Source: Podocnemis expansa (Eukaryota; Chordata; Testudines; Podocnemididae). Taken from it: 64,000 nt of DNA. Every line of letters starts with the position of its first letter. The first letter of the stretch is position 1. Shown here one piece after another: positions 1 through 64,000 of this stretch. The translations under genes and the position numbers were made by a program. Under the pieces are notes generated by a model. It was not told where the DNA came from. It searched no databases and saw nothing but the letters and a program-made list of their open reading frames with translations. The stretch is from positions 731,751 to 795,750 of the forward strand of contig ML682123.1 of the NCBI GenBank assembly GCA_007922195.1. Reading direction: 5' to 3'.

Positions 1-478
1 ACATCAGTGTATCTTAATAAAATTTAAGGATGCATCTATAGCAGACCAATCTCTTCTTGGAAAGGAGAAGCAAATTGAAAAATCACAGTGAGAGAAGGAA
101 AATCATATGCATTCAAACCACCTCACAATCCAAGGTGAACTTTGCATGCCCTGTAAACAAAAGATTTATTGCAAAAAGCCAGTGCCCATTAGGAGGAATA
201 AAGATCTGGCTTTGCTGAGCCATTAGAGAAAAACTTCTGCAGAAACTTTAAGCCAAGCAGGGCAGCTAAGCAGAAAGCAAAGCAGCAGCCCCAGGTCTGT
301 CTCCAGACACCGCAGAGATGCCATTAAACTGAAGAAAAGTCCCAGCCCCTCTGAAAAATAAGATCAAGCCTTCCCCAAAATGGGGGGGGGGGGAAGAGGG
401 GAGGGGAGCAGACCTGAGCTGGAGACTGGAAAGATGCCACCAGCAGCAGAGGCAACAAGGGAAAGGGAAACCACTTCC
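1..478 (+). repeat. dispersed repeat, copy 1 (pairs with 44050-44527)
   Basis: This stretch aligns by eye almost continuously with 44050-44527 in the same orientation, from the 'tgtatcttantaaaatttaagga' region to 'gaaaccactt', with scattered substitutions and small indels. There is no convincing ORF. The left end may continue outside the window. I do not recognise the family; two copies about 44 kb apart indicate an interspersed repeat rather than a gene. Nothing recognisable is seen in 480-980. Confidence 0.7.
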
Positions 479-984
479 TTGGCTACAACCAGCCCCACCC
501 CTGGCCAGCCAGCCCTCTTCACTACCGATATACCTGCACCAGTCCAGCAAGGGATCCTCTCCAAATCCCCAACCCCACCAGCAACTGCAGCTGGGCTGAA
601 CAGCAGGGAAACATGTTCTGGGGCTGTGAGCTGGTGCACGCTTCTGTTTTTAGAGCGCTGCCCCAGCCACCGGCAAAAGCTGGACAAAATGCACTTTTTC
701 ACAAATGACTGGAGGATGCAGGACAGCAGGGCAAAAAGCAGGACATCCTCCTTTTGCTAAGCATCTACCCACCCAGCCTCCTGGGAAACCATACGCTATT
801 CCTTGGGTGCCCTTGAGGGGCAGTACTTCCCCGCTTGCAAGCACCAGTCTGAGTGTAGTACATAGAACTTTTAATGATAGCATAAAGGAATATATAGAGG
901 CAATATCAAAAGCAGTGCTGGTTTGAAGAATCAGTGCAAGACAGGGTTTCCACAAAACCCAATACAGCACTCACTCCACCCAGT

Positions 985-2130
985 GGACATCAAGAATGCC
1001 CCTCACTTCTCCATTAGCAAGTTAAGGAAGTATGGGTTGGATGTGTGGACTGTAAGGTGGATAGAGAACTGGCTACATCAACAATATCAGCATGTAGGAA
1101 TCAATGGCTCTGTGTCTAGTTGGCAACCAGTAACAAGTGGTGTGCCCCAGGGGTTGGTCCTGGGCCAGTGCCATTCAATATTTTCATTAATGATCTGGAC
1201 GATGGGATTTATTGCACACTCAGTAAGTTTGCAGATGACACGAAGCTGGGGAGAATGCTAGACACGCTGGAGGGCAGGGAGAAGATTCAGGAAGACCTTG
1301 ACAAATTAGAGCAATGGGCCAATAGAAATCTCATGAGGTTCAACAAGGACAAGTGCAAAGTCCTGCATGTGGGACGGAAAAAACCCCATGCACTGCTACA
1401 GGCTGAGGAGCGATCAGCTAAGTGGCAGCACCATAGAAAGGGACCTGGGGGTCCTGGTGGATGGGAAGCTGGATATGAGTCAGCAGTGTGCTCTTGCTGC
1501 CAAAAAGGCCAGTGGTGTACTGGGCTGCATCAGAAGCAGCATTGCCAGCAGATTGAGGGATGTGGTCATTCCCCTCCATTCAGCACTAGTGAGGCCGCAT
1601 CTGGAATACCGTGTCCAGTTTTGGGCTCCCCACTACAAAAAGGACGTGGACAAATTAGAAAGACTCCAGCGGAGGGCAACAAAACTTATTAAGGGGCTGG
1701 AGCACAAGCCCTATGAAGAAAGACTGAAGGAACTAGGCTTATTTAGCCTGCAGAAGAGAAGACTGGGGGGGGAATTTGATAGCAACCTTCAACTACTTGA
1801 AGGGATGCTCCAAGGAGGATGGAGCTCGGCTGTTCTCAGTAGTAACAGAGGACAGAACGAGGAGCAATGGTTTCAAGTTGCAGCTGGGGAGGTCGAGGCT
1901 GGATATTAGGAAAAACTTTCTTACTAGGAGGGTGGTAAAGCATTGGAATGGGCTACTAGGGAGGTGGTGGAATCTCCGTCTTTGGAGATGTTTAAGGCCT
2001 GGCTGGATAAAACTCTAGCTGAAATAATTTAGTGGGAGTGGTCCTGCTTTTTTTTGGCAGGGGGTTGGACTAGATGACCTCATGAGGTCCCTTCCAACCC
2101 TATGGTTCTATGATTCTATGATTATCCTCA
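985..2130 (+). mobile_element. CR1 LINE, 5'-truncated, degraded RT and 3' tail
   Basis: Three + frames together give the C-terminal half of a CR1 ORF2: the [16 protein letters not shown] block, the G-V-P-Q-G block, the FADDTKLG reverse-transcriptase active site (about 1230) and the thumb region with [15 protein letters not shown] (about 1605). Frames change several times, so it is dead. The 3' end shows the usual CR1 tail, a TGGACTAGATGACCT-like block followed by tandem ATTCTATG units at about 2105-2125. The intact copy at 32692-35870 contains the same blocks in the same order. Confidence 0.93.
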
Positions 2131-2209
2131 TACTGACCATGGTAGTTTTAGTGTCCACTTCAAAAAGGTGGGGGGCCCTCGGACCTCAGCCTTCCCCTCT
2201 AGTTGTCTT

Positions 2210-2365
2210 CTGCCACCTCTGGATCTATTCACACCATCCACCATTCACTGGCCCTGGCCACTGGCTGCTGGCACCTCCTGCTGGTCACTCACACCCTCCT
2301 CTCACTGCTTGCACTGTCCACTGGCTCCACCCACTGGCACCACCTGCTGGTCACTCATCAGTGAT
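2210..2365. repeat. imperfect short tandem repeat, CT-rich
   Basis: Repeated variants of 'TGCTGGTCACTCACACC' and 'CACTGGCTCCACCCACTGGCACC' form a loose array of roughly 50-60 bp units. A related array lies at 3945-4190. The ORFs across it come from the repeat composition and are not credible genes. Confidence 0.6.
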
Positions 2366-2496
2366 TTTTCACTCTTAGAGAGGATTTCAGTCCTTAGTAT
2401 TTTCAGTGTCAGACTTCAGGACACCACAGACTGCTTTGATCAAAACACCAAAGGAGACTCCACAAGGTGTCATGAAGTCTGTCTTTTAACAATGGG

Positions 2497-2944
2497 CAGG
2501 GCCAGTCCTACCATAGAGGCAACCTAAGCGGTTACCTAGTGCACCAAACACTAGGATGTGCCACCTTGCTGCACACAGGCATGTAGCCCTGTGCTCAGCA
2601 AGGCAAAAAGCTTTTTCGGTCAGTGCTTGGAGAGAGGCTAGGAGGAGTGGGTGGGAAGGAGGGAGGGGCAGGAGCCCTTCAGCTGGCCTGCAGCTTAGCT
2701 CACTTGGAGCCAGCCTGCAGCCCACTCACCCAGAGTAGCTTGTAGCCTACCACATCTACCACCCCTTCAGGCTACCACACCAGCTACACTCCCCACATGG
2801 CCTGCCATACCAGCTGGCCCAGGACCCAGCCTGCACAGCACTGCTCAGCCCATGTTCCTCAGCCACCCTGCTGCTTGGCTAGGCCAAAGAAGGGGAGCAA
2901 AATCACAGAGATCTAAGGCACCGAAAAACCTTGGGCCAGCATTG
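2497..2944. mobile_element. non-autonomous hAT-like element
   Basis: It starts CAGGGCCAGTCC and ends with the near-complement GGGCCAGCATTG. The flanking 8-mers are ACAATGGG (2489-2496) and GTAATGGG (2945-2952), 6 of 8 identical, which fits an aged 8-bp hAT target duplication. No transposase ORF is present. Confidence 0.65.
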
Positions 2945-3569
2945 GTAATGGGCAAGGGGTGAGGCATTTCCTGCAGCATTACTCTTTAGCAGAACCAATA
3001 TTATTCTCACTCTCCTTTCCTAGATCTCACAAGGCTGAGAAACAGAGTTGCTCACTCTTTCAAGTTCTGTGCTACTGATGGTGACTTTTCCACCAAATAG
3101 GTTAAACAGAGTTTATACAATCAAAGGGTAGCGTATCATGAAAAAACAATATTTCATTTCCCTCTTCAGTTAAAATACAGTTCTTGAGAGATTTGTGATC
3201 AAATCAGCCCCTACATAATTTACTATCATGCCCTGCACCTGCACAGTGAGACTACGCTAGTACTTAATTGTACTCATGCAAATACAAAACCCATGCAGAT
3301 CAGTTGCCCCCCCTTTTAGCTGTTAAGCACGAGTGTGCCCAGCCTCTAGACCTACCTTACATCTGTTAAGAGTGAGAAGGAAGCCCGAGAGTCCATAAAG
3401 GGGTGAAGTGATGAGAAACACTGCAGAGAGGATGTCCGCAGTGAGGTTCTGCACCATCGTGTAAGTGTAACCCTTCTGCCAGGGCAGGCTGGCAGAACAC
3501 GGGCTGGGTTCTATAGCTAGGGGTTTCCCAATAATGTAACACCACCAATCGGCTCAAGCCCCCACCAAA

Positions 3570-3918
3570 GTTCCCTCTAATTTCTCATAGGCTGTGTGCG
3601 CAAAAAAAACTCTTTTGTGCAGATTTTCGCAAACAGCATCCAAATTTGTGTGCACTCTAGTGAGTGTGGTCAAACTTGTGAGTGAGACAAACCAAGTGTG
3701 TATGATGCAAATAATATCTAAATTTTATTTTGATATGGTAATGGAAATGATTTTATCAATTACAGAACCTTATTTGAAACATGTTACTTGAAACTGCTTT
3801 CTTAAAGTGGCATAAAAATATTAGCATTGTTTAATTTTTTTGTGCAGGCTTTATTTCGTTGGCTGCACGGGTATCACAACCTGTGTGTGTGCGCACACAC
3901 GCACATCTTAGAGGGAAC
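3570..3918. mobile_element. MITE with GTTCCCTCTAA terminal inverted repeats
   Basis: The ends are exact inverted repeats, GTTCCCTCTAA at 3570-3580 and TTAGAGGGAAC at 3908-3918, enclosing AT-rich sequence with GTGTGTGCGCAC-like blocks near both ends. Ends of the same family occur at about 30952, 40675 and 44655. I found no clear target duplication here. Confidence 0.7.
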
Positions 3919-3944
3919 ATAGCATAGGGAGGGTCTTTCACGCC

Positions 3945-4190
3945 AGCTGTCTGCTAGTGCCAACTCCTGGTCACTCACTCCATCCTATAGCACTGTCCCT
4001 TGGCTCTGCCTGCTGTCTGCCAGCTCCGCCCATTGGTCACTCACACTGCCCAGCTCGCTGCTGGCCCCGTCCGCTGTCCACCAGCTCTGCCTACCAGTCA
4101 CACACACCACCCTGCTCACCACTGGCTCCTCTCACCATCTTCTGACTCTACCTGCTGTCTGCCAGCTCCGCCCACCGCTCACTCCACCAG
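3945..4190. repeat. imperfect short tandem repeat, related to 2210-2365
   Basis: Variants of 'TGCCAGCTCCGCCCA' and 'TGGTCACTCACAC' alternate with a loose spacing of about 55-60 bp. It has no coding signature. Confidence 0.55.
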
Positions 4191-4287
4191 TTTTGGGGTT
4201 TGTTGGAGTGGGCCTCCCCTTTATTTCTATCCCCTAAACAGGTTCTTACATTGTATCACTCACTCCTTCCCTTGCTCTCCAGTAGAT

Positions 4288-4521
4288 AAGTTCCAAAGGG
4301 TCAGCTGTGTTAGTCTAGTTCAGAAAAACAAAGAGTCCCATGGCATGTTTAAAGACTACCAAATGTATTTATTACATGAGGTTTCGTGGGAGAAAATCCC
4401 GCTTCTCAGACACTCTGAAGACATCTTCAAAGCATCTGACAAAGTGGGATTTTCTTCCATGAAATCTGATGTTCCAAATACATTTTTTAGTCTTTAAAAG
4501 TGCCACAGGACCCTGTATTTT
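4288..4521 (+). mobile_element. foldback element with 12-bp target duplication (copy A)
   Basis: The left part carries AGTTCCAAAGGG, GTTAGTCTAGTTCAG and AAAGACTACCAAATGTATTTATT. The right part carries the complement of the latter (AATACATTTTTTAGTCTTTAAA), so the element can fold back. The exact direct repeat TCTCCAGTAGAT flanks it at 4276-4287 and 4522-4533. Other copies are at 27837, 51394 and 53062, with partial ones elsewhere. No ORF of its own. Confidence 0.82.
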
Positions 4522-4891
4522 TCTCCAGTAGATGGAGATCGTGTTTAACAAATTCTTTTGCTCTTTCTCTGACTAGACTCTGTCCCTTGCCCCTCCCCAG
4601 TCTTCTGTCTCCTTCCTGCTGCAAACAGTTAAAGCTGGCTGACCCAGGAGAGTAGAGAGGGCTGGTTTGTCTATCTGTGGCTGGGGAAAGCCTATCTTCC
4701 CTCCAGTGGCCTCTGCAAATATCACACAGCTGGGTCCCATTACCAAAATACATGAGTAACGTGTGTGTATGGGGTGGGGGTGGGAAACTGAGGTGCTCAC
4801 CTAGCAAACAGAGAAATTTCCAAGAACAGCTCCACTTCGTCCCAGCCTCTACCCCCTGCCCTGCAGTAGTAGCCGCTCCTCTTTCCCTCAG

Positions 4892-5125
4892 ACCCAGTGT
4901 CTCCAGCTGGAACAGCACCTGTCCACCCAGTTTATGAAGCTGCACCAGTGGCTGCAGCAGATGGCGGAGGTGCTGAGGCAGGAGCTGAGGTGGGAAGAGG
5001 AGCTTTTGCTGAGTGAATGGGAGACCAACTGGAGAAATGCCCAGGAGCTGGTCTGCAGTGTGGAGGAGCAAATTTCTGCCATCCAAGCACGGTGGGCGGA
5101 AGAAGACGCAGGTGCTTGCCTGCAG
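4892..5125 (+). CDS. TRIM-family coiled-coil exon (gene fragment)
   Basis: This is a 234-bp, phase 0-0 open exon of 78 codons. It is bounded by a strong acceptor (CTCTTTCCCTCAG, to 4891) and a donor (CAG|GTAAAT at 5126). The translation is a Leu/Glu/Gln-rich helix: QFMKLHQWLQQMAEVL, an EEELLLSEWE block, SVEEQISAIQARW, ending ACLQ. TRIM and butyrophilin-related genes have a coiled-coil exon of about 231 bp ending just before a D-I-R-S motif, and the sequence after the next acceptor reads DIRSFLEK. No RING, B-box or B30.2 exon is visible nearby, so it is probably an isolated relic or a partial gene. The TRIM-like assignment is fairly secure; the particular TRIM is unknown. Confidence 0.7.
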
Positions 5126-5267
5126 GTAAATGTCTCTCTATGGCCTGCTGTTATCTGAGCCCTGAGTTTCCCTTGCCCCAGCTCTGCTGGTGCCCCTCAC
5201 TTTCTGACCTGCAGTCTCCTGCCCCCTCTGTGTCTGCATCACTCACGTCTATTTTCTCTTTTCACAG

Positions 5268-5345
5268 GATATCAGAAGCTTCCTGGAAAAATCAGTGTGC
5301 CAGATCCAACCTTTGCCCTTTTATCCCAGGACAATTGCCTTGATG
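5268..5345 (+). pseudogene. TRIM-like follow-on exon, donor lost
   Basis: A good acceptor (TTTTCTCTTTTCACAG, to 5267) is followed by DIRSFLEKS, matching the D-I-R-S start of the short exon after the TRIM coiled coil. The expected donor about 23 bp in is missing (ATCAGT instead of a GT donor), and the frame runs on into intron-like sequence. The right boundary is approximate. This suggests the gene fragment is not functional. Confidence 0.5.
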
Positions 5346-5825
5346 GGGCATCTCCCTCTCTGTTGGCAACAGATGTCTGTGCAAGGTCTATCCACTATGG
5401 GTCAGCCTGTCTGTGCCCATCTAACCCTTCTGCTCTCGCCAGGTATTGCCCCTGGGAGGAAAATGGGGCACAGCTACTGCACCCCAAGATTTCATCTCAG
5501 GTCAGTTCAAGGGGTCCATCCACTAAATGGTGTGGAGAGAAATGAAATCAGTGCTGAGCCCCAGTAAATGATGCCCATCCCAGTCCCCTCCTCTCACCTG
5601 GTTTCAATGGGGGGTGGTGGGGGAAGTGGGATTGGAAGTGCGGGCTAGGTAAATGGGTGAGTTTCTGAGATTGGGGATGAAGTTTAGATAGAGGGGGTGG
5701 GGCTGCAGGTGAGGATCTAGTTAGAGAGGTGTCTATGAGCTCATCCTGCCCCATGAAAAAATGTCGCATAGACAGAAAAATCGGTGGGTTACTTACCAGT
5801 AACCGTCCTTCTTCAAGATGGGCTG

Positions 5826-5965
5826 CTTGGATTCATTCAGTATTAGGTGTCTATGTGCCACAGCACAAGATTGGCCAGAACTTCTTTTAGCCTTAACCTG
5901 TCAGGACAGGGCTGGCAGCCACCACCCCCTGGCCATATATATGGCCCCAGCCCTGCTCTTCCCCA
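5826..5965. repeat. left inverted terminal repeat of the DIRS-like element
   Basis: It is the reverse complement of 12015-12165 with few differences. It contains the palindromic GGCCATATATATGGCC block (about 5931-5946). Confidence 0.8.
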
Positions 5966-8058
5966 GTTCTCATTAATCTCTAACTCTGAGTAGCGGGAAT
6001 GGCGGGAGGGGTCTGAATAAATCTGGGCAGCCCATGTCAAAGAAGAACAGTTACTGGTAAGTAACCCACCGTTCTTTGAGCGCTGCCTGGATACATTCAG
6101 TATTAGGTGACTGTTATCCGTATTGTGGAAGGTGGGTGGAGTGAGGACCTTATCCACCATCACGGCTACCCACAAACAGCACAGCACGCAAAACTGGGTG
6201 AAGAAGCAGGGAGCCGCCAGGTGAATGCCTATGGACACGCCGAGTGCAAGATCTTCAAGAGGAGGCGTGCATGAGTGTGCCAAGGGGTCATTTGCCACTC
6301 TGTCAGGAAACTAGAACTCCAACAGAGGCAGTCCCCAGTTCATTGTCGGGGAATTTGCTATATCTAATAGCAAAGAACATCCTTGTCTCCAGCAAGACCA
6401 TCTAGTGTAGGAGGGTTGCCCCTTCCTAGAAGAACCGACTCCTGAGAAAGGCAGTCGTGATCCAGGGCAGCAGACTCCCACAGCTGCGGGAGAAAAACAA
6501 GGGTGGAATAATTGCTGCCCTTGCCACCTCAACCCCAAAAGGAGAAGGTCAATTGGGTTAAGATACTAACCAAGACTGGGGCGGCGAACACATCGCCCCT
6601 TGGCCAAATGGGAGATAGGCAAGAGGCCTTTCCCCATTGGTGTACCGGCAGGAGATGCCATGGGTAGGATAGATAAGGGGTGCCCTAAACTGAGGCATCC
6701 CAGCTCTGTATGGGAGCTAACGCAGGAAGAAGGATAACGAGGAAGGAGTGGGTGGGGACCCTTGCCCCTCCATCCCTTGATGCATGGGAATAGAGGGCCT
6801 GGAAGGAGGGCCCTGGAATAATGCCTAGATGCTTGGCAGACCCATCCCTGGGGCCCAGAAGCATCAGAGACACTCCTTCAGGAAGGTTGTCAAAGAGAAA
6901 AGTGGACATCTCAGAAGGGCCCTTCTTTAGGCGCAACTCTTGGCAGGTTATAGTAGTAAAAGAGGGAAACATTAGGTGCACCCATCCTAGAAACAGGAGA
7001 AAAACTAGGAGAAAAGTGATTGAATTCCCCATGTTAGGTCGTCCCCGACCAAAGGGGGGGGGGGGATGACCTGAGGCAAGGGTGATGTGAAACCATCATG
7101 GGGTTAGGGGATGGGAATTACACAACTTCAGAGCTGGGTGCGCATTTCTGTCCCCTGTCCCTTTACTCTACTCTCCCGGTATGCAGACTTGTGTAGGGGG
7201 AGGTGTGCTGAATTGAGGGAAGAGGTATCTGCCCGTCTCTGTAGATGGGTCAGGTCCACCTCGAGAGTCGTGTGTCCAAACTCAAGAATTGGAGTGTTTG
7301 GAGGGGGGCACATGGCTCGGAATGTATCCTCACTTCTCACTTGTATGGAGAGGCAGTCAACCTTCACAACATAGTGGGATGACTCATTCTAGTGGTGGGT
7401 GCAGATGTTGAGTCCTGGCTACAATGGACCAACTACAAGGGATCTTGGATAGATCCTGATGAGGAGAGAAGACAACACCTTAGGCAAGACACAAGTCGGA
7501 CATGGTCTATAACGTCTGCTCCAAGGGAAAGGAGTGTTACTGGTGCCCCACTCCACATATTGGAAGGAGTAAGGCTTGGGCAGGTCCCGGATGGGAGGAG
7601 GGAAGAGGGAAAGATCCCGGGAAGAGGAGAAAAGCATAAGGCAACCCCTACTTAGGGAAAACAAGGAAGAACCACTGTGTCCTTTAAGGAACACAGAGGG
7701 GTAAGAGGCGACGTTATGAAATTGTCACCCATAAGGCATAAGGCTCTCCAGCCTATTAGGGTCTGTAAGTCTCCCTGGGCCAGAGTTCTGCAGGGGTACC
7801 ACTCTGATCTGAAGACCACAGGTCCTCAAATGGTCACTCAGGTATATGAATACCGCTGCTGGTTAGGAGCTCTATCCGTTACTATCTTCCTTCATTGCAA
7901 TTCTAGGGAGGAGAGGGGTGCACTAGAAAGATCAAGGCAGCTCCAAATGGCTGTCCAGGGTTTTCAGGGGAAAGCAACCCTTGCCTGGTTAGAAGGAGGC
8001 ACCAGAGCAGAGGAGGTTCCAATCGAGGGCTAAACTGAGGTCTGTCCATGGACAAGAG

Positions 8059-8812
8059 TGTCAAGGTTGTTTCCCCACTCTGGCACTCTGAGTGCAGAAG
8101 GTGGGGGCCTGCAACAGGCCTGAAAACCACTGGCCCTAAAGCCGGCTCTTAAAACTCTCCAAGGCCTCCAATTCCTGGCCTTGGAGTGGTATCTCTGCCA
8201 CCACCCAAATGCAAAAAACCTCTTGGAAACCCAGGAAGGTGCACTTGGGAATTCCTTCCTGTGAGGTACTTACAATCACTTTTATTCCTCTCTCTGGAGA
8301 GTGACTGAACCACAGCTGGAATATGAGCTGAAACTGGAACACAATTCCTTTTAGTAGCTGCCTGTGCAGTCTGAGGCAAGTGTACACAAACCTCTTGCCT
8401 TTCAGGACACAGAACCAGAGCTTACTTAAAAAGATAAAATCTTTAATTAAAAAGAATAGCTAAAAAACACAGAGAGTTGTTTTTCTGGGATTTAACTTAG
8501 GTAGGTATGGGGCAGGGGGGGACGTGCTCAGCACAGAGAAATCCAAAAACAAACCGAAAACAAAGAAAATACCCTGACTGCATCTAAATAAACATTCCCT
8601 GTTCTACTCATGCCTGATCAGTAACAAACTTAACTTATCTTTGGTAAGGATGTTGCTGGATTCTTCCTCAGGCCCCTCTGGCCTCCTCCTGATCTTCCCA
8701 GGAGCTCTGCTGCATCCAAACAGGAACAGGTAAGGCTGCTGTTCCAATTAAAAAACCTGCACTTTGTTCCTATTGGCTGTCTTGGGCCTCACTGACCAGA
8801 GTGTTAACCCCT
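8059..8812 (-). mobile_element. LTR-like repeat inside the DIRS-like element
   Basis: It matches 62042-62800 in the opposite orientation over nearly its whole length: TTTCCCCACTCTGGCACTC, GGAAGGTGCACTTGGGAATTCC, the lysine-codon-rich AATTAAA region and the GCCAATAGGA block. The 62-kb copy has TG...CA ends and a 5-bp target duplication, so this is taken as another LTR. The ends here are blurred; the right end could be a few bases off. Confidence 0.7.
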
Positions 8813-9689
8813 TCCTCCCCAAGGATTATTAGAAGGACGACCAGTGTAAAGTGGTGAAGATCCTTTGGGAGGAGGGGTAGGAGCTGAAAAGGCAAAAACC
8901 CCTACGGTGAGATTTGAGGATCCCTCAGGCAAAAGTCTAATACAAGTCTGAAGAGAATGGCCCCAATATTAAAGGGGGCACTGCCTGGGGAGTTGAGACA
9001 GGAGAAGATAGAGGACAAAGGGGCATAAGCTTGCCCTCTTACCTGTTACCTAAGGGGCAGGGAGCATCGTCCTGCAATAGTTCCTCCCCAATCCATTGCA
9101 GGCTGACATGGATAAGGAGTGCTCTCAGGATAGCGACATGGGAGCGTAGCCTTTCAGTGTGCCTGACTGGGAAGGAGTTGACAGAGGTTTAGGCATCCTG
9201 CCCTTGTCCCAAAAGGCTATAGTGTTTTTTTTTTTTTTCCTGCAGGGTCATCATGTGCCCTCTTTGCATACCTCTATGACCTCCGGATTCCCCCCAAGGC
9301 TCCAAGGGCATATGCAACTGGAACCAAGTGCATGTGAGAATTCTCTGATGGCCAAGCCCTTACTTGACCCGAAGGGTATGGGAAGGCAAGAGGGAGGCAC
9401 ATTGTTATTGGAGAGGAGGAAGAGGTGTCCTGAGGCTGATTGTAAGGGGGCAGGCGGCAAAAGCGTTTAGGGTTCTGCTCTGACATTCAAGGGTTTGATG
9501 GAGGGAAAAACGACCCTGTTGGAGTTGTTCACCTATACTGAGGAAGGGGGACCATCATCCCACGGTCCAAAGGCTCCTAAAGGATCACCATTTTGGTTGT
9601 GCATATGGGGGGGATACAACAAAGACCCCTCCCCCATGTGTTCAAGGGGTCATGGCGGACTGGGAATGTTGAGGCACCTGTGGAGTAAG

Positions 9690-10020
9690 CATACCCAGGG
9701 CTCTGAGGGCCAACCTGTGGACACAGTTGTCACAGATCAGGGAGTCAGTGGGCGGGTAAAGAGAGAGACTGTCCCTTTAAAGGGAAGTCTAATATGGCCT
9801 ACTGTAAGTCCTGGGAGAGGTCAAGATCCTGAAGCCAGGCTGCTCAGCGCATAACCACAGCCATAACAATGCCATGGCTGGCTGTGCTCGAGGCATCGAC
9901 AGACACTGTAATGGCATGGCGAAAGGCCAAGGCACCTTCCTTGACAAAGGCATTCAAATCCTCCAAGTGTTCTTGGGGGAGGAAGCTGCTGAAACTCTTC
10001 ATAGCATCCCACAGATCTAG
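9690..10020 (-). pseudogene. DIRS-like Gag remnant
   Basis: The minus strand gives about 65 mostly open codons with DLWDAMKSFSSF, EDLNAFVKEGALAFRHA and VSVDASSTASHGIVM, then an in-frame stop, then AAWLQDLDLSQDLQ. The order Val-Met-Arg, stop, Ala-Trp-Leu-Gln mirrors the conserved V-M-R-R-x-x-W-L block of DIRS Gag proteins of turtles. That family comparison is from memory; a database search is needed to confirm it. Confidence 0.6.
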
Positions 10021-10189
10021 GGAATCTTTTAACTAAGGCCTGATGGCCAGGATACCTCAGATGAAAAACTGAAATCTGAATAGCCTTTTTTCTTTCCCCC
10101 TTTTTTTTTTTTTTTACCGAGGAGGTCAAAACTTCTAGACTCCTAGAGGACCTAGGGTGAATCAGGGCAGCCTTTGTAGTCGAACAGCG

Positions 10190-10500
10190 GCACTGAGAGG
10201 GTTCCGGTGCCAACTGAACACATGGTGCTGGGTTAGAGGCCGATTGCGGCTGTATTCATAGCCGGAGACCAGCACTGAGAGGGCTCCAGTGCTGACTGAG
10301 CACACGGTGCTGGGTTAGAGGCCAATTGCGGCTGTATTCGTAGCCAGAGAGTGGCGCTGAGAGGGCTCCGGTGCTGACTGAGCACATGGTGCTGGGTTAG
10401 AGGCCAATTGTGGCTGTATTCATAGCTGGAGAGTGGTGCTGAGAGTGCTCCGGTGCTGACCGAGCACACGGTGCTGAGTTGGAGGCCGATCGTGGCTGAT
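10190..10500. repeat. about 82-bp tandem repeat, block 1
   Basis: Nearly four successive units contain GAGAGGGCTCCGGTGCTGAC, GAGCACATGGTGCTGGGTT, AGAGGCCAATTG and GGCTGTATTCATAGC with a period of about 82 bp. Units differ by a few substitutions. The array lies in the Gag-proximal part of the DIRS-like element. Confidence 0.85.
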
Positions 10501-11224
10501 TCACCCTGATTCAGGGCGGCTCGGGCTAGTGTGTCCCAGCAATGTCAAGGACACGAGTACGGAGGGGGAGAATATAATGGCAACTGGAGAAGTTTCGTAC
10601 CCCAGGTCGAATAGGGGGTCCTGGTCTCCCTCGAGGGATGTGACCCTGACCCAGGTAGGTGGTAGCCTGGTGAGGGCATTCAAGTGCGGTAGGGTCTTCT
10701 CTGTAAGACCCTGGCCCCTGTTCATGGATGTAGTCAGGAGAAGGGACAACCCTGGTGCTGGGGTGCCCTCACCGGGGCCATGGCACAGAGTAGGGATTCC
10801 CCTTCTGAGCCCTCAGTAGGAGATAGCTGGTTTCAAGTGCAGTGTAGGGAAGAACCCAGTGCCGCGGACCCTTTAGTAAGGGACTGGGCCTGAGGAATGC
10901 GCTCTCAGATTTCTCGCAGTGCTGAGGCAAGGGTGTTGGCGCCATAGGGGTTGGGGCCCGTAGTTTTGCGGTGGCATGGGCCCAGGTTGTGAGTGGCTCC
11001 CCCTGATGCTGGGTAAAGTGGAGGGAGGAAGGAAGACAGACTTATCATTTGTTTCGGCGGCCTGCAGCGTATTCAGGAGTCGAAGGGCCTCTGCCACTTC
11101 AAAGTCCTCCAATGTGGGTGGCACTGTGATAGGCTCTAGGCACTCACCCTGGAGGGGAGGGCCAGACATGGTGCTGGCACTTCAGTGCTGGATTTGGCCC
11201 TGAGTGCGCCTACCTGAGCTCTCC

Positions 11225-11680
11225 TGGGAAGCAGCATTGAGAGAGTCTTGGTGCCAACTGGCAGGTGGAACTGCTGCCAACTTAGTGGCTGATCATGGCT
11301 TTCATTCATAGCCATAGAGTGGTGCCGATGGGGTTCTGGTGCCCACCAAGCCCATGGTGCCAAGTTAGATGCTGATTACAGCTTTTATTCGTAGTCGAAG
11401 AGCAGCACCAAGAGGGTTCTGGTGCTGACCGAGCACACGGTGCCAGGTTAGAGGCCAATTGCATCTGTATTCATAGCCGGAGAGCAGCACTAAGAGGGCT
11501 CCGGTGCTGACCGAGCACATGGTACCAAGTTGGAGGCCGATTGTGGCTGTATTCATAGCTGGAAAGGGGCGCTGAGAGGGCTCTGGTGCCGACTGAGCAT
11601 GCGGTGCCAGATTAGAGGCCAATCACGGCTTTCTTTCATAGCTGAGAGCGGCGCCGAGAGGGCTACGTGCCACAGCGCAC
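11225..11680. repeat. about 82-bp tandem repeat, block 2
   Basis: Further units of the 10190-10500 repeat, with the same GAGAGGGCTCCGGTGC, GAGCACATGG and TATTCATAGC landmarks, more diverged towards both ends. The sequence between the blocks is not repetitive. Confidence 0.8.
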
Positions 11681-12014
11681 AGTAGCTTGGAAAATCTTCA
11701 GCCCTAGCCCCGGCGTCAGCTGCGGGGCCCGTTCCTAGGCATGTTATGCAGCTGTCGCTCCCTGTCTTCCCAAGTCCTTAGTTTAAAAGACCTGCAAATA
11801 GAGCATAATACACCTTGTGAAGTTCACACAGGCATTAAGAAACCTCCCATGGGGTTGTCCCTCATGTTCAGGTTTCTGTTGGAAGGATGCATTAGGAGCG
11901 CTGGTGAAGTCCGCAAACAGATCTTCCACTGAAAAATACACGTAGAACAGAGCAAAGAGACAGGCCCTTGCATAAAGCAAGAACATGCTGTTCCGTAACC
12001 GTTGCTGAGGGTGG

Positions 12015-12165
12015 AAGAAAAGGAACTGGGGAGGAGCCGACCTGTGGCCATATATATGGCCAGTGGTCAGTGGCTGCCAGCCCTGTCCTGACAGGCTAAG
12101 GCTAAAAGAAGTTCTGGTCAATTGTGCGCTGTGGCATGTAGACACCTAATACTGAATGTATCCGA
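12015..12165. repeat. right inverted terminal repeat of the DIRS-like element
   Basis: Inverted copy of 5826-5965. A third related end, in this same orientation, is at about 39050-39235. Confidence 0.8.
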
Positions 12166-13448
12166 GCGGCGCTCAAAGAGAATTTTTAGTTCCTCAGTTT
12201 ACCCTACCACTGGCTCAGGGATAATAGCCAGTGTATCCCTTTCTCTGAGGATGACATTCTTTATGTCTGCAGAGCCATTTGAGCTGCTGCCCTGGCTGGG
12301 GTCAGAGATGGGAATCAGTGGGGGTTGGAAACAAACATTAGCTTATCTTGGCATCTGCTGAAATGCCTTTGAGGAAGAGCATCTCTTTGTGGTATATAGA
12401 AGATATATCTTTTCCCTTTTTGCAATATTTAGATCCCATGGCAGGAAATGATGTTGATCTAATTGGGTGCACACTCATGAGAGAGGCTGGCTGGAGGCTA
12501 GGACTTGGAAGCTTCAAGTTCAATTCCTTGCGCTGCGCACTTTGGACCAGATGCTTGCCAGTTCTGTGCTTCAGTTTCCCCATCTGTAAAAACGCAATTC
12601 TGGATTCCAAGTCTGGAGGTGAATCTTGTGATCACCTAGCCTAGTCTGATATGCTGAAGAACCAATCAGAATTAATTCCTCCTTGGATTAGAGCAGACTC
12701 CCAGAAAAACATCTCTTGATTTAAGACGTGCCCCTGACAGACAACCTACCATGACCCATGGCATGGTGTGCTGTTGGTTCGCCACTCACACTGTGATGCT
12801 GTCTGGGTCCAGAGGACTGGTTATGATTATTTTGCATATTAATATTTCATGTTTGCAATAATCCATATTGGATATCTCAGTAGAAAGGCTGTAATCTGTT
12901 AAGAATTATTATATGGTTTATATGTAGGTATCATGCCTGTATTAGAAATTAGAAATCTATTTGTTTTTATGTGTGTTCCAAGTGATTTGATTTTAAGGCA
13001 TTCCCAGACTGGCTATCTGCAAAAACATTACCTTCCTAATGGCCCGTCAAGGGAACTCCCAGCTGAAGTGGGCATTGGAGGAAACTTGTTTGGCCAGTCA
13101 CCCAAGCTGACCATGTGACTCAACTCCATTTTGATTTGGCAAGGACTCTGAGAGCATGGGGAGGGCCAGAAGGTGATAATAGGCCAAAGCCTATTCTCCA
13201 TTTTCTCTTTAGTGTTTTGTCTTCAGTCTGCAACCTGCAATCAACACCCTCCTCTGGAACTATCCTTCTGGGACTGAACAAAGGACTAAGACTCACCCAA
13301 GCTGCTGGGTGCATACCAGAGGAGTGGGACTAACCTGCAAACTACAGGATCTTCAAGGATTGCTTTCTATGGACTCTAAACCATTAGCATGTATGTGATT
13401 CACTCTGACCCTTTAACATCTCTCATATTTTGCTTTTTTCCTTCTATA

Positions 13449-14243
13449 TGTAACACCCATGTGGCCAGATAGAGTCTGCCTTGCAGGCGGCTCTGGCCAG
13501 AGAAGGGTGTGCGTGGGGACACAGCAAGGAGAGCCCCTTTGCCCCTGGGGCGTCTGTTCCAAACCCCCCAAGTGACCACACCCACACCCACACCCACCCA
13601 CACACACACACACACTGGGATACCACAGGGATTATGGGAATAGGGAAGGTTTCTTTACAGAGGTGCAGAGAGGAAACCAACAGGGGAGATGGGGCAGCAG
13701 TAACACAGAGTAACAGCTAACACAGGGCCCTGCAAGGCCCAACAATGCAGCAGGCCGGAGGCAGACATGAGCTCTGCATATGCACCATGAGTTCAGGAGT
13801 CCCAGCACAGCTCCAGTCCAGTGTTCAGTCCAGCAACTCCTAGTCTTCAGCGTCAGCACTTTCCCAGCAAAAGAAAACTCTCTGATGCCTCTTCTGCCTC
13901 TCTCTGCGAACCCAGAGCGACAACCTCCCCACTTAACTAACTACAACCTCCCCCCTGAGTCCCAGGTGCTGGACTCACGGCCCCACAGCTCCAGAAGGCC
14001 AGTCACTGGATGCTGCTCTGTCCTTGGGCGACTCTCCCCAGCACAGTGTCCTTCTGTGGGGGCTGGCCTGGCATCCCAGGTCAGCGTCTCTGTCTTCCCT
14101 GGCTTCAGGCAGGGCCTCTCCCTCTGCTTCCTTCCCAGGGCCTCTGGCTGCAGCTCCAGCCCCCCTCCTCAGCTCCACAAACCCTCTCCCATGGGGCAAA
14201 CATTTAAAGGAACCACGGTCCTTAAAACCCCAGGGGGGTTACA
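13449..14243. mobile_element. nested TGTAAC...GTTACA element (solo-LTR-like)
   Basis: Its ends are TGTAACACCC and GGGGGGTTACA and it is flanked by TATA at 13445-13448 and 14244-14247. The uninterrupted relative at 49.7-50.8 kb has a single TATAT-TAAACC at this place, which confirms the insertion. TG...CA ends fit a solo LTR, while the 10-bp inverted ends would also fit a DNA element. It includes a CA-rich simple repeat at 13577-13616. Confidence 0.7.
13577..13616. repeat. CA-rich simple repeat
   Basis: CCACACC and CA units over 40 bases. The short ORFs rich in Val/Cys or Thr/His here are artefacts of it. Confidence 0.9.
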
Positions 14244-14659
14244 TATATTAAACCTTTAGTTGTAGTTACTAAAGGATTGGCTGGCAGCATGATATTTTGG
14301 GTAAGATTCAAGCCTATATTGTTCCAGGTGATGTGGCTGACCCTTTGGGGTCAGGAGAACCTATTTCTTTAAGAGACCCAGTGGCTAGAGGGGACCATAG
14401 GAGCTGATGTGCAATAAGATGGCTGCTTCTGTTTATTATGCTTGCTGATGACCAGAGTGGGGAATAAGAAGCCTGTTATGTTACTGACTGGGAGACTGGT
14501 TTAAGTACCACCCGTCAGTGGTTTGGGGGTCTGGCCCCTGGTTTTGCAGGTTGCCCTGATTTTGGCACATTCAGAAGGTTATCCCAAGAGGCCTGGGTCA
14601 CACACACACCATTAAGAATTTACACCTTACTTCCACTCTGACAATGTCCAGTGTCAGCC

Positions 14660-15290
14660 TTCAGTTGTGTTAGGCCTTTGTAAAGGGGCATTTTGCAGCT
14701 TTTGTCAGCCATCAAGCAGAAAGTTTAAGAAAGTGGTAAAGAGTCATGACCCATGGTTTGGCTCTTTGGGGTGTCAGAAAAATATAGTAAAACTGTCTAT
14801 GAACCCTGACCGCAAGCTGCTCCAGATGCCTGACTATGATAGGTGCCATGGTAACAGGTTGTGGGTGAGATTTTTAAAGAACTTCTGGATATTAACTCAG
14901 CAAATGCACAGGATGTGGTCAGGGTAGGCTGTCTTCCCCTCCCCTTTTCCAGCGATGTGCTTGCAATAAGGAAATTGGCTGTCACTGCAAATGTCAGTGA
15001 CAAGAGGTTATGAATGAGATTGTCAGGTTGTGGCGCGAGTGCCTCTTGAAGTCCAAAGACTGACCTTGTCTTCCACTGAAGCATGGTGCAGAGCTGAAGG
15101 TACCTTCAGAGAGGAACCTTGACTGGTCGATGGGATTTATTGGAACTGGTAACACCGATTGATGAGCTACAGCTATAGGGCTACATTCATTTATTTAATT
15201 GGTGCTTAGCAATTGTACAATGAAAGGTTAATAAATTATAGTCTCTAAGGCGTACCGATGTGCTGTGCTCTCTCTTGGAATCCATTAACT
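14660..15290 (+). repeat. LTR-like dispersed repeat (pairs with 30100-30690)
   Basis: It shares with 30100-30690 the blocks AACTGTCTATGAACCCTGAC, TGGTCAGGGTAGGCTGTC, GGTGCAGAGC and CCTTGACTG in the same order. An AATAAA signal is present near 15229. The other copy directly follows a retroviral env-like remnant, so I infer that both are LTRs of one family. Ends are not exactly placed, and no ORF is credible. 15290-15870 shows nothing recognisable. Confidence 0.6.
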
Positions 15291-15872
15291 CCTCTTCAAA
15301 CCTTGTAAACCTAAGTCAGTGAGCTCTCAGGAGAGAGGAACTGACAGATTGGAAAACCAAGGAAGGATTTCCCTCAGGGAGCCTCTAGGAGCGAGGAAAT
15401 TGGGGGAAAAAACCACCTGACCTTTATCCAGTGAGTCCTCAGGCGAGGGAATCTGACTGAACTGCAGGTGTACACTCTCAGGGGAGGAAATGTGACCTGC
15501 TGACCGCAAGGCATAGGATAACATTGGGTGCTGGACTCACAGGAACGTAAGAGGTTAGGAGAGCTAGACTGCCTTTGTGTTAGCATGACCTCCAGGTGGG
15601 CTAGAATGCATTTAATTGCCCGTCTCCAGTGTCTCAAAAAACCCCAAAATATTAAACCCCAACAGTCACAGAGAAGCAGCTGGAGATCCAGGAGTCAGTC
15701 CATAAAGGACTCACAGCAAAGATTGTTCAGTTACCCTCCCCACATTAAAATACTATCTAAAACCAAACATAATGAACTTTATTAATTACTAACTTGGTAA
15801 ACCTTATCATAAAACAAACCACCCAAAATGAATTTAAACACAACAGTCTCCACAGAAACATTATGGGAAACA

Positions 15873-16366
15873 GGGCCGTACCTAGGGTAGGGTGACCCGG
15901 GCAGCAGCCCAGGCCCAGGCCCCTGCGCCAGCCATCCCATGCTGGGGACTGAGAGAGCCGGCCAAAAGCGTGGCCTGGTTCAGCGCTGCCAGTCCCCGCC
16001 CGCGCCCCCCCGGTCATGTGTACTGCTCTTGGTTCTGTGCTGGGGCAGCGGGGAGGTGGCGGAAAGCAGTGCCGGGCCCATATCGCTACTCCTCAGCCTG
16101 GCTGTGCTTCCTCCTGCCTCCTCCCCATTGCCTCCGGCACAGAGCCGAGAGCAGCACGCATGGCTCGGGGGGGGGGCAGACCGGCAGCGCTGAACCAGGC
16201 TGCCCTTTTGGCTAGCTTGTCCCGTCCCCGGCATGGGATGGCTGGCGCAGGAGCCTGCCCCGCCATTGGGATTGCTGGCCCCACCCGCCAGTGCCGGGGG
16301 GGATGAGTGGGAGCCCTGCAGAGGGTGAGTTGCCTGGGGCCCCGCACCCGCCCAGGGATGGCCTTG
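15873..16366. mobile_element. non-autonomous hAT-like element
   Basis: It starts CAGGGCCGTACC and ends GGGATGGCCTTG. Flanking 8-mers are ATGGGAAA (15865-15872) and GTGGGAAA (16367-16374), 7 of 8 identical. The GC-rich interior has no transposase. A fragment of the same family is at about 23030-23355. Confidence 0.75.
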
Positions 16367-16478
16367 GTGGGAAAGAAACCCAAGAGTCCCAAAGTTCAGG
16401 TGGAGTCACCCATATCTTAGCTGCAGTCTGTTCAAGTCCAAACTTGCAAGAAGCAGAAACCCTCTTCTTTGGCACAGG

Positions 16479-16851
16479 CAGGGCTAGCTTGACCCATGAG
16501 CAAATGAGGCCCTGGCTCAGGGCACCATTTACTTGTGGGCGGCTGCAGTGCTGCGCTGAGGGCAGGGTGGGCCAGCCCAGAAGCCAGACCTCACCCTCCT
16601 GTCCCTCCCTGAGACAGTCACTCTGCCCCTGGGAGTGGAGCAGGCCAGCCCACGGATCAGGCTCCATTATCTTGCTCTGCCTCTGGGCCGGCCCTCCCAA
16701 CCTGGAGGGAGGAACAGCTGGCCCAGGGGAGGGATAGGGCGAGTCGGACCAGAGCAGAGGCTGGGTTCCACTCCCATCACTCCCCCATGTGGTTGGGGGG
16801 CGCAAAATCAAAAGCCAGCTTGGGGTGCCATAGCCCCTTGAGCTGGCCCTG
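16479..16851. mobile_element. non-autonomous hAT-like element
   Basis: It starts CAGGGCTAGC and ends GAGCTGGCCCTG. Flanking 8-mers are GGCACAGG (16471-16478) and GGTACAGG (16852-16859), 7 of 8 identical. It is the same family as 24016-24340. Confidence 0.78.
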
Positions 16852-17066
16852 GGTACAGGGATCTTAGTAGGAATCCATTCAGGCTTTTCTTTCTCTTCTG
16901 GAACCTGCACCATCTAGTCAGTTCACTGGTTAACCAGCATTCAGTTACATATGAGAAAACTCTGCTGCAAAATGCTCCACAGCAGGGAGATAACATCTTG
17001 CTGTCCACTCCTGGGTCAGCTTCCCCCAGTCACACACTGAGCACATGGGCTCTTCTCATTGCAGTT

Positions 17067-17081
17067 CTGTGGCTGCTGCTC
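17067..17081. repeat. 15-bp direct repeat, left flank of the U2/Utopia composite
   Basis: CTGTGGCTGCTGCTC occurs here and exactly again at 22462-22476, just outside the two ends of the U2-derived sequence. It looks like the target duplication of the U2 fragment's own insertion. The inner bases overlap what U2 itself would have (GGAGC on the minus strand), so the U2 boundary is ambiguous by about 4 bases. Confidence 0.8.
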
Positions 17082-17168
17082 CTATTCCATCTCCCTGTTC
17101 CAAAAATCCATTTAATATATAGTCCTCAGATAGAGGACGTATCAGATATTAAACTGATAAGAACAGAT
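17082..17168 (-). ncRNA. U2 snRNA pseudogene, 3' segment (nt 38-124)
   Basis: Read on the minus strand this matches canonical vertebrate U2 snRNA nt 38-124 without indels: the branch-site-recognition region, then stem IIa sequence, the Sm-site-like ATTAAATGGATTTTTGG stretch and GGGAGATGGAATAG. Three substitutions are seen against the canonical sequence as I recall it: C78T, A85T or its neighbour, and G108A. The remaining 3' part of U2 is missing. Nucleotides 1-10 and everything after about 128 are absent at this locus and two LINE copies interrupt it, so it cannot make U2 RNA. Confidence 0.93.
17143..17168 (-). repeat. 26-bp target duplication of Utopia (3' side)
   Basis: U2 nt 38-63, identical to 22163-22188. 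The LINE's 3' terminus (TTTAA) abuts U2 nt 38 here. Confidence 0.95.
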
Positions 17169-17473
17169 TTAAAGTTTTATTATAAGTTAATATTTCATGG
17201 ACAATAGAGGTTTACAGTATAGCAGTAGGAGGTATCCAGACGGGGGTACGGGCTATCGGTGGGTACAGGGCCATTGAGGTCGGGGAGCGGAATAAGAACA
17301 TAGCCCAAGGGGTCCCGGATGGGGAGTGGAAGCGGGGGTTTAGGATGTAGGAGACAACACGGTAATGGGGGGGAGGTTACGCGTCACAGTGATCGCAGGG
17401 GGGTATAGGAGGAGGCGAGTACAAAAGTTGTGACAGTGCAGGATCCCCCATGGGATCCGTGGGGTGGTGAGAG

Positions 17474-18390
17474 TTACGGGGTGTCACGTCTTGGTGCTCC
17501 CGATACGTGGTACTGTCGGTGGCCGGTGATGTGCTCCACGTAGATGTCTTGGGACCACCGGATGCAGTCTGACACCATGAGGCGTCGCATGAGGCGGGCG
17601 TAGCGCCAGCCGACGCCGCAGGCCCGTAGCACAGTTTCGTTGCGAGGGTCCCAGGCGCCCAGGGCCCCTACGATCAGGGCATGGACCTGGACCTCGTAGC
17701 CTTTGGCTCTCAGGGCGTCGGCTAGGGGGGCGTACTTCTCCTCCTTCTGTATCCGTGCCGCGTGGAAGGCCGGGGACCGGTTCTCAAAGGGGATCATGAT
17801 GTCCACCATGATGACCCTCTTGCGCTCCTCGTCGGTGATGACGAGGTCGGGCCTCAGTTGGCTGTTGGTGCCGGGGATGGAGGAGTTGGTAGCGACCGTG
17901 CCTAGCCGGGCCGGGATGGCTTTCGCCAGCTGGTCTTGGACCGCGTTGTGACGGAGCTGCCAGGCCCTGGAGTGGGGCTTGCAACTGCAGAGGACGTGGG
18001 GCAGGGTTTCGTTGACGTACCCGCACTTCCGGCAGCGCTTGTCCCGGTTCCCATGGTGGATGGCTCCGTTGAGCGGCAGGCAGTTCAGCCAGGCCCTGTG
18101 GATGAAGCGCCAGTCTGCGAAGCGGGTGTAGCTGCCCTCGGCCAGGAAGTGGTTGCTGGCATCCCATTTACTGGTGAGCTCGAAGACCTTCCCTTGGTCG
18201 GGTTTCTTTTTCAGGGTCTCTACGTAGAGGGCGTGGACGGCATCCATCAGGGTCCTTTCCAGCGTGCCCCGGGCATGGGGGGGGACGATGGTGTTGTCGG
18301 GGGCGTTGATCCACGGAACCAGCACCGACAGTTCCTGGCGCTCCTCGCACCACGTCCAGCGGCAGCCCAGGCGCTTGCCCGGGCGCTGGC
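17474..18390 (-). pseudogene. Utopia restriction-like endonuclease domain
   Basis: The open frame extends up to 18568, but the genuine part begins near 18390, where the upstream frame hands over. Visible in order: a conserved GCRWTW/LSVLVPWINAP block, then a CX2CX8HX4C zinc knuckle (C-R-K-C ... H-V-L-C-S-C, 18034-17981), then the endonuclease core with R-P-D (about 17851), a V-D-I aspartate about 15 residues later and the downstream KEEKYAPL lysines. This is the PD-D-K arrangement of R2/R4/NeSL-type endonucleases, which cut target DNA to prime reverse transcription. It ends at a stop at 17474. It sits one base out of frame with the RT ORF; the break lies within 18370-18400. Confidence 0.88.
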
Positions 18391-21300
18391 GACGCGGGCA
18401 CGGGACCAGAGGGAGGAGATGTTGCCTCCGTCCCGGTGGAACTCTCCGTCTAGGGAGCTGCTGAGGTAGGTGGCGATGTCTTGTCCGGAGGGGGGCCTGG
18501 CGATCCGCTTTTGGGCGGCCTCGTGTAGCGCTCTGGCCGCAATGGTCTTTACCTGGGCGTCCGGGCATGTCAGCAGGCGGAAGGCCTGGGTGATCACCGC
18601 GACGTCGCGCAGGTCGCCCATGCGCGGCACATTGGCACCCCCCTGCCGGTGGCCGATGTAGGTCAGCTCGTTGCTGGCCCTCTGCGGGAGGAACAGCCAG
18701 TGCTTCACGAGCCGTCGAATGGCCCTGTCGGCCTTGTTGAGGGGGACCTTGGCCACGGCCGAGCCCCGCAGGACAAACGTGATGCGGGGGATGAGAAAGG
18801 TGTTGAGGGCAGCGATTTTTTGCCAGGGTGCCAGCAGGGAGGCGTCGAGCTTGGCGGCATCTTGCAAGATCTCGTGGATGGTGTCCTCAGGAGTCTGGCA
18901 TACGCGGAAGCCCGTCAGCGTTCCCAGGTGCTGGTACGCCTGGCCCTCCTCGAGGGGGGTCATGGTCTCGCCCTGGATAAGGAAGGGGCTTGGCTGGACC
19001 GGGTCCTTTCTGCGGCCATCGATGTGAAGGGACGCGCACTTTTTGGCATTGAAGCGCAGCCCTATCCAGTCGGCCGCCCGGCTGGTGGCGTCTAGCATGT
19101 CCTGGAGGTGCAGGGGGTCTTCCGCGATCAGGACCAGGTCGTCCGCGTAGGCCAGGATGTTGACCTTCTCCCTGTGGAGCTGGAAGCCCCTCGGGTCCTG
19201 GGCGACGGCTCGGATGAGCGGCTCCATGGCGAGGTTGAAGACGATGGGGCTGAGGGGGCAGCCTTGCTTCACCCCGCTCCGGATCGCCACCTCGGCCGTC
19301 TCTCCCTCGGTCAAGCGGATGGTGGTGATGCAGCCGTCGTACAGGTCCCGGAGCAGCTGGATGAAGCTGTCTGGCATCCCGAACTCCGCCAGCGTGGAAA
19401 AGATGTGCTGGTGGGGCATGGACCCGAAGGCATTGGCCAGGTCCAGCCAGGCCACTGTGCATTGCCTCCGCGCTCGCCTGGCCGTCTGGAGGGTGGACTG
19501 GAGGAGGAAGTTGTGTTCATAGCATCCCTCGCAGGCCATGAAGCCCTTCTGGACGGAGCTGACGGCGCCCCCGGCCACGGCCCAGTCCGTGATTCTGGCA
19601 GCCAGGCAGCCGGTGTAGAGTTTGTACATGGTGGAGCAGAGGGAGATGGGTCTCCAGTTGCCGGGGTCGTCCCTCTCGCCCTTCTTGTGTATCAGCACCG
19701 TCATGGCCTTCTTCCAGGCGGTGGGGGTCCGGAGGAGACGTTTGCAGCGGTTGAATAATGCCGAGAGCACCAGGCAGCCGGGGTCCCGTTTCTTGAGGAT
19801 ACCGTAGCGGATACCGTCCTTCCCCGGCGCCGTGTTCTTGGTCCTGGCCAGCCTGGCCACCACCTCCTGCGGCGTGAAGTCCGCCTCCAGATCCCCTACC
19901 TCGCTGATTCTGGGGAGCGGGGGAACACACGCCGGGCGCTCGGGAGTTACTAGGTCTGCGCGGTCGAAGACCTCGGTGAAGTAGGCCACCAGCCTCTCGG
20001 GGGCGATGGTGCAGTAGGGGGAGGGTCCATCGAGGATCTCTCGGACCGCCTTGGTGCGGTTCGCTCGGAACAGCTTCTGGATCTTGGAGGCCGCGGCCGG
20101 GTCGTAGCGTCTGGTCTGGTTCCTCCTTCTGGGCCCTCTCTCAACGTTGCCACGATTTGCTGGCGGCCTGCGGGGGGTCGCCGAGGTGGTCCCCTGGGCT
20201 GGTGTTTTCGCTGCGGTGATATCATCGGTCAGCTCCTGGGTGAGCCTTTCCATGAGGGGGTCGAAGACGTCGAAGGATTCTGCTGCGGCGAGCTGCTCTA
20301 GCCACAGGAGCTGCCAGGGTGTGGCGGGCCTTGTCTCTGGTGGTTCGTTGCTGTCCTCAGGGGGGGGCTCGGGGCACCCGTCGGATGGGCGTCTGGCTCG
20401 TGGGTTACCTCTGTCCTGGCGCCCGTGGGACCCATCGCTCAGGCGGTGGGTCGGGGGCACTGGCAGTGTTCCGGGGGCCCCATGCGAGGAGCCTGAGTTT
20501 GGTGTTCGGGGGGTGTTGGCACCTTGTTGGTGGGTGGGCTCAGGAGCTCTGGTCTCGGGTCTGAGGGCTGCCATCCGGGGCCCCGTGGTGTCACTGGGCC
20601 GCCTGTGGCCGGGTTCCTTTCGGGCGGGCTCTTGTGGGATCGGTGGGGGCCCGGACGCGGGGGTCCGGGTGGTCAGCGCGTGTGGCACGGCTGGTGTTGG
20701 CCTTCCGGCCACAGCGTCTCGGCTTGCTGGTGAAGGGGGGGGCCTCGCCCTCGTAGGTGGATGGGGCGCGCCCCCCCTCCCTGGATCTGGTGCGGGCCTT
20801 GAGGGTGTGCCGGCTGGCGGAGGGGCGACGGGTGGGCTGGCGACCGGAGGTAGGTGTGGAGGGGCTGCCCCGGGAGGAGCGAGCCGCCCCTTGCAGAGTT
20901 TTTGGTGCCTCTTGCACTGCTTCTGTGTCTCTATGACCTTGCTACAGCTCGCACATCTGAAGGCCACCTTCTTGTTGTGGATGTTCCTCAGGTGTCTCGT
21001 GGTGCCACCCAGGAGGTGGAAGTGGCGGGTCGGGAAGCAGAGGGGGCAGCGCAGGGTCTCTTCGGTGAGCGGGTAGCTGAAGTATATGAAGTCCCCTTCT
21101 TCTCCCTGGGGGGCCTGTGCCGGGCGGGCTTCGGCCCCACTGGCGGTTCCAGGGGAGGAGCCGGGGGACCCCGGGGGGGGTGTCCCGGGGGGTGAGGGTG
21201 GGTCTGGTGGGTCATCGGAGTTCATCGCGGCAGCGTTTCGGCGGAGGTGCTCCAGGACAGAAGCGACCCTGGTCTCGATGTCTCCCGTGCCCACCCCCGG

Positions 21301-21744
21301 GGGGCCGGGTCGCATCGCGGCGGGCCCGTGGGGTCTAAGGGCCGCGGGTGGGGAGGTGGCGTGAGTCTCGTCCGGTGGGGTGGGCGCGTAGGTCACTGTG
21401 GCTGGGGCCGAGGGAATTCCCGGCGGGGGAGGCGAGCCTCCCCCGGTGGCTGGCTCCCTGAAGTCGGCCGTCCCGCCAACGGATCTCGCGGGGCAGTTCC
21501 AGCGGCCAGTGGGCTCCCGGGGGGGTCGGATGGGCGGCGGGGGGAGCGGCAGCCAGCTGCCTGGCGATGGGCAACCGGTTGGTCTCGGGAGCGGCCTCGG
21601 TGGGGCCGGTCCTGCTCCCAGGGGGCCCCGGGGAGGATGTCCCCCCGGGGTCGGGGGCCGAGACCCCCATGCCTGCCGCCCGGTGGGCTGCGATGATGAG
21701 GGGCCAAGTCCATTCCCGGCGAGCCCCAGCAGGAGAGTGTACAC
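18247..21744 (-). pseudogene. Utopia ORF: zinc fingers and reverse transcriptase
   Basis: This is a 1165-codon open frame on the minus strand; numbering here starts at a GTG at 21744, and the first in-frame ATG is residue 144 (21315). Pro/Gly/Arg-rich N-terminus. Zinc finger 1 is CX2CX14HX4H (C233, C236, H251, H256) and zinc finger 2 is CX2CX12HX3C (C264, C267, H280, C284). The reverse transcriptase follows: GKDGIRYGILKK, RPISLCSTMYKLY, WLDLANAFGS (catalytic Asp 768), GVKQGCPLSP and AYADDLVLIA (YADD 866-869, 19149-19138). All catalytic aspartates are present. The last ~50 residues are out of frame after a single-base indel, so the endonuclease lies in another frame. The frame is also open upstream from 21744 to the U2 junction, with no ATG. 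Confidence 0.9.
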
Positions 21745-22117
21745 GGCGCCAACTCCGGCCCCTCCCGTGTCGGCTGCCGGGCGGGCGGTGGCGGTGTTGT
21801 TGGAAGTGGGGGCGCGGAGTCCAGACCCGGCTGGCGGGGGTGGCCACGGGGATCCCTCGGGTGATTCCCAGGAGTTCGTGGCCCTGCGTGCCTCGGCCGC
21901 TGCAGCAGCAATGGGGCCAGTCCCGTCAGCGGGGTTCCCTGGCAGGGGGATCTCCAGGGATGGGGTGGCCGGCTCCCCGGGGGCGGCTACCCGCTTACCT
22001 GGGGCGGAGGCGGTGCTTGAGCCGGCTTCGGTCTCGGTGGCTCCCTGTTGTGGCTCCTCCGCGTGGCCGGCCGGCTCCCCGACGCTGGTGGTGTGCGGGG
22101 CCTTGTCGGCATCCGGA

Positions 22118-22133
22118 CCGAGCTTCCGCTCGG
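22118..22133 (-). other. perfect hairpin near the Utopia 5' end
   Basis: A 6-bp perfect stem with a 4-base loop (CCGAGC-GGAA-GCTCGG on the minus strand) lies about 30 nt from the element's 5' junction. R2 elements, which are co-transcribed with their host RNA, carry a self-cleaving ribozyme at this place. I cannot show a ribozyme fold here; only the hairpin is seen. Confidence 0.45.
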
Positions 22134-22162
22134 CGTGTCTCGGTGGGGGAGACCAGGCGGCG

Positions 22163-22188
22163 CAGATATTAAACTGATAAGAACAGAT
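22163..22188 (-). ncRNA. U2 snRNA segment nt 38-63 between the two Utopia copies
   Basis: It is identical to 17143-17168. It forms the 3' junction of the truncated copy (U2 nt 38 at 22188) and the 5' junction of the long copy (U2 nt 63 at 22163). Confidence 0.95.
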
Positions 22189-22435
22189 TTAAAGGTTTTA
22201 TTAGAAGTTAATGTTTCGTGGACAACAAAGGTTTACAGTATAGAGACAGTAGATATCTGGGTGGGGGGTATGGGCTATCGGTGGGTACAGAGTCATTGGG
22301 GATCGGGGAGCGGAGTAAGAACATAGCCCGAGGGGTCCCAGATGCGGTGGGAAGCAGGGGTTCGGGCTGCGGGAGGCGACATGATAGTGGGGGGGAAAGT
22401 TACGCGTCACAGTGATCGCAGGGGGGGTACTGGAG
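22189..22435 (-). mobile_element. Utopia-like 3' fragment, second U2 insertion
   Basis: It is a 5'-truncated copy of the 3' UTR, alignable with 17169-17420 (shared blocks include TACGCGTCACAGTGATCGC and GGGCTATCGGTGGGTACAG), with many differences. Its 3' end joins U2 nt 38 exactly like the long copy. Its 5' end joins U2 nt 37 directly, so it shows no duplication of its own. Confidence 0.92.
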
Positions 22436-22461
22436 ACTACACTTGATCTTAGCCAAAAGGC
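22436..22461 (-). ncRNA. U2 snRNA segment nt 12-37
   Basis: The minus strand reads GCCTTTTGGCTAAGATCAAG then TGTAGT, identical to canonical U2. The match stops at about nt 11, where the 15-bp flanking repeat begins. No PSE/DSE-type snRNA promoter context is expected, because nt 1-10 are missing. Confidence 0.95.
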
Positions 22462-22476
22462 CTGTGGCTGCTGCTC
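22462..22476. repeat. 15-bp direct repeat, right flank of the composite
   Basis: Identical to 17067-17081. 22480-23030 holds nothing recognisable. Confidence 0.8.
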
Positions 22477-23029
22477 TCAGGCATCTGATCTGACCACAGC
22501 AGCAGTAGAAAACGTTGGGGAGCATGCTCAATGCAACCACTCACTTAATTTCCAGAAGCTTCTGGCAGCCATCTGCCCAACAACATAACCCAGACTCAAG
22601 AGATCCCTAAAAGAGATAGTTCCTCCAGGCACATGGGTTACATTAATACAGCACCCACAGTTCCATCCTTGTTAGAGAATATGGGAACAGCAACTTGATT
22701 AAAAGACAGCACCTCACCCCTGTGGTGATTTGTCTAACGGGGTGATGACGGAGGAACCAGAGCTGGTCCAACAAACAGTAGAACAGTCAGGGAAGTGTCC
22801 AGGGACTCAGTCGTGTTGCTTTTTAGCAACCAGGGGCTCTGGCTGCTTTCAGTAAAGCATTTGGGGGATTGCTAAGGGTCTGTTCTAAAGTTAAGCCTAA
22901 AAATGAAGGATCAAAACTGAGCTTTTGTCTGGGGCTTGTATAAAGAAGCACAAAACTTGACAGCAGAGGTAACGGATTTGCAGGAACAAGTAGAGAAACT
23001 ATAGAAGGAAAAGTTCCTAAGGGATAGCT

Positions 23030-23355
23030 GTGTCCACTGCCGTCCATGGATGGGGAGACTGGGGTGACTGCCCTGGGCCTGTGCTGCTACCACTCCACTG
23101 CAGCATTGCCCCCCCTCACTGCTTTTGCCGGCAAGCTAAAGGCAAAGAGCGGGGTGGGAGTGTGGATCCCGGCTTCTGGACCAGCCATCCCCCTCTGAGG
23201 CTGGAGCAACAGGCCCAGGAGTGGGGCAGGAATGTGGTGCCTGGCCTCTGGGTCAGCCCGCCTTCCTGCCACCCCCAGCATGGGCGCCAGGGGCAGATTG
23301 GGGGCCCCCACAGGCTGATTTGCCATGGACCTTGCCTTCCCTCGCCCCACCTAGG
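23030..23355. mobile_element. hAT-like fragment related to 15873-16366
   Basis: It has similar GC-rich internal blocks and the same right-end sequence (CTAGGGATGGCCCTG). The left end is lost and there is no target duplication. Confidence 0.5.
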
Positions 23356-23364
23356 GATGGCCCT

Positions 23365-23640
23365 GGCCATGTTGCTCTAGTTCAGCAAAACAAACAAGGT
23401 GTCTTGTGGCATGTTTAAAGACTAACAAATGTATTTATCGCATGAGCTTTTGTGGGAGAAAATCCCACTTCATCCGATGTTTGAAGATGTAGAACTGACA
23501 GAATGGGAGAAAAGTAAATGCAGGGAAGATCTCCATCTTCAAGCATCTGACGAAGTGGGATTTTCTCCCATGAAAGCTCATGTGATAAATACATTTCTTA
23601 GTCTTTAAAAGTGCCATAAGACTCTTTGTTTGTTTTACAG
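23365..23640 (+). mobile_element. foldback element, copy without clear duplication
   Basis: It carries TAGTTCAGCAAAACAAACAAGG, AAAGACTAACAAATGTATTTAT and the complementary right arm ending GACTCTTTGTTTGTTTT. The left end abuts the hAT-like fragment and has lost the AGTTCC terminus. Confidence 0.8.
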
Positions 23641-24015
23641 AACGAAAAAGCAAACTGTGATACGTCTATCTAAAACAATGAGGCCCAGATTTGCTTAGTG
23701 ACTAGCCACCAGACTCATGCTATCGGATAGAAGGGTTAAAAATGAAGAATTGGTTAAAGACATTAAAAAGAAAAACAATGAAAAGTCAAGAGGAATTAAG
23801 TGAAGCCAGGGGAGCAGTCAGGCAGTGCTGGAACTAAGTATTCTGGCACCCGTGGCAAGCAGCACAAAATGCGCCCTCAAACTGAGCAGTGAAATGGAGC
23901 TGCTTGACTGAAATCTCCCTCTAAAATACAGCACCTGGGGCAAAGCCGCAGTCGCCCAGCCCTAGTTATGACCCTGCAGTCAGGCAGTGCTCTGGGGGGC
24001 GTAATATTCCAGTAG

Positions 24016-24340
24016 CAGGGCTGGCTCTAGACATGAATCGATGAGGCACTGGTTTGGGGCACCTTAGCTTAGGGGCGGCATGGCAGGCTGGCCTAGTAGC
24101 CAGACCCTGTGATCCTGCCCCTCCTCTGAGCCAGCCACTCTGCCCCTGAGCATGGAGCGGGCCGGCGGATGGGGTGGATGTCACTCTCTTGCCCCGCCTC
24201 TGGGCTGGGCCTCCCTGCCCCTAGGGCATAACAGCTGGTCCAGAGCAGAGGCCTGGTTCCAAGCCTCCCCCTGCCACAGGGGTAGGGGCACAAAAGCAAA
24301 AGCCACTTTTGGGTGCCACAACCCCCTTGAGCTGGCCCCA
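24016..24340. mobile_element. non-autonomous hAT-like element
   Basis: It starts CAGGGCTGGCTC and ends GAGCTGGCCCCA, with a perfect 8-bp target duplication TCCAGTAG at 24008-24015 and 24341-24348. Same family as 16479-16851. Confidence 0.85.
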
Positions 24341-24536
24341 TCCAGTAGAGGGAAACCACTGAGAAACTGAGAACTTAAAGAAAGCTGTGACTTGCCTGGA
24401 ATAATCCCCCAGCCTATCATCCACAAGGTGTGCTGGAAGACATGTGCATGAGACAAAACTAGTTGCCCCAGTTATAACAAGTGCAAACCCTTGGACTGCT
24501 ACCACCCATGTACAAGGACAGCAAATTACTTTAAGG

Positions 24537-25795
24537 CAAGGGTATCCAATCTTTTTGGGTGAGGGGCCACATTGAAGTTCTTTTCCACTCAGGGGACAAA
24601 TTTTGGCTTGGTAAGGCACAGAAATGGGTCTTAACTGTTAATTAAATTTAAACAGTCAAAATTTTCCTCCAGGTTTACAAGCTCAATTTGGTTCTTTAGA
24701 ACTGGAAACTTGCATTTCACACCTAACCACAATTCTCAGATAACATCCATCATCCCCACATCACCAGATAAGTGTCATTTCATTTTCACAGTTGTACACA
24801 CCAAGTTTTTGCTTGTTAATGAAACCACATTTTGTGAAACTTGAAAAGGGCTTCTCTTTATTTCTTTCTAGGAAGTGTCTGGTGCCAGGGAGGCATGGCA
24901 GGGCAAGGGAAGGCAGGGATGGCTGTGCGGGCTGGCCAGCAGGAGCACGGTGAACATGGCAGGGCAGGGGAGCATACCACAGCAAGGGTGGGGTGCCATG
25001 GGAGCAGTGTGGCCAATGGTGGGGTCCCCACTACTTCCCTTACCCTTCCAGACCTCTGATCCCTTTCCCTAGCTCTGCACCCAGGGCCGTAACTAGAGTA
25101 ACTGGTGCCCAGGACAAGCAGCCCCGAAGGTGACCCCCCCACCTGGGCCCTGATCCATTCTGGGCCCAATCTGTCCTGGTGGTGAGCAGCCAGATCAGGC
25201 CCCAGTACCCTGGCTGGGCAGGTCAGGTGTCTTCCCCTGCTTGCTGGCTGATCACGGCCACAGCCAGGGAGGGGGTTTGTCTTCCCTCATCACAGCCAGA
25301 GAGCCGGGAAGGGGCTTGCCTTTCTCTGCTACAGCCAGACAACCGGGCAGAGATGCAGCCAGGACCGGGTGCAGGGTGCCCTGGCCACTCTGAGCCACGT
25401 GGCGGGGTTAGGCACATCCTTCCAGCAGCACTGAGCTGAGCGGCATGGAAAGCACCCCCACAGCCTGGCTCACCATGGCTAGAGCTGGGCGGGGAGTGCA
25501 TTCACCAGCTCCCAGAGGAATGTGCCTTTAAGGTGCATTCCTCTTCCAGCCCAGGAAGGGTCTGGAGTGGCACCCTCTTTAATTGGCACCTGGGGCTTTG
25601 CCCCTTTCACCCCGCCGTAGTTATGACCCTGCTTGCACCAGCACCATGCTGTCACCCAAACCCCTTCCCCAGTTCTGCACTTCCTCGATTCCCTTTCCAT
25701 GACCCCTGCCTCAGCCCTGCATTGAGCAGGCTCCCTTTCTCTGAGCCTTTGGCTTGTCAGAGTCTGGCCTGCAGGCCAGAGGTTGGACAAACGTG
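24537..25795. mobile_element. hAT-like element containing a nested element
   Basis: The ends CAAGGGTATCCAATC and GTTGGACAAACGTG are near-inverted. Flanking 8-mers are CTTTAAGG (24529-24536) and TTTTAAGA (25796-25803), 6 of 8 identical. It is interrupted at 25082-25631. No transposase was found. Confidence 0.7.
25082..25631. mobile_element. nested hAT-like element (CAGGGCCGTAACTA family)
   Basis: It starts CAGGGCCGTAACTAGAG and ends CCGTAGTTATGACCCTG, which are inverted. Flanks are TCTGCACC and CTTGCACC, 6 of 8 identical. Ends of the same family are seen near 23960 and 63640. Confidence 0.7.
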
Positions 25796-25799
25796 TTTT

Positions 25800-27340
25800 A
25801 AGAGAAAATTCTAAAGTGATTCAAGGAGGAAGAAGCAGTTAACATTACTGAGAAAGAATTCTTGGTTTCTTTGCAGCTATTCTGATGGAAAATGGGCCCT
25901 TTCCCCCCCAAAATGCTCTGTAAAGTATTGTAAATAACTGTTGCAGGCAGAAAGACAATCTGATTTAAAATCATTTGAATGTGAACAATGTAGTTAAAAT
26001 GACAAAAAAGTGTGTTTTCCCTGTGAAATATGCAGTGTTTACTGTATGGGGTGCTTCCTTTGCTTTGCCTGCAATGCTCAAGGACATTTTTAAAAGGAAG
26101 GGTTATCTGAAGCAATAATTTGCCCACCCCAAGAGGGCAGAAGAATATTTTTTTGGTCTTTGAGAACTTCAGGAAAAGCTGGTGCCAGCAAAACAACTGA
26201 CAGCAACCCAAAATATCCTGGATCTACCGTCGCAACAAAAATCATGGCTTGTGTGTTTTGTGTTGTCTGTATTATTGCTAACATTGTTTTGCATTGTGTT
26301 AAAAGAAAATACAGTGTTAGGCAGAAAAGAATGAATAAGTATTTTGGTTCAATGGATTTAAAGGAAAAGAAATGCTGAAAATTAATGTTAAGAGTACTAA
26401 TTGATTTTGTCTTATGGAAAACACCTCATGGCATGTCTTGGAAAGCCTGTGGAAATTTTACAAAGTTACAGGATGCAGTTCTTAAGGCATCTGAAGAACT
26501 GGAGTGGCCCCAAGAGGCCCTAGAAATTGTGAAAAGGCACCTGCAGGGGTTGGCCAAAATAAAATAAAATGTGGTAACATTAATGCAGAAATCATATCTG
26601 CAAGTTCCGATGCCCCATCCCAAAAAGCAGTATAGGTATCCAAAAGAGAAAGAAGCCAGCCTAAAGAAAATGATTGATAGGTTTGAAGCCAAGATATTTT
26701 AGTGAAGTGGAAAAACTCTGGTCATGCTGCCCTGTAGCAAGTCCTTAAAAGTAATGACAGGACTGGGAGGTTTGTGCTTTTGCCCCTCTAATTGGGTGAT
26801 CCCACTGATGGCCCGTTGTGTTGTAAAAGGGGCCTAGTGGTTTTCAGTTTTAAATTTGGCCAATACTTTCTTTGCTATCCCTTTATAGGGGAACAGCTAT
26901 TACAACTTTGCTTCTACCTTCTTAGGGCACCAGCTGTGTTTTGCCAGGGTTCCTGTAAGCTGGAACAATATCCCTATTAAAAATATGGAAGGGAATGCCT
27001 GAAAAGGACAGTGCAATCTCTTTCTCATCTGTTTGCGCTTAAGCCAGGAAAAATAATTTAAAAGTATTGAACAAGGTACTACCAAAAAAACCCCAAACCA
27101 AGAAACACTGGATTTAAGGTACGCCCAAAGAAAACCCGGCTGTGCTTCCAACAAAGAAATTCTGAAATGATGTGGAGAAAACAAGGGGCGTTCTCTTACC
27201 TAAGAAAGAATGAAGTTAAAACTTTCAAAAAGGAATTTAAGAATTTTCATCAAAAACAGCTCTGTTGCATAAATCAGTGAAACAGAAAGCAGGGTAAAGC
27301 TATGTCTGTGCCGCACCTGTCAATTACAAAGTGAGAAAGG
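25800..27340. other. unique-looking AT-rich stretch, short ORFs only
   Basis: No repeat partner was noticed inside the window. The + strand short ORFs at 26160-26378 (one hydrophobic segment followed by a basic tail) and 26385-26567 (a helical, Glu/Leu-rich 60-mer) could be pieces of the same retroviral relic as 28500-29960, but I cannot support this. Confidence 0.3.
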
Positions 27341-27360
27341 GGAGCATCCTGAATCTTATA

Positions 27361-27807
27361 GGCTATGTCTACACTTAGAGTTTCAATTCGAATTACTGAA
27401 TTCGAATTAGTCAATTTGAAGTAATAATTATTAATTCAAATTCAGTCAATTCAAATTGACATGGCCATACTAGAAAATCCAATTAGAATTGGCGTGTCCA
27501 TGAGCAGGACTTGCTAGTTCGAATTAGGTAGGGGTACTATTGTATTGGGAAAATCAAGCTGTGGCTAATTCGAACTAACAGTGAGTTTGAATTGATGTGG
27601 CCACACTGGGTCAATTCAAATTACTCAGCTTGAATTGACCCTGAGTTCAACGTCAAACGAGGTCTGACCAATTCAAAGTCAGCTTTCATCAATTCGAACT
27701 GAGGAGTTCCTCAGTTTGAATTGAGGAAAGCCAGTGTGTCTATGCACTTAATAGAATTCAGACTGATGACAATCAATTCAAATTCAGCTCTAAGTGTAAA
27801 CATACCC
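27361..27807. mobile_element. MITE, GGCTATGT ends, 3-bp target duplication
   Basis: It starts GGCTATGTCTACACTTAGAG and ends CTCTAAGTGTAAACATACCC, which are inverted, and is flanked by ATA on both sides. The interior is rich in AATTCGAATT/AATTCAAATT-type palindromes. A 3-bp duplication would suit the PIF/Harbinger group. Confidence 0.8.
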
Positions 27808-27836
27808 ATATAGAGTAAAAGGACACAATTGTATCA

Positions 27837-28047
27837 AGTTCCAAAGGGGTGGCTGTGTTAGTCTAGTTCAGTAAAACAAACAAGGAGTCCTGTAGCACTT
27901 AAAGACTGACAAATTTATTTATTGCATGAGCTTTTGTGAGAGACAGTCCTACTTTGTCAGACATGAAGTGGTATTTCCTCCCATGAAAGCTCATGCAATA
28001 AATAAATTTGTTAGTTTTTAAGTGCCATCGGACTCTTTGTTTGTTTT
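27837..28047 (+). mobile_element. foldback element with 12-bp target duplication (copy B)
   Basis: It starts AGTTCCAAAGGGGTGGCTG and ends GACTCTTTGTTTGTTTT, with two complementary arms (TAAAGACTGACAAATTTATT and its complement) around a short centre. An exact direct repeat ACAATTGTATCA flanks it at 27825-27836 and 28048-28059. Confidence 0.9.
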
Positions 28048-28499
28048 ACAATTGTATCACTTGCTCAAAATGGAGCACCTGATTTAAATAGAGATTTTCA
28101 GCAGGAACCGTGTGATGGATAGGAAAATGTTGCTAGGACCCTATCTCCCATAGATGGATTAATTGGGTAAGACTGGACACAAATCAGTGTAGCTTCCTCT
28201 ATATACATGAAGGCTGCTGCTCAAAGCAAAGATTTGATGAAGCACTTAATTGGCAGCTAAAACCTGATTCGTTTCCTGGTATGTTTAGAAAAAGGTATAT
28301 TTTGTCATACATGAAAATTACATGCTAGTTTTGCTTTCCTAGCAAGCCATAATGACATGATAGGCTCTCTCTCTCTCTCTATCTTTTTTTTATCCTTTCA
28401 GGATCTCCAAGGAATAAGCAAGGGGACTGCACTGTCCCCTCCTTGGATGACTGAATGTAATTGTGCTAAGAAGTTGCTATGTTGCAAACCCTACAAAAT

Positions 28500-29960
28500 G
28501 TGTGTGTCTTAATCCCAAGGGTTTGTCTGACATATCACAAATGGCACCCCCATGCGCAACTTTTATTCAAAGTGGATGGATATGTGGTATGTTAAACAGG
28601 CATCAACTAACAGTGCCAAGTGGGATGTGTTAGGAGGAGAAGTAGGAACTGGCCTTGGACTCCTTAACTATATTAAAGTTGAAACATGGACTGATAACTT
28701 GGGATACATATGTCAGGAAACTCACGAAATGGGATATCCTATTTAGAGGGGGAATGCAAACTGTTGCTGAAATCCTTGCAGTGTGGCAACAATCTGATGG
28801 AAAAACCAACCAACCCAACTGACCAACCAGCCAACCAACCAACCCAAAATATCCTGATTCTGGCAGAAACTGTTCAGACCCTACAAACTAAGGCTTCATT
28901 AGCATTGGCAGGTACTCAAGCCTAGGGTTTAGCACAAAGTGTTGTGATGCAGATTATTCTGGCTGGATAGCATGGAATATACCCTGGAAATTAGAAAAAT
29001 TAGTAAGACTACTTCTACTAAACCTAGGTTATTGTTGTCTGATTGGTGGGCAATGATCAGTTTTACGTATGGATCCAAAAAAGCCTTAATTCACACATTT
29101 CTGGTAACTGTTTCCTCTCACAGTATTGATGAAAAATATCCCATCGTTAGTAGGGGCCTTTAGTATAATGAAAACCTTGTAATATACCCGAAAAACCAGC
29201 ATGGTTGGCACTTCAAAGGGATCAAGAATGGGAACCTGTTAAGGGACAAGGAAGCATTTCAAATGAACACCTGGGATTTGTATGTAATAATTCCTTGATC
29301 AAAAGAGATGAATGTTTATGTCCACACAAAATTCAAAGATGTCATTTTGATTTGTTCCCAGAAAACAATGGAAGGTCATTTATCTGTGTAAGACCCCCTC
29401 TCTCCTTATGTACTTGTGGATAAATGGTATGTATATGTGAGTAGTGGATTGATCAACTGACATTATTTTAATGGAACTGAAATCAGAAGATATAATTTTA
29501 TGTATCAAGTTCCTGATTATGCACCCACAGCTGTTGACCAATATACAACCTATTAAGTTGGGAATGGGCATGGAATTGGTTAAGCAATTATTGAAAAACT
29601 CCCAGCTATACCAAACTGCAGCCAATTGCAGTTAAAGATGGTGGTAGAAAATAATGCTGAACAAATTACTGCAGTGGCTGAGCGAATTGAAGAAACTGGC
29701 CATCAGTCAACGTGGGAAAGTTTTTTTTGGATGGTCACCCATGGCCACAGTGTTTTACATTGGATGCTGCATCCCATAGTCACATGCCTGGTAGTGCAAG
29801 CCTGTGTGTTCATATTAAATTGCTCTCTGGGGTTCTGGGCTAAACAGTCCATTGTCAAGCTACAAGACAAGTCAATCTATATGCCTTTTATCATAGCCCC
29901 TGTGAGGGAAGATCAGAGACAAGTAAGGAGTGGGTCGGTGAGGTTTTGTGGACTGCAGTA
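28500..29960 (+). pseudogene. probable endogenous-retrovirus env remnant
   Basis: Several short + frames read in order like a retroviral envelope transmembrane subunit. Near 28600 there is a GGEVGTGLGLLNYIK block, reminiscent of the fusion-peptide-proximal Leu-Gly region. A Cys-containing segment (CNNSLIKRDECLC) lies near 29300, and at 29630-29880 a helical stretch is followed by a hydrophobic membrane-like segment. Frames are broken by stops and shifts, so it is dead. The LTR-like repeat at 30100-30690 follows it. The simple repeat (CCAA)n lies at 28803-28846. No gag or pol was recognised. This is an inference from motif order only. Confidence 0.42.
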
Positions 29961-30030
29961 TGGAGGAGGTCAGACTAGATGATCATATTGGTCCTTTCTG
30001 ACCTTAGAGTCTATGAGTCTGTGAGTCTAA
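29945..30030 (+). mobile_element. LINE 3' tail fragment
   Basis: GGTCAGACTAGATGATCATATTGGTCC-like sequence followed by repeated TCTATGAGTCT units, the pattern of a CR1-type 3' end, but differing from the CR1 at 2105 and 32694. Confidence 0.65.
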
Positions 30031-30099
30031 ATACACTACTGAACTCACTGTAATTGATAACTCTCAAAGTAAAAAGTTATGGGAGAGGGGGTAGAGTGT

Positions 30100-30690
30100 G
30101 TGGGGGTAGCAGCTTTTGCCAGCAATCCACCAGAGAGCATATGAAAGTGGTAAATGCGCATGACTCCATGGTATGACCTTTTGGGGTGTCCGAAAATACA
30201 GTAGAACTGTCTATGAACCCTGACTGGAAGATGTTCCAGGTATCTGGATATGATAGGTGCTACAATAACAGATTGTGAGGGAAACTTTCAAGAACTGTCA
30301 AATATCAGCTGAGTACATGGACATGATGTGGTCAGGGTAGGCTGTCTCCCCCTCCCACCTCCTCTTTTCCAGCAACCCTCTTGTTGGAAGGAAATTTGCG
30401 GTTGCTGCAAGTGTCAGTAACCTGAGACTATAGAAATATGAGGTCTGTGGCTCCTCTGAAACTTGTATATAAATATGAGACAATCTGATTGTGGAGTGAG
30501 TGTCTCCTGAAGTTCACAGTGACCTCATCCTGTACTGAAGGACGGTGCAGAGCAGAAGGCCCCTCCAGAGCAGAACCTTGACTGTCTACCAAGACACCTG
30601 GAGCTCCTAACACCAGTTGGTAAGCAATAGCTGTACTACTGTATTCATTCATTATTTTTCTAGTCCTTGCATAACAACTGCATAATGAAG
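30100..30690 (+). repeat. LTR-like dispersed repeat, following the env-like remnant
   Basis: Same family as 14660-15290, with the same ordered blocks. Its position just 3' of the env-like region is what a 3' LTR would show. No 5' partner LTR was found upstream. Confidence 0.6.
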
Positions 30691-30949
30691 GTGCGACATT
30701 CCCCTCCCAGAACCTGGTCTGCTGTGCCACCGTGCCTCCCTGGTTGCCCGCTCCTGGACCCCAGCTTACCTTACTTTGCTTGGTGGACCCTGACTCCTGG
30801 GTCAGTCCACACCAGCCCCCTGTGTATAATCAGTCCCAGGCAGTGGAAGTGCATTCAGTAGCCACTCAGGGGATGGTCCCCCAGCGAGCACTCCCAGCTC
30901 CCAGATGCCACATTGGGAACTTCCATCCTGCAGGGATCGGGACCAATGT

Positions 30950-31270
30950 TCTCTCTAAGGTTTGACGGCTTGTGTGCAAAATTTTGAACCCGTGTGCAAA
31001 ACTTTTTCTGAATAAAATTTTTGTGCAACTTCATGTGATGGAAATTATTGAAAAATATAGAACAATGAAAAATTAATAAGTTATTTAAAATTTTATTAAT
31101 AATTTGAATGTATTCTATGCTTATGTGACATTTTGTCTCATCAATTCTTCAGTCCTGTTTGTCTGCCTTTGTCGGTTTTCCAAAATGAATAAGCACATAA
31201 AAAAGTTAAAGTGAAAGCAATTAACTTGCCTCTCATTTTTCATTTTGCACAGCAGCCCATTTTACAATTT
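30950..31270. mobile_element. fragment of the GTTCCCTCTAA MITE family
   Basis: It starts with TGTTCTCTCTAAGG and GTGTGCAAAA blocks that match the left part of 3570-3918. The right inverted end was not found. Confidence 0.5.
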
Positions 31271-31439
31271 AAAAAAAATGGTCCTAAATTGTTCCTAGCC
31301 AGTTCAAACATGACCCTTTATTTGTTTTACTTAATTGGTCACTATTAGTAATTTTGACCACAGTATACTTTATTTTCCTTCATTTTATTAGTGTTTGCTA
31401 TATATTTTTTCCCCAATTTAACTCTTCCCTAAGGAGCAA

Positions 31440-31530
31440 CAGGCCAAAAGGTAAAAAACCCTACCCAGGGCTTGACCCTGTGACTACAAATCTGTTATTC
31501 TACCAGCTGAGCTACAGGCATTCCATATAT
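31440..31530 (-). repeat. tRNA-derived sequence (pseudo-tRNA or SINE head)
   Basis: The minus strand reads GTAGCTCAGCTGGTAGAATA (A-box-like), an anticodon-arm region with TTTGTAG, and GGGTCAAGCCC (B-box-like). The acceptor stem does not pair convincingly, so it is not a functional tRNA. It may be the head of a tRNA-derived SINE. Confidence 0.6.
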
Positions 31531-32691
31531 AAAAACTTCTAGGCATAAAGGATAACTGTGTACTCCACTGCCCCTTGATCCCGCCCCCCCATAAACTGCT
31601 CTTTATTCCATGTATGCATCTGTGCAGCAAACTCTTAACATCAGGATCGTGGGTTCCAGCACTGTCGTCCCCCCTCCTCCCCATTCCCCAGTCTACTTAT
31701 CAGAAGTAAAAGGCTGGACAATCACCTATTTTTGGAATGCCTGAGGGAGGAAGGACATGAAGGTAAAAAGGAGCCCTTGGATAGCTAGCAACTCCCCCCC
31801 CCAGCCAATCCTCAGTGGGGCGTCATGCCTGCCCCCTGCCCATCTTCAGCTGCTCTCCCAGCCTGCCCCCTCCCCCAGTTGATCCTTGGCCATGGTTAAG
31901 GCCTGTCCCCCCCACCCCTCATCCAATCCTCAACCACTTTGCTAGACTAGGGTTACCAGATACCAAAGCATGGAAAGGACCAGGGGTGTTGCTGGATAGC
32001 AAAAAGATCCGGGGCACAGGCCCACAGGCTCCACCTGTGCTAGACTCTGCCCCTGTCATGGGTCTGCCCCCAATAGGCCACACCCACAACAGACAACACC
32101 CCCCCCCCCATTACCCAACAGGCCCTACCCCTATCCTGGGCCCAACTAGAAACTGGAATTCACATGAAATATTTTGAAGTGGGGAAGTTCCACATGAAAT
32201 AGAAATTTTGGAAACATGGAGATGTGATGTTTGTGAAAGGAAATATAGTCCCTAGGGCCATGCCAGCTGATGACTAAAACTGAAGCTGTCAGCTTCTAGC
32301 CAGCAGCTGTCTAGGCACCAATGCAGTCTGACCATGTCGATGTCCATGGATTATCCTGGTCCAGAGTGTTTAGCCTCTGTACCACTTTCCCACCACACAG
32401 AGGCCCCATGCCATGCTGTGATACAGCTCCTCCTTCATACCCCTCTGCTCGTTTTAGTTTTAATGCAATCATTCTCCTCCAGTGTTCCCTACAAACGAAT
32501 CAAGGTGCTGGCAGTATCCTCTTAAAAGCTCATAGACCATGTGAGGAAGACATATAAAAATTCTCCTCCTCTGACAAGGCATATCTTTCCCTATCTCCTA
32601 TAGGTTTCTGTTGCTAAACATCAGAAGTCATGGAGATCAGAAAATAGGATTGGAAGGGAGGGTGGTGGATGAGACCATCCCTGGGACTTAT

Positions 32692-35600
32692 CATAGAATC
32701 ATAGAATCATAGGGTTGGAAGGGACCCCACGAGGTCATCTAGTCCAACCCCCTGCCAAAAAAAGCAGGACCACTCCCATTAGATCATCCCAGTCAGTGTT
32801 TTGTCCAGCTGGGACTTGAACACCTCCAGCGATGGAGATTCCACCACCTCCCTAGGCAGCTTATTCCAATGCTTCACCGCTCGCCTAGTAAGGAAGTTTT
32901 TCCTAATATCCAGCCTGGACCGCCCCAGCTGTAACTTGAAACCATTGCTTCTCGTTCTGCCCTCTGTTACTACCGAGAACAGTTGAGCTCCCTCCTCCTT
33001 GGAGCAACCCTTCAAGTAGTTGAAGGTTGCTATCAAATCCCCCCTCAGTCTTCTCTTCTGCAGGCTAAATAAGCCTAGTTCCTTCTGTCTTTCTTCATAG
33101 GGCTTGTGCTCCAGCCCTTTGATCATTTTGGTTGCCCTCCTCTGGACTCTCTCTAATTTGTCCATGTCCTTTTTATAGTGGGGAGCCCAAAACTGGACAC
33201 AGTATTCCAGATGTGGCCTCACTAGTGCAGAATAGAGGGGAATGATCACATCCCTTGATCTGCTGGTAACACTTCTTCTGATGCAGCCCAGTATGCCATT
33301 GGCCTTTTTGGCAGCAAGAGCACACTGCTGACTCATGTCCAGCTTCCCATCCACCATGACTCCCAGGTCCTTTTCTCCAGTGCTGCTATTTAGCTGATCA
33401 CTCCCCAGCCTGTAGCAGTACATGGGGTTTTTTCGTCCCAAGTGCAGGATTTTACACTTATCCTTGTTGAACCTCATGAGATTCCTCTTGGCCCACTGCT
33501 CCAATTTGTCTAGGTCTCCCTGAATCCTGTCCCTGCCCTCTAGGGTGTCTACCGTTCCCCCCAGTTTGGTATCATCTGCAAACTTACTAAGTGTGCAATC
33601 TATCCCATCATCCAGATCATTAATGAAAACATTGATCAGAACTGGCCCCAGGACCGACCCCTGGGGCACACCACTTGTTACTGCCTGCCAACTTGACATG
33701 GAGCCATTGATTCCTACACGCTGAAACCGTTGTTCTAGCCAGTTTTCTATCCACCTTACAGTCCATGCATCTAACCCATACTTCCTTAATTTGCCAATGA
33801 GAATGCTGTGGGAAACCGTATCAAAAGCCTTGCTAAAGTCAAGGTATATCACATCAACGGCTCTTCCCGCATCCACAAATCCAGTCATCTCATCATAGAA
33901 GGCGATGAGGTTGGTCAGGCATGATTTACCCTTGGTGAATCCATGCTGACTGTTCCTGATTACTCTATTTTCCTCCAAGTGTTTCAGGATGGATTCTTTG
34001 AGAAGCTGCTCCATGATTTTTCCAGGGATTGAGGTGAGGCTGACAGGTCTGTAATTCCCAGGATCATCCTTTTTGCCTTTCTTGAAGATAGGTACTATAT
34101 TTGCTTTTTTCCAGTCCTCTGGCACCTCCCCCGTTCGCCACGAGTTTTCAAAGATAATGGCCAACGGTACTGCTATCTCATCAGCCAGCTCCCTCAGCAC
34201 CCTCGGATGCAGTTCATCCGGCCCCATGGACTTGTGCACATCTAGTTTCTTTAAGCAGCCCCTAACCTGACCTTCTGTCACCAAGGGCCTCTCTTCTTCT
34301 CCCCAGTCTACCGTACCTAGTGTAGTGGGCTGGGAGCTGACCCTGCTTGTGAAAACTGAAGTAAAAAAAGCATTGAGCACTTCAGCTTTTTCCTCATCCT
34401 CTGTCACGAGGATGCCTGCCCCATTCAGTAAGGGACCTACACCATCCCTGATCCTCTTCTTGTTATTGATATACTTGTAGAACCCCTTCCTGTTATCCTT
34501 CACATCCCTTGCTAGTCGCAACTCCATTTGTCCTTTGGCCTTTCTGATTTTATCCCTGCAGTCCCGAGCAATGTCTTTATATGCCTCCTTAGTCATCTGT
34601 CCTAGCTTCCACTTCCTGTAAGCATCCTTTTTATGCTTCAGCTCGGTGCAGAGCTCTCTGTTAAGCCACAGTGGGCGCTTTCCACATTTGCTGTGCTTTC
34701 TCCTTATCGGAATTGTATCTTCCTGTGCCCTTATCAGGGTTTCTTTAAAATGCACCCAACTGTCTTGGACACCTTTCCCCTTCAGATCAGCCTCCCAAGG
34801 GATCCTGCCCATCAGTTCCCTGAGGGAGACAAAATCTGCTTTTCTGAAGTCCAGGGTCTGCGTTTTGCTTCTTTCCTTCTTTCCTTTAATCATCAACTTG
34901 AACTCAATCATTTCATGGTCACTGCTACCCAGGCTGCCATTCACTTCTACTTCCCTGATAAATTCTTCTCTATTTGTGAGCAGCAGATCGAGAGGCGCAA
35001 AGCCCCTAGTTGGTTGCTCCAGCATTTGTACCAGGAAGTTGTCCTCAACACTCTCCAGAAACTTCCTGGATTGCCTGTGCACTGCTGTATTGGCCTTCCA
35101 GCAGATGTCAGGGTAATTGAAGTCCCCCATGAGAACCAGGGCCTGTGCTCTAGAAACTTCTGTCAGTTGTCCACAGAATGCCTCATCCACCTCCTCCTTC
35201 TGATCTGGTGGTCTGTAGCAGACACCTACCACAACATCCCCCTTCTTGCTCTCCCCTCTAAACTTAACCCACAGACTTTCAACTGGCTTGTTTCCACTTT
35301 CATAATGAAGCTCTGAGCAGTCATAGAGCTCCTTTACATATAGTGCTACTCCTCCCCCTTTCCTTCCCTGCCTGTCCTTCCTGAACAGTTTATACCCATC
35401 TATTACAGAGCTCCAGTCATGCAAACTATTCCACCACGTCTCTGTTATCCCAATCATGTCATAGTTCTTTGTCTGTGCTAGTACTACCAATTCCTCCTGC
35501 TTGTTTCCCAGGCTCCTTGCATTTGTGTATAGGCACCTAAGATACCCAGCTGATTGCCCTACTTTCCCATTTTGATTTTCAATTCTATTGTATCTACCTC

Positions 35601-35870
35601 CCTGGATTTTCTTTTGGTGTTGACCTCCCCTACCTGCCTCAGGCATTAGGGCTTCATTAGAGCATCTAAGAAAGTTATTTGATTCCCCCTGCATGTTCCA
35701 ATTATCCTCTCTTCTGTCCCTGGAGTTACAGTCCCGGCACCCCCCAAGTTCCATCCCATCCCTCTGGTCTCCCACATAGTCAACTTGTTTAGGTTCTCCA
35801 GGTACTGGAGAAGTGGATGGCATCTAGGAGCCCAGATGAGAGATGACACCCTGCTGACCCACGCTGAAGA
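32692..35870 (-). mobile_element. CR1 LINE with complete ORF2 and 3' end
   Basis: On the minus strand, ORF2 is followed by a short 3' UTR and the tandem ATTCTATG tail at 32692-32715. The copy seems truncated just upstream of ORF2 near 35870, with no ORF1 recognised. The degraded copy at 985-2130 and tails at 58318-58575 and 59928-60290 belong to the same superfamily. Confidence 0.93.
32779..35823 (-). CDS. CR1 ORF2: AP-endonuclease and reverse transcriptase, uninterrupted
   Basis: This is a 1014-residue open frame without stops. The N-terminal apurinic-type endonuclease (about 95-310) has NARS (101), ITETWW (Glu128), GDFNYPD (233-239) and SSDHEM (SDH 301-303), the catalytic and metal-binding positions of the fold. 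The reverse transcriptase (about 520-800) has [25 protein letters not shown] (661-668), [11 protein letters not shown] and FADD (748-751). A C-terminal domain follows ([15 protein letters not shown]). CR1 ORF2 proteins are about this length, so the copy is close to full coding length and could be a recently active sequence. Start is uncertain: the Met at 35823 is the first of the frame, but the element is 5'-truncated near there. Confidence 0.93.
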
Positions 35871-36504
35871 CACCTACCGCTGCAGTTCTCAAGCTTTTAA
35901 AATAGAGCCCACGCCTCTCCTGAACTTTGCTGTAATGCTTGCCCTCCACTTTGAGCGGCAGCATGAGATTGTGGAGCAGGGGAGTGGAAGGATGGTAGCA
36001 CAGTAGCTGCAATTTGCCATGCTGGGCTGCTTATACCACAGGGCAGCAAATTTAAAAAGTCTCTGACCCTCCCAGCTTCTAGGTGTATGCAACCCAGGTA
36101 GGGGAAGTTGGGGAGCTCATGAGGCAAGCAGGTAGGCTGGCTGGGGCTGCCAGTGCAGTGCTATAAGCAGGGTCACACCAAACTGGCTGACCCAGCCACA
36201 CAGCCAGGCTGCCTTGCCTCCTGCCTCCCCAGCAAATAGCCAAAGAGAGGACAACAAAGTGAACTGAGAAGAAAGCAGAGAAGCCTCCTGCAGTATTTCT
36301 CCCACCCTGCCCTTAGCTCCTGCCAGACTCCCAGTCCCCCTTCTGGGGAAACAAAGCAGAGAAGATTTAGCAGCAAAAACTAAGTAAGCCCACTCTTACA
36401 GGAAAGAGTGAGTCCAAACCAAAAATACAGCATTATTGGGATCACTCTATCCAATGCAAGACAGACAACATTACAGGAATTCACAATGAAGTACAACAAT
36501 TGTA

Positions 36505-36712
36505 AAACAAGAAAGGCACATTCAAAGAGTAACAAGTTTATTTATTGCTAGAGCTTTTGTGGGTGAAATCCCACTTTGTCAGACAATTGAAAATGGTTTC
36601 CAAATAGGATTTCTCTCGTGTGATAAATAAATGTGTTACTCTTGAAAAGTACCACAGGACTCTTTTCTATTTTTACTGGATTAGACTAACATGGCTACCC
36701 CCCTGGAACTTT
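36505..36712 (-). mobile_element. foldback element, reversed copy
   Basis: It ends on the + strand with TTAGACTAACATGGCTACCC and CCTGGAACT, the reverse of the AGTTCC terminus. It also has the TTTATTTATTGC and complementary GATAAATAAATG arms. No clear flanking duplication was found. Confidence 0.75.
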
Positions 36713-36937
36713 TCAGTAAAAGGATAGTTAACTTTGTGGCATGCTGCCTGATGTGTACTTATGTTGTGCAGTCATAGGAGGGCAAAACTGAAGAGCAGAA
36801 TAAATAGTGATATTAAGTAGCGACATTATTGGTAGGTCAAGCCTCACTCATGATCTCCCAACAGAACTCTCAAATCTCAGGAATTTTTTCCCCAGGCCCA
36901 GTCTGCTAATATTTGCTCAGTCTTCTGTAGCCACAAT

Positions 36938-38102
36938 CAGTGGTGGCTTTTGGGGTAGGTGAAGCAGGTGGCTGCCTGAGGCCCCAAACAATAAGGGGCC
37001 CAGTCTTCAATCTTGTAGACAGAAATGAAAACATAGAAAAATATAGAAATTTTTCCCATATAGCAGAGCTAGTAGGACTGGAAGCCTAAGCACTTTTCAC
37101 TCTTGGTTCATCAAGGCAAGCTATCAGTAGGATCTGTGCTTCATCTGAAATGCAGATTTCACCATTCTCTGCCCATCACCTTCACATTGACATGCTAAAA
37201 AAGCAGGAGCAAGCAATAGACAGCACAATGACAGGAACTTTTACAGGGGCCTCAGCTTTTAATTCCTCAGTATGGCCATTTATTCTGCCATTTTTTAATT
37301 TTGTGAAATACTGCCCTTTTCTTTTCTTTTTTACCTGTATTTTTGCATTTTCCTTTGACTTTGTGGAAATTTTTACTTTGAGTTTTTTTAGCTCAGGTTA
37401 CCAGGTAGGTCCATATAAGCTGCTACATCTAAATACCGTGCTTTCCTTTGGCAATCATTACATTTGTGTGTGATGTCTGTGCAGTATGTCTTTCTTTTGA
37501 TAAGTAATTCTTTAGCTTCCTTTGTACTTAATTATTTAATATTTTGAGGGGGCCAGAGTCTTATAAACTTGAGTACATCAGGGAATTTCATTGAAATTTG
37601 GTGTTTTTCATTTCACTTATTTTTATTTATTATTATTATTTGTATTAAATATCTCTAGTGGACATAAACCCAAGCTGATATGAAAAATTTGTAAGATTTG
37701 ATGGCCAAAATTTTAAATGTGGTATTTTAGTTATTTTTGAGCCATCATTAATGTTACCACTTCTTATTTATTAATTAATACACTTAAAAAAAAATTAAAA
37801 TGTTCACTTCAACTTTGTAGTTCAGCATTAGCTGCTTTATGTTAAGTGAATGATGATCAACTTACAAGCTTCATGATAGGAAGATCTTTAAAAATATCAT
37901 AGCCAAGAATAATTTATGAGTTCCAGAGGGATAATCATATTAGTTTGGTTCAGCAAAACAAACAACAAATCCTGGGGGGTGATATGGGGCAGTTAAGGGT
38001 GCAGGAGGGACTGGAACCACAGGGAAGGTAGCAGTGGGGGCCAATAGTGGGCCCCACAATGGGTCTTGGATTAGGGCTCCCAATTGCCTAAGGCCACCTC
38101 TG
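36938..38102. mobile_element. non-autonomous hAT-like element
   Basis: It starts CAGTGGTGGC and ends GGCCACCTCTG (inverted), with flanks GCCACAAT (36930-36937) and GCTACAAT (38103-38110), 7 of 8 identical. It contains a partial foldback-element copy at about 37919-37975 and no transposase ORF. Confidence 0.78.
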
Positions 38103-38295
38103 GCTACAATGTAGGGGTGGCTCCTTTAATCAGAGATGTCTGCATACACAGCATATGCCTAAACCAGGTTTCACCAAGTATGCAAAATGGAGTACAGCAG
38201 GAATTCCAGACTGGCAATATGGAGTCTTGTCTCAGGGTTACAGAATTATTTCACTTATGACACTAAAGGCCATATATCCAACATTAATTAACATG

Positions 38296-38853
38296 GGCTA
38301 TGTCTACACGGCACTTTTATTTCAAAATAACACTCGAAATAAAAGAAATTAGGTCTACATGGCTGTGTTTCGAAACAAAAAAAACGATGTTCACACGATG
38401 CACAGTTGTTTCGAAACAAGGGGAAGCCCTTGTTTCGAAACAACTGTGTTGTTTCGAAACAAGTTAAACCCCATTTGGGGACAAAACAACCTTGTTTCGA
38501 AACGCTTGTTTCGAAACAACGCATGTGAACATGTTGTTTCGGAACAATAGGTTCCGAAACAACATTTAAAGGGCTGCCGCCTCAGCACCCTGGCCAGGGA
38601 ACACTCAGCACCTTGGCCAGGGTGCTGAGGGCTGTCCCCTGGCCAGCAGGCACTGGCGGGGGTCAGCGCTGCACAGCCCCTTTCTGGGGCTGCAGGGTGA
38701 GCCAGCAGCGGCTCAGCCCCAGGGGTAACGAAATAGCATGTTCACACTGTGAACTTGCTATTTCGTTTCCCGCTTTTTTTCTTATTTCGAATTAACATTT
38801 TGTTAATTCGAAATAAGATATTTCGAAATAACCCTGTGCGTGTGAACACAGCC
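38296..38853. mobile_element. MITE with palindromic TTGTTTCGAAACAA motifs
   Basis: It starts GGCTATGTCTACACGGC and ends GTGTGAACACAGCC (inverted). The interior holds several copies of the palindrome TTGTTTCGAAACAA. Flanking triplets differ (ATG and CCT), so the right boundary may be a rearrangement. Confidence 0.75.
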
Positions 38854-38859
38854 CCTGAG

Positions 38860-39238
38860 TCTTTTGTTTAAGATCTGCAAATGGAGCATAATCCGCTGGT
38901 GAAGCTCACCCAGGCCTTTAAGATACCTCCTGTGGGAGTTGTCTCTTGGGTTCTGGTTTCTGTTGGAAGCACTCGGTAGGAGTGCTGGTGATGTCCACAA
39001 ACAGATCTTCCAGTGAAAATGCAAGAAACAGGCTGTTCCGTAACCGTCGCTGAGGACGGAAAAGAGAAAAACTGGGGAGGGGCAGGGCTGCGGCCATATA
39101 TACAGCCAGGGGGTGGTCAGGGGGTATTGGCTGCCAGCCCTGTCCTGACAGGCTAAGGCTAAAGAAAGTTTCCAGCCAATCGTGCGCTGTGGCACGTACA
39201 CCTGATACTGAATGTATCCGAGCAGTGCTCGAAGAAGG
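38860..39238. mobile_element. DIRS-like terminal fragment
   Basis: It resembles 11760-12170 in the same orientation, ending with TGATACTGAATGTATCCGAGC. It is directly adjacent to the MITE on its left. Confidence 0.7.
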
Positions 39239-39239
39239 A

Positions 39240-39577
39240 CTATTGTTCTTCTTAATGGCTCACCTCAGGGGCCTCCCAGCTGCAGTGGGCCCAAGAAGAA
39301 ACCTGTTTGACCAGTTAGCCAGACTGACCATGGAGCCCAACTCCATTTTGATCTGGCAAGGACTCTGAGATAAAATGCAGGGGACCCATCTCCATTTTGT
39401 CTTTAGTCTTCAGTCTTCAGCCTGTCTGCAGCCAACACCCTCCTCTGGAACTATTCTTCTGGGACTGAAGAACAGACTGAGACCCACTTAGCTGCTGCTG
39501 CTGCTGGGTGCACAACAGGAGTGGGACTAACCTGCAAACTACAGGATTTTCAAGGATTTATTTTCTATGGACTCTAA
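39240..39577 (+). repeat. partial copy of the 12815-14640 repeat
   Basis: It contains CAACTCCATTTTGATCTGGC, CCAACACCCTCCTCTGGAAC and CTAACCTGCAAACTACAGGA as in the other copies, and breaks at the MITE insertion after TCTATGGACTCTAA. Confidence 0.75.
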
Positions 39578-40152
39578 GGCTGTGTTCACACGGCACTTTT
39601 GTTTCGAAACAACCTCGTTGTTTCGAAACAAAAAAAACCATGTTCACACGACACACAGTTGTTTCGAAACAAGGGNNNNNNNNNNNNNNNNNNNNNNNNN
39701 NNNNNNNNNNNNNNNNNNNNNNNNNNNNNNNNNNNNNNNNNNNNNNNNNNNNNNNNNNNNNNNNNNNNNNNNNNNNNNNNNNNNNNNNNNNNNNNNNNNN
39801 NNNNNNNNNNNNNNNNNNNNNNNNNNNNNNNNNNNNNNNNNNNNNNNNNNNNNNNNNNNNNNNNNNNNNNNNNNNNNNNNNNNNNNNNNNNNNNNNNNNN
39901 NNNNNNNNNNNNNNNNNNNNNNNNNNNNNNNNNNNNNNNNNNNNNNNNNNNNNNNNNNNNNNNNNNNNNNNNNNNNNNNNNNNNNNNNNNNNNNNNNNNN
40001 NNNNNNNNNNNNNNNNNNNNNNNNNNNNNNNNNNNNNNNNNNNNNNNNNNNNNNNNNNNNNNNNNNNNNNNNNNNTCGTGTGGCCATGGCACTCCTTATT
40101 TTGAAACAACCTCTGTTGTTTCTAAATAAGGAGTGTGTGTGTGGACATACCC
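39578..40152. mobile_element. MITE, assembly gap inside
   Basis: The left 98 bases are GGCTGTGTTCACACGGC and TTGTTTCGAAACAA arrays; the right end is GTGTGTGGACATACCC. The middle is 400 Ns (39676-40075). Flanks TAA and TTG do not match, so the two ends may belong to different elements joined across the gap. ORFs drawn across the Ns are meaningless. Confidence 0.7.
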
Positions 40153-40546
40153 TTGGTTCCCAACCTGTGGTCTGGGGACCCCCAGAGGTCCACGGACACT
40201 TTGCAGGGGGTCTGTGGAACCTCTCCCTACCCAGGGCAGGAATCCAGCTACAGCCCTGATGCTCCCTGCCAGGGCTGCCTCTCCCTGTCTGTGGCTGTCT
40301 CCTGGCAGGGGGATGGAGCCACAGCAGCTCCCCAGCAGGGGCAAGGGCAGGGGACCACAGCTGCCAGGGCTCAGCTCCCTGGTGGTGCAGGCAATGGTGG
40401 TGGCAGTGCTGCTCACCAGCTGTCCCACTGGTGCCGGTCAGAGTCTGCCCATGCAGGCCAGATTACATAATCAGCTGAGGGGGGTCCACAAAGTTTTTTT
40501 TTTGTTACAAAGGGGTCCCCAGCCTGAGAAAGGTTGGGAACCACTG
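40153..40546. mobile_element. hAT-like element, TTCCCAACCT ends
   Basis: The left TTGGTTCCCAACCTGTGG is the inverse of the right AGAAAGGTTGGGAACCACTG. The left boundary is uncertain by a few bases and the duplication was not found. Confidence 0.65.
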
Positions 40547-41308
40547 TTCTAAGCTGATGATGCAGCTGAGCAAGTTCACTGCTGGTTCTCCAGGCCCCAA
40601 TAGGCTTCTTCCCTGCTGCCCACTGGCTCCCCAATAACTTGTTCACCCATAACTTGTTCAGCTGCATCATCATCTTAGAGGGAACACTGTGTCATAATTT
40701 TTCTTGAATAAAATCATAAATTTCTAGCCCTCAGGCTAAAAAGTTGCACAGAGAAGCAGAAAAACATGACCTGACTTTATCCTAAAGGCTCAAAACCCAG
40801 AAGTCAGAGAAAATAGCTCCCCCCATTTATTATTTCTTTAAACATCTCTTTATTTTTAAGTGAATTTTAATGATATATTTAAGCCAGACTTGTGACTATT
40901 TTTGATGTTTAGGGTAGGCAATACTGAATGTGTTGTGGTGATGTTCCATCAACCTCACAGCCAAGTGGACAGGAGCATCTGGTGGTACTCTTCTTTGTGG
41001 TTCTGGTTTTCTGTTCAAGATGGGCACACAATTTTACAAGTTTAATAATTTTTCTTAGATCAAGTTTTTGTTAAATTGAAAATTCAGAGAGAGGGAAGCT
41101 ATTTTTGGATGATAAGAAATAAATTCAGGTCCTCTCTCACCTTAAGGCACTGGATTCCAATTGTCTAATGTATGTTATTTCCTTTTCCATCTTATTTTAA
41201 TATATGTATTCATACATTCCTCATTGCTTTGCAGGTGATTTAAGTAATGAAAGTCAGGTACTGTTTGAGGATGAGAGTAAGAAACAAGGGACTTTTGGCC
41301 TCTTCTTA

Positions 41309-41712
41309 GGCTGTGTTCACACACAGGGGGTTATTTCGATACAGTTGTTTCAAAACAACTTGTATCGAAATAACACCTTATTTCGAAATAACTTAACTCG
41401 AATTAACAGTTTGTTAATTCGAATTAAGGAAAAAAGCTCAAAATGAAATAGCAGGTTCAGGCAACAGTTATTTCGAAACAAGTCACCGTTGTTTCGAAAC
41501 AACATGTTCACACTGTATCTTTTTGAAACAATCATTTCGAAACAATGTTGTTTCATCCCCACATGGGGTTTAACTTGTTTTGAAACAATGCCGTTGTTTC
41601 GAAACAACGGTTCCTGTTGTTTTGAAACAACCGTGCATCATGTGAACAGGGTATTTCTTATTTCGAAACAACCTCTGTTGTTTCAAAATAAGAGTGCTGT
41701 GTGAACGCAGCC
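41309..41712. mobile_element. MITE with palindromic TTGTTTCGAAACAA motifs, TTA duplication
   Basis: It starts GGCTGTGTTCACAC and ends GTGTGAACGCAGCC (inverted), flanked by TTA at 41306-41308 and 41713-41715. The interior repeats GTTGTTTCGAAACAAC-like palindromes and AATTCGAATTAA. Confidence 0.85.
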
Positions 41713-41734
41713 TTAGATACCCTGATGTAAATCA

Positions 41735-41850
41735 AAGAAGGAGTCTTGTGGCACTTTTAAAAGCTAACAAATAAATAAATTTGTTAGTCTTTAAAAGTGC
41801 CACAGGATTCCTTGTTTGTTTCCCTAAACTAGACCTGCATGGCCACAGTT
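41735..41850 (+). mobile_element. foldback element, short copy
   Basis: Arms GTCTTGTGGCACTTTTAAAAGC and its complement TTAAAAGTGCCACAGGATTC fold directly on each other. Ends are incomplete. 41850-44050 contains no recognised gene or repeat. Confidence 0.75.
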
Positions 41851-44049
41851 GCTTTCCTCTTTGCCATGCTTTGGGACTGGTGGTCTGACTGCAATCAGTG
41901 ACAATGGGGCTTATTTACAGTGCAGAAGAAAGGACAAAAAACTTCTTTAATGTGTTGATTGATGGCCATTAACCCTAAAAACCCAGTATTTCCATATGAG
42001 CTCTAGCCTGGGGTCTTCTCTCTCACGTATAATAGATTATTATCTGCACAGAGAAGTTTGCTCAAAAAGACATTCCTGAAGACTGAAAAGTCTTGTTAAA
42101 TGTAGAAGGAAAAAGTTCTTTAATATCTGAGAACACTTTCTGGAGCTACTGATGTAAATTCAAAGAGAAGGTCCTGTTTTGTAAAGGTTGGGGATGTGAC
42201 ATTCTCCTGGCTTTGTCCCCGTTTGCTTGACTGGGGCTGGCTGCATAAGTTTTACCTCACCACTTGCCCTTTCTCTTCCCCTCAAGAAGCAGTTGTGGGA
42301 AGGTGGCTACTTAAGAGTTACTGTAACCAAACGCTGCCTGTCTGAATTCCCTTCCCCCTTCCCTGACCAGCCGGAGGTGCTCCCTAGTCCCACAGCTTGA
42401 AAAAGCTCCCTGCTTCCTTACTCCAGCCGGCTGTGTGGGATCCCCCGAAAGTGTGAGGCCCCCCAAAGTGCAGGGCCCAGGCTGGTTGCCTCTCCTGCCC
42501 CTCCCCCCAAGGACAGCCCTGCCTCCAGCCCCCCCCACCTACTCCGTCCTGTAGAGAGAGGCCCTGCTGGAGATGCTGCCTCTCTTTCTCCCTCGGCCCC
42601 TCCCCTCCCCTGGCGGAGTCACACACCTGGCTGCAGCACCTGGGCGTGGGAGGGGAAGCTGCAGCTCACAGTCACAGAGCTCTGCTGGGGTCCCAGCTCC
42701 CAGCGCCAGAACTGGGGGTCCAAAACAGACTCAGGGCTCCATGGGGGAGATTCGGGGCATGTGCCCCGGGGTGCCCAGTGCCAGCAACGTCCCTGGAAAG
42801 GAGGACAGGGAAGTACAAAAAGGAGGATGTTGGAGGACACATACACATCTGGGGCTCCGCCTGGGCTCCCTTCATCTACCCAGCCAATGCCCCCCCCCCA
42901 AATGCTTGCCCCATTGATCACCCAACTCCAGGGAAATCTGTCTAGCCCCTAGTTACAGTGTGAGATTAATTGCAAGAACAGAGGCTCAAGAATATCAAAT
43001 GAATGGCTTAAGTATTTTTCCTCTTCACATTAAAGTAACCGTAAAGCCAACCACTTTAAGGAGTCACAAAACTCAGTATTTAATGTTTATATCAAGGTGC
43101 AAGGAGAATCACACTGCAGAACTCCTATCCAGACTGATGTTTTTACATTGTGAGTTGCAAACAGAAGCACACCTCCAATAAATTTAATGTAGTAATTATG
43201 GACAAGATTAAAATCAGTTTTAACACAATAAGTTCCTTCACAGAATTCACTCATTGTTTGACACAGAGGGATGGGCCCTTGATTACATGAAGTCTAACAG
43301 AATTTGAGGTGTTGGCTTCTAAAGGAAAAGTAATCTCTGTCAGCAGTATTCTCCCCATGACTTGAAATTAGGGGTGTGGTGCAGGGGGATGTTTGGGGGC
43401 GGGTATAAGGGGTGCTCACTCATTTGCTCTAACACTGTTACTAGCCGACAGCTGGGTGGGTGTAGGCGGAGTATACAGAAATCCCTGTCTAGCCTCAGTT
43501 TTGAGCCTCACTGTGCAGTATTTTAAAAAAATCACAGACAAGCTCTTTAGGTTTTATACAAACAGGAAGGGAGAAATCAGAAAAAAATGAGAGCTGCTGG
43601 TTTTTATGTGCAGACCTGCCTGAAACATAACCTTTTACCTAAAATGCAAATTTCTGGAAACATCATACCCTACTATGTCTGCCATAAACCACAGATGGAT
43701 ATATATCTATTTTATGACATTTGACATTTTGTTTGCTTTTATGTGAAATACACATCAAATGGGGGGTGGTGGTGGAGTAGAAGTAGATGTTTGTGACTAT
43801 CAAATGCTCCACCCAAGAGGATAACACCTATTCTTGAATGCAATGATCAGTTTTTTCCTAAGTATACCAAAATAAAAATAAGCATAGAGTATATAGGCAA
43901 CACCAAGCTGCTTGTTTTCTGTGATTTGATAAACTACCAACAAAAGGACAAATATTGCAATCCTTACTCCATCAAATTTCCCACTGACTTCATTTAAACT
44001 ATAGGATCAGGCCCAGCCCAGCAGCTACTTTAGAATGGATAATATTTGC

Positions 44050-44527
44050 ACATCTGTGTATCTTACTAAAATTTAAGGACACATCTATAGTGGACTAATC
44101 TCTTCTTGGAAAGGGGAAACAAACTGAAAAAAATCGCACAGGGAAAAGGAAAATCTTACAGATTCAAACCTCCTCACAATCAAAAGTGAACTTTGTTGGA
44201 CCTCTAAACAAAAGATTTGTTGCCAAAAACCAAGGTTCATTAGCAGGAATAAAGATCTGGCTTAGCCCAGCCATTAGAGAAACAAACCTCCCCAGAAACT
44301 TTAAGCCAAGCAGGGCAGCAAAGCAGAAAGCAAAGAAGGAGTCACAGGTTTCTCTCTGGGCACTTCAGAGACCCCATCAAGGTGAAGAAAAGCCCCAACC
44401 CCTCCAAAAAATAAGATCAAACCTTCCCCAAAATCAGGTGCAGGGAAAGGGGAGAGGACCTGAGCTGGAGCCTGGAAAGAAGCCAGGGGTGAGGAGCCGA
44501 AGCAACAAAGCAAAGCGAAACCACTTG
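44050..44527 (+). repeat. dispersed repeat, copy 2 (pairs with 1-478)
   Basis: Same orientation and order of blocks as the window start. A short piece of the foldback family (44580-44620, GACTCCTTGTTTTTTT) follows. Confidence 0.7.
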
Positions 44528-46059
44528 TAGCACTGCAGCTGTAATGCCTGGAGCACGGAGGAGGGCAGGGCAAAGAGGAGGAGTCTTAAAGTGCTACACG
44601 ACTCCTTGTTTTTTTTTTTGGTAACCCTGAGCCTGACCAGCTCACTGACAGCCATGCACATTAGAGGGAACAGTGATCGGGACCCTTCCCAGCTCACTAC
44701 ATGCTCACATATGCTGGTTCATCAGCTTAACAAAGGAACTGAGATGCAAATAGCTTTTGCCCCCAGTTAGACCCACACCGATTCATACTCTCAAAATCCA
44801 CACAGCTTTAGATAAAACAAACACTACTTTATTGATTAAAATAGGATTTTAAGTGAGCGTATAGCAAATCAATGCACATTAATCAATCAGTCAGGAGTTA
44901 ACCACTACCAAACAAAAGAAAACGCGTAGTCTAACCTGAAGTTTACTGTTGTCCATTTTGGTTTTACTCATGCCATGGCTGGCTGATGATGTTTTACAGT
45001 CAGACTCTGCCCTTCTCTGGGCAAGGCTAAGACACTGCTTGTAGATGGACATGTTTCAAGATGGAGTTTTTCTGGCAAAAAGCCCCAACCAGTTTAACGC
45101 CTGACTATTTCTCCTCCTCCTTGAAGCCAGATGTTTCACTCTGTTCAGAAGGGTGGGTGATCCCCCTCCCCAGCCAAGGTGCTACAGACATTTAGCTACT
45201 CCACTGTCATTTGTATTTTCTCTGGATGTATGTTTGCAGCCATGCAGCAAAATATTGCCTGTGGGCTGGATGTGGCCTGTGTAATAGGTCAGTTCAGCTC
45301 ACCATGATCCCCTGCTGGCTCTCACCCTCCTTCCAGCTCTCTGCTGGCTGTAGGTTGGCTCTCTGCTGCTGCCTTGCTCATTTTCAGCTGACCCCTGGAC
45401 TGGTCCTGCAGCCAGCTCCCCCCCGTTGACTCCCAAGGGTCCGCTCTGCAGTGCTGACCCCCCTCTCCTATTCAGCTCTTCGGACTGCCTTTGTGCCATG
45501 ATCTCCCCCCACTGGCTCCCTGGGCTGGCTCTGTGCTCCCAACCCTCTGACAGCTCCACGGCTGGCTCTTTGCCACCTCCCGTCACCATCTTGCTGGCCA
45601 TCCTGGTGGCCAGGTCTCAGCTAGCTCTGTGACCCACCTTCCAAAATTATTGCCCACTCCTGGTTTACGTGCTAGGAGATAGCTCTGATTGTCTGCTCCC
45701 CTCTCCCTGAGCCATTTGAAGCGTATGGGGATATATTGCATATCTGTACACATGTATGATGCTGCAGGAAACATGCTACCATAACAATAATGTAAAGAAT
45801 GTTATGAACGTTCTAAAAACACCATACACGGCATACTTTGTATTAAAGTACACAATTACATTGCAAAGAAGAGCAGGAAAGTTACACAGGTCACATTACA
45901 GAGGTGTGTGTGGGAGTGCATTGCGTAACAGCGTACTACTGCCTGAGGAATCATTTTTATTATTATCTTTCATACACCACTGTCTTTACGCTTCATTCTC
46001 CTTACATCATCATAGTCTTGGCAACATAAGTTCTCAAGAAACAATTACATTCCTCCAAG

Positions 46060-46790
46060 CTCTTGTAGAATACATGCAGTCAGAAAATCACCAGTCATTT
46101 TCTTCAATAGTACAAATTCCTGAAAATGTTCCTTTATGAGCACTTCAGCATTCTCCTCACCTGAAGATTTTGATGCATCTACAAATTGAATGATCATTGT
46201 CATGGGCTCGATATGACTTGTATATGGTGTCCAGTCCAGAATTATTGAAAATAATTTTGCAGAATGGGCAGCTTCTAATATTTTTTTCTTTAATAGCATT
46301 TCCTAAGAATTGAACCAGCTCATTCTGCAGAGTTTTTCCAAAGGAATGAACATGAATTTCTTCATCACTTATTTTACACAGATGCCGCTTCATGACTGGG
46401 TCAAGTAAAGTTAGGTATTCAATAAATTTTAAGAAGTTTCTATTACCTGAATTGTATAATTTTTCATTTGTCCCATTGAATGCCAGTTTTGTCCAGTGTC
46501 GACTCTCACTAAAATGCCAGATGCTCCAATATTTGGCTCCAGTATTATTCTTTTTGCTTGATTACATGTAAATTTTCTTCACCAATAGTTTTCTTTTTTT
46601 TTTTCCAACCATAATTCAAGTCCTTTCCAATGCTGTGAATTTTCCAAATGTTCAGGACATTTTTCATGACAAGACAGAATTGAAGACATGTCTTTCCAGT
46701 CTTTTGGGCCATTTTCAGCAAGTGAGGTACCAATTGGATGATTACTAAACATCTTGCAGCAGAAGCAAAACACTGTCTTCTGAGACTTGT
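46060..46790 (-). pseudogene. TTF-type zinc-finger / hAT transposase-like pseudogene
   Basis: In order on the minus strand: a finger-like C-F-C-C-K-M-F-S region with DWKDMSSILSCHEKC and HLENSQHWKGLELW (46770-46600), then MKRHLCKISDEEIHVHSFGK (46390) and LEAAHSAKLFSIILDWTPYT followed by SGEENAEVL (about 46280-46110). This succession matches the TTF-type finger and the following DUF4371/hAT region of ZMYM1-like, transposon-derived proteins. Several frame changes, plus a run of Ts around 46595, break it. The catalytic core further downstream is absent or unrecognised. Confidence 0.75.
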
Positions 46791-47099
46791 GTCACGGGTT
46801 GCACATCCATGCTCTCTAAATCATAATCTGTATGATTTTTCTGTTTACCAGTACATTGTGATTGTATAATTTGTTGCCAGTTACACCATGCAATGTTTCT
46901 TTAGGGGGTGCTCATAACCTATTCTACATGATTACTATTATGATATGTTTTCAACAGCATCATGCATGTGCACAGACATATAGCAAGTTTAGATGACTTA
47001 AGAGGAAGGGAGACAGAAGTGGCTCCCAGCAGCACTGAGCAAGCAGCTACTTGAAAGAGGACAAAGATATGCTAATGGAGGTGGCTGAGAAAAGACAAA

Positions 47100-48201
47100 G
47101 GCTATGTCCACACTAAGGATGTTAACTCAATTTAAGTTAACTCGATTTAATCTAAATTGATTTAACAGTCATTAAAGTGATTTAAGTCAAATCAAGTTAA
47201 CATGTCCCAACTAGAAACCCAAATCAAACTAGCATGTCCAGGGACAGGACTTGCTAGTTCGATTTAGGAAGGGGGCACCATGGGAGGTGTGGCAACATGG
47301 CCCCCAAGATGGGCCATGTTGCCACCCAATTCCCTGCCTGACTGTCACAGGGAGAGCCTGGCAGCAGGGAAAAAGAATCCCCCAGTAGCTTGGGGCTCCC
47401 TGAGCCCAGTGGAGGTGAAGACATCCTCTCTGCCCCAAGCCAGCACTACCAAAGTGGGGAGCAGGGGTCCAGTTTCCACCACACCTGGATTGTGCACAGG
47501 GAGCCCAACTCAGAGCTCCCATTTCCTGGCCACCCAAGCAGCGTGCCTAAACACGAGCATGGGGGGTGGGTGTCCCTTCCCTTCCCTCCCATGCCCAGCT
47601 AGTGCCCCAAAAGCCAGGTGTAGAGCTGTCTTCTTCCCTTGCCTGGTGAGCATGCTGGCAGCCAGTGTGAGGTACGATTCTTCCTCTGTTTCCAAGCTAG
47701 TGCCCCTCCAGCAGGGCACAGGTGTCCCTTCCCCAAGCCACCTGCAGCCGGGTGCAGGGTGTTCCCTGTGGCTCCCCCCTAGGGCACTGAGAGTTGGGCG
47801 TGGGGCTCTTTCCCCCACAGAAGCCAGCCAGTCGGGAGCAGGGAGTGGACCCCCTGGGTGACCCCCAGCCAGGGTCCTGATCCCCTCACTGGCCAGGGTG
47901 TTGATGGAGGGGAGGCTTCCTTCCAGGCTGCCATGAACGCTGGGAGGGAGGTCAAACTGTTAGATCGATATGTGGGTCTTATCGATATAACACGGCCACA
48001 CTGGGTTATTTTGAAATGACAGTTTCGAGATAACTCTCATTTTGATATAAAACTAGGTTTTATTATATTGAAATGATTTTCCTTATTTTGAAATAAAGGA
48101 GCTTCTTATTTCAAAATAAGGAAACATCATGTGGACGCGCTATCTTTTAAATCAAAATAACCAGTTTTATTTTGATCTAAAACCTGTGTGTGGACATACC
48201 C
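47100..48201. mobile_element. long MITE-like element, GGCTATGT ends, AAA duplication
   Basis: It starts GGCTATGTCCACACT and ends GTGTGTGGACATACCC (inverted), flanked by AAA (47097-47099 and 48202-48204). The GC-rich centre (47280-47950) has spurious ORFs and no transposase; it may be captured sequence. Confidence 0.7.
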
Positions 48202-48559
48202 AAAGGGATCACCTCAGCCTGGAAGGGGAGTGGTGAGAGGGATTGGAAACAAAGAGAGACATGGGGGAGATTTTGGGAGTATTTGGCTTGGGACTCTTCA
48301 TCTGTAAACACCTCTAAGCAAGACCTGGACCCTGCCTGGCCTCTGGCAGAGATTGGCTGTGTAAACACCTAACAGTGGAACACCTTGAGCATAAACTTGT
48401 TTGGACTATGAAGTTAGTTTAAGTAGAAATATTAGGTTAGCATGCATATTTTACCTTTTATTTCCTTGTGGTCGCTCCTGACTCATTTCTAATGTGATTC
48501 TGCCATGACTGGCCACATTCTCACTTAGAATTATGGTCTGATCAATAAACTAATAGTTG

Positions 48560-49600
48560 TTTTATCTAAAGCTGTGACATCTTTAGAGGGTGTGAGTGGA
48601 GAAGGCTGGGCACAAGCCATTTCTTTGTTAAGTGGATGGACTTGAGTGTATGGTGGTTGGGAGTGATTTGCAATTTCTGTGACAGTGGCTTCTGGTATGG
48701 TAACTATGGCTAGGGGTGCTTGCAGGGGAACCGTCCTCAAGTAGCCAGAGGGCATACACCCACTGCTCGGGACCGGTTGCACACCAGAGGCCAGAATGGA
48801 CTGACTCAGGAATAAGTGGTCACTTGGAAAAGAGAGGTGAATTGGGGTTCAGGAGTGGGATTCTGGGAGTCACAGCAGCACACCAGACTGGATCGGGGGA
48901 GCAGTTTGTCACAACTTGTATTCCTCTCCCCAATGGGATGAGGTTCAAGGGTTCAGTAGCAACAAACACTGAGACACAGGTAATAGAAAAAGATTTATTA
49001 GCTAAGAGACTACTTAACAAACTGCTTATTGTTCATACCAGTGAAAGTACTGAAGTCAGAAAGAAAGCAAGAAATACACAGCTTATGCCCGTTCAGCAGT
49101 CAGGGACCCCAGGTGATATGGGCTTCAGCAGGGGAGTGTTTTGCCTGTGGTACCTCTTCGCGAGATTCTATGGCAAAATCCAATTTAGGCCTGGGAATGA
49201 GCTATTGTTATAGCCCATTACAGGGAGGGTTGATCTTCTTGTCGTGTAGACTGCTGCTGATGGGTTTTAATTACCACTATCAAAAATATAACTGCTACTC
49301 AAATACTATAACTTTACAGATTATCACTTGATCACTTTGTTTACTACATAGTCTGGCAAAGTGGAATATGGCTGGGGCCCCCCATTGCCTTCTAATGTTT
49401 CACCATCACAAAACCTTCTGTTTGCCCTAGAACACTGAATATTGTAACCACTGTCTATGCATTTCTTCCCCATTGGCGAATTTTCTCTTGTGGTCGTGTG
49501 CAGAGAATTTTCTCTTATTTCCATCTTTCGGGAAGTGAAATTCCTGAACTTGTTTGGGTTCATGTTCCACTAGAATTTGTCATGTACACAACTGTCATAT
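48560..49600. other. no gene recognised
   Basis: Only short ORFs without domain signals. No repeat partner was noticed in the window. Confidence 0.3.
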
Positions 49601-49689
49601 TTAGGGCATGTAACAGGGTCTCTGTCTTGTAAGTTGCTTGCAAGTTCATCTTCAACATATTACCTTCTGCTCCCTTGTTATCCTTTATT

Positions 49690-50820
49690 TTTACCCCATG
49701 CTTGGCACATGTGTCTGCAGATGAATATGTTTTCTCAACTTTAGTGTTAGTTTGATGCTGTGAGCTCCTTCCATCTTGAAGTGAGCTGCATCCATCTTGA
49801 TGTTGTGAACTGCTTCTATCTTAATGTTTGTTAAATTGAAGATATTTGAGGAAGGTGTGACCTGGGCATCCTGGGATAACCTTCTGAATGTGCCAAAATC
49901 AGGGCAAGCTGCAAAAGCAGGGGCTAAAGCCCCAAACCACTGATGGGCGGTAGGTAAACCAGTCACCCAGTTAGTAACAAAACAGGCTTCTGATTCCCCA
50001 CTCTGGTCATCAACAAGCATAACACAGTAGAAACAGCCCCCTTTATGCACATTAGCTCACCCCTAGCCACTGGGTCTCTCAAAGAAATAGGTTCTGCTGA
50101 CCCCAAAGGGTCAGCCACATCACCCAGAACAATATAGGCTTGGAGCTTACCCAAAATACCATGTTGCCAGCCAATCTTTTAGTAACTACAACTAAAGGTT
50201 TAATATAAAAAGAAAAGAAACAAAATATGAGAGATGTTAAAGGGTCAAAGCAAATCACATACATATAAATGATTTAGAGTCCATAGAAAGCAAATCCCTA
50301 ACAATCCTGTAGTTTGCAGGTTACTCCCACTCCCCTGATATGCACCCAGCACCTGGGTGAGTCTTAATCCTTCGTTCAGTCCCAGGAGAATAATTCCAGA
50401 GGAGGGTGGTGGTTGCAGACTGACAGAAGACTCAAGACTAAATGGAGATGGAGCTATTGCCTTTATCGCCTTTTGTTCTCTGACGCTCTCAGAGGCCTTG
50501 CCAAATCAAAATGGAGTTAAGTCACATTGTTGTCTGGGTGACTGGTTGAACAGGTTTCTTTCTAGGCCCACTGCAGCTGGGAGTCCCCTTAACCATGGGC
50601 CATCAGGATGACAATCGTTTTGCAGCCACCCAGTCTCAGATTGCTTGGGATCAAATAATTTGGAGTACAAATAAAACATTCCTAATAACTTTTACAGATA
50701 TAATACCTACATATAAACCATATGATCATTCCTAGCAGATTACAATTTGTCTAATGATACCAAACATGGCATATCACATATAGATTATTGCAAATATGAG
50801 ATATTAATATGAAAGATAAC
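49690..50820 (-). repeat. long dispersed repeat, uninterrupted copy
   Basis: Reverse-strand relative of 12815-14640. It lacks the 795-bp insertion and so documents the pre-insertion site (…TATATTAAACC…). Confidence 0.75.
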
Positions 50821-51393
50821 CAGAAACAGTCCCTTAGACCCAGACAGCATCACAGAAGGAACCTTTTTGCTTTGCATATTCTTTTATCTCATGGCTGGTC
50901 AATAATTTTCACAGATGGGCTGTGGCAGCTGGCAGACCATTGGTTGAGGAGCTGGGGCGGGGTAGTGGTGAAGAACCAGCTGGTATGGTGGCAGAGGGTG
51001 TGGCAGCAAAGTTTCTAGCCAGGAGTCATGATGGGCTGGAGATCTCAGACAGGCCAGTTCCACCCTATGGGCTGTATTTCGCTCACCCCTGTTTCATCTC
51101 TTCAGTGTTCCACTCACAATATTGATTTCCAGATAGTTTCTTTTCATCTGCCATGGTTTAAATTTTTTGAAAAATTTTAAGCAACTATTTCAACTGAATT
51201 ATCAGAAAAGAGAACAATGATAGTAAAATAGACTACTACTTTTGTTAAACTAAAAAACAAAATGAAGCAAAATGAGTAGTAAGAATGAATAAATGTGGAA
51301 TAAATAATGCATAGAAAGAGAGAAATTATGAATTTGCAAAACCATGGGACAAATGAGCATGTAACCTATATCTATTGAAACCTTTCCTGATGA

Positions 51394-51465
51394 AGCAAGC
51401 AAGGAGTTCTGTAGGACTCCTTGCTCGTTTTGCTGAATTAGACTAACATGGCTGCCCCTTTGGAA
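51394..51465 (-). mobile_element. foldback-family element, short form, 12-bp duplication (copy C)
   Basis: A 72-bp internal-deletion form reading AAGGAGTTCTG, AGGACTCCTTG, TTAGACTAACATGGCTGCCC and CTTTGGAA. The exact direct repeat CTTTCCTGATGA lies at 51382-51393 and 51466-51477. Confidence 0.88.
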
Positions 51466-52679
51466 CTTTCCTGATGAGTTACTGTTCATGTGATGGCACG
51501 ATAGTAACATAAATCTGGTAAGTTTTAATTTATTATGTCATTTCAGTTTTCATGTCTAATTATTTAAAAAGTGAAATAGAAGACCAAAATTTCAATTATT
51601 ATCGAACAACTGTGTAACCGGTCAATATCAGGCTACTGAGAAAGACTGAACTGACAGACCCTGCCCAAATGCAGTAAACCAAGATGGTACTCTTTTGAAT
51701 CTATGCCATGACACATTTTATCTATTTATGTACACAGCTGTGCTCCACAATGTGAAATAGGTAATATGACTCAACTTCTGACATGTGAATGGTGCTCTGT
51801 TTTACAAGTGCAATACTGGATACTTTTGTTCGTAAGAGAGAACATAGCAATATGTTTTTTTAAATAGAAAAAAAATCACTTCCATCTAATACGGCTTCTG
51901 ATAAGCCTGGGGCCCTCGGTGACCGCCTAGTTTGCCAATATGGTCACGCCAGCCCTGGGTTACAGTCAGAACAGGCTATGTATTTCTTTCAGCATAGTGT
52001 TTGATGGAAAGTTGGGGAAAGTCTAGCTTTTGTTCTGTTCTGGATAGCAGATATTTTCAAAATCTGCATGTTTCCTATTAAAGGGAGATTTTGGTTCCTG
52101 AGTGACTCTAATTCTATCCCTAGCTCTGAGAGGGGAGTGGGGTCTAGTCAAGTGGCTAGCATGACAGTGGGGGCAGGGAGGGGCTGATAGCCAGGACTCC
52201 TGGGTTCTATTTCTGCTTCTGGGAGGGGACTGAGGTGTAGTGGTTAAAGCAAGGCAGGGTTTGGGACTCCTGGGTTCTTTTTGGTGGGGGGACTTATTTC
52301 AACCCTAAATTTAAAGATCTAAAAGATCTAAAAAATCTGTATCTGCTGTTGAGAAATCAATTTAGGAAAAAAAAAAAGGAGAGCTAGAAAGTAATGGGAG
52401 ATAGGGGAGATCAGGAACAGATACCTCCTCCTTCAGGTCTGCCTTGGCCTTTATAAAACCTCCTGGCTTGATGTGACTGAGGTGAATCAGACAAAGAATG
52501 GGACAGTAAGAGCTAATCTTTAGATATGCCTGATGTCCCATTCTCCACCCTACCCTGAGTTGTAACTCATCTGTACAGCCCCGCATACCATTTCCAATCC
52601 CCTGAGTCAGTTAATCCCCCACCCTGGGGTCAGATTGGTGCTGGTGCCCCCTACGGGGGATATTTCTATATGGCTACAA

Positions 52680-52800
52680 TGAACAAGGAGTCCTGTGGTA
52701 CTTAAAGACTAATAAATGTATTTATTGAATGAGTTTTCATGGGAGAAAATTCCACTTCATCAGACATTTTGAAGATGGGGGAACTTACAGAATGGGAGGA
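52680..52800 (+). mobile_element. foldback element, one arm only
   Basis: AACAAGGAGTCCTGTGGTAC, AAAGACTAATAAATGTATTT and TTCCACTTCATCAGAC as in the left arm of the family. The second arm is absent. Confidence 0.7.
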
Positions 52801-52986
52801 AATAAATGCAGGGAAGTGTAAGTCATGGGATCAGGACCCACTGTAACAGCAAATCAAAATGGTTATAAAGATTGAAACACTAGGGAACAGCATAGAAGAA
52901 GATGAGGTGAAATCACCGACTCATGGTCATTTTGGGTTTTTCTCAGCTAACCCTGCCAGTGAATCATTAGGTGATTTCTTACTAAG

Positions 52987-53055
52987 ATGGCACCTGAGAA
53001 AGTCGCTGTCCTGATTTTCACTGCAATGTGGGTGCTGCCAGCTGGAACCTCAGTG
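52987..53055 (+). CDS. ecto-ADP-ribosyltransferase, exon 1 (signal peptide)
   Basis: ATG at 52987 starts 23 codons, MAPEKVAVLIFTAMWVLPAG plus TSV: a short N-region, a hydrophobic core and a small-residue end typical of a secretory signal peptide. The donor GTG|GTAAGT at 53056 is phase 0, matching the phase-0 acceptor of the catalytic exon at 56031. Ecto-ART genes have a separate small signal-peptide exon, and the order here agrees. A foldback-family element lies directly after the donor and has duplicated it. Confidence 0.65.
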
Positions 53056-53061
53056 GTAAGT

Positions 53062-53119
53062 CAAGGAGTTCTATTTATTTTGCTGAAATAGACTAACATG
53101 GTTATCCCCCTGGAACCTG
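53062..53119 (-). mobile_element. foldback-family element at the ART exon-1 donor (copy D)
   Basis: A 58-bp short form (AAGGAGTTC, TAGACTAACATGGTTATCCC, CCTGGAAC). It is flanked by TCAGTGGTAAGT (53050-53061) and TCAGAGGTAAGT (53120-53131), 11 of 12 identical. The duplicated segment spans the exon-1/intron-1 junction. Confidence 0.85.
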
Positions 53120-53532
53120 TCAGAGGTAAGTGGATTCAATGGCATATCCCCAACCCACCCCAGAGGTGGCTGCACCTCAGCTCTGGGAGAGCCATCCCCG
53201 TGCAGCGCTGTGGGCAGCTATTCCCCAGCTGCCCTGCCCCAGATGTGGCTGCATCACACCGTTGAGGTAGATGACACATCCCACACAGATGTTATAAAAA
53301 GCAGGGGATGGTTGGAAAAACTGCAAGGAACATGTCAGACTGTGGGGTCTAGTGGTTAGGGGGGCAGGAATCTGGGAGCTTTGACTCCTGGATTCTAGCT
53401 ACAACTCTGGGAAGGGAATGGGGTCAAGTTGGTTAGAGCACAGGGTGCTGGGAGCCAAGACTCCTGGTTCTATTCCAGTGACACATCCTATATCACGCTT
53501 CAGCAATCTATCAAAAGTAGGTAAACACCAGG

Positions 53533-53894
53533 TGAGTGGTTTTCAAAGTATGGGTTGGGACCCAGTACAGGGTTGCAGATCCTCAGGTTCTGGGTCATGG
53601 TGCCCCCTGCTGCCACCATCACCACCCTGGAATGTATTGCTAAAGATGTAATTGTTGCATCACGGGCACAAATGATTTTTTTCAATTGGCTCCCAAGAGG
53701 AGCGCCACTGGCCTGGAAAAAGACCGGGGGCTTGGGCACTGAGACTTGGAGCTCATGTGCTGTTGCTGCAGCTGCTGGCATGGGTGGCCCAGCAGTGGAC
53801 CTGGGGCTTGGGCGCTGGGACTCGGGACTGAAGCCCTGTAAGCCCAGTGCCAGCGACGCCCCTGGCTCCCGAGAAAAAAGTTTGAAAACCACTC
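53533..53894. mobile_element. hAT-like element in ART intron 1
   Basis: GAGTGGTTTTCAAAG at the left and GTTTGAAAACCACTC at the right are inverted. No clear 8-bp duplication. A second hAT-type end (AGCAGCGGTTCTCAACC) begins immediately to its right at about 53902. Confidence 0.65.
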
Positions 53895-54654
53895 CTCTAG
53901 AGCAGCGGTTCTCAACCTGTGGGCTGCAGACTCTCTAAGATGACTTAATAAGGTCGATTTTAAGTCAACCTTATTAAGTTGACTTAAACCAGGGCACACA
54001 TTTAAAATCAACTTTAAAAAGTCAACTTAAATGGTGTCCTGCCTCAAGTCAACTTTATTAAGTCCAGGTGTTAAAGTAGGGGGAAATGCACTGGAATGCA
54101 GTTCTGGGGCCTGCAAACTTTAGGGGCCAGGGTTCTGGGGCCCCTAAAAAAAGAAAAATGAGGTGGAAGGCTGTGTTCTGCCATACCTTAACCAACAGCC
54201 TGTGATAGTGCTCCTCCCCCCAGTGCAGACAGACACTTCAGTGAAGGGAGGGGGAAGAAGGCCAAACTTTGTGGCAACGCACCCCCTGGAGTGAGCCTGG
54301 TTGTAATGACCCCTCCTCCCTGCACCATATCCTTGAGGAGGGCAGAGACAACCTCAGATGCCAGGCTTGTCCACACCTCGCTGCCTTGCCTGGGAGGGTT
54401 TAATTATCCCAGCCTGGGCTGGTCCTTCTTTCTTCTTGGCTCCCTCCATGCCTGCAGCTGGCTCACAAGGTGATGTGACTGCCCCCCTGCCCCCTGCTGG
54501 GGGCAACCAGACAGGGCACCCCCCACTTAGCGCACACACCTGCCACTGCTGCTGCCTCACCCGGCACTGCCAAGCTTCAGCAGTGCTGCTCAGCTCTGGG
54601 TGCAGGGCAGTAAGTGATGTGGCCCTTCCTCTGCTCCAGGAGTGAGCAGTAGCC

Positions 54655-54950
54655 AGAGGTGAGAGGGTGGATATTGGGGGCTGAAGTGTGGATTTTGGGG
54701 GTGGGTTTTCGAGGCTGTGGGAATATTGAGGACAGGGGAGTGGCTATTGGGGGCTGGGGTTGGGTATTGGGGGGCAGAGTGTGGATTTTGGGGGTGGGTA
54801 TAAGGGGCTGGGAAATATTGGGGACAGAAAAGTGGATAGTGGGGTTGGGTACTGAGGGCATGGAATGGATTTTGGGAGTGGCTATTGGGGGTGGGGTGTG
54901 GATTTTTGGGGTGGGTATTGGGGGCTGCGGGAATATTGGGGGTACAGGGG
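54655..54950. repeat. G-rich minisatellite in ART intron 1
   Basis: Variants of GTGGATTTTGGGGGTGGGTAT and GGGAATATTGGGG recur irregularly over about 300 bp. A small ORF across it (repeats of W-I-L-G-V-G-I-R-G) is a by-product. Confidence 0.8.
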
Positions 54951-56030
54951 CTAAAGTAAGGGGGAACGCCCACAAAAGCTGTTCCAAGGCCTACAAATTT
55001 GAGGGTCCAGCATTCCAGGGCTCCTAGAAATAGAAAAATCCAGTGGAACACGTGTTCCGCCCTGTCTTGGCTGCTGGCAGGTCCTACTCCCTACCATTGT
55101 TAATCACAATACTTACTGTGTTATTCAGTGTTTGCTAGTTTATGACAATAACTGCTATAGACATAAATGCCATATAAAATTATAAATATTTTTATGGAGC
55201 AATAACTGTTTCATGTGGTACTGAGAGGTGGTTACAAATGCCTACCTGGGCATGGCCCACACATGCGTGAAGGGGGCCCAGACATATGGGAAGGGGGCCT
55301 GGAAATTAGGTGGGTTCTGGGACTCGTCAAATTATACTTTAACCACTGATTTATGGCCACATTTTGTTAAGTTGAGTGTAGACATGGCCAAGGAGCGAGG
55401 TCCCTAGTGGGGGCAACACTCAGGACAGCAGGGGGAGCGGAGGGGAGAAGAAGGGAAAGTGTTAACTTAGGAGGGAATCCACCAGATGGAAAAGGGCGAG
55501 ACTGGAGAAATAAGGCAGAGGCATGGAGAAACAGAGATGGAGCAACCGCTGGGCAAAGACAGTCTTGACCAAACGGCAGAGTTTTCCAAATGCCCAGAGG
55601 TCTCTGCTTTTGATGGCTTCCTCACTGTAGTTTTTGGCCCCTGGCAGGCAGGAAGGGGAAAGACCAGCATCCCTGGATCTGGGAAAGGGGCAAACACCAT
55701 AATCAACTCTGGATCAGGTGGCTTGGAGGAGGGAGGGGTATAAATAGATGTAGGGTAGAAGAGGAAGTGACTTGCCCTCAGTTAGAACACAAGGAGTCCT
55801 GCCTCCCCTACGCTAACCACTAAACCCCCACTTGCCCCCTACGGGCCTGGATAGAAGCCAGAAGTCCTGGGTCCTCAAATGTCCAGCCTCTGCTATGACC
55901 ACTGGCCATTCCCACCACAATCAGCCCATGTTCTTCCCCACATGAATAACTGGCACAAAACAGTTGCCCACTAAATTAAATCATAGTGCATCAAGTCTCA
56001 CACCTTACTATGAGCTACACCTTCCCCTAG

Positions 56031-56751
56031 GCCAGCCCCAGCAGGACTTGTGTGGGAGAAGAAAACCCTGAGCTCACCCTGGCCTCCTCCTCAGTGGATG
56101 ACATGTACAGAGGCTGTGAGCACGCCATGATGCAGCAGCTTCTGTCCCTGATCCAAAAGGAGCTGGCCTGGAAGAAGATCTTCCGCTTAGCATGGAATGA
56201 GGCCAAGAAGAACTGGATGGTGAAGCAGCATGTGTACATCTTCCCCAACACAATGAAAGCTTTCTGTAGTGTTGCCGTGGTGGCCTATACCTTAAACAAT
56301 CCACCTCTGTATAAGGAGTTCAACACGGCCACCAGGACAGGCTGGAATGGACCCCACTCCTACTCCAGCTACTCCTTCAAGGCTTTGCATTTCCTGTTGA
56401 CCCAGGCACCCAAAGAGATATGGGGAATAAAGCCCAGCTGTGTTACTGTCTACAGAGGAACCAAGGAAACGTTCTCCGTGCACAGCTTTTTCCGCTTTGG
56501 CCAGTTTACCTCCACCTCCAAGAACCAGACGGCAGCAGCAGCATTTGGTCAAAAGACTTTCTTTGTCTTGGTTTCCTGCATGGGATATGCCCTGAGGGAC
56601 CTGTCTGTCTACCCTGGAGAACAAGAGGTGCTGGTGCCACCCTATGAGATGTTCCAGGTTACTGGGGTTCAGCAGAACTGGCAGGGGAAGGTTGTCCGTG
56701 TCAAGTCAGTGGGGAGCTGCAGCAACCACAATTGTGCCTATGCTGGCAAAG
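56031..56751 (+). CDS. ecto-ADP-ribosyltransferase, catalytic exon (ART1/ART5-like)
   Basis: This exon transfers ADP-ribose from NAD+ to arginine in target proteins, at the cell surface or outside the cell. It is a 721-bp exon between acceptor CCTTCCCCTAG|GCC (phase 0) and donor AAAG|GTGAGT (phase 1). Numbering from the codon at 56052: VDDMYRGCEHAM (15-26), the FSVHSFFRFGQFTSTS core, arginine of the VYRGT motif (R135, 56454), STS (154-156) and the catalytic E-x-E in PGEQEVLVPP (E190 and E192, 56619 and 56625). This R-S-ExE triad, with Glu at the first position of ExE, marks an arginine-specific enzyme of the ART1/ART5 type. Cysteines that form disulphides are present (C22, C223, C228 region). 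No frameshifts are seen, so it is probably functional. GPI anchor cannot be judged, since the last exon is uncertain. Confidence 0.92.
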
Positions 56752-56938
56752 GTGAGTGCAGGGCAGCAGGATGGATGTAAGCTATGGATCCGCCAGGGTG
56801 TGCAAAACTGGCTACAGCTCAGTGACACATGGGGCCCTTCCCTGCTAGGGTGCACCAACTCTAAGCTGGCCCTGGGGCAGGGGACTGTCTGGGGCAGGGA
56901 TGACAAGGAAAATTAACTATCACTTTTCTGTTTCCCAG

Positions 56939-56974
56939 GAGACCCCCATGTGAAGAAGTGTCCTCCTCATCAAG
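56939..56974 (+). CDS. ecto-ADP-ribosyltransferase, small exon 3
   Basis: Acceptor TTTTCTGTTTCCCAG|GA and donor CAAG|GTAGGA enclose 36 bp, phase 1 to phase 1, reading GDPHVKKCPPHQ with the split codons. Ecto-ART genes carry one or two such tiny exons after the catalytic exon. The splice signals are good and the phases fit the catalytic exon; the short length gives little other support. Confidence 0.65.
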
Positions 56975-57978
56975 GTAGGAGGTTTTCCCCCTTAAATGGG
57001 AAGGTTGTGGTCCCAGCTGGATTAAGGGGCCCTGAGGTGCCCACCACTAGGGGCCTCACCCAGACTCCAGCCCTCACCATGGAAGCCTGTGGGTGGGACA
57101 GTGCTGGGTGGACTCTGGGGCCAAAGGCTGCTTTTGGTGGTGCTCCCTGCTCGGAAGGCTGGTCTGCCCCCAGGGGCAGGGCTGGCTGGCACACAGGATG
57201 GTCTCTGGCGTGGCCCTCAGGGGCTTGGAGATCTGTTGCCTATCCCTACCGGGACCTGCCCTGGAGGACCATGCTGGAGGCTGCCCCGTGTGCCAGCTGG
57301 CCCTGACCTCAGTGGAAGTGCTGCAGAGTGCAACATCCGCCTAAAGGGCCCTGCCTCCCACCCCGGCACTGACAGGGCCCCTTCCAGCACCTTCCAGGCC
57401 CCACTGGTGCTGTGCCTGTCTGAGAAGGGTAGTGGGGGCTGGTTATATCCAGGGACCTGGGGGCAGAAGCACTGCTGGCCTGAGAAAAGACTCAGGGCTT
57501 GTCATGCTGGGACTCGGGGCTCAAGCCACGTGAGTGCGCCACTGCTGCAGGCAGACTGGCAGCAGAGCTGAGGCTCGGGAGCTGGGACTCGGGGCTCAAG
57601 CCCCGTAAGCCCAGTGCCCACAATGCCTCTGCCTTAGGGGCTCCAGCCCTGGGCTCCCCTTTCAGGCTATGGCCCCAAGCTGCAGCCCTTAAAGCCTCTG
57701 CATGGATGGGTGTGAGGGTAGAGACTTAATAGTTTCAGGACTCCTGGGTTCTTTCCATGGTATGGGGAGGGGAGTGGCGCCTACTAGCTTAGTGGGGTGA
57801 CTGGGAGTCAGGACTGCTGGGTTGTCTCCCAGCTCTGCCATTGGCTCCCTGCATATGTCCACATGGCCCAGTTACACTCACTTTGCCAGGGGACGAACCT
57901 TAGCTGTGCTAAGTGCCTTGGGTTATGTGGCTAAAGACATGTCAATGTTGACATGGTGCAATTTGTTTCTCCCAACAG

Positions 57979-57992
57979 TGCTGTATTTGTGA
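57979..57992 (+). CDS. candidate last exon of the ART gene
   Basis: TTTGTTTCTCCCAACAG|TG CTG TAT TTG TGA would give V-L-Y-L then stop in the required phase, ending the protein without a GPI-anchor signal, as in some secreted ARTs. It is supported only by an acceptor and phase match; the true exon could be elsewhere or beyond. Confidence 0.3.
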
Positions 57993-58317
57993 GGTGCCCA
58001 CCACACGGGAGCAAGAGGTGGAAGCAGCAACCACAGGGCTGCCTTTAGCCACGAGCTCTGAGGATGTTGTGGACAAAGCTTATCTTCTGGGGTGGGAGAA
58101 GGGAGGGATGTTTATTTTTGCTGCTACAGCTAATGGGCAACAGCAATAGAAAAGTACAGCTAAGCCCCAATGCTTTGCTTGTTGCCATTTAAGTTTCCTC
58201 CCTGACAGGTTTGCACTTTCTCCAATAGCTGCATTGCATCCATGGTGCATTGCTCCACAGCTCAGTCCAGGGCCCTCTGGGACTTTTCCCACAGCACGTT
58301 GTGGGAGGACAGGAAGA

Positions 58318-58575
58318 CAGAGCAAAACTTCACAACTTAATCTGCAGCAAAGAAGATTGAGACTCAATATTAGGGAATTCTCTCTAACTCTCCAGGTTGT
58401 TAAGTGCTGGATCAAGCTTCCAAGGGAGGTGGTAGGATCCCCATTGTTGGCGGTTTCTAATGGTAGCTTGGACAAGCCCTGTCAGGGATGGTCTAGGTTT
58501 ACATGGCCCTGCTTCTGCACATTGGCTGGGATTCAACACTCTCCAGATCCGTTCCCATCCAACATTTCTATGACT
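58318..58575 (+). mobile_element. CR1-type LINE 3' fragment
   Basis: TTAATCTGCAGCAAAGAAGA, GTGCTGGATCAAGCTTCCAA, GGGAGGTGGTAGGATCC and GGTCTAGGTTTACATGG match the ...[28 protein letters not shown] region and 3' UTR of CR1, degraded. Confidence 0.75.
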
Positions 58576-59927
58576 CACCCACTGGACTTCTGGGAGTTGA
58601 GATCAGGCTAAGAGATTCCCAGGATCCCTCTACCAGCATCCCATAGCTCACCTGTTCCCCTGCCACCACCAGATGGAAACTCATCACCTTCAGTTTTTGC
58701 CAGCCATCTGTGCATTTGCAGATCCACCACTGGGGTATTGACATGGCTGCGCGCACTCCTACGGAAAGAGTCATGAAACTGGGCAATCTAGGATTGTCCA
58801 GGAATTAAAGATTAAATTTTAATTAAAGGAAAAGCACAACTGTGGTTCCTCAGTTATATCAGAACATTGATGGGATCCTGGCATCGCCCTCAGAGGTCAT
58901 CAACAGAGAGTGGGGCTTCTTAGCACAGTGGGGTCCTAGATTCCAAGGTTAGAAGTTATCAGTTGATCTGTGTCTCCCAAGTCATGCCAGTCAGAGAAGA
59001 GCCCTCAAAATCTTTCTTAGAGCAGATCTTTGAGAAAAACTTCCTGATCTTGGCTTCAAAATGGTCAGCAATAGAGAATTACCACAACCCTTGGTCAGCT
59101 GTTCTGATGGTGAATTACCTTAACTGTCAAAAACGTATGCAATATCTCTAGTGTGAATTTGTCTAGCTTCAACTTCCAGCCATTGGATGGTATTAGACTT
59201 TTTTATCTGTTAGATGGCTAGACCCGTTATTAAATATTGGTTTCTCACAAAGGTACTTTTAGCCTGGGATCAAGTCACCCTGTTACCTTTTTATTTGTCA
59301 AGATAAATACATGGAGGTCTTTGTGCCTCTCACAACCGAGGCTGGTTTTCTAATCCCTTAATTGTTCTTATCTCTTTTCTCTCGACCTTTTTCAACTGAC
59401 CCAGCTGACACTCAGTCTGTTTCTCTACCTGCTGCTACAATAAACATGCATGCATTGAAATGTGTTGGATTTCTTCAGTCCTCCCCGGGGCTGCCACCCT
59501 GAGCCAGGGGAGGGGGGAGCTGGAGGTCAGCATGTTTGATCCATCATCATCAACAGAAGTCTGTTAGAGGGTCTCGTCTGTGGTATGGACCCTGTTGAGT
59601 ATACTAGCTGGAGAGGGAGCTAGGAAAGGCATAGGAACCGTAGATGTTAGGTTTGTGACTGGGCCTGAGGGCAAAGGAAGGGAATGCTGCATCATCTGGC
59701 ATTGGACTCTGTTCAGTTTATCCACCTCTGTTTCTTTTAATCCTGATACTCTGGGTTTGGGCTGCAGCTCTTTTATCCAGGCCCTTGGTGACTTCAGTAT
59801 GAGAGCAGGAAGGAGGAAGAGGGCAGGGGTTGGGCTTACTTGGGGGGTAGAGAATGGGATGTGGGGCCTTTCCCTAATAGGGACTGTCAGCTCCAACCCT
59901 GAATATGGGTGGGGGCCGAGTCATGCA

Positions 59928-60290
59928 GAGAACCATAGAATATTAGGGTGGGGAGGGACCTCAGGAGGTTTCTAGTCTCGTCCCTGCTCAAAGCAGGGTC
60001 AACTCCATCTAAACCATCCCAACGAGGACTTTGTCAAGCCAGGCCTTAAAAACCTCTAAGGACAGAGATTCCACCTCCACCCTGGGTTACCCATTCCAGT
60101 GCTTCACCACCCTCCTAGAGAAAAAGTTTCTCCTAATAGCCAACCTAAACTACCCCCCAATGCAACTTGAGACCATTGTGCCTAGTTCTGTCATCTGCCA
60201 CCACTGAGAACAGCCTACTTCCATCTTTCCTGTAATGCTCCTTCAGGTATTTAAAGACTGCTATCAAATCCCCCCTCATTCTTCATACCT
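59928..60290 (-). mobile_element. CR1-type LINE 3' fragment
   Basis: ACCATAGAATATTAGGGTGG, TTCCAGTGCTTCACCACCCT, GAGAACAGCC and TATCAAATCCCCCCTC are the minus-strand 3' end seen at 32692-33030, here of a more diverged subfamily. Confidence 0.85.
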
Positions 60291-60964
60291 TCCCATATAA
60301 CCTGGTGCCCATGGAAAGACAAAGGGTCCAAGATGCCAGCGCCCCTGTATTGCGATAAAAGTTGTTTACACCTACAAGTGGGCAGAATGTTTTATACATG
60401 AACCTTTTTTCCCCCATCCCAGAGAAGAAGGTAGCTTGGAAAACTCTGAAACATTTGAGATGCATTTGTCTGGGTTTATATTTAACCGAAAAATGCACAA
60501 GGGGAGATAAGTTTGAGGCTAGGGAAACTCTGGGTTAATTGAGAACACAGGCTCTGAAATAAGCAGCCTGTAGCAGAGAGCTGAGCTAGCCTCTACTCTA
60601 GGGACCAGAATAAAGTAAAAATGAAGCCAACTGGATGAGCTGGCAGGCCAGGGAGCTAATGAGAGCAGCTGATGGGCTCATTAGCAAGGCCCTATAAAGC
60701 TTCCAGGCAGGCAGCAGAAGAGGAGGAGTGACAGTTAGTTGAGGGGGGAAGTAGCATGTAGTTGAGGTCTAGCTTCCCTGACCTGAGGCTAGGCTGGTAG
60801 AGTTCCCAGGACTGTTAAGCTGGGGCTGTCTGTGTAGAGCTGGTGCTGGGTTATGGGATGTGAATAAACTATGTTGGTGATGCTTAAAGTTGAAGTCCAG
60901 TACTTGGAGGGGCATGAGGACTGGACCAGTAGGGGAGTCCAGTGTGAGTATGGGTCCTCTACAA

Positions 60965-62041
60965 CAGTGGTTCCCAATCTTTTTGAGTATAAGGACCCTT
61001 TTTAAATGTCAAAAAAATTGTGGACCCCCAAATGATAATAGTTACAGGGGACTGACAGCAGGCAGCAGTGCTATCGAAGGGCAGTGGAGGACCTGGGCCC
61101 CACCTGCACCCAAGGGGTGGGGGATGTATCCAGGTTGTGCCTGCTCATAGTTGCAAATACAATTCATTTAGAGCAGAGGTGTCAAACTCATTCAGTGTGG
61201 GAGGATCACATTGGAAAGCAGGATACTTGTTGCAGGACATGTGACCACATGGGCTTCCCAACCTTTTCCTCCTTCATGTTCAGAGGGCATGGACTCTCTT
61301 TCTCCCTCCCCAGTCCTGCGGGATCTTCCACACCTTCCCTTTTCCCTGCCCTGTAGCCCCTCCTCCCTACACTGGCTCCCTGACCCCCCCCATCTTTTTC
61401 CACTTCCCCTACCTCCTGGTGGCAGGCAAAAAAAATCAGTCTCAGTCACAGACAGGCAGGCTTGGATCCTGCCTCTACCCTTCCTGCCCATCACTGTCAG
61501 CCATTCAGAATGCTGGCCTTTGATTGGCTTGTTCCCATGTGGGCCCCAGCCACTTTTTCCTTTTTATTTATGACTTGTGCAATATGATGTCAATCAAATT
61601 AGCATACCGAGTGACTGACAGTGAACAGTTGGGATGGGCGGCAGTGCAGTGGCTCTGGAGCCGGCCTAACCTGCTGTGACTGAGACTCTGATGGGTTGGC
61701 AGACCGCAGCAGAGCTGAGCTGGGATTGGCTGCAGCACTTCCTTTGTTTCCCTGTGCTGTGACTCAGATCATGTGAGTGAGTCAGAAGCATGCCTTGCCC
61801 TGCTGTCCTGGGAGCCTGTCTTTGCAGTTCACTGCTGCAGGCAGATTCCAGGCACAGCCCAGGCAGCAGCTCTGCGGGCTGGATCTGGCCTCCTGGGCTG
61901 TAAGTTTGAATCCCCTGATTTAAAGCCCTCTCCAACATAGACTCCTTGTTGGCAGTGGCTGGGGCCAAATGTATTCATGGACCCCTTGCAATAACTCCCT
62001 GGATCCCCAGCGGTCCCTGAACCCCAGGTAGGGAACCACTG
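60965..62041. mobile_element. outer hAT-like element of a three-layer nest
   Basis: It starts CAGTGGTTCCCAATC and ends GGGAACCACTG. The LTR at 62042-62800 was inserted in its last bases. Its 8-bp duplication is CTCTACAA (60957-60964) and, beyond the LTR, CTCTACAG (62806-62813), 7 of 8 identical. It encloses 61174-61917. Confidence 0.85.
61174..61917. mobile_element. nested hAT-like element
   Basis: CAGAGGTGTCAAACTC and AGTTTGAATCCCCTG are inverted ends, flanked by ATTTAGAG (61166-61173) and ATTTAAAG (61918-61925), 7 of 8 identical. No transposase ORF. Confidence 0.87.
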
Positions 62042-62800
62042 TGTAGTAACCCTTGGTCAATGAGTACCAGGACAGCCAATAGGAGCGAAGAACAGGTTTT
62101 TTGAATGAGAACAGCAGCCTTGCCTGATCCTGTTTGGATGCAGCAGAGATCCTGGACGGATCAAGAGGAGGCTAGGTAGAAAGGCCTGAAGAAGAATTCA
62201 GCAACATGCTTACCAAAGATAAGATAAGTTTGTTAGTGACCAGGCGTGGGTGGGACAGGGTAGAATGTCTAAATGCGGTCAGGGTATTTTCTTTGGTTTT
62301 GGTTTGTTTTTGGATTTCTTTGTGCTGAGAACATGTACCCCCTCCTAGTACCCTGTAACTACCTAAGTTAAATCCCAGAGAAGCAACTCTCTGTGTTTCT
62401 TATCTGTTCTTTTTAATTAAAGATTTTACCTTTTAAGTAAGCTCTGGTTCTGTATCCTGAAAAGCAAGAGATTTGTGTGCATGTGCCTCAGACTGCACAG
62501 CCAGCTACTAAGAGGAATTCTGTTCCATTTCCAGCTGATAACTCAGCTGGGGTTCAGTCACGCTCCTGAGAGAGGAATAAAAGGGATTGAGGATACCTCA
62601 CGGAAGGAATTCCCAAGTGCACCTTCCTGGGTTTCAAGAGGTTTATACATTTGGGTGGTGGCAGCAATACCACTCTGAGGCCAGGAATTAGAGGTCTTGG
62701 AGAGTTTTAAGACCAGGCTTCAAGGCTAGTGGCTTTTAAGGCCTGTTGCAGGCCCCCACCTCTGCACTCAGAGTGCCAGAGTGGGGAAACAGCCTTGACA
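62042..62800 (+). mobile_element. solo LTR
   Basis: TGTAGTAACCC ... CAGCCTTGACA with TG...CA ends and the 5-bp duplication CACTG at 62037-62041 and 62801-62805. An A-rich AATTAAAG signal lies near 62415. The second copy is at 8059-8812, reversed. No internal retroviral genes adjoin it. Confidence 0.88.
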
Positions 62801-62813
62801 CACTGCTCTACAG

Positions 62814-63925
62814 GTTCAAAGAGACATTGGTAAAAGGGGCAAAGGAATTTGCTAAACATGATCTGCACCTACTGCAATATGAGGGATGGAGCAGCACAGT
62901 GTAAGAGTCTGTTTGATAGGTAGAAATAAAGAGGTGGCCTGCTCCAATGAACCCTGAAACTGGTGTTGTTTGCAACTCTGGGGGCTGGGTTCAATAGCAA
63001 GGGTACAAAACAAAATTGGCTTGAGCTGCCTAGGCACCAGCAGTGCTAAGAGCAAAAATTTCCACTCTCACTGGCACTGACTTTGTGTACAACAAAAGAA
63101 ATTTTCTGTTCAGAGGAAAGGGAACATGTCATCCCTTTGAGGAAACACCACTACAATGGCCCACAAGTATGCAAACAGGGAAAATACCTGCTGTTCCTCA
63201 CTATTTTGGGCTATTGGCCTCTATCTCAGTTTTCCATCTCCTAGGGACCCCTTCCACTGCCTCCACTTGCTGCTTGTTGGCCGAGGTCAATAAAGTACAT
63301 GGTGAGAGCCCCAGTTGGTTGGTTGCCATGGAGATTGGTGGTGATCAAGTGGCACTTCTATCACTGTTGGCTAGTGTCATGCCTAGGTGACCAGACAGCA
63401 AGTGTGAAAATTGAGATGGGTTTGGGGTCCCTATATGAGATAAAGCCCTGAATATGGGGACAGTCCCTAAGGGGTGTAATGTGGTGATCTGGCACCCAGG
63501 GCATGTTCTGATTGGAACGCGCCACTTGCCATTAGTGGTGCTTGGGGCCGATGCCGCAAAATGTGCCCTTTAATAGAGTGGCTTTATTGAGCTGCTCTGG
63601 CGTGCCTGGAGCAAAGCCTCATTGGCCCCACCATAGTTACGGCCCTGACAGCACCTTTTAAATTTAGACAGCTCGTCACCTCATGTCATGTTCTCCTCTG
63701 CTTTTAGCTTTGATAGTGTCTCCTGCAGTTCTGTCACCTGGCTCAGCCTTTGGTGATTTCAGCTCTTAGTGATTTCACAGGGTGACGCAGAAACCTCGTG
63801 GTGGACATCTGCTCTGCAGTGTTTCTCATCATGTCACCCCTTTCCAGATTCTCAGGCTCCATTCTCAGTCTTTACACATGTACCAGATCTTTTCATCCTC
63901 TGTTCAGGAGAACTTTGGACTCCTA
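62814..63925. other. no gene recognised
   Basis: 62814-62880 (AAGGAATTTGCTAAACATGATCTGCACCTACTG) resembles the reverse of 4530-4575. Around 63640 there is an end of the CAGGGCCGTAACTA hAT-like family. Otherwise short ORFs without features. Confidence 0.35.
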
Positions 63926-64000
63926 GGCTGTGTTCACACGGCACTTTTGTTTCGAAACAACCTCGTTGTTTCGAAACAAAAAAAACCATGTTCACACGAC
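63926..64000. mobile_element. MITE with TTGTTTCGAAACAA motifs, cut by the window end
   Basis: The 75 bases are identical to 39578-39652 as far as they go, starting at GGCTGTGTTCACACGGC, which implies a recent common source. The rest lies outside the window. Confidence 0.85.

Follow-up and report, generated by a model that had tools for sequence, protein, structure and literature searches.

How could two LINE insertions come to lie within one U2 snRNA sequence, with their 3' ends at the same base? The question is raised by a nested structure on the minus strand of the window (the whole 64,000-nucleotide stretch of Podocnemis expansa DNA that was analysed), in which U2 nt 11–37, a 247-bp element (B), U2 nt 38–63, a 4,994-bp element (A) and U2 nt 38–128 follow each other in this order (Table 1), exact to the base as given in the initial annotation.

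Table 1. Positions in the window of the parts of the nested structure and of the features of element A
Feature	Position	Strand
Left copy of 15-bp direct repeat GAGCAGCAGCCACAG, outer flank of structure	22462..22476	-
U2 snRNA nt 11–37; first base common to direct repeat	22436..22462	-
B: 247-bp Utopia 3' tail, 5'-truncated; 5' join flush with U2 nt 37	22189..22435	-
U2 nt 38–63, exact; read as A's 26-bp target duplication	22163..22188	-
A: 4,994-bp Utopia-type LINE, 5'-truncated relative to L040–L042	17169..22162	-
A: open frame, 1,165 codons; N-terminal zinc-finger motifs (by eye) and reverse transcriptase	18247..21744	-
A: N-terminal zinc-finger region, aligned with turtle protein P0001 residues 287–372	20860..21108	-
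A: reverse transcriptase domain PF00078, with LAYADD	19009..19692	-
A: C-terminal open frame, other frame; CCHC finger and restriction-like endonuclease	17474..18568	-
A: endonuclease stretch, CCHC motif through RPD...D...K	17744..18034	-
A: 3' untranslated tail, terminal sequence AATAAAACTTTAA	17169..17473	-
U2 snRNA nt 38–128	17078..17168	-
Right copy of 15-bp direct repeat; first 4 bases overlap U2 nt 125–128	17067..17081	-

The host U2 sequence

The tails of A and B both join U2 at the same base, ...CTTTAA/ATCTG (the slash marks the join), as had been noticed initially; the further claim that the nick site 37/38 was used twice stands for the common base but is ambiguous by one position, since nt 38 is an A and the join may equally be 38/39. 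Between the two tails identity is 84% (214/255), and A and B are therefore separate copies. The U2 38–128 piece is identical to human U2 in 88 of 91 positions, and its three mismatches (nt 78, 85 and 108) look typical of the host because they recur in the U2 parts of three other loci of the same genome (L031–L033). Beyond the pieces listed there is no further convincing U2 match in the window (best remainder E 0.76).

The coordinates first given for the structure, 17067–22476, are the outer ends of a perfect 15-bp direct repeat, which itself had gone unmentioned. A perfect match of at least 15 bases anchored at both ends was found in 1 of 19,670 control draws of the same spacing, which may include the real site, and in 2 of 19,900 random draws. 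Because the outer ends form this repeat, the elements lie in a truncated copy of U2 and not in a working gene: nt 1–10 and everything beyond nt 128 are absent, and the repeat stands at both ends instead. Insertion inside U2 sequence, as originally proposed, is thus borne out by the flanks, whereas insertion into a U2 gene is not established.

The outer U2 (nt 11–128) is probably a tailless retropseudogene, a class that the available part of PMC5322556 describes for the green anole and for therians, along with eight cases of U2 in maize; that part contains neither the word turtle nor the word Chrysemys. As in the retropseudogenes described there, it is 3'-truncated (at nt 128) with its end inside the repeat, lacks an A tail, is flanked by a duplication and shows 4 nt of homology at its 3' end. 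Unlike them, its insertion site, GA/GAGCAG, does not match the L1-type target TT/WAAAA and is not TT/AAAA-like, and it lacks 10 nt at the 5' end, where the screen in the same source demands completeness within 5 nt. A duplication scan that does recover the one in the window found none at six other U2 fragments without an adjoining Utopia tail (L057, L062–L066), which gives no sign that U2 retropseudogenes of this kind are frequent in this genome.

Identity of element A

A and B fit a Utopia-type LINE, a family already reported from turtles, and this part of the initial annotation was upheld. The endonuclease region of A aligns with that of R2 (E 4e-11), the CCHC, RPD, D and K columns being conserved, and its reverse transcriptase groups with proteins from Lepidochelys, Eretmochelys, Gopherus, Chelydra and Pelodiscus, apart from R2, in trees without Repbase Utopia/NeSL references. 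Pfam recognizes in A only RVT_1 (E 0.01); Myb, RNase H and Exo_endo_phos gave no Pfam match. A different LINE open frame of the same window does match Exo_endo_phos. In A the frame changes between the reverse transcriptase frame and the C-terminal frame near 18,390–18,406. The element is not full-length, its relatives L040–L042 reaching further 5'.

In the available part of Kojima and Jurka (2015; PMC4640811), Utopia is reported from Chrysemys, Chelonia, Pelodiscus, Anolis and Alligator, with weak specificity for U2-like sites. Like the Utopia described there, A is an RLE-type LINE with N-terminal zinc fingers and a 3' end at U2 nt 38/39. Two other identities were rejected. Keno (Tx1 clade) has, according to the same source, the same U2 target base but an apurinic-type endonuclease, whereas the endonuclease of A is restriction-like, without a match to Exo_endo_phos. 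R2, the LINE of 28S rDNA, shares with A a reverse transcriptase and an endonuclease that can be aligned to the solved R2 proteins; A, however, has another target (U2 or U2-like), no Myb domain by Pfam and a separate branch in the reverse transcriptase trees. An HDV-like ribozyme was looked for at the 5' end of A and no such Rfam match was obtained up to E 5. A structured 3' tail was likewise rejected: its stability is not in excess (z 0.10), and the compensatory pairs are insufficient, being just two from two sequences. Among viral contigs no relatives were found.

Stacks and U2 junctions elsewhere in the genome

In the survey of the 2.39-Gb genome, 40 of 80 candidates were scored and 30 loci cut out; 27 of these loci have a readable 3' end. 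Eleven of these 27 A-type 3' ends, A and B themselves included, enter U2 38–57 (at least 18 of 20 bases), a fraction biased upwards by the presence of U2 in the search query; at least 17 bases of U2 38–57 were seen in none of 49,660 control placements. The expected preference for the U2 site among the copies examined was thus found, subject to this bias. Among the remaining 3' ends, 7 of 16 (two at one site) carry exactly ATCTG, against 367 of 50,000 controls.

The window had been taken for a rare record of integration, but it is not unique in kind: the loci read include three more stacks (L042, L039/L049 and L040), in each of which a long element is preceded on its 5' side by a target copy with a short truncated tail adjoining it. 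The tails measure 122 bp in L042 and 381 bp in both L039/L049 and L040, compared with 247 bp in the window. Only two long insertions have a clear target duplication, namely A and the long copy of L040. The latter lies at a non-U2 site within an exact 48-bp direct repeat (a duplication of 46–48 bp, since the element may account for the A at each end) and begins with U2 from nt 1 onwards, which is sequence evidence for the transfer of a U2 5' part along with the element. L041 has the same mutated U2 head, although a run of 5,000 N separates its 5' end from its tail, and the two need therefore not be one copy. In L042 the long copy has U2 38–57/58 on either side, which could amount to a duplication of about 20 bp; the case is ambiguous, as one of the two U2 pieces may instead be the long element's own U2 head.

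B, L035, L039, L042a, L043 and L044 are truncated copies that lie between two U2 halves without duplication, flush within about 3 nt. At L036/L037 and L053 the U2 5' half lies to the left of a truncated copy, yet the right-hand U2 ends after 4–6 nt, an arrangement for which the explanation preferred below has no account.

U1/U2-headed SINEs of crocodilians have reportedly been described by Kojima (the SINEU paper). The repeat downstream in L006, L009, L011 and L028 was considered as a U2-headed SINE family, a reading that was rejected; it is taken for the 5' end of a second Utopia family because in L042, which extends L011, it leads into that family (L056). Seven U2 3' parts elsewhere in the genome sit behind tails of this second family, six directly and one via a small unit. 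Turtle units of 103–121 bp adjoin Utopia tails and U2 sequence, unlike the U2_sat of Ciona, which together with YURE offers a parallel for U2-derived repeats as targets of U2-site LINEs (PMC4640811, available part).

History of the locus and its meaning for Utopia

What is directly observed is the sequence with its boundaries and duplications and the recurrence of the arrangement at other loci; we consider the following history as a whole to be quite probable. A truncated U2 copy (nt 11–128) would have arrived first, with a 15-bp target duplication and probably as a tailless retropseudogene. A would then have integrated by target-primed reverse transcription at U2 nt 37/38, leaving a 26-bp duplication (U2 38–63) and, by virtue of it, an intact target, U2 11–63, on its 5' side. 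This rebuilt site would finally have been used by B, a second 5'-truncated Utopia copy, with a flush join at nt 37. The arrangement suggests that A preceded B; the order B before A is also compatible with the data. As to the repeated use of one target that had been proposed, the same base was indeed used twice, but with each 3' end abutting a separate copy of the target, since U2 38–63 is best read as A's duplication. Against this history stands the length of 26 bp: the clear duplications here, 26 and 46–48 bp (L040), differ from the 20 bp that reptile Utopia copies leave according to the available part of PMC4640811, a length reported for the reptile families and not definitional.

The flush 5' join of B exactly at nt 37, without duplication, would also be obtained in a single event in which the reverse transcriptase, having copied A, jumped to a B RNA reading through into U2 38–63, with neither duplication nor second insertion. 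The reverse transcriptase of R2 is known for template jumping. We nevertheless regard a single event as unlikely, because the arrangement recurs at a non-U2 site in L040, with the two tails separated by the 46–48-bp copy of that site that flanks the long element on either side, and because the fragment lengths vary among the stacks (247, 122 and 381 bp). It is about equally improbable that the stack was made in a U2 gene, transcribed from its promoter into one RNA and copied to the present place with the 15-bp duplication. A retroposed U2-headed copy does exist in the genome (L040, with the head common to L041), only the window's U2 has a flanking duplication among the fragments scanned, and its U2 38–128 shows little decay, with 1, 1 and 3 differences in 91 to the U2 of L031–L033. 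But such an RNA would have to read through 5.4 kb and end at U2 nt 128, although AATAAA, a signal for RNA 3'-end formation, lies near the 3' end of both tails and would tend to end it at B; and reading 17 of the 33 U2 matches revealed no U2 gene that holds such a nested pair. That the host is a decayed U2 gene, flanked by the 15-bp repeat by chance, is very improbable indeed: the seven U2 3' parts behind tails of the second Utopia family speak for it, whereas the replacement of nt 1–10 and of everything beyond nt 128 by the repeat at both ends, and a chance rate of about 1 in 10,000 to 20,000 in the controls, speak against it.

Returning to the history with a rebuilt site, we infer that site rebuilding is the general cause of the stacks: long insertions would duplicate the target and so leave an intact site upstream, which truncated copies then hit flush. 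L040–L042 further suggest that long Utopia RNAs start at U2 nt 1, as if from a U2 promoter. Only tentatively, and with somewhat less than even confidence in all parts jointly, can this be extended to a turtle Utopia that maintains its own landing pad and promoter. The top strand would be cut 20–48 bp beyond the nick, whereby each long insertion would rebuild U2 nt 1–57/63 upstream of itself; the element RNA would begin at U2 nt 1; U2-headed copies would bring the target to new places; truncated copies would stack flush in the pads, placing AATAAA between promoter and element; and units of about 97 bp with the same junction at their bounds may be non-autonomous members.

For U2 of Nasonia, the available main text of PMC4640811 reports tandem Utopia insertions; it describes neither stacks in which truncated copies join flush nor long copies with a U2 head, and contains no word starting with promoter. 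In the literature searched, no publication dealt with turtle Utopia that is stacked or U2-headed. Although the family is known, a self-renewing site and a transposed U2 head would appear to be new. A LINE targeting a low-copy gene is expected to exhaust its sites or to harm its host. Kojima and Jurka find it hard to explain how several Utopia families persist in Phytophthora next to about ten intact U2 genes (PMC4640811, available part). Duplications that rebuild the site and U2 heads that carry it along would, if true, be a sequence-level answer to how Utopia is maintained, and one open to testing in public turtle genomes.

Structure and affinities of the locus in the window

The initial annotation had proposed five pieces, in the order U2, LINE tail, U2, LINE and U2, and all of them were confirmed exactly in the window sequence. 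That both tails have their 3′ ends at one U2 base also held (...CTTTAA before ATCTG), but the join may be at either 37/38 or 38/39, because nt 38 of U2 is an A. The truncated tail (B) is 84% identical to the tail of the long element (A). For the repeat enclosing the structure, an equally long match at both anchored ends was obtained in only 1 of 19,670 and 2 of 19,900 control draws. The U2 hosting both elements lacks nt 1-10 and all sequence beyond nt 128 and is therefore a truncated copy.

Features of the window, with positions counted within it
Feature	Position	Strand	Basis
U2 11-37	22462-22436	-	sequence
B, 247-bp tail	22435-22189	-	sequence
U2 38-63	22188-22163	-	sequence
A, 4,994-bp LINE	22162-17169	-	sequence
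U2 38-128	17168-17078	-	sequence; Rfam U2 score above threshold
Perfect 15-bp direct repeat enclosing whole structure	22476-22462 and 17081-17067	-	sequence
ADP-ribosyltransferase gene	56052-56780	+	
LINE ORF, 1,014 codons	32779-35823	-	
82-bp tandem repeats	10189-10503 and 11292-11671		

A 1,165-codon frame of A carries the RT (PF00078, E 3e-34). The reading frame changes near 18,390-18,406, and the 364-codon frame that follows has a CCHC finger and the endonuclease columns RPD, D and K. Among the 120 listed of 332 protein matches the closest relatives are from turtles, with identities, among the matches listed, of 75% (Lepidochelys kempii), 73% (Chelydra), 71% (Gopherus) and 66% (Pelodiscus). 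In an RT tree of 40 rows, 36 of them picked out of these 120, the window grouped with four turtle rows at 100/95, with Pelodiscus next and three R2 rows separate. When three rows were dropped and a second Utopia family of the same genome was added, the window still fell among the turtles; eight rows, including the window and the second family, were united at 98/94, and the nearest neighbour of the window was not fixed. The name Utopia for A rests on the domain type, the target base and the turtle Utopia elements published in the text of PMC4640811.

Elsewhere in the window, the ADP-ribosyltransferase gene, the one host gene compared, is nearest to that of the side-necked turtle Pelusios castaneus (77%; other listed proteins at most 72%), so the host is probably a side-necked turtle as well. 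The LINE ORF, which may be CR1-like, is unbroken, with endonuclease and RT domains. Units similar to the 82-bp repeats were seen by eye in L068, downstream of the second Utopia family.

Target use across the genome

A 421-bp query consisting of A's tail and U2 38-128 was searched against the 2.39-Gb assembly. From 80 candidates 40 matches were scored and 30 loci cut out, of which 27 were counted, L015, L016 and L027 having no readable 3′ end. U2 38-57 forms the 3′ flank with at least 18 of 20 bases in 11 of the 27 (L001, which is A, L022, which is B, and L002, L005, L006, L009-L013 and L028), with 0 of 49,660 control placements reaching 17. The proportion of 11 in 27 is biased, because the query held U2 and favoured U2-flanked copies. 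Exact ATCTG flanks seven of the 16 remaining loci versus 367 of 50,000 controls; L007 and L008, both among the seven, share one site, and L003 and L004, counted separately, are probably one insertion on two contigs. Past nt 57, canonical U2 goes on in only one of the 11 (L001). L002 and L010 continue with divergent U2, L022 with A, L006, L009, L011 and L028 with sequence read as the second family's 5′ end, L012 and partly L013 with small repeat units, and L005 with other sequence.

U2 38-128 itself has 33 matches in the genome. No intact near-canonical U2 was found among the 17 read (the window, L002/L034, L010/L035, L031-L033 and L057-L067); working U2 genes may be absent from the assembly or be among the other 16. 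A tail of the second family immediately precedes U2 in six of the 17 (L031-L033, L058, L060, L061), and L059 has the order second-family tail, U2 38-62, small unit, U2 38-187. These seven tails match L068 at 74-91%, lowest in L058 and L059. At six Utopia-free U2 fragments (L057, L062-L066) no target duplication was detected by a scan that recovers the window's.

Some of the divergent U2 copies (L002/L034, L010/L035, L067) have, by eye, an altered yet pairing stem GGTTCCC...GGGAACC. Contig C164 holds a cluster of several weaker U2 matches, and at L034:5680-5713 an inverted U2 5′ half lies beside a short N run, upstream of a Utopia tail. Repeat units of 103-121 bp in L059, L053 and L043 (also L023 and L012) comprise U2 38-57 or a remnant plus about 97 bp; they mostly end in ...TTTAA or nearly so, followed by ATCTG-like sequence, and their neighbours are Utopia tails, U2 or other units. 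They may represent a very small non-autonomous element that targets the U2 site, or a satellite derived from U2.

Joins of truncated copies

The U2 5′ half, ending at nt 33-37, lies directly at the 5′ join in L035, L036 (=L037), L039 (=L049), L042a, L043, L044, L053 and B; a 10-bp repeat intervenes in L050, and L033, a second-family copy, has the same arrangement. On the right, U2 resumes at nt 38 in B, L035, L039, L042a, L043 and L044, i.e., the insertion is flush to about 3 nt, whereas in L036/L037 and L053 the flank departs from U2 after 4-6 nt despite the U2 5′ half on the left. Of the 22 loci that were extended, nine (L038, L045-L048, L051, L052, L054, L055) lack a U2 5′ half of such length at the join. 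L036 (contig C50) and L037 (contig C49) share an identical truncated insertion and 3′ flank, as two haplotypes or a duplicated region would. The truncated copies at L039 and L040, separate loci, both begin at A position 4614, and in each the U2-like sequence and the element overlap by AG where they meet.

Stacked copies and their origin

Three stacks were found beyond the window, L042 (122-bp tail), L039/L049 (381 bp) and L040 (381 bp), and in all of them a short truncated tail abuts a target copy 5′ of a long element. In L040 an exact 48-bp repeat (ATCTGTGAATC...GATTGATCTA; given as 46-48 bp, as the A at either end might be the element's own) flanks a copy of about 6.5 kb on both sides, and the short copy adjoins the upstream repeat. 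The long copy begins with U2 nt 1. L041, where a 5,000-N run separates the 5′ end from the tail, has the same 5′ end, U2-head changes included, next to an unrelated left flank. The U2 head of L040 thus came with the element, and on this basis the long Utopia RNA would start at U2 nt 1. In L042, U2 38-57/58 occurs on either side of the long copy with one mismatch and may be a 20-bp duplication or the copy's own head. L042 runs directly into the second family, for which the sequence read (L056) contains an open frame of 1,399 codons. With L056 and L068 it makes a triple stack on one contig, from tail fragment to long A-type copy to second family, the last with a 3′ flank that is not U2.

The text of PMC4640811 reports Utopia in turtles with its U2 target base, duplications and weak specificity in reptiles, and tandem Utopia in Nasonia. 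Stacking at a rebuilt site, the pairing of truncated copies that join flush with long copies that duplicate their target, and a transposed U2 head are without description in that text, although its figures or supplements might show some.

That a single template-jump event created the stack is improbable, L040 arguing against it, and copying of the whole stack from one long composite RNA is also improbable, with AATAAA close to both tail ends. The best reading is rather that A would have inserted at nt 37/38 of a truncated U2, duplicating U2 38-63, and that the site thus rebuilt upstream of A would then have received B, joined flush. We infer that B followed A, as an earlier A would have offered B the whole of U2 11-63 as its target, whereas an earlier B would have left A a site lacking U2 on its 5′ side.
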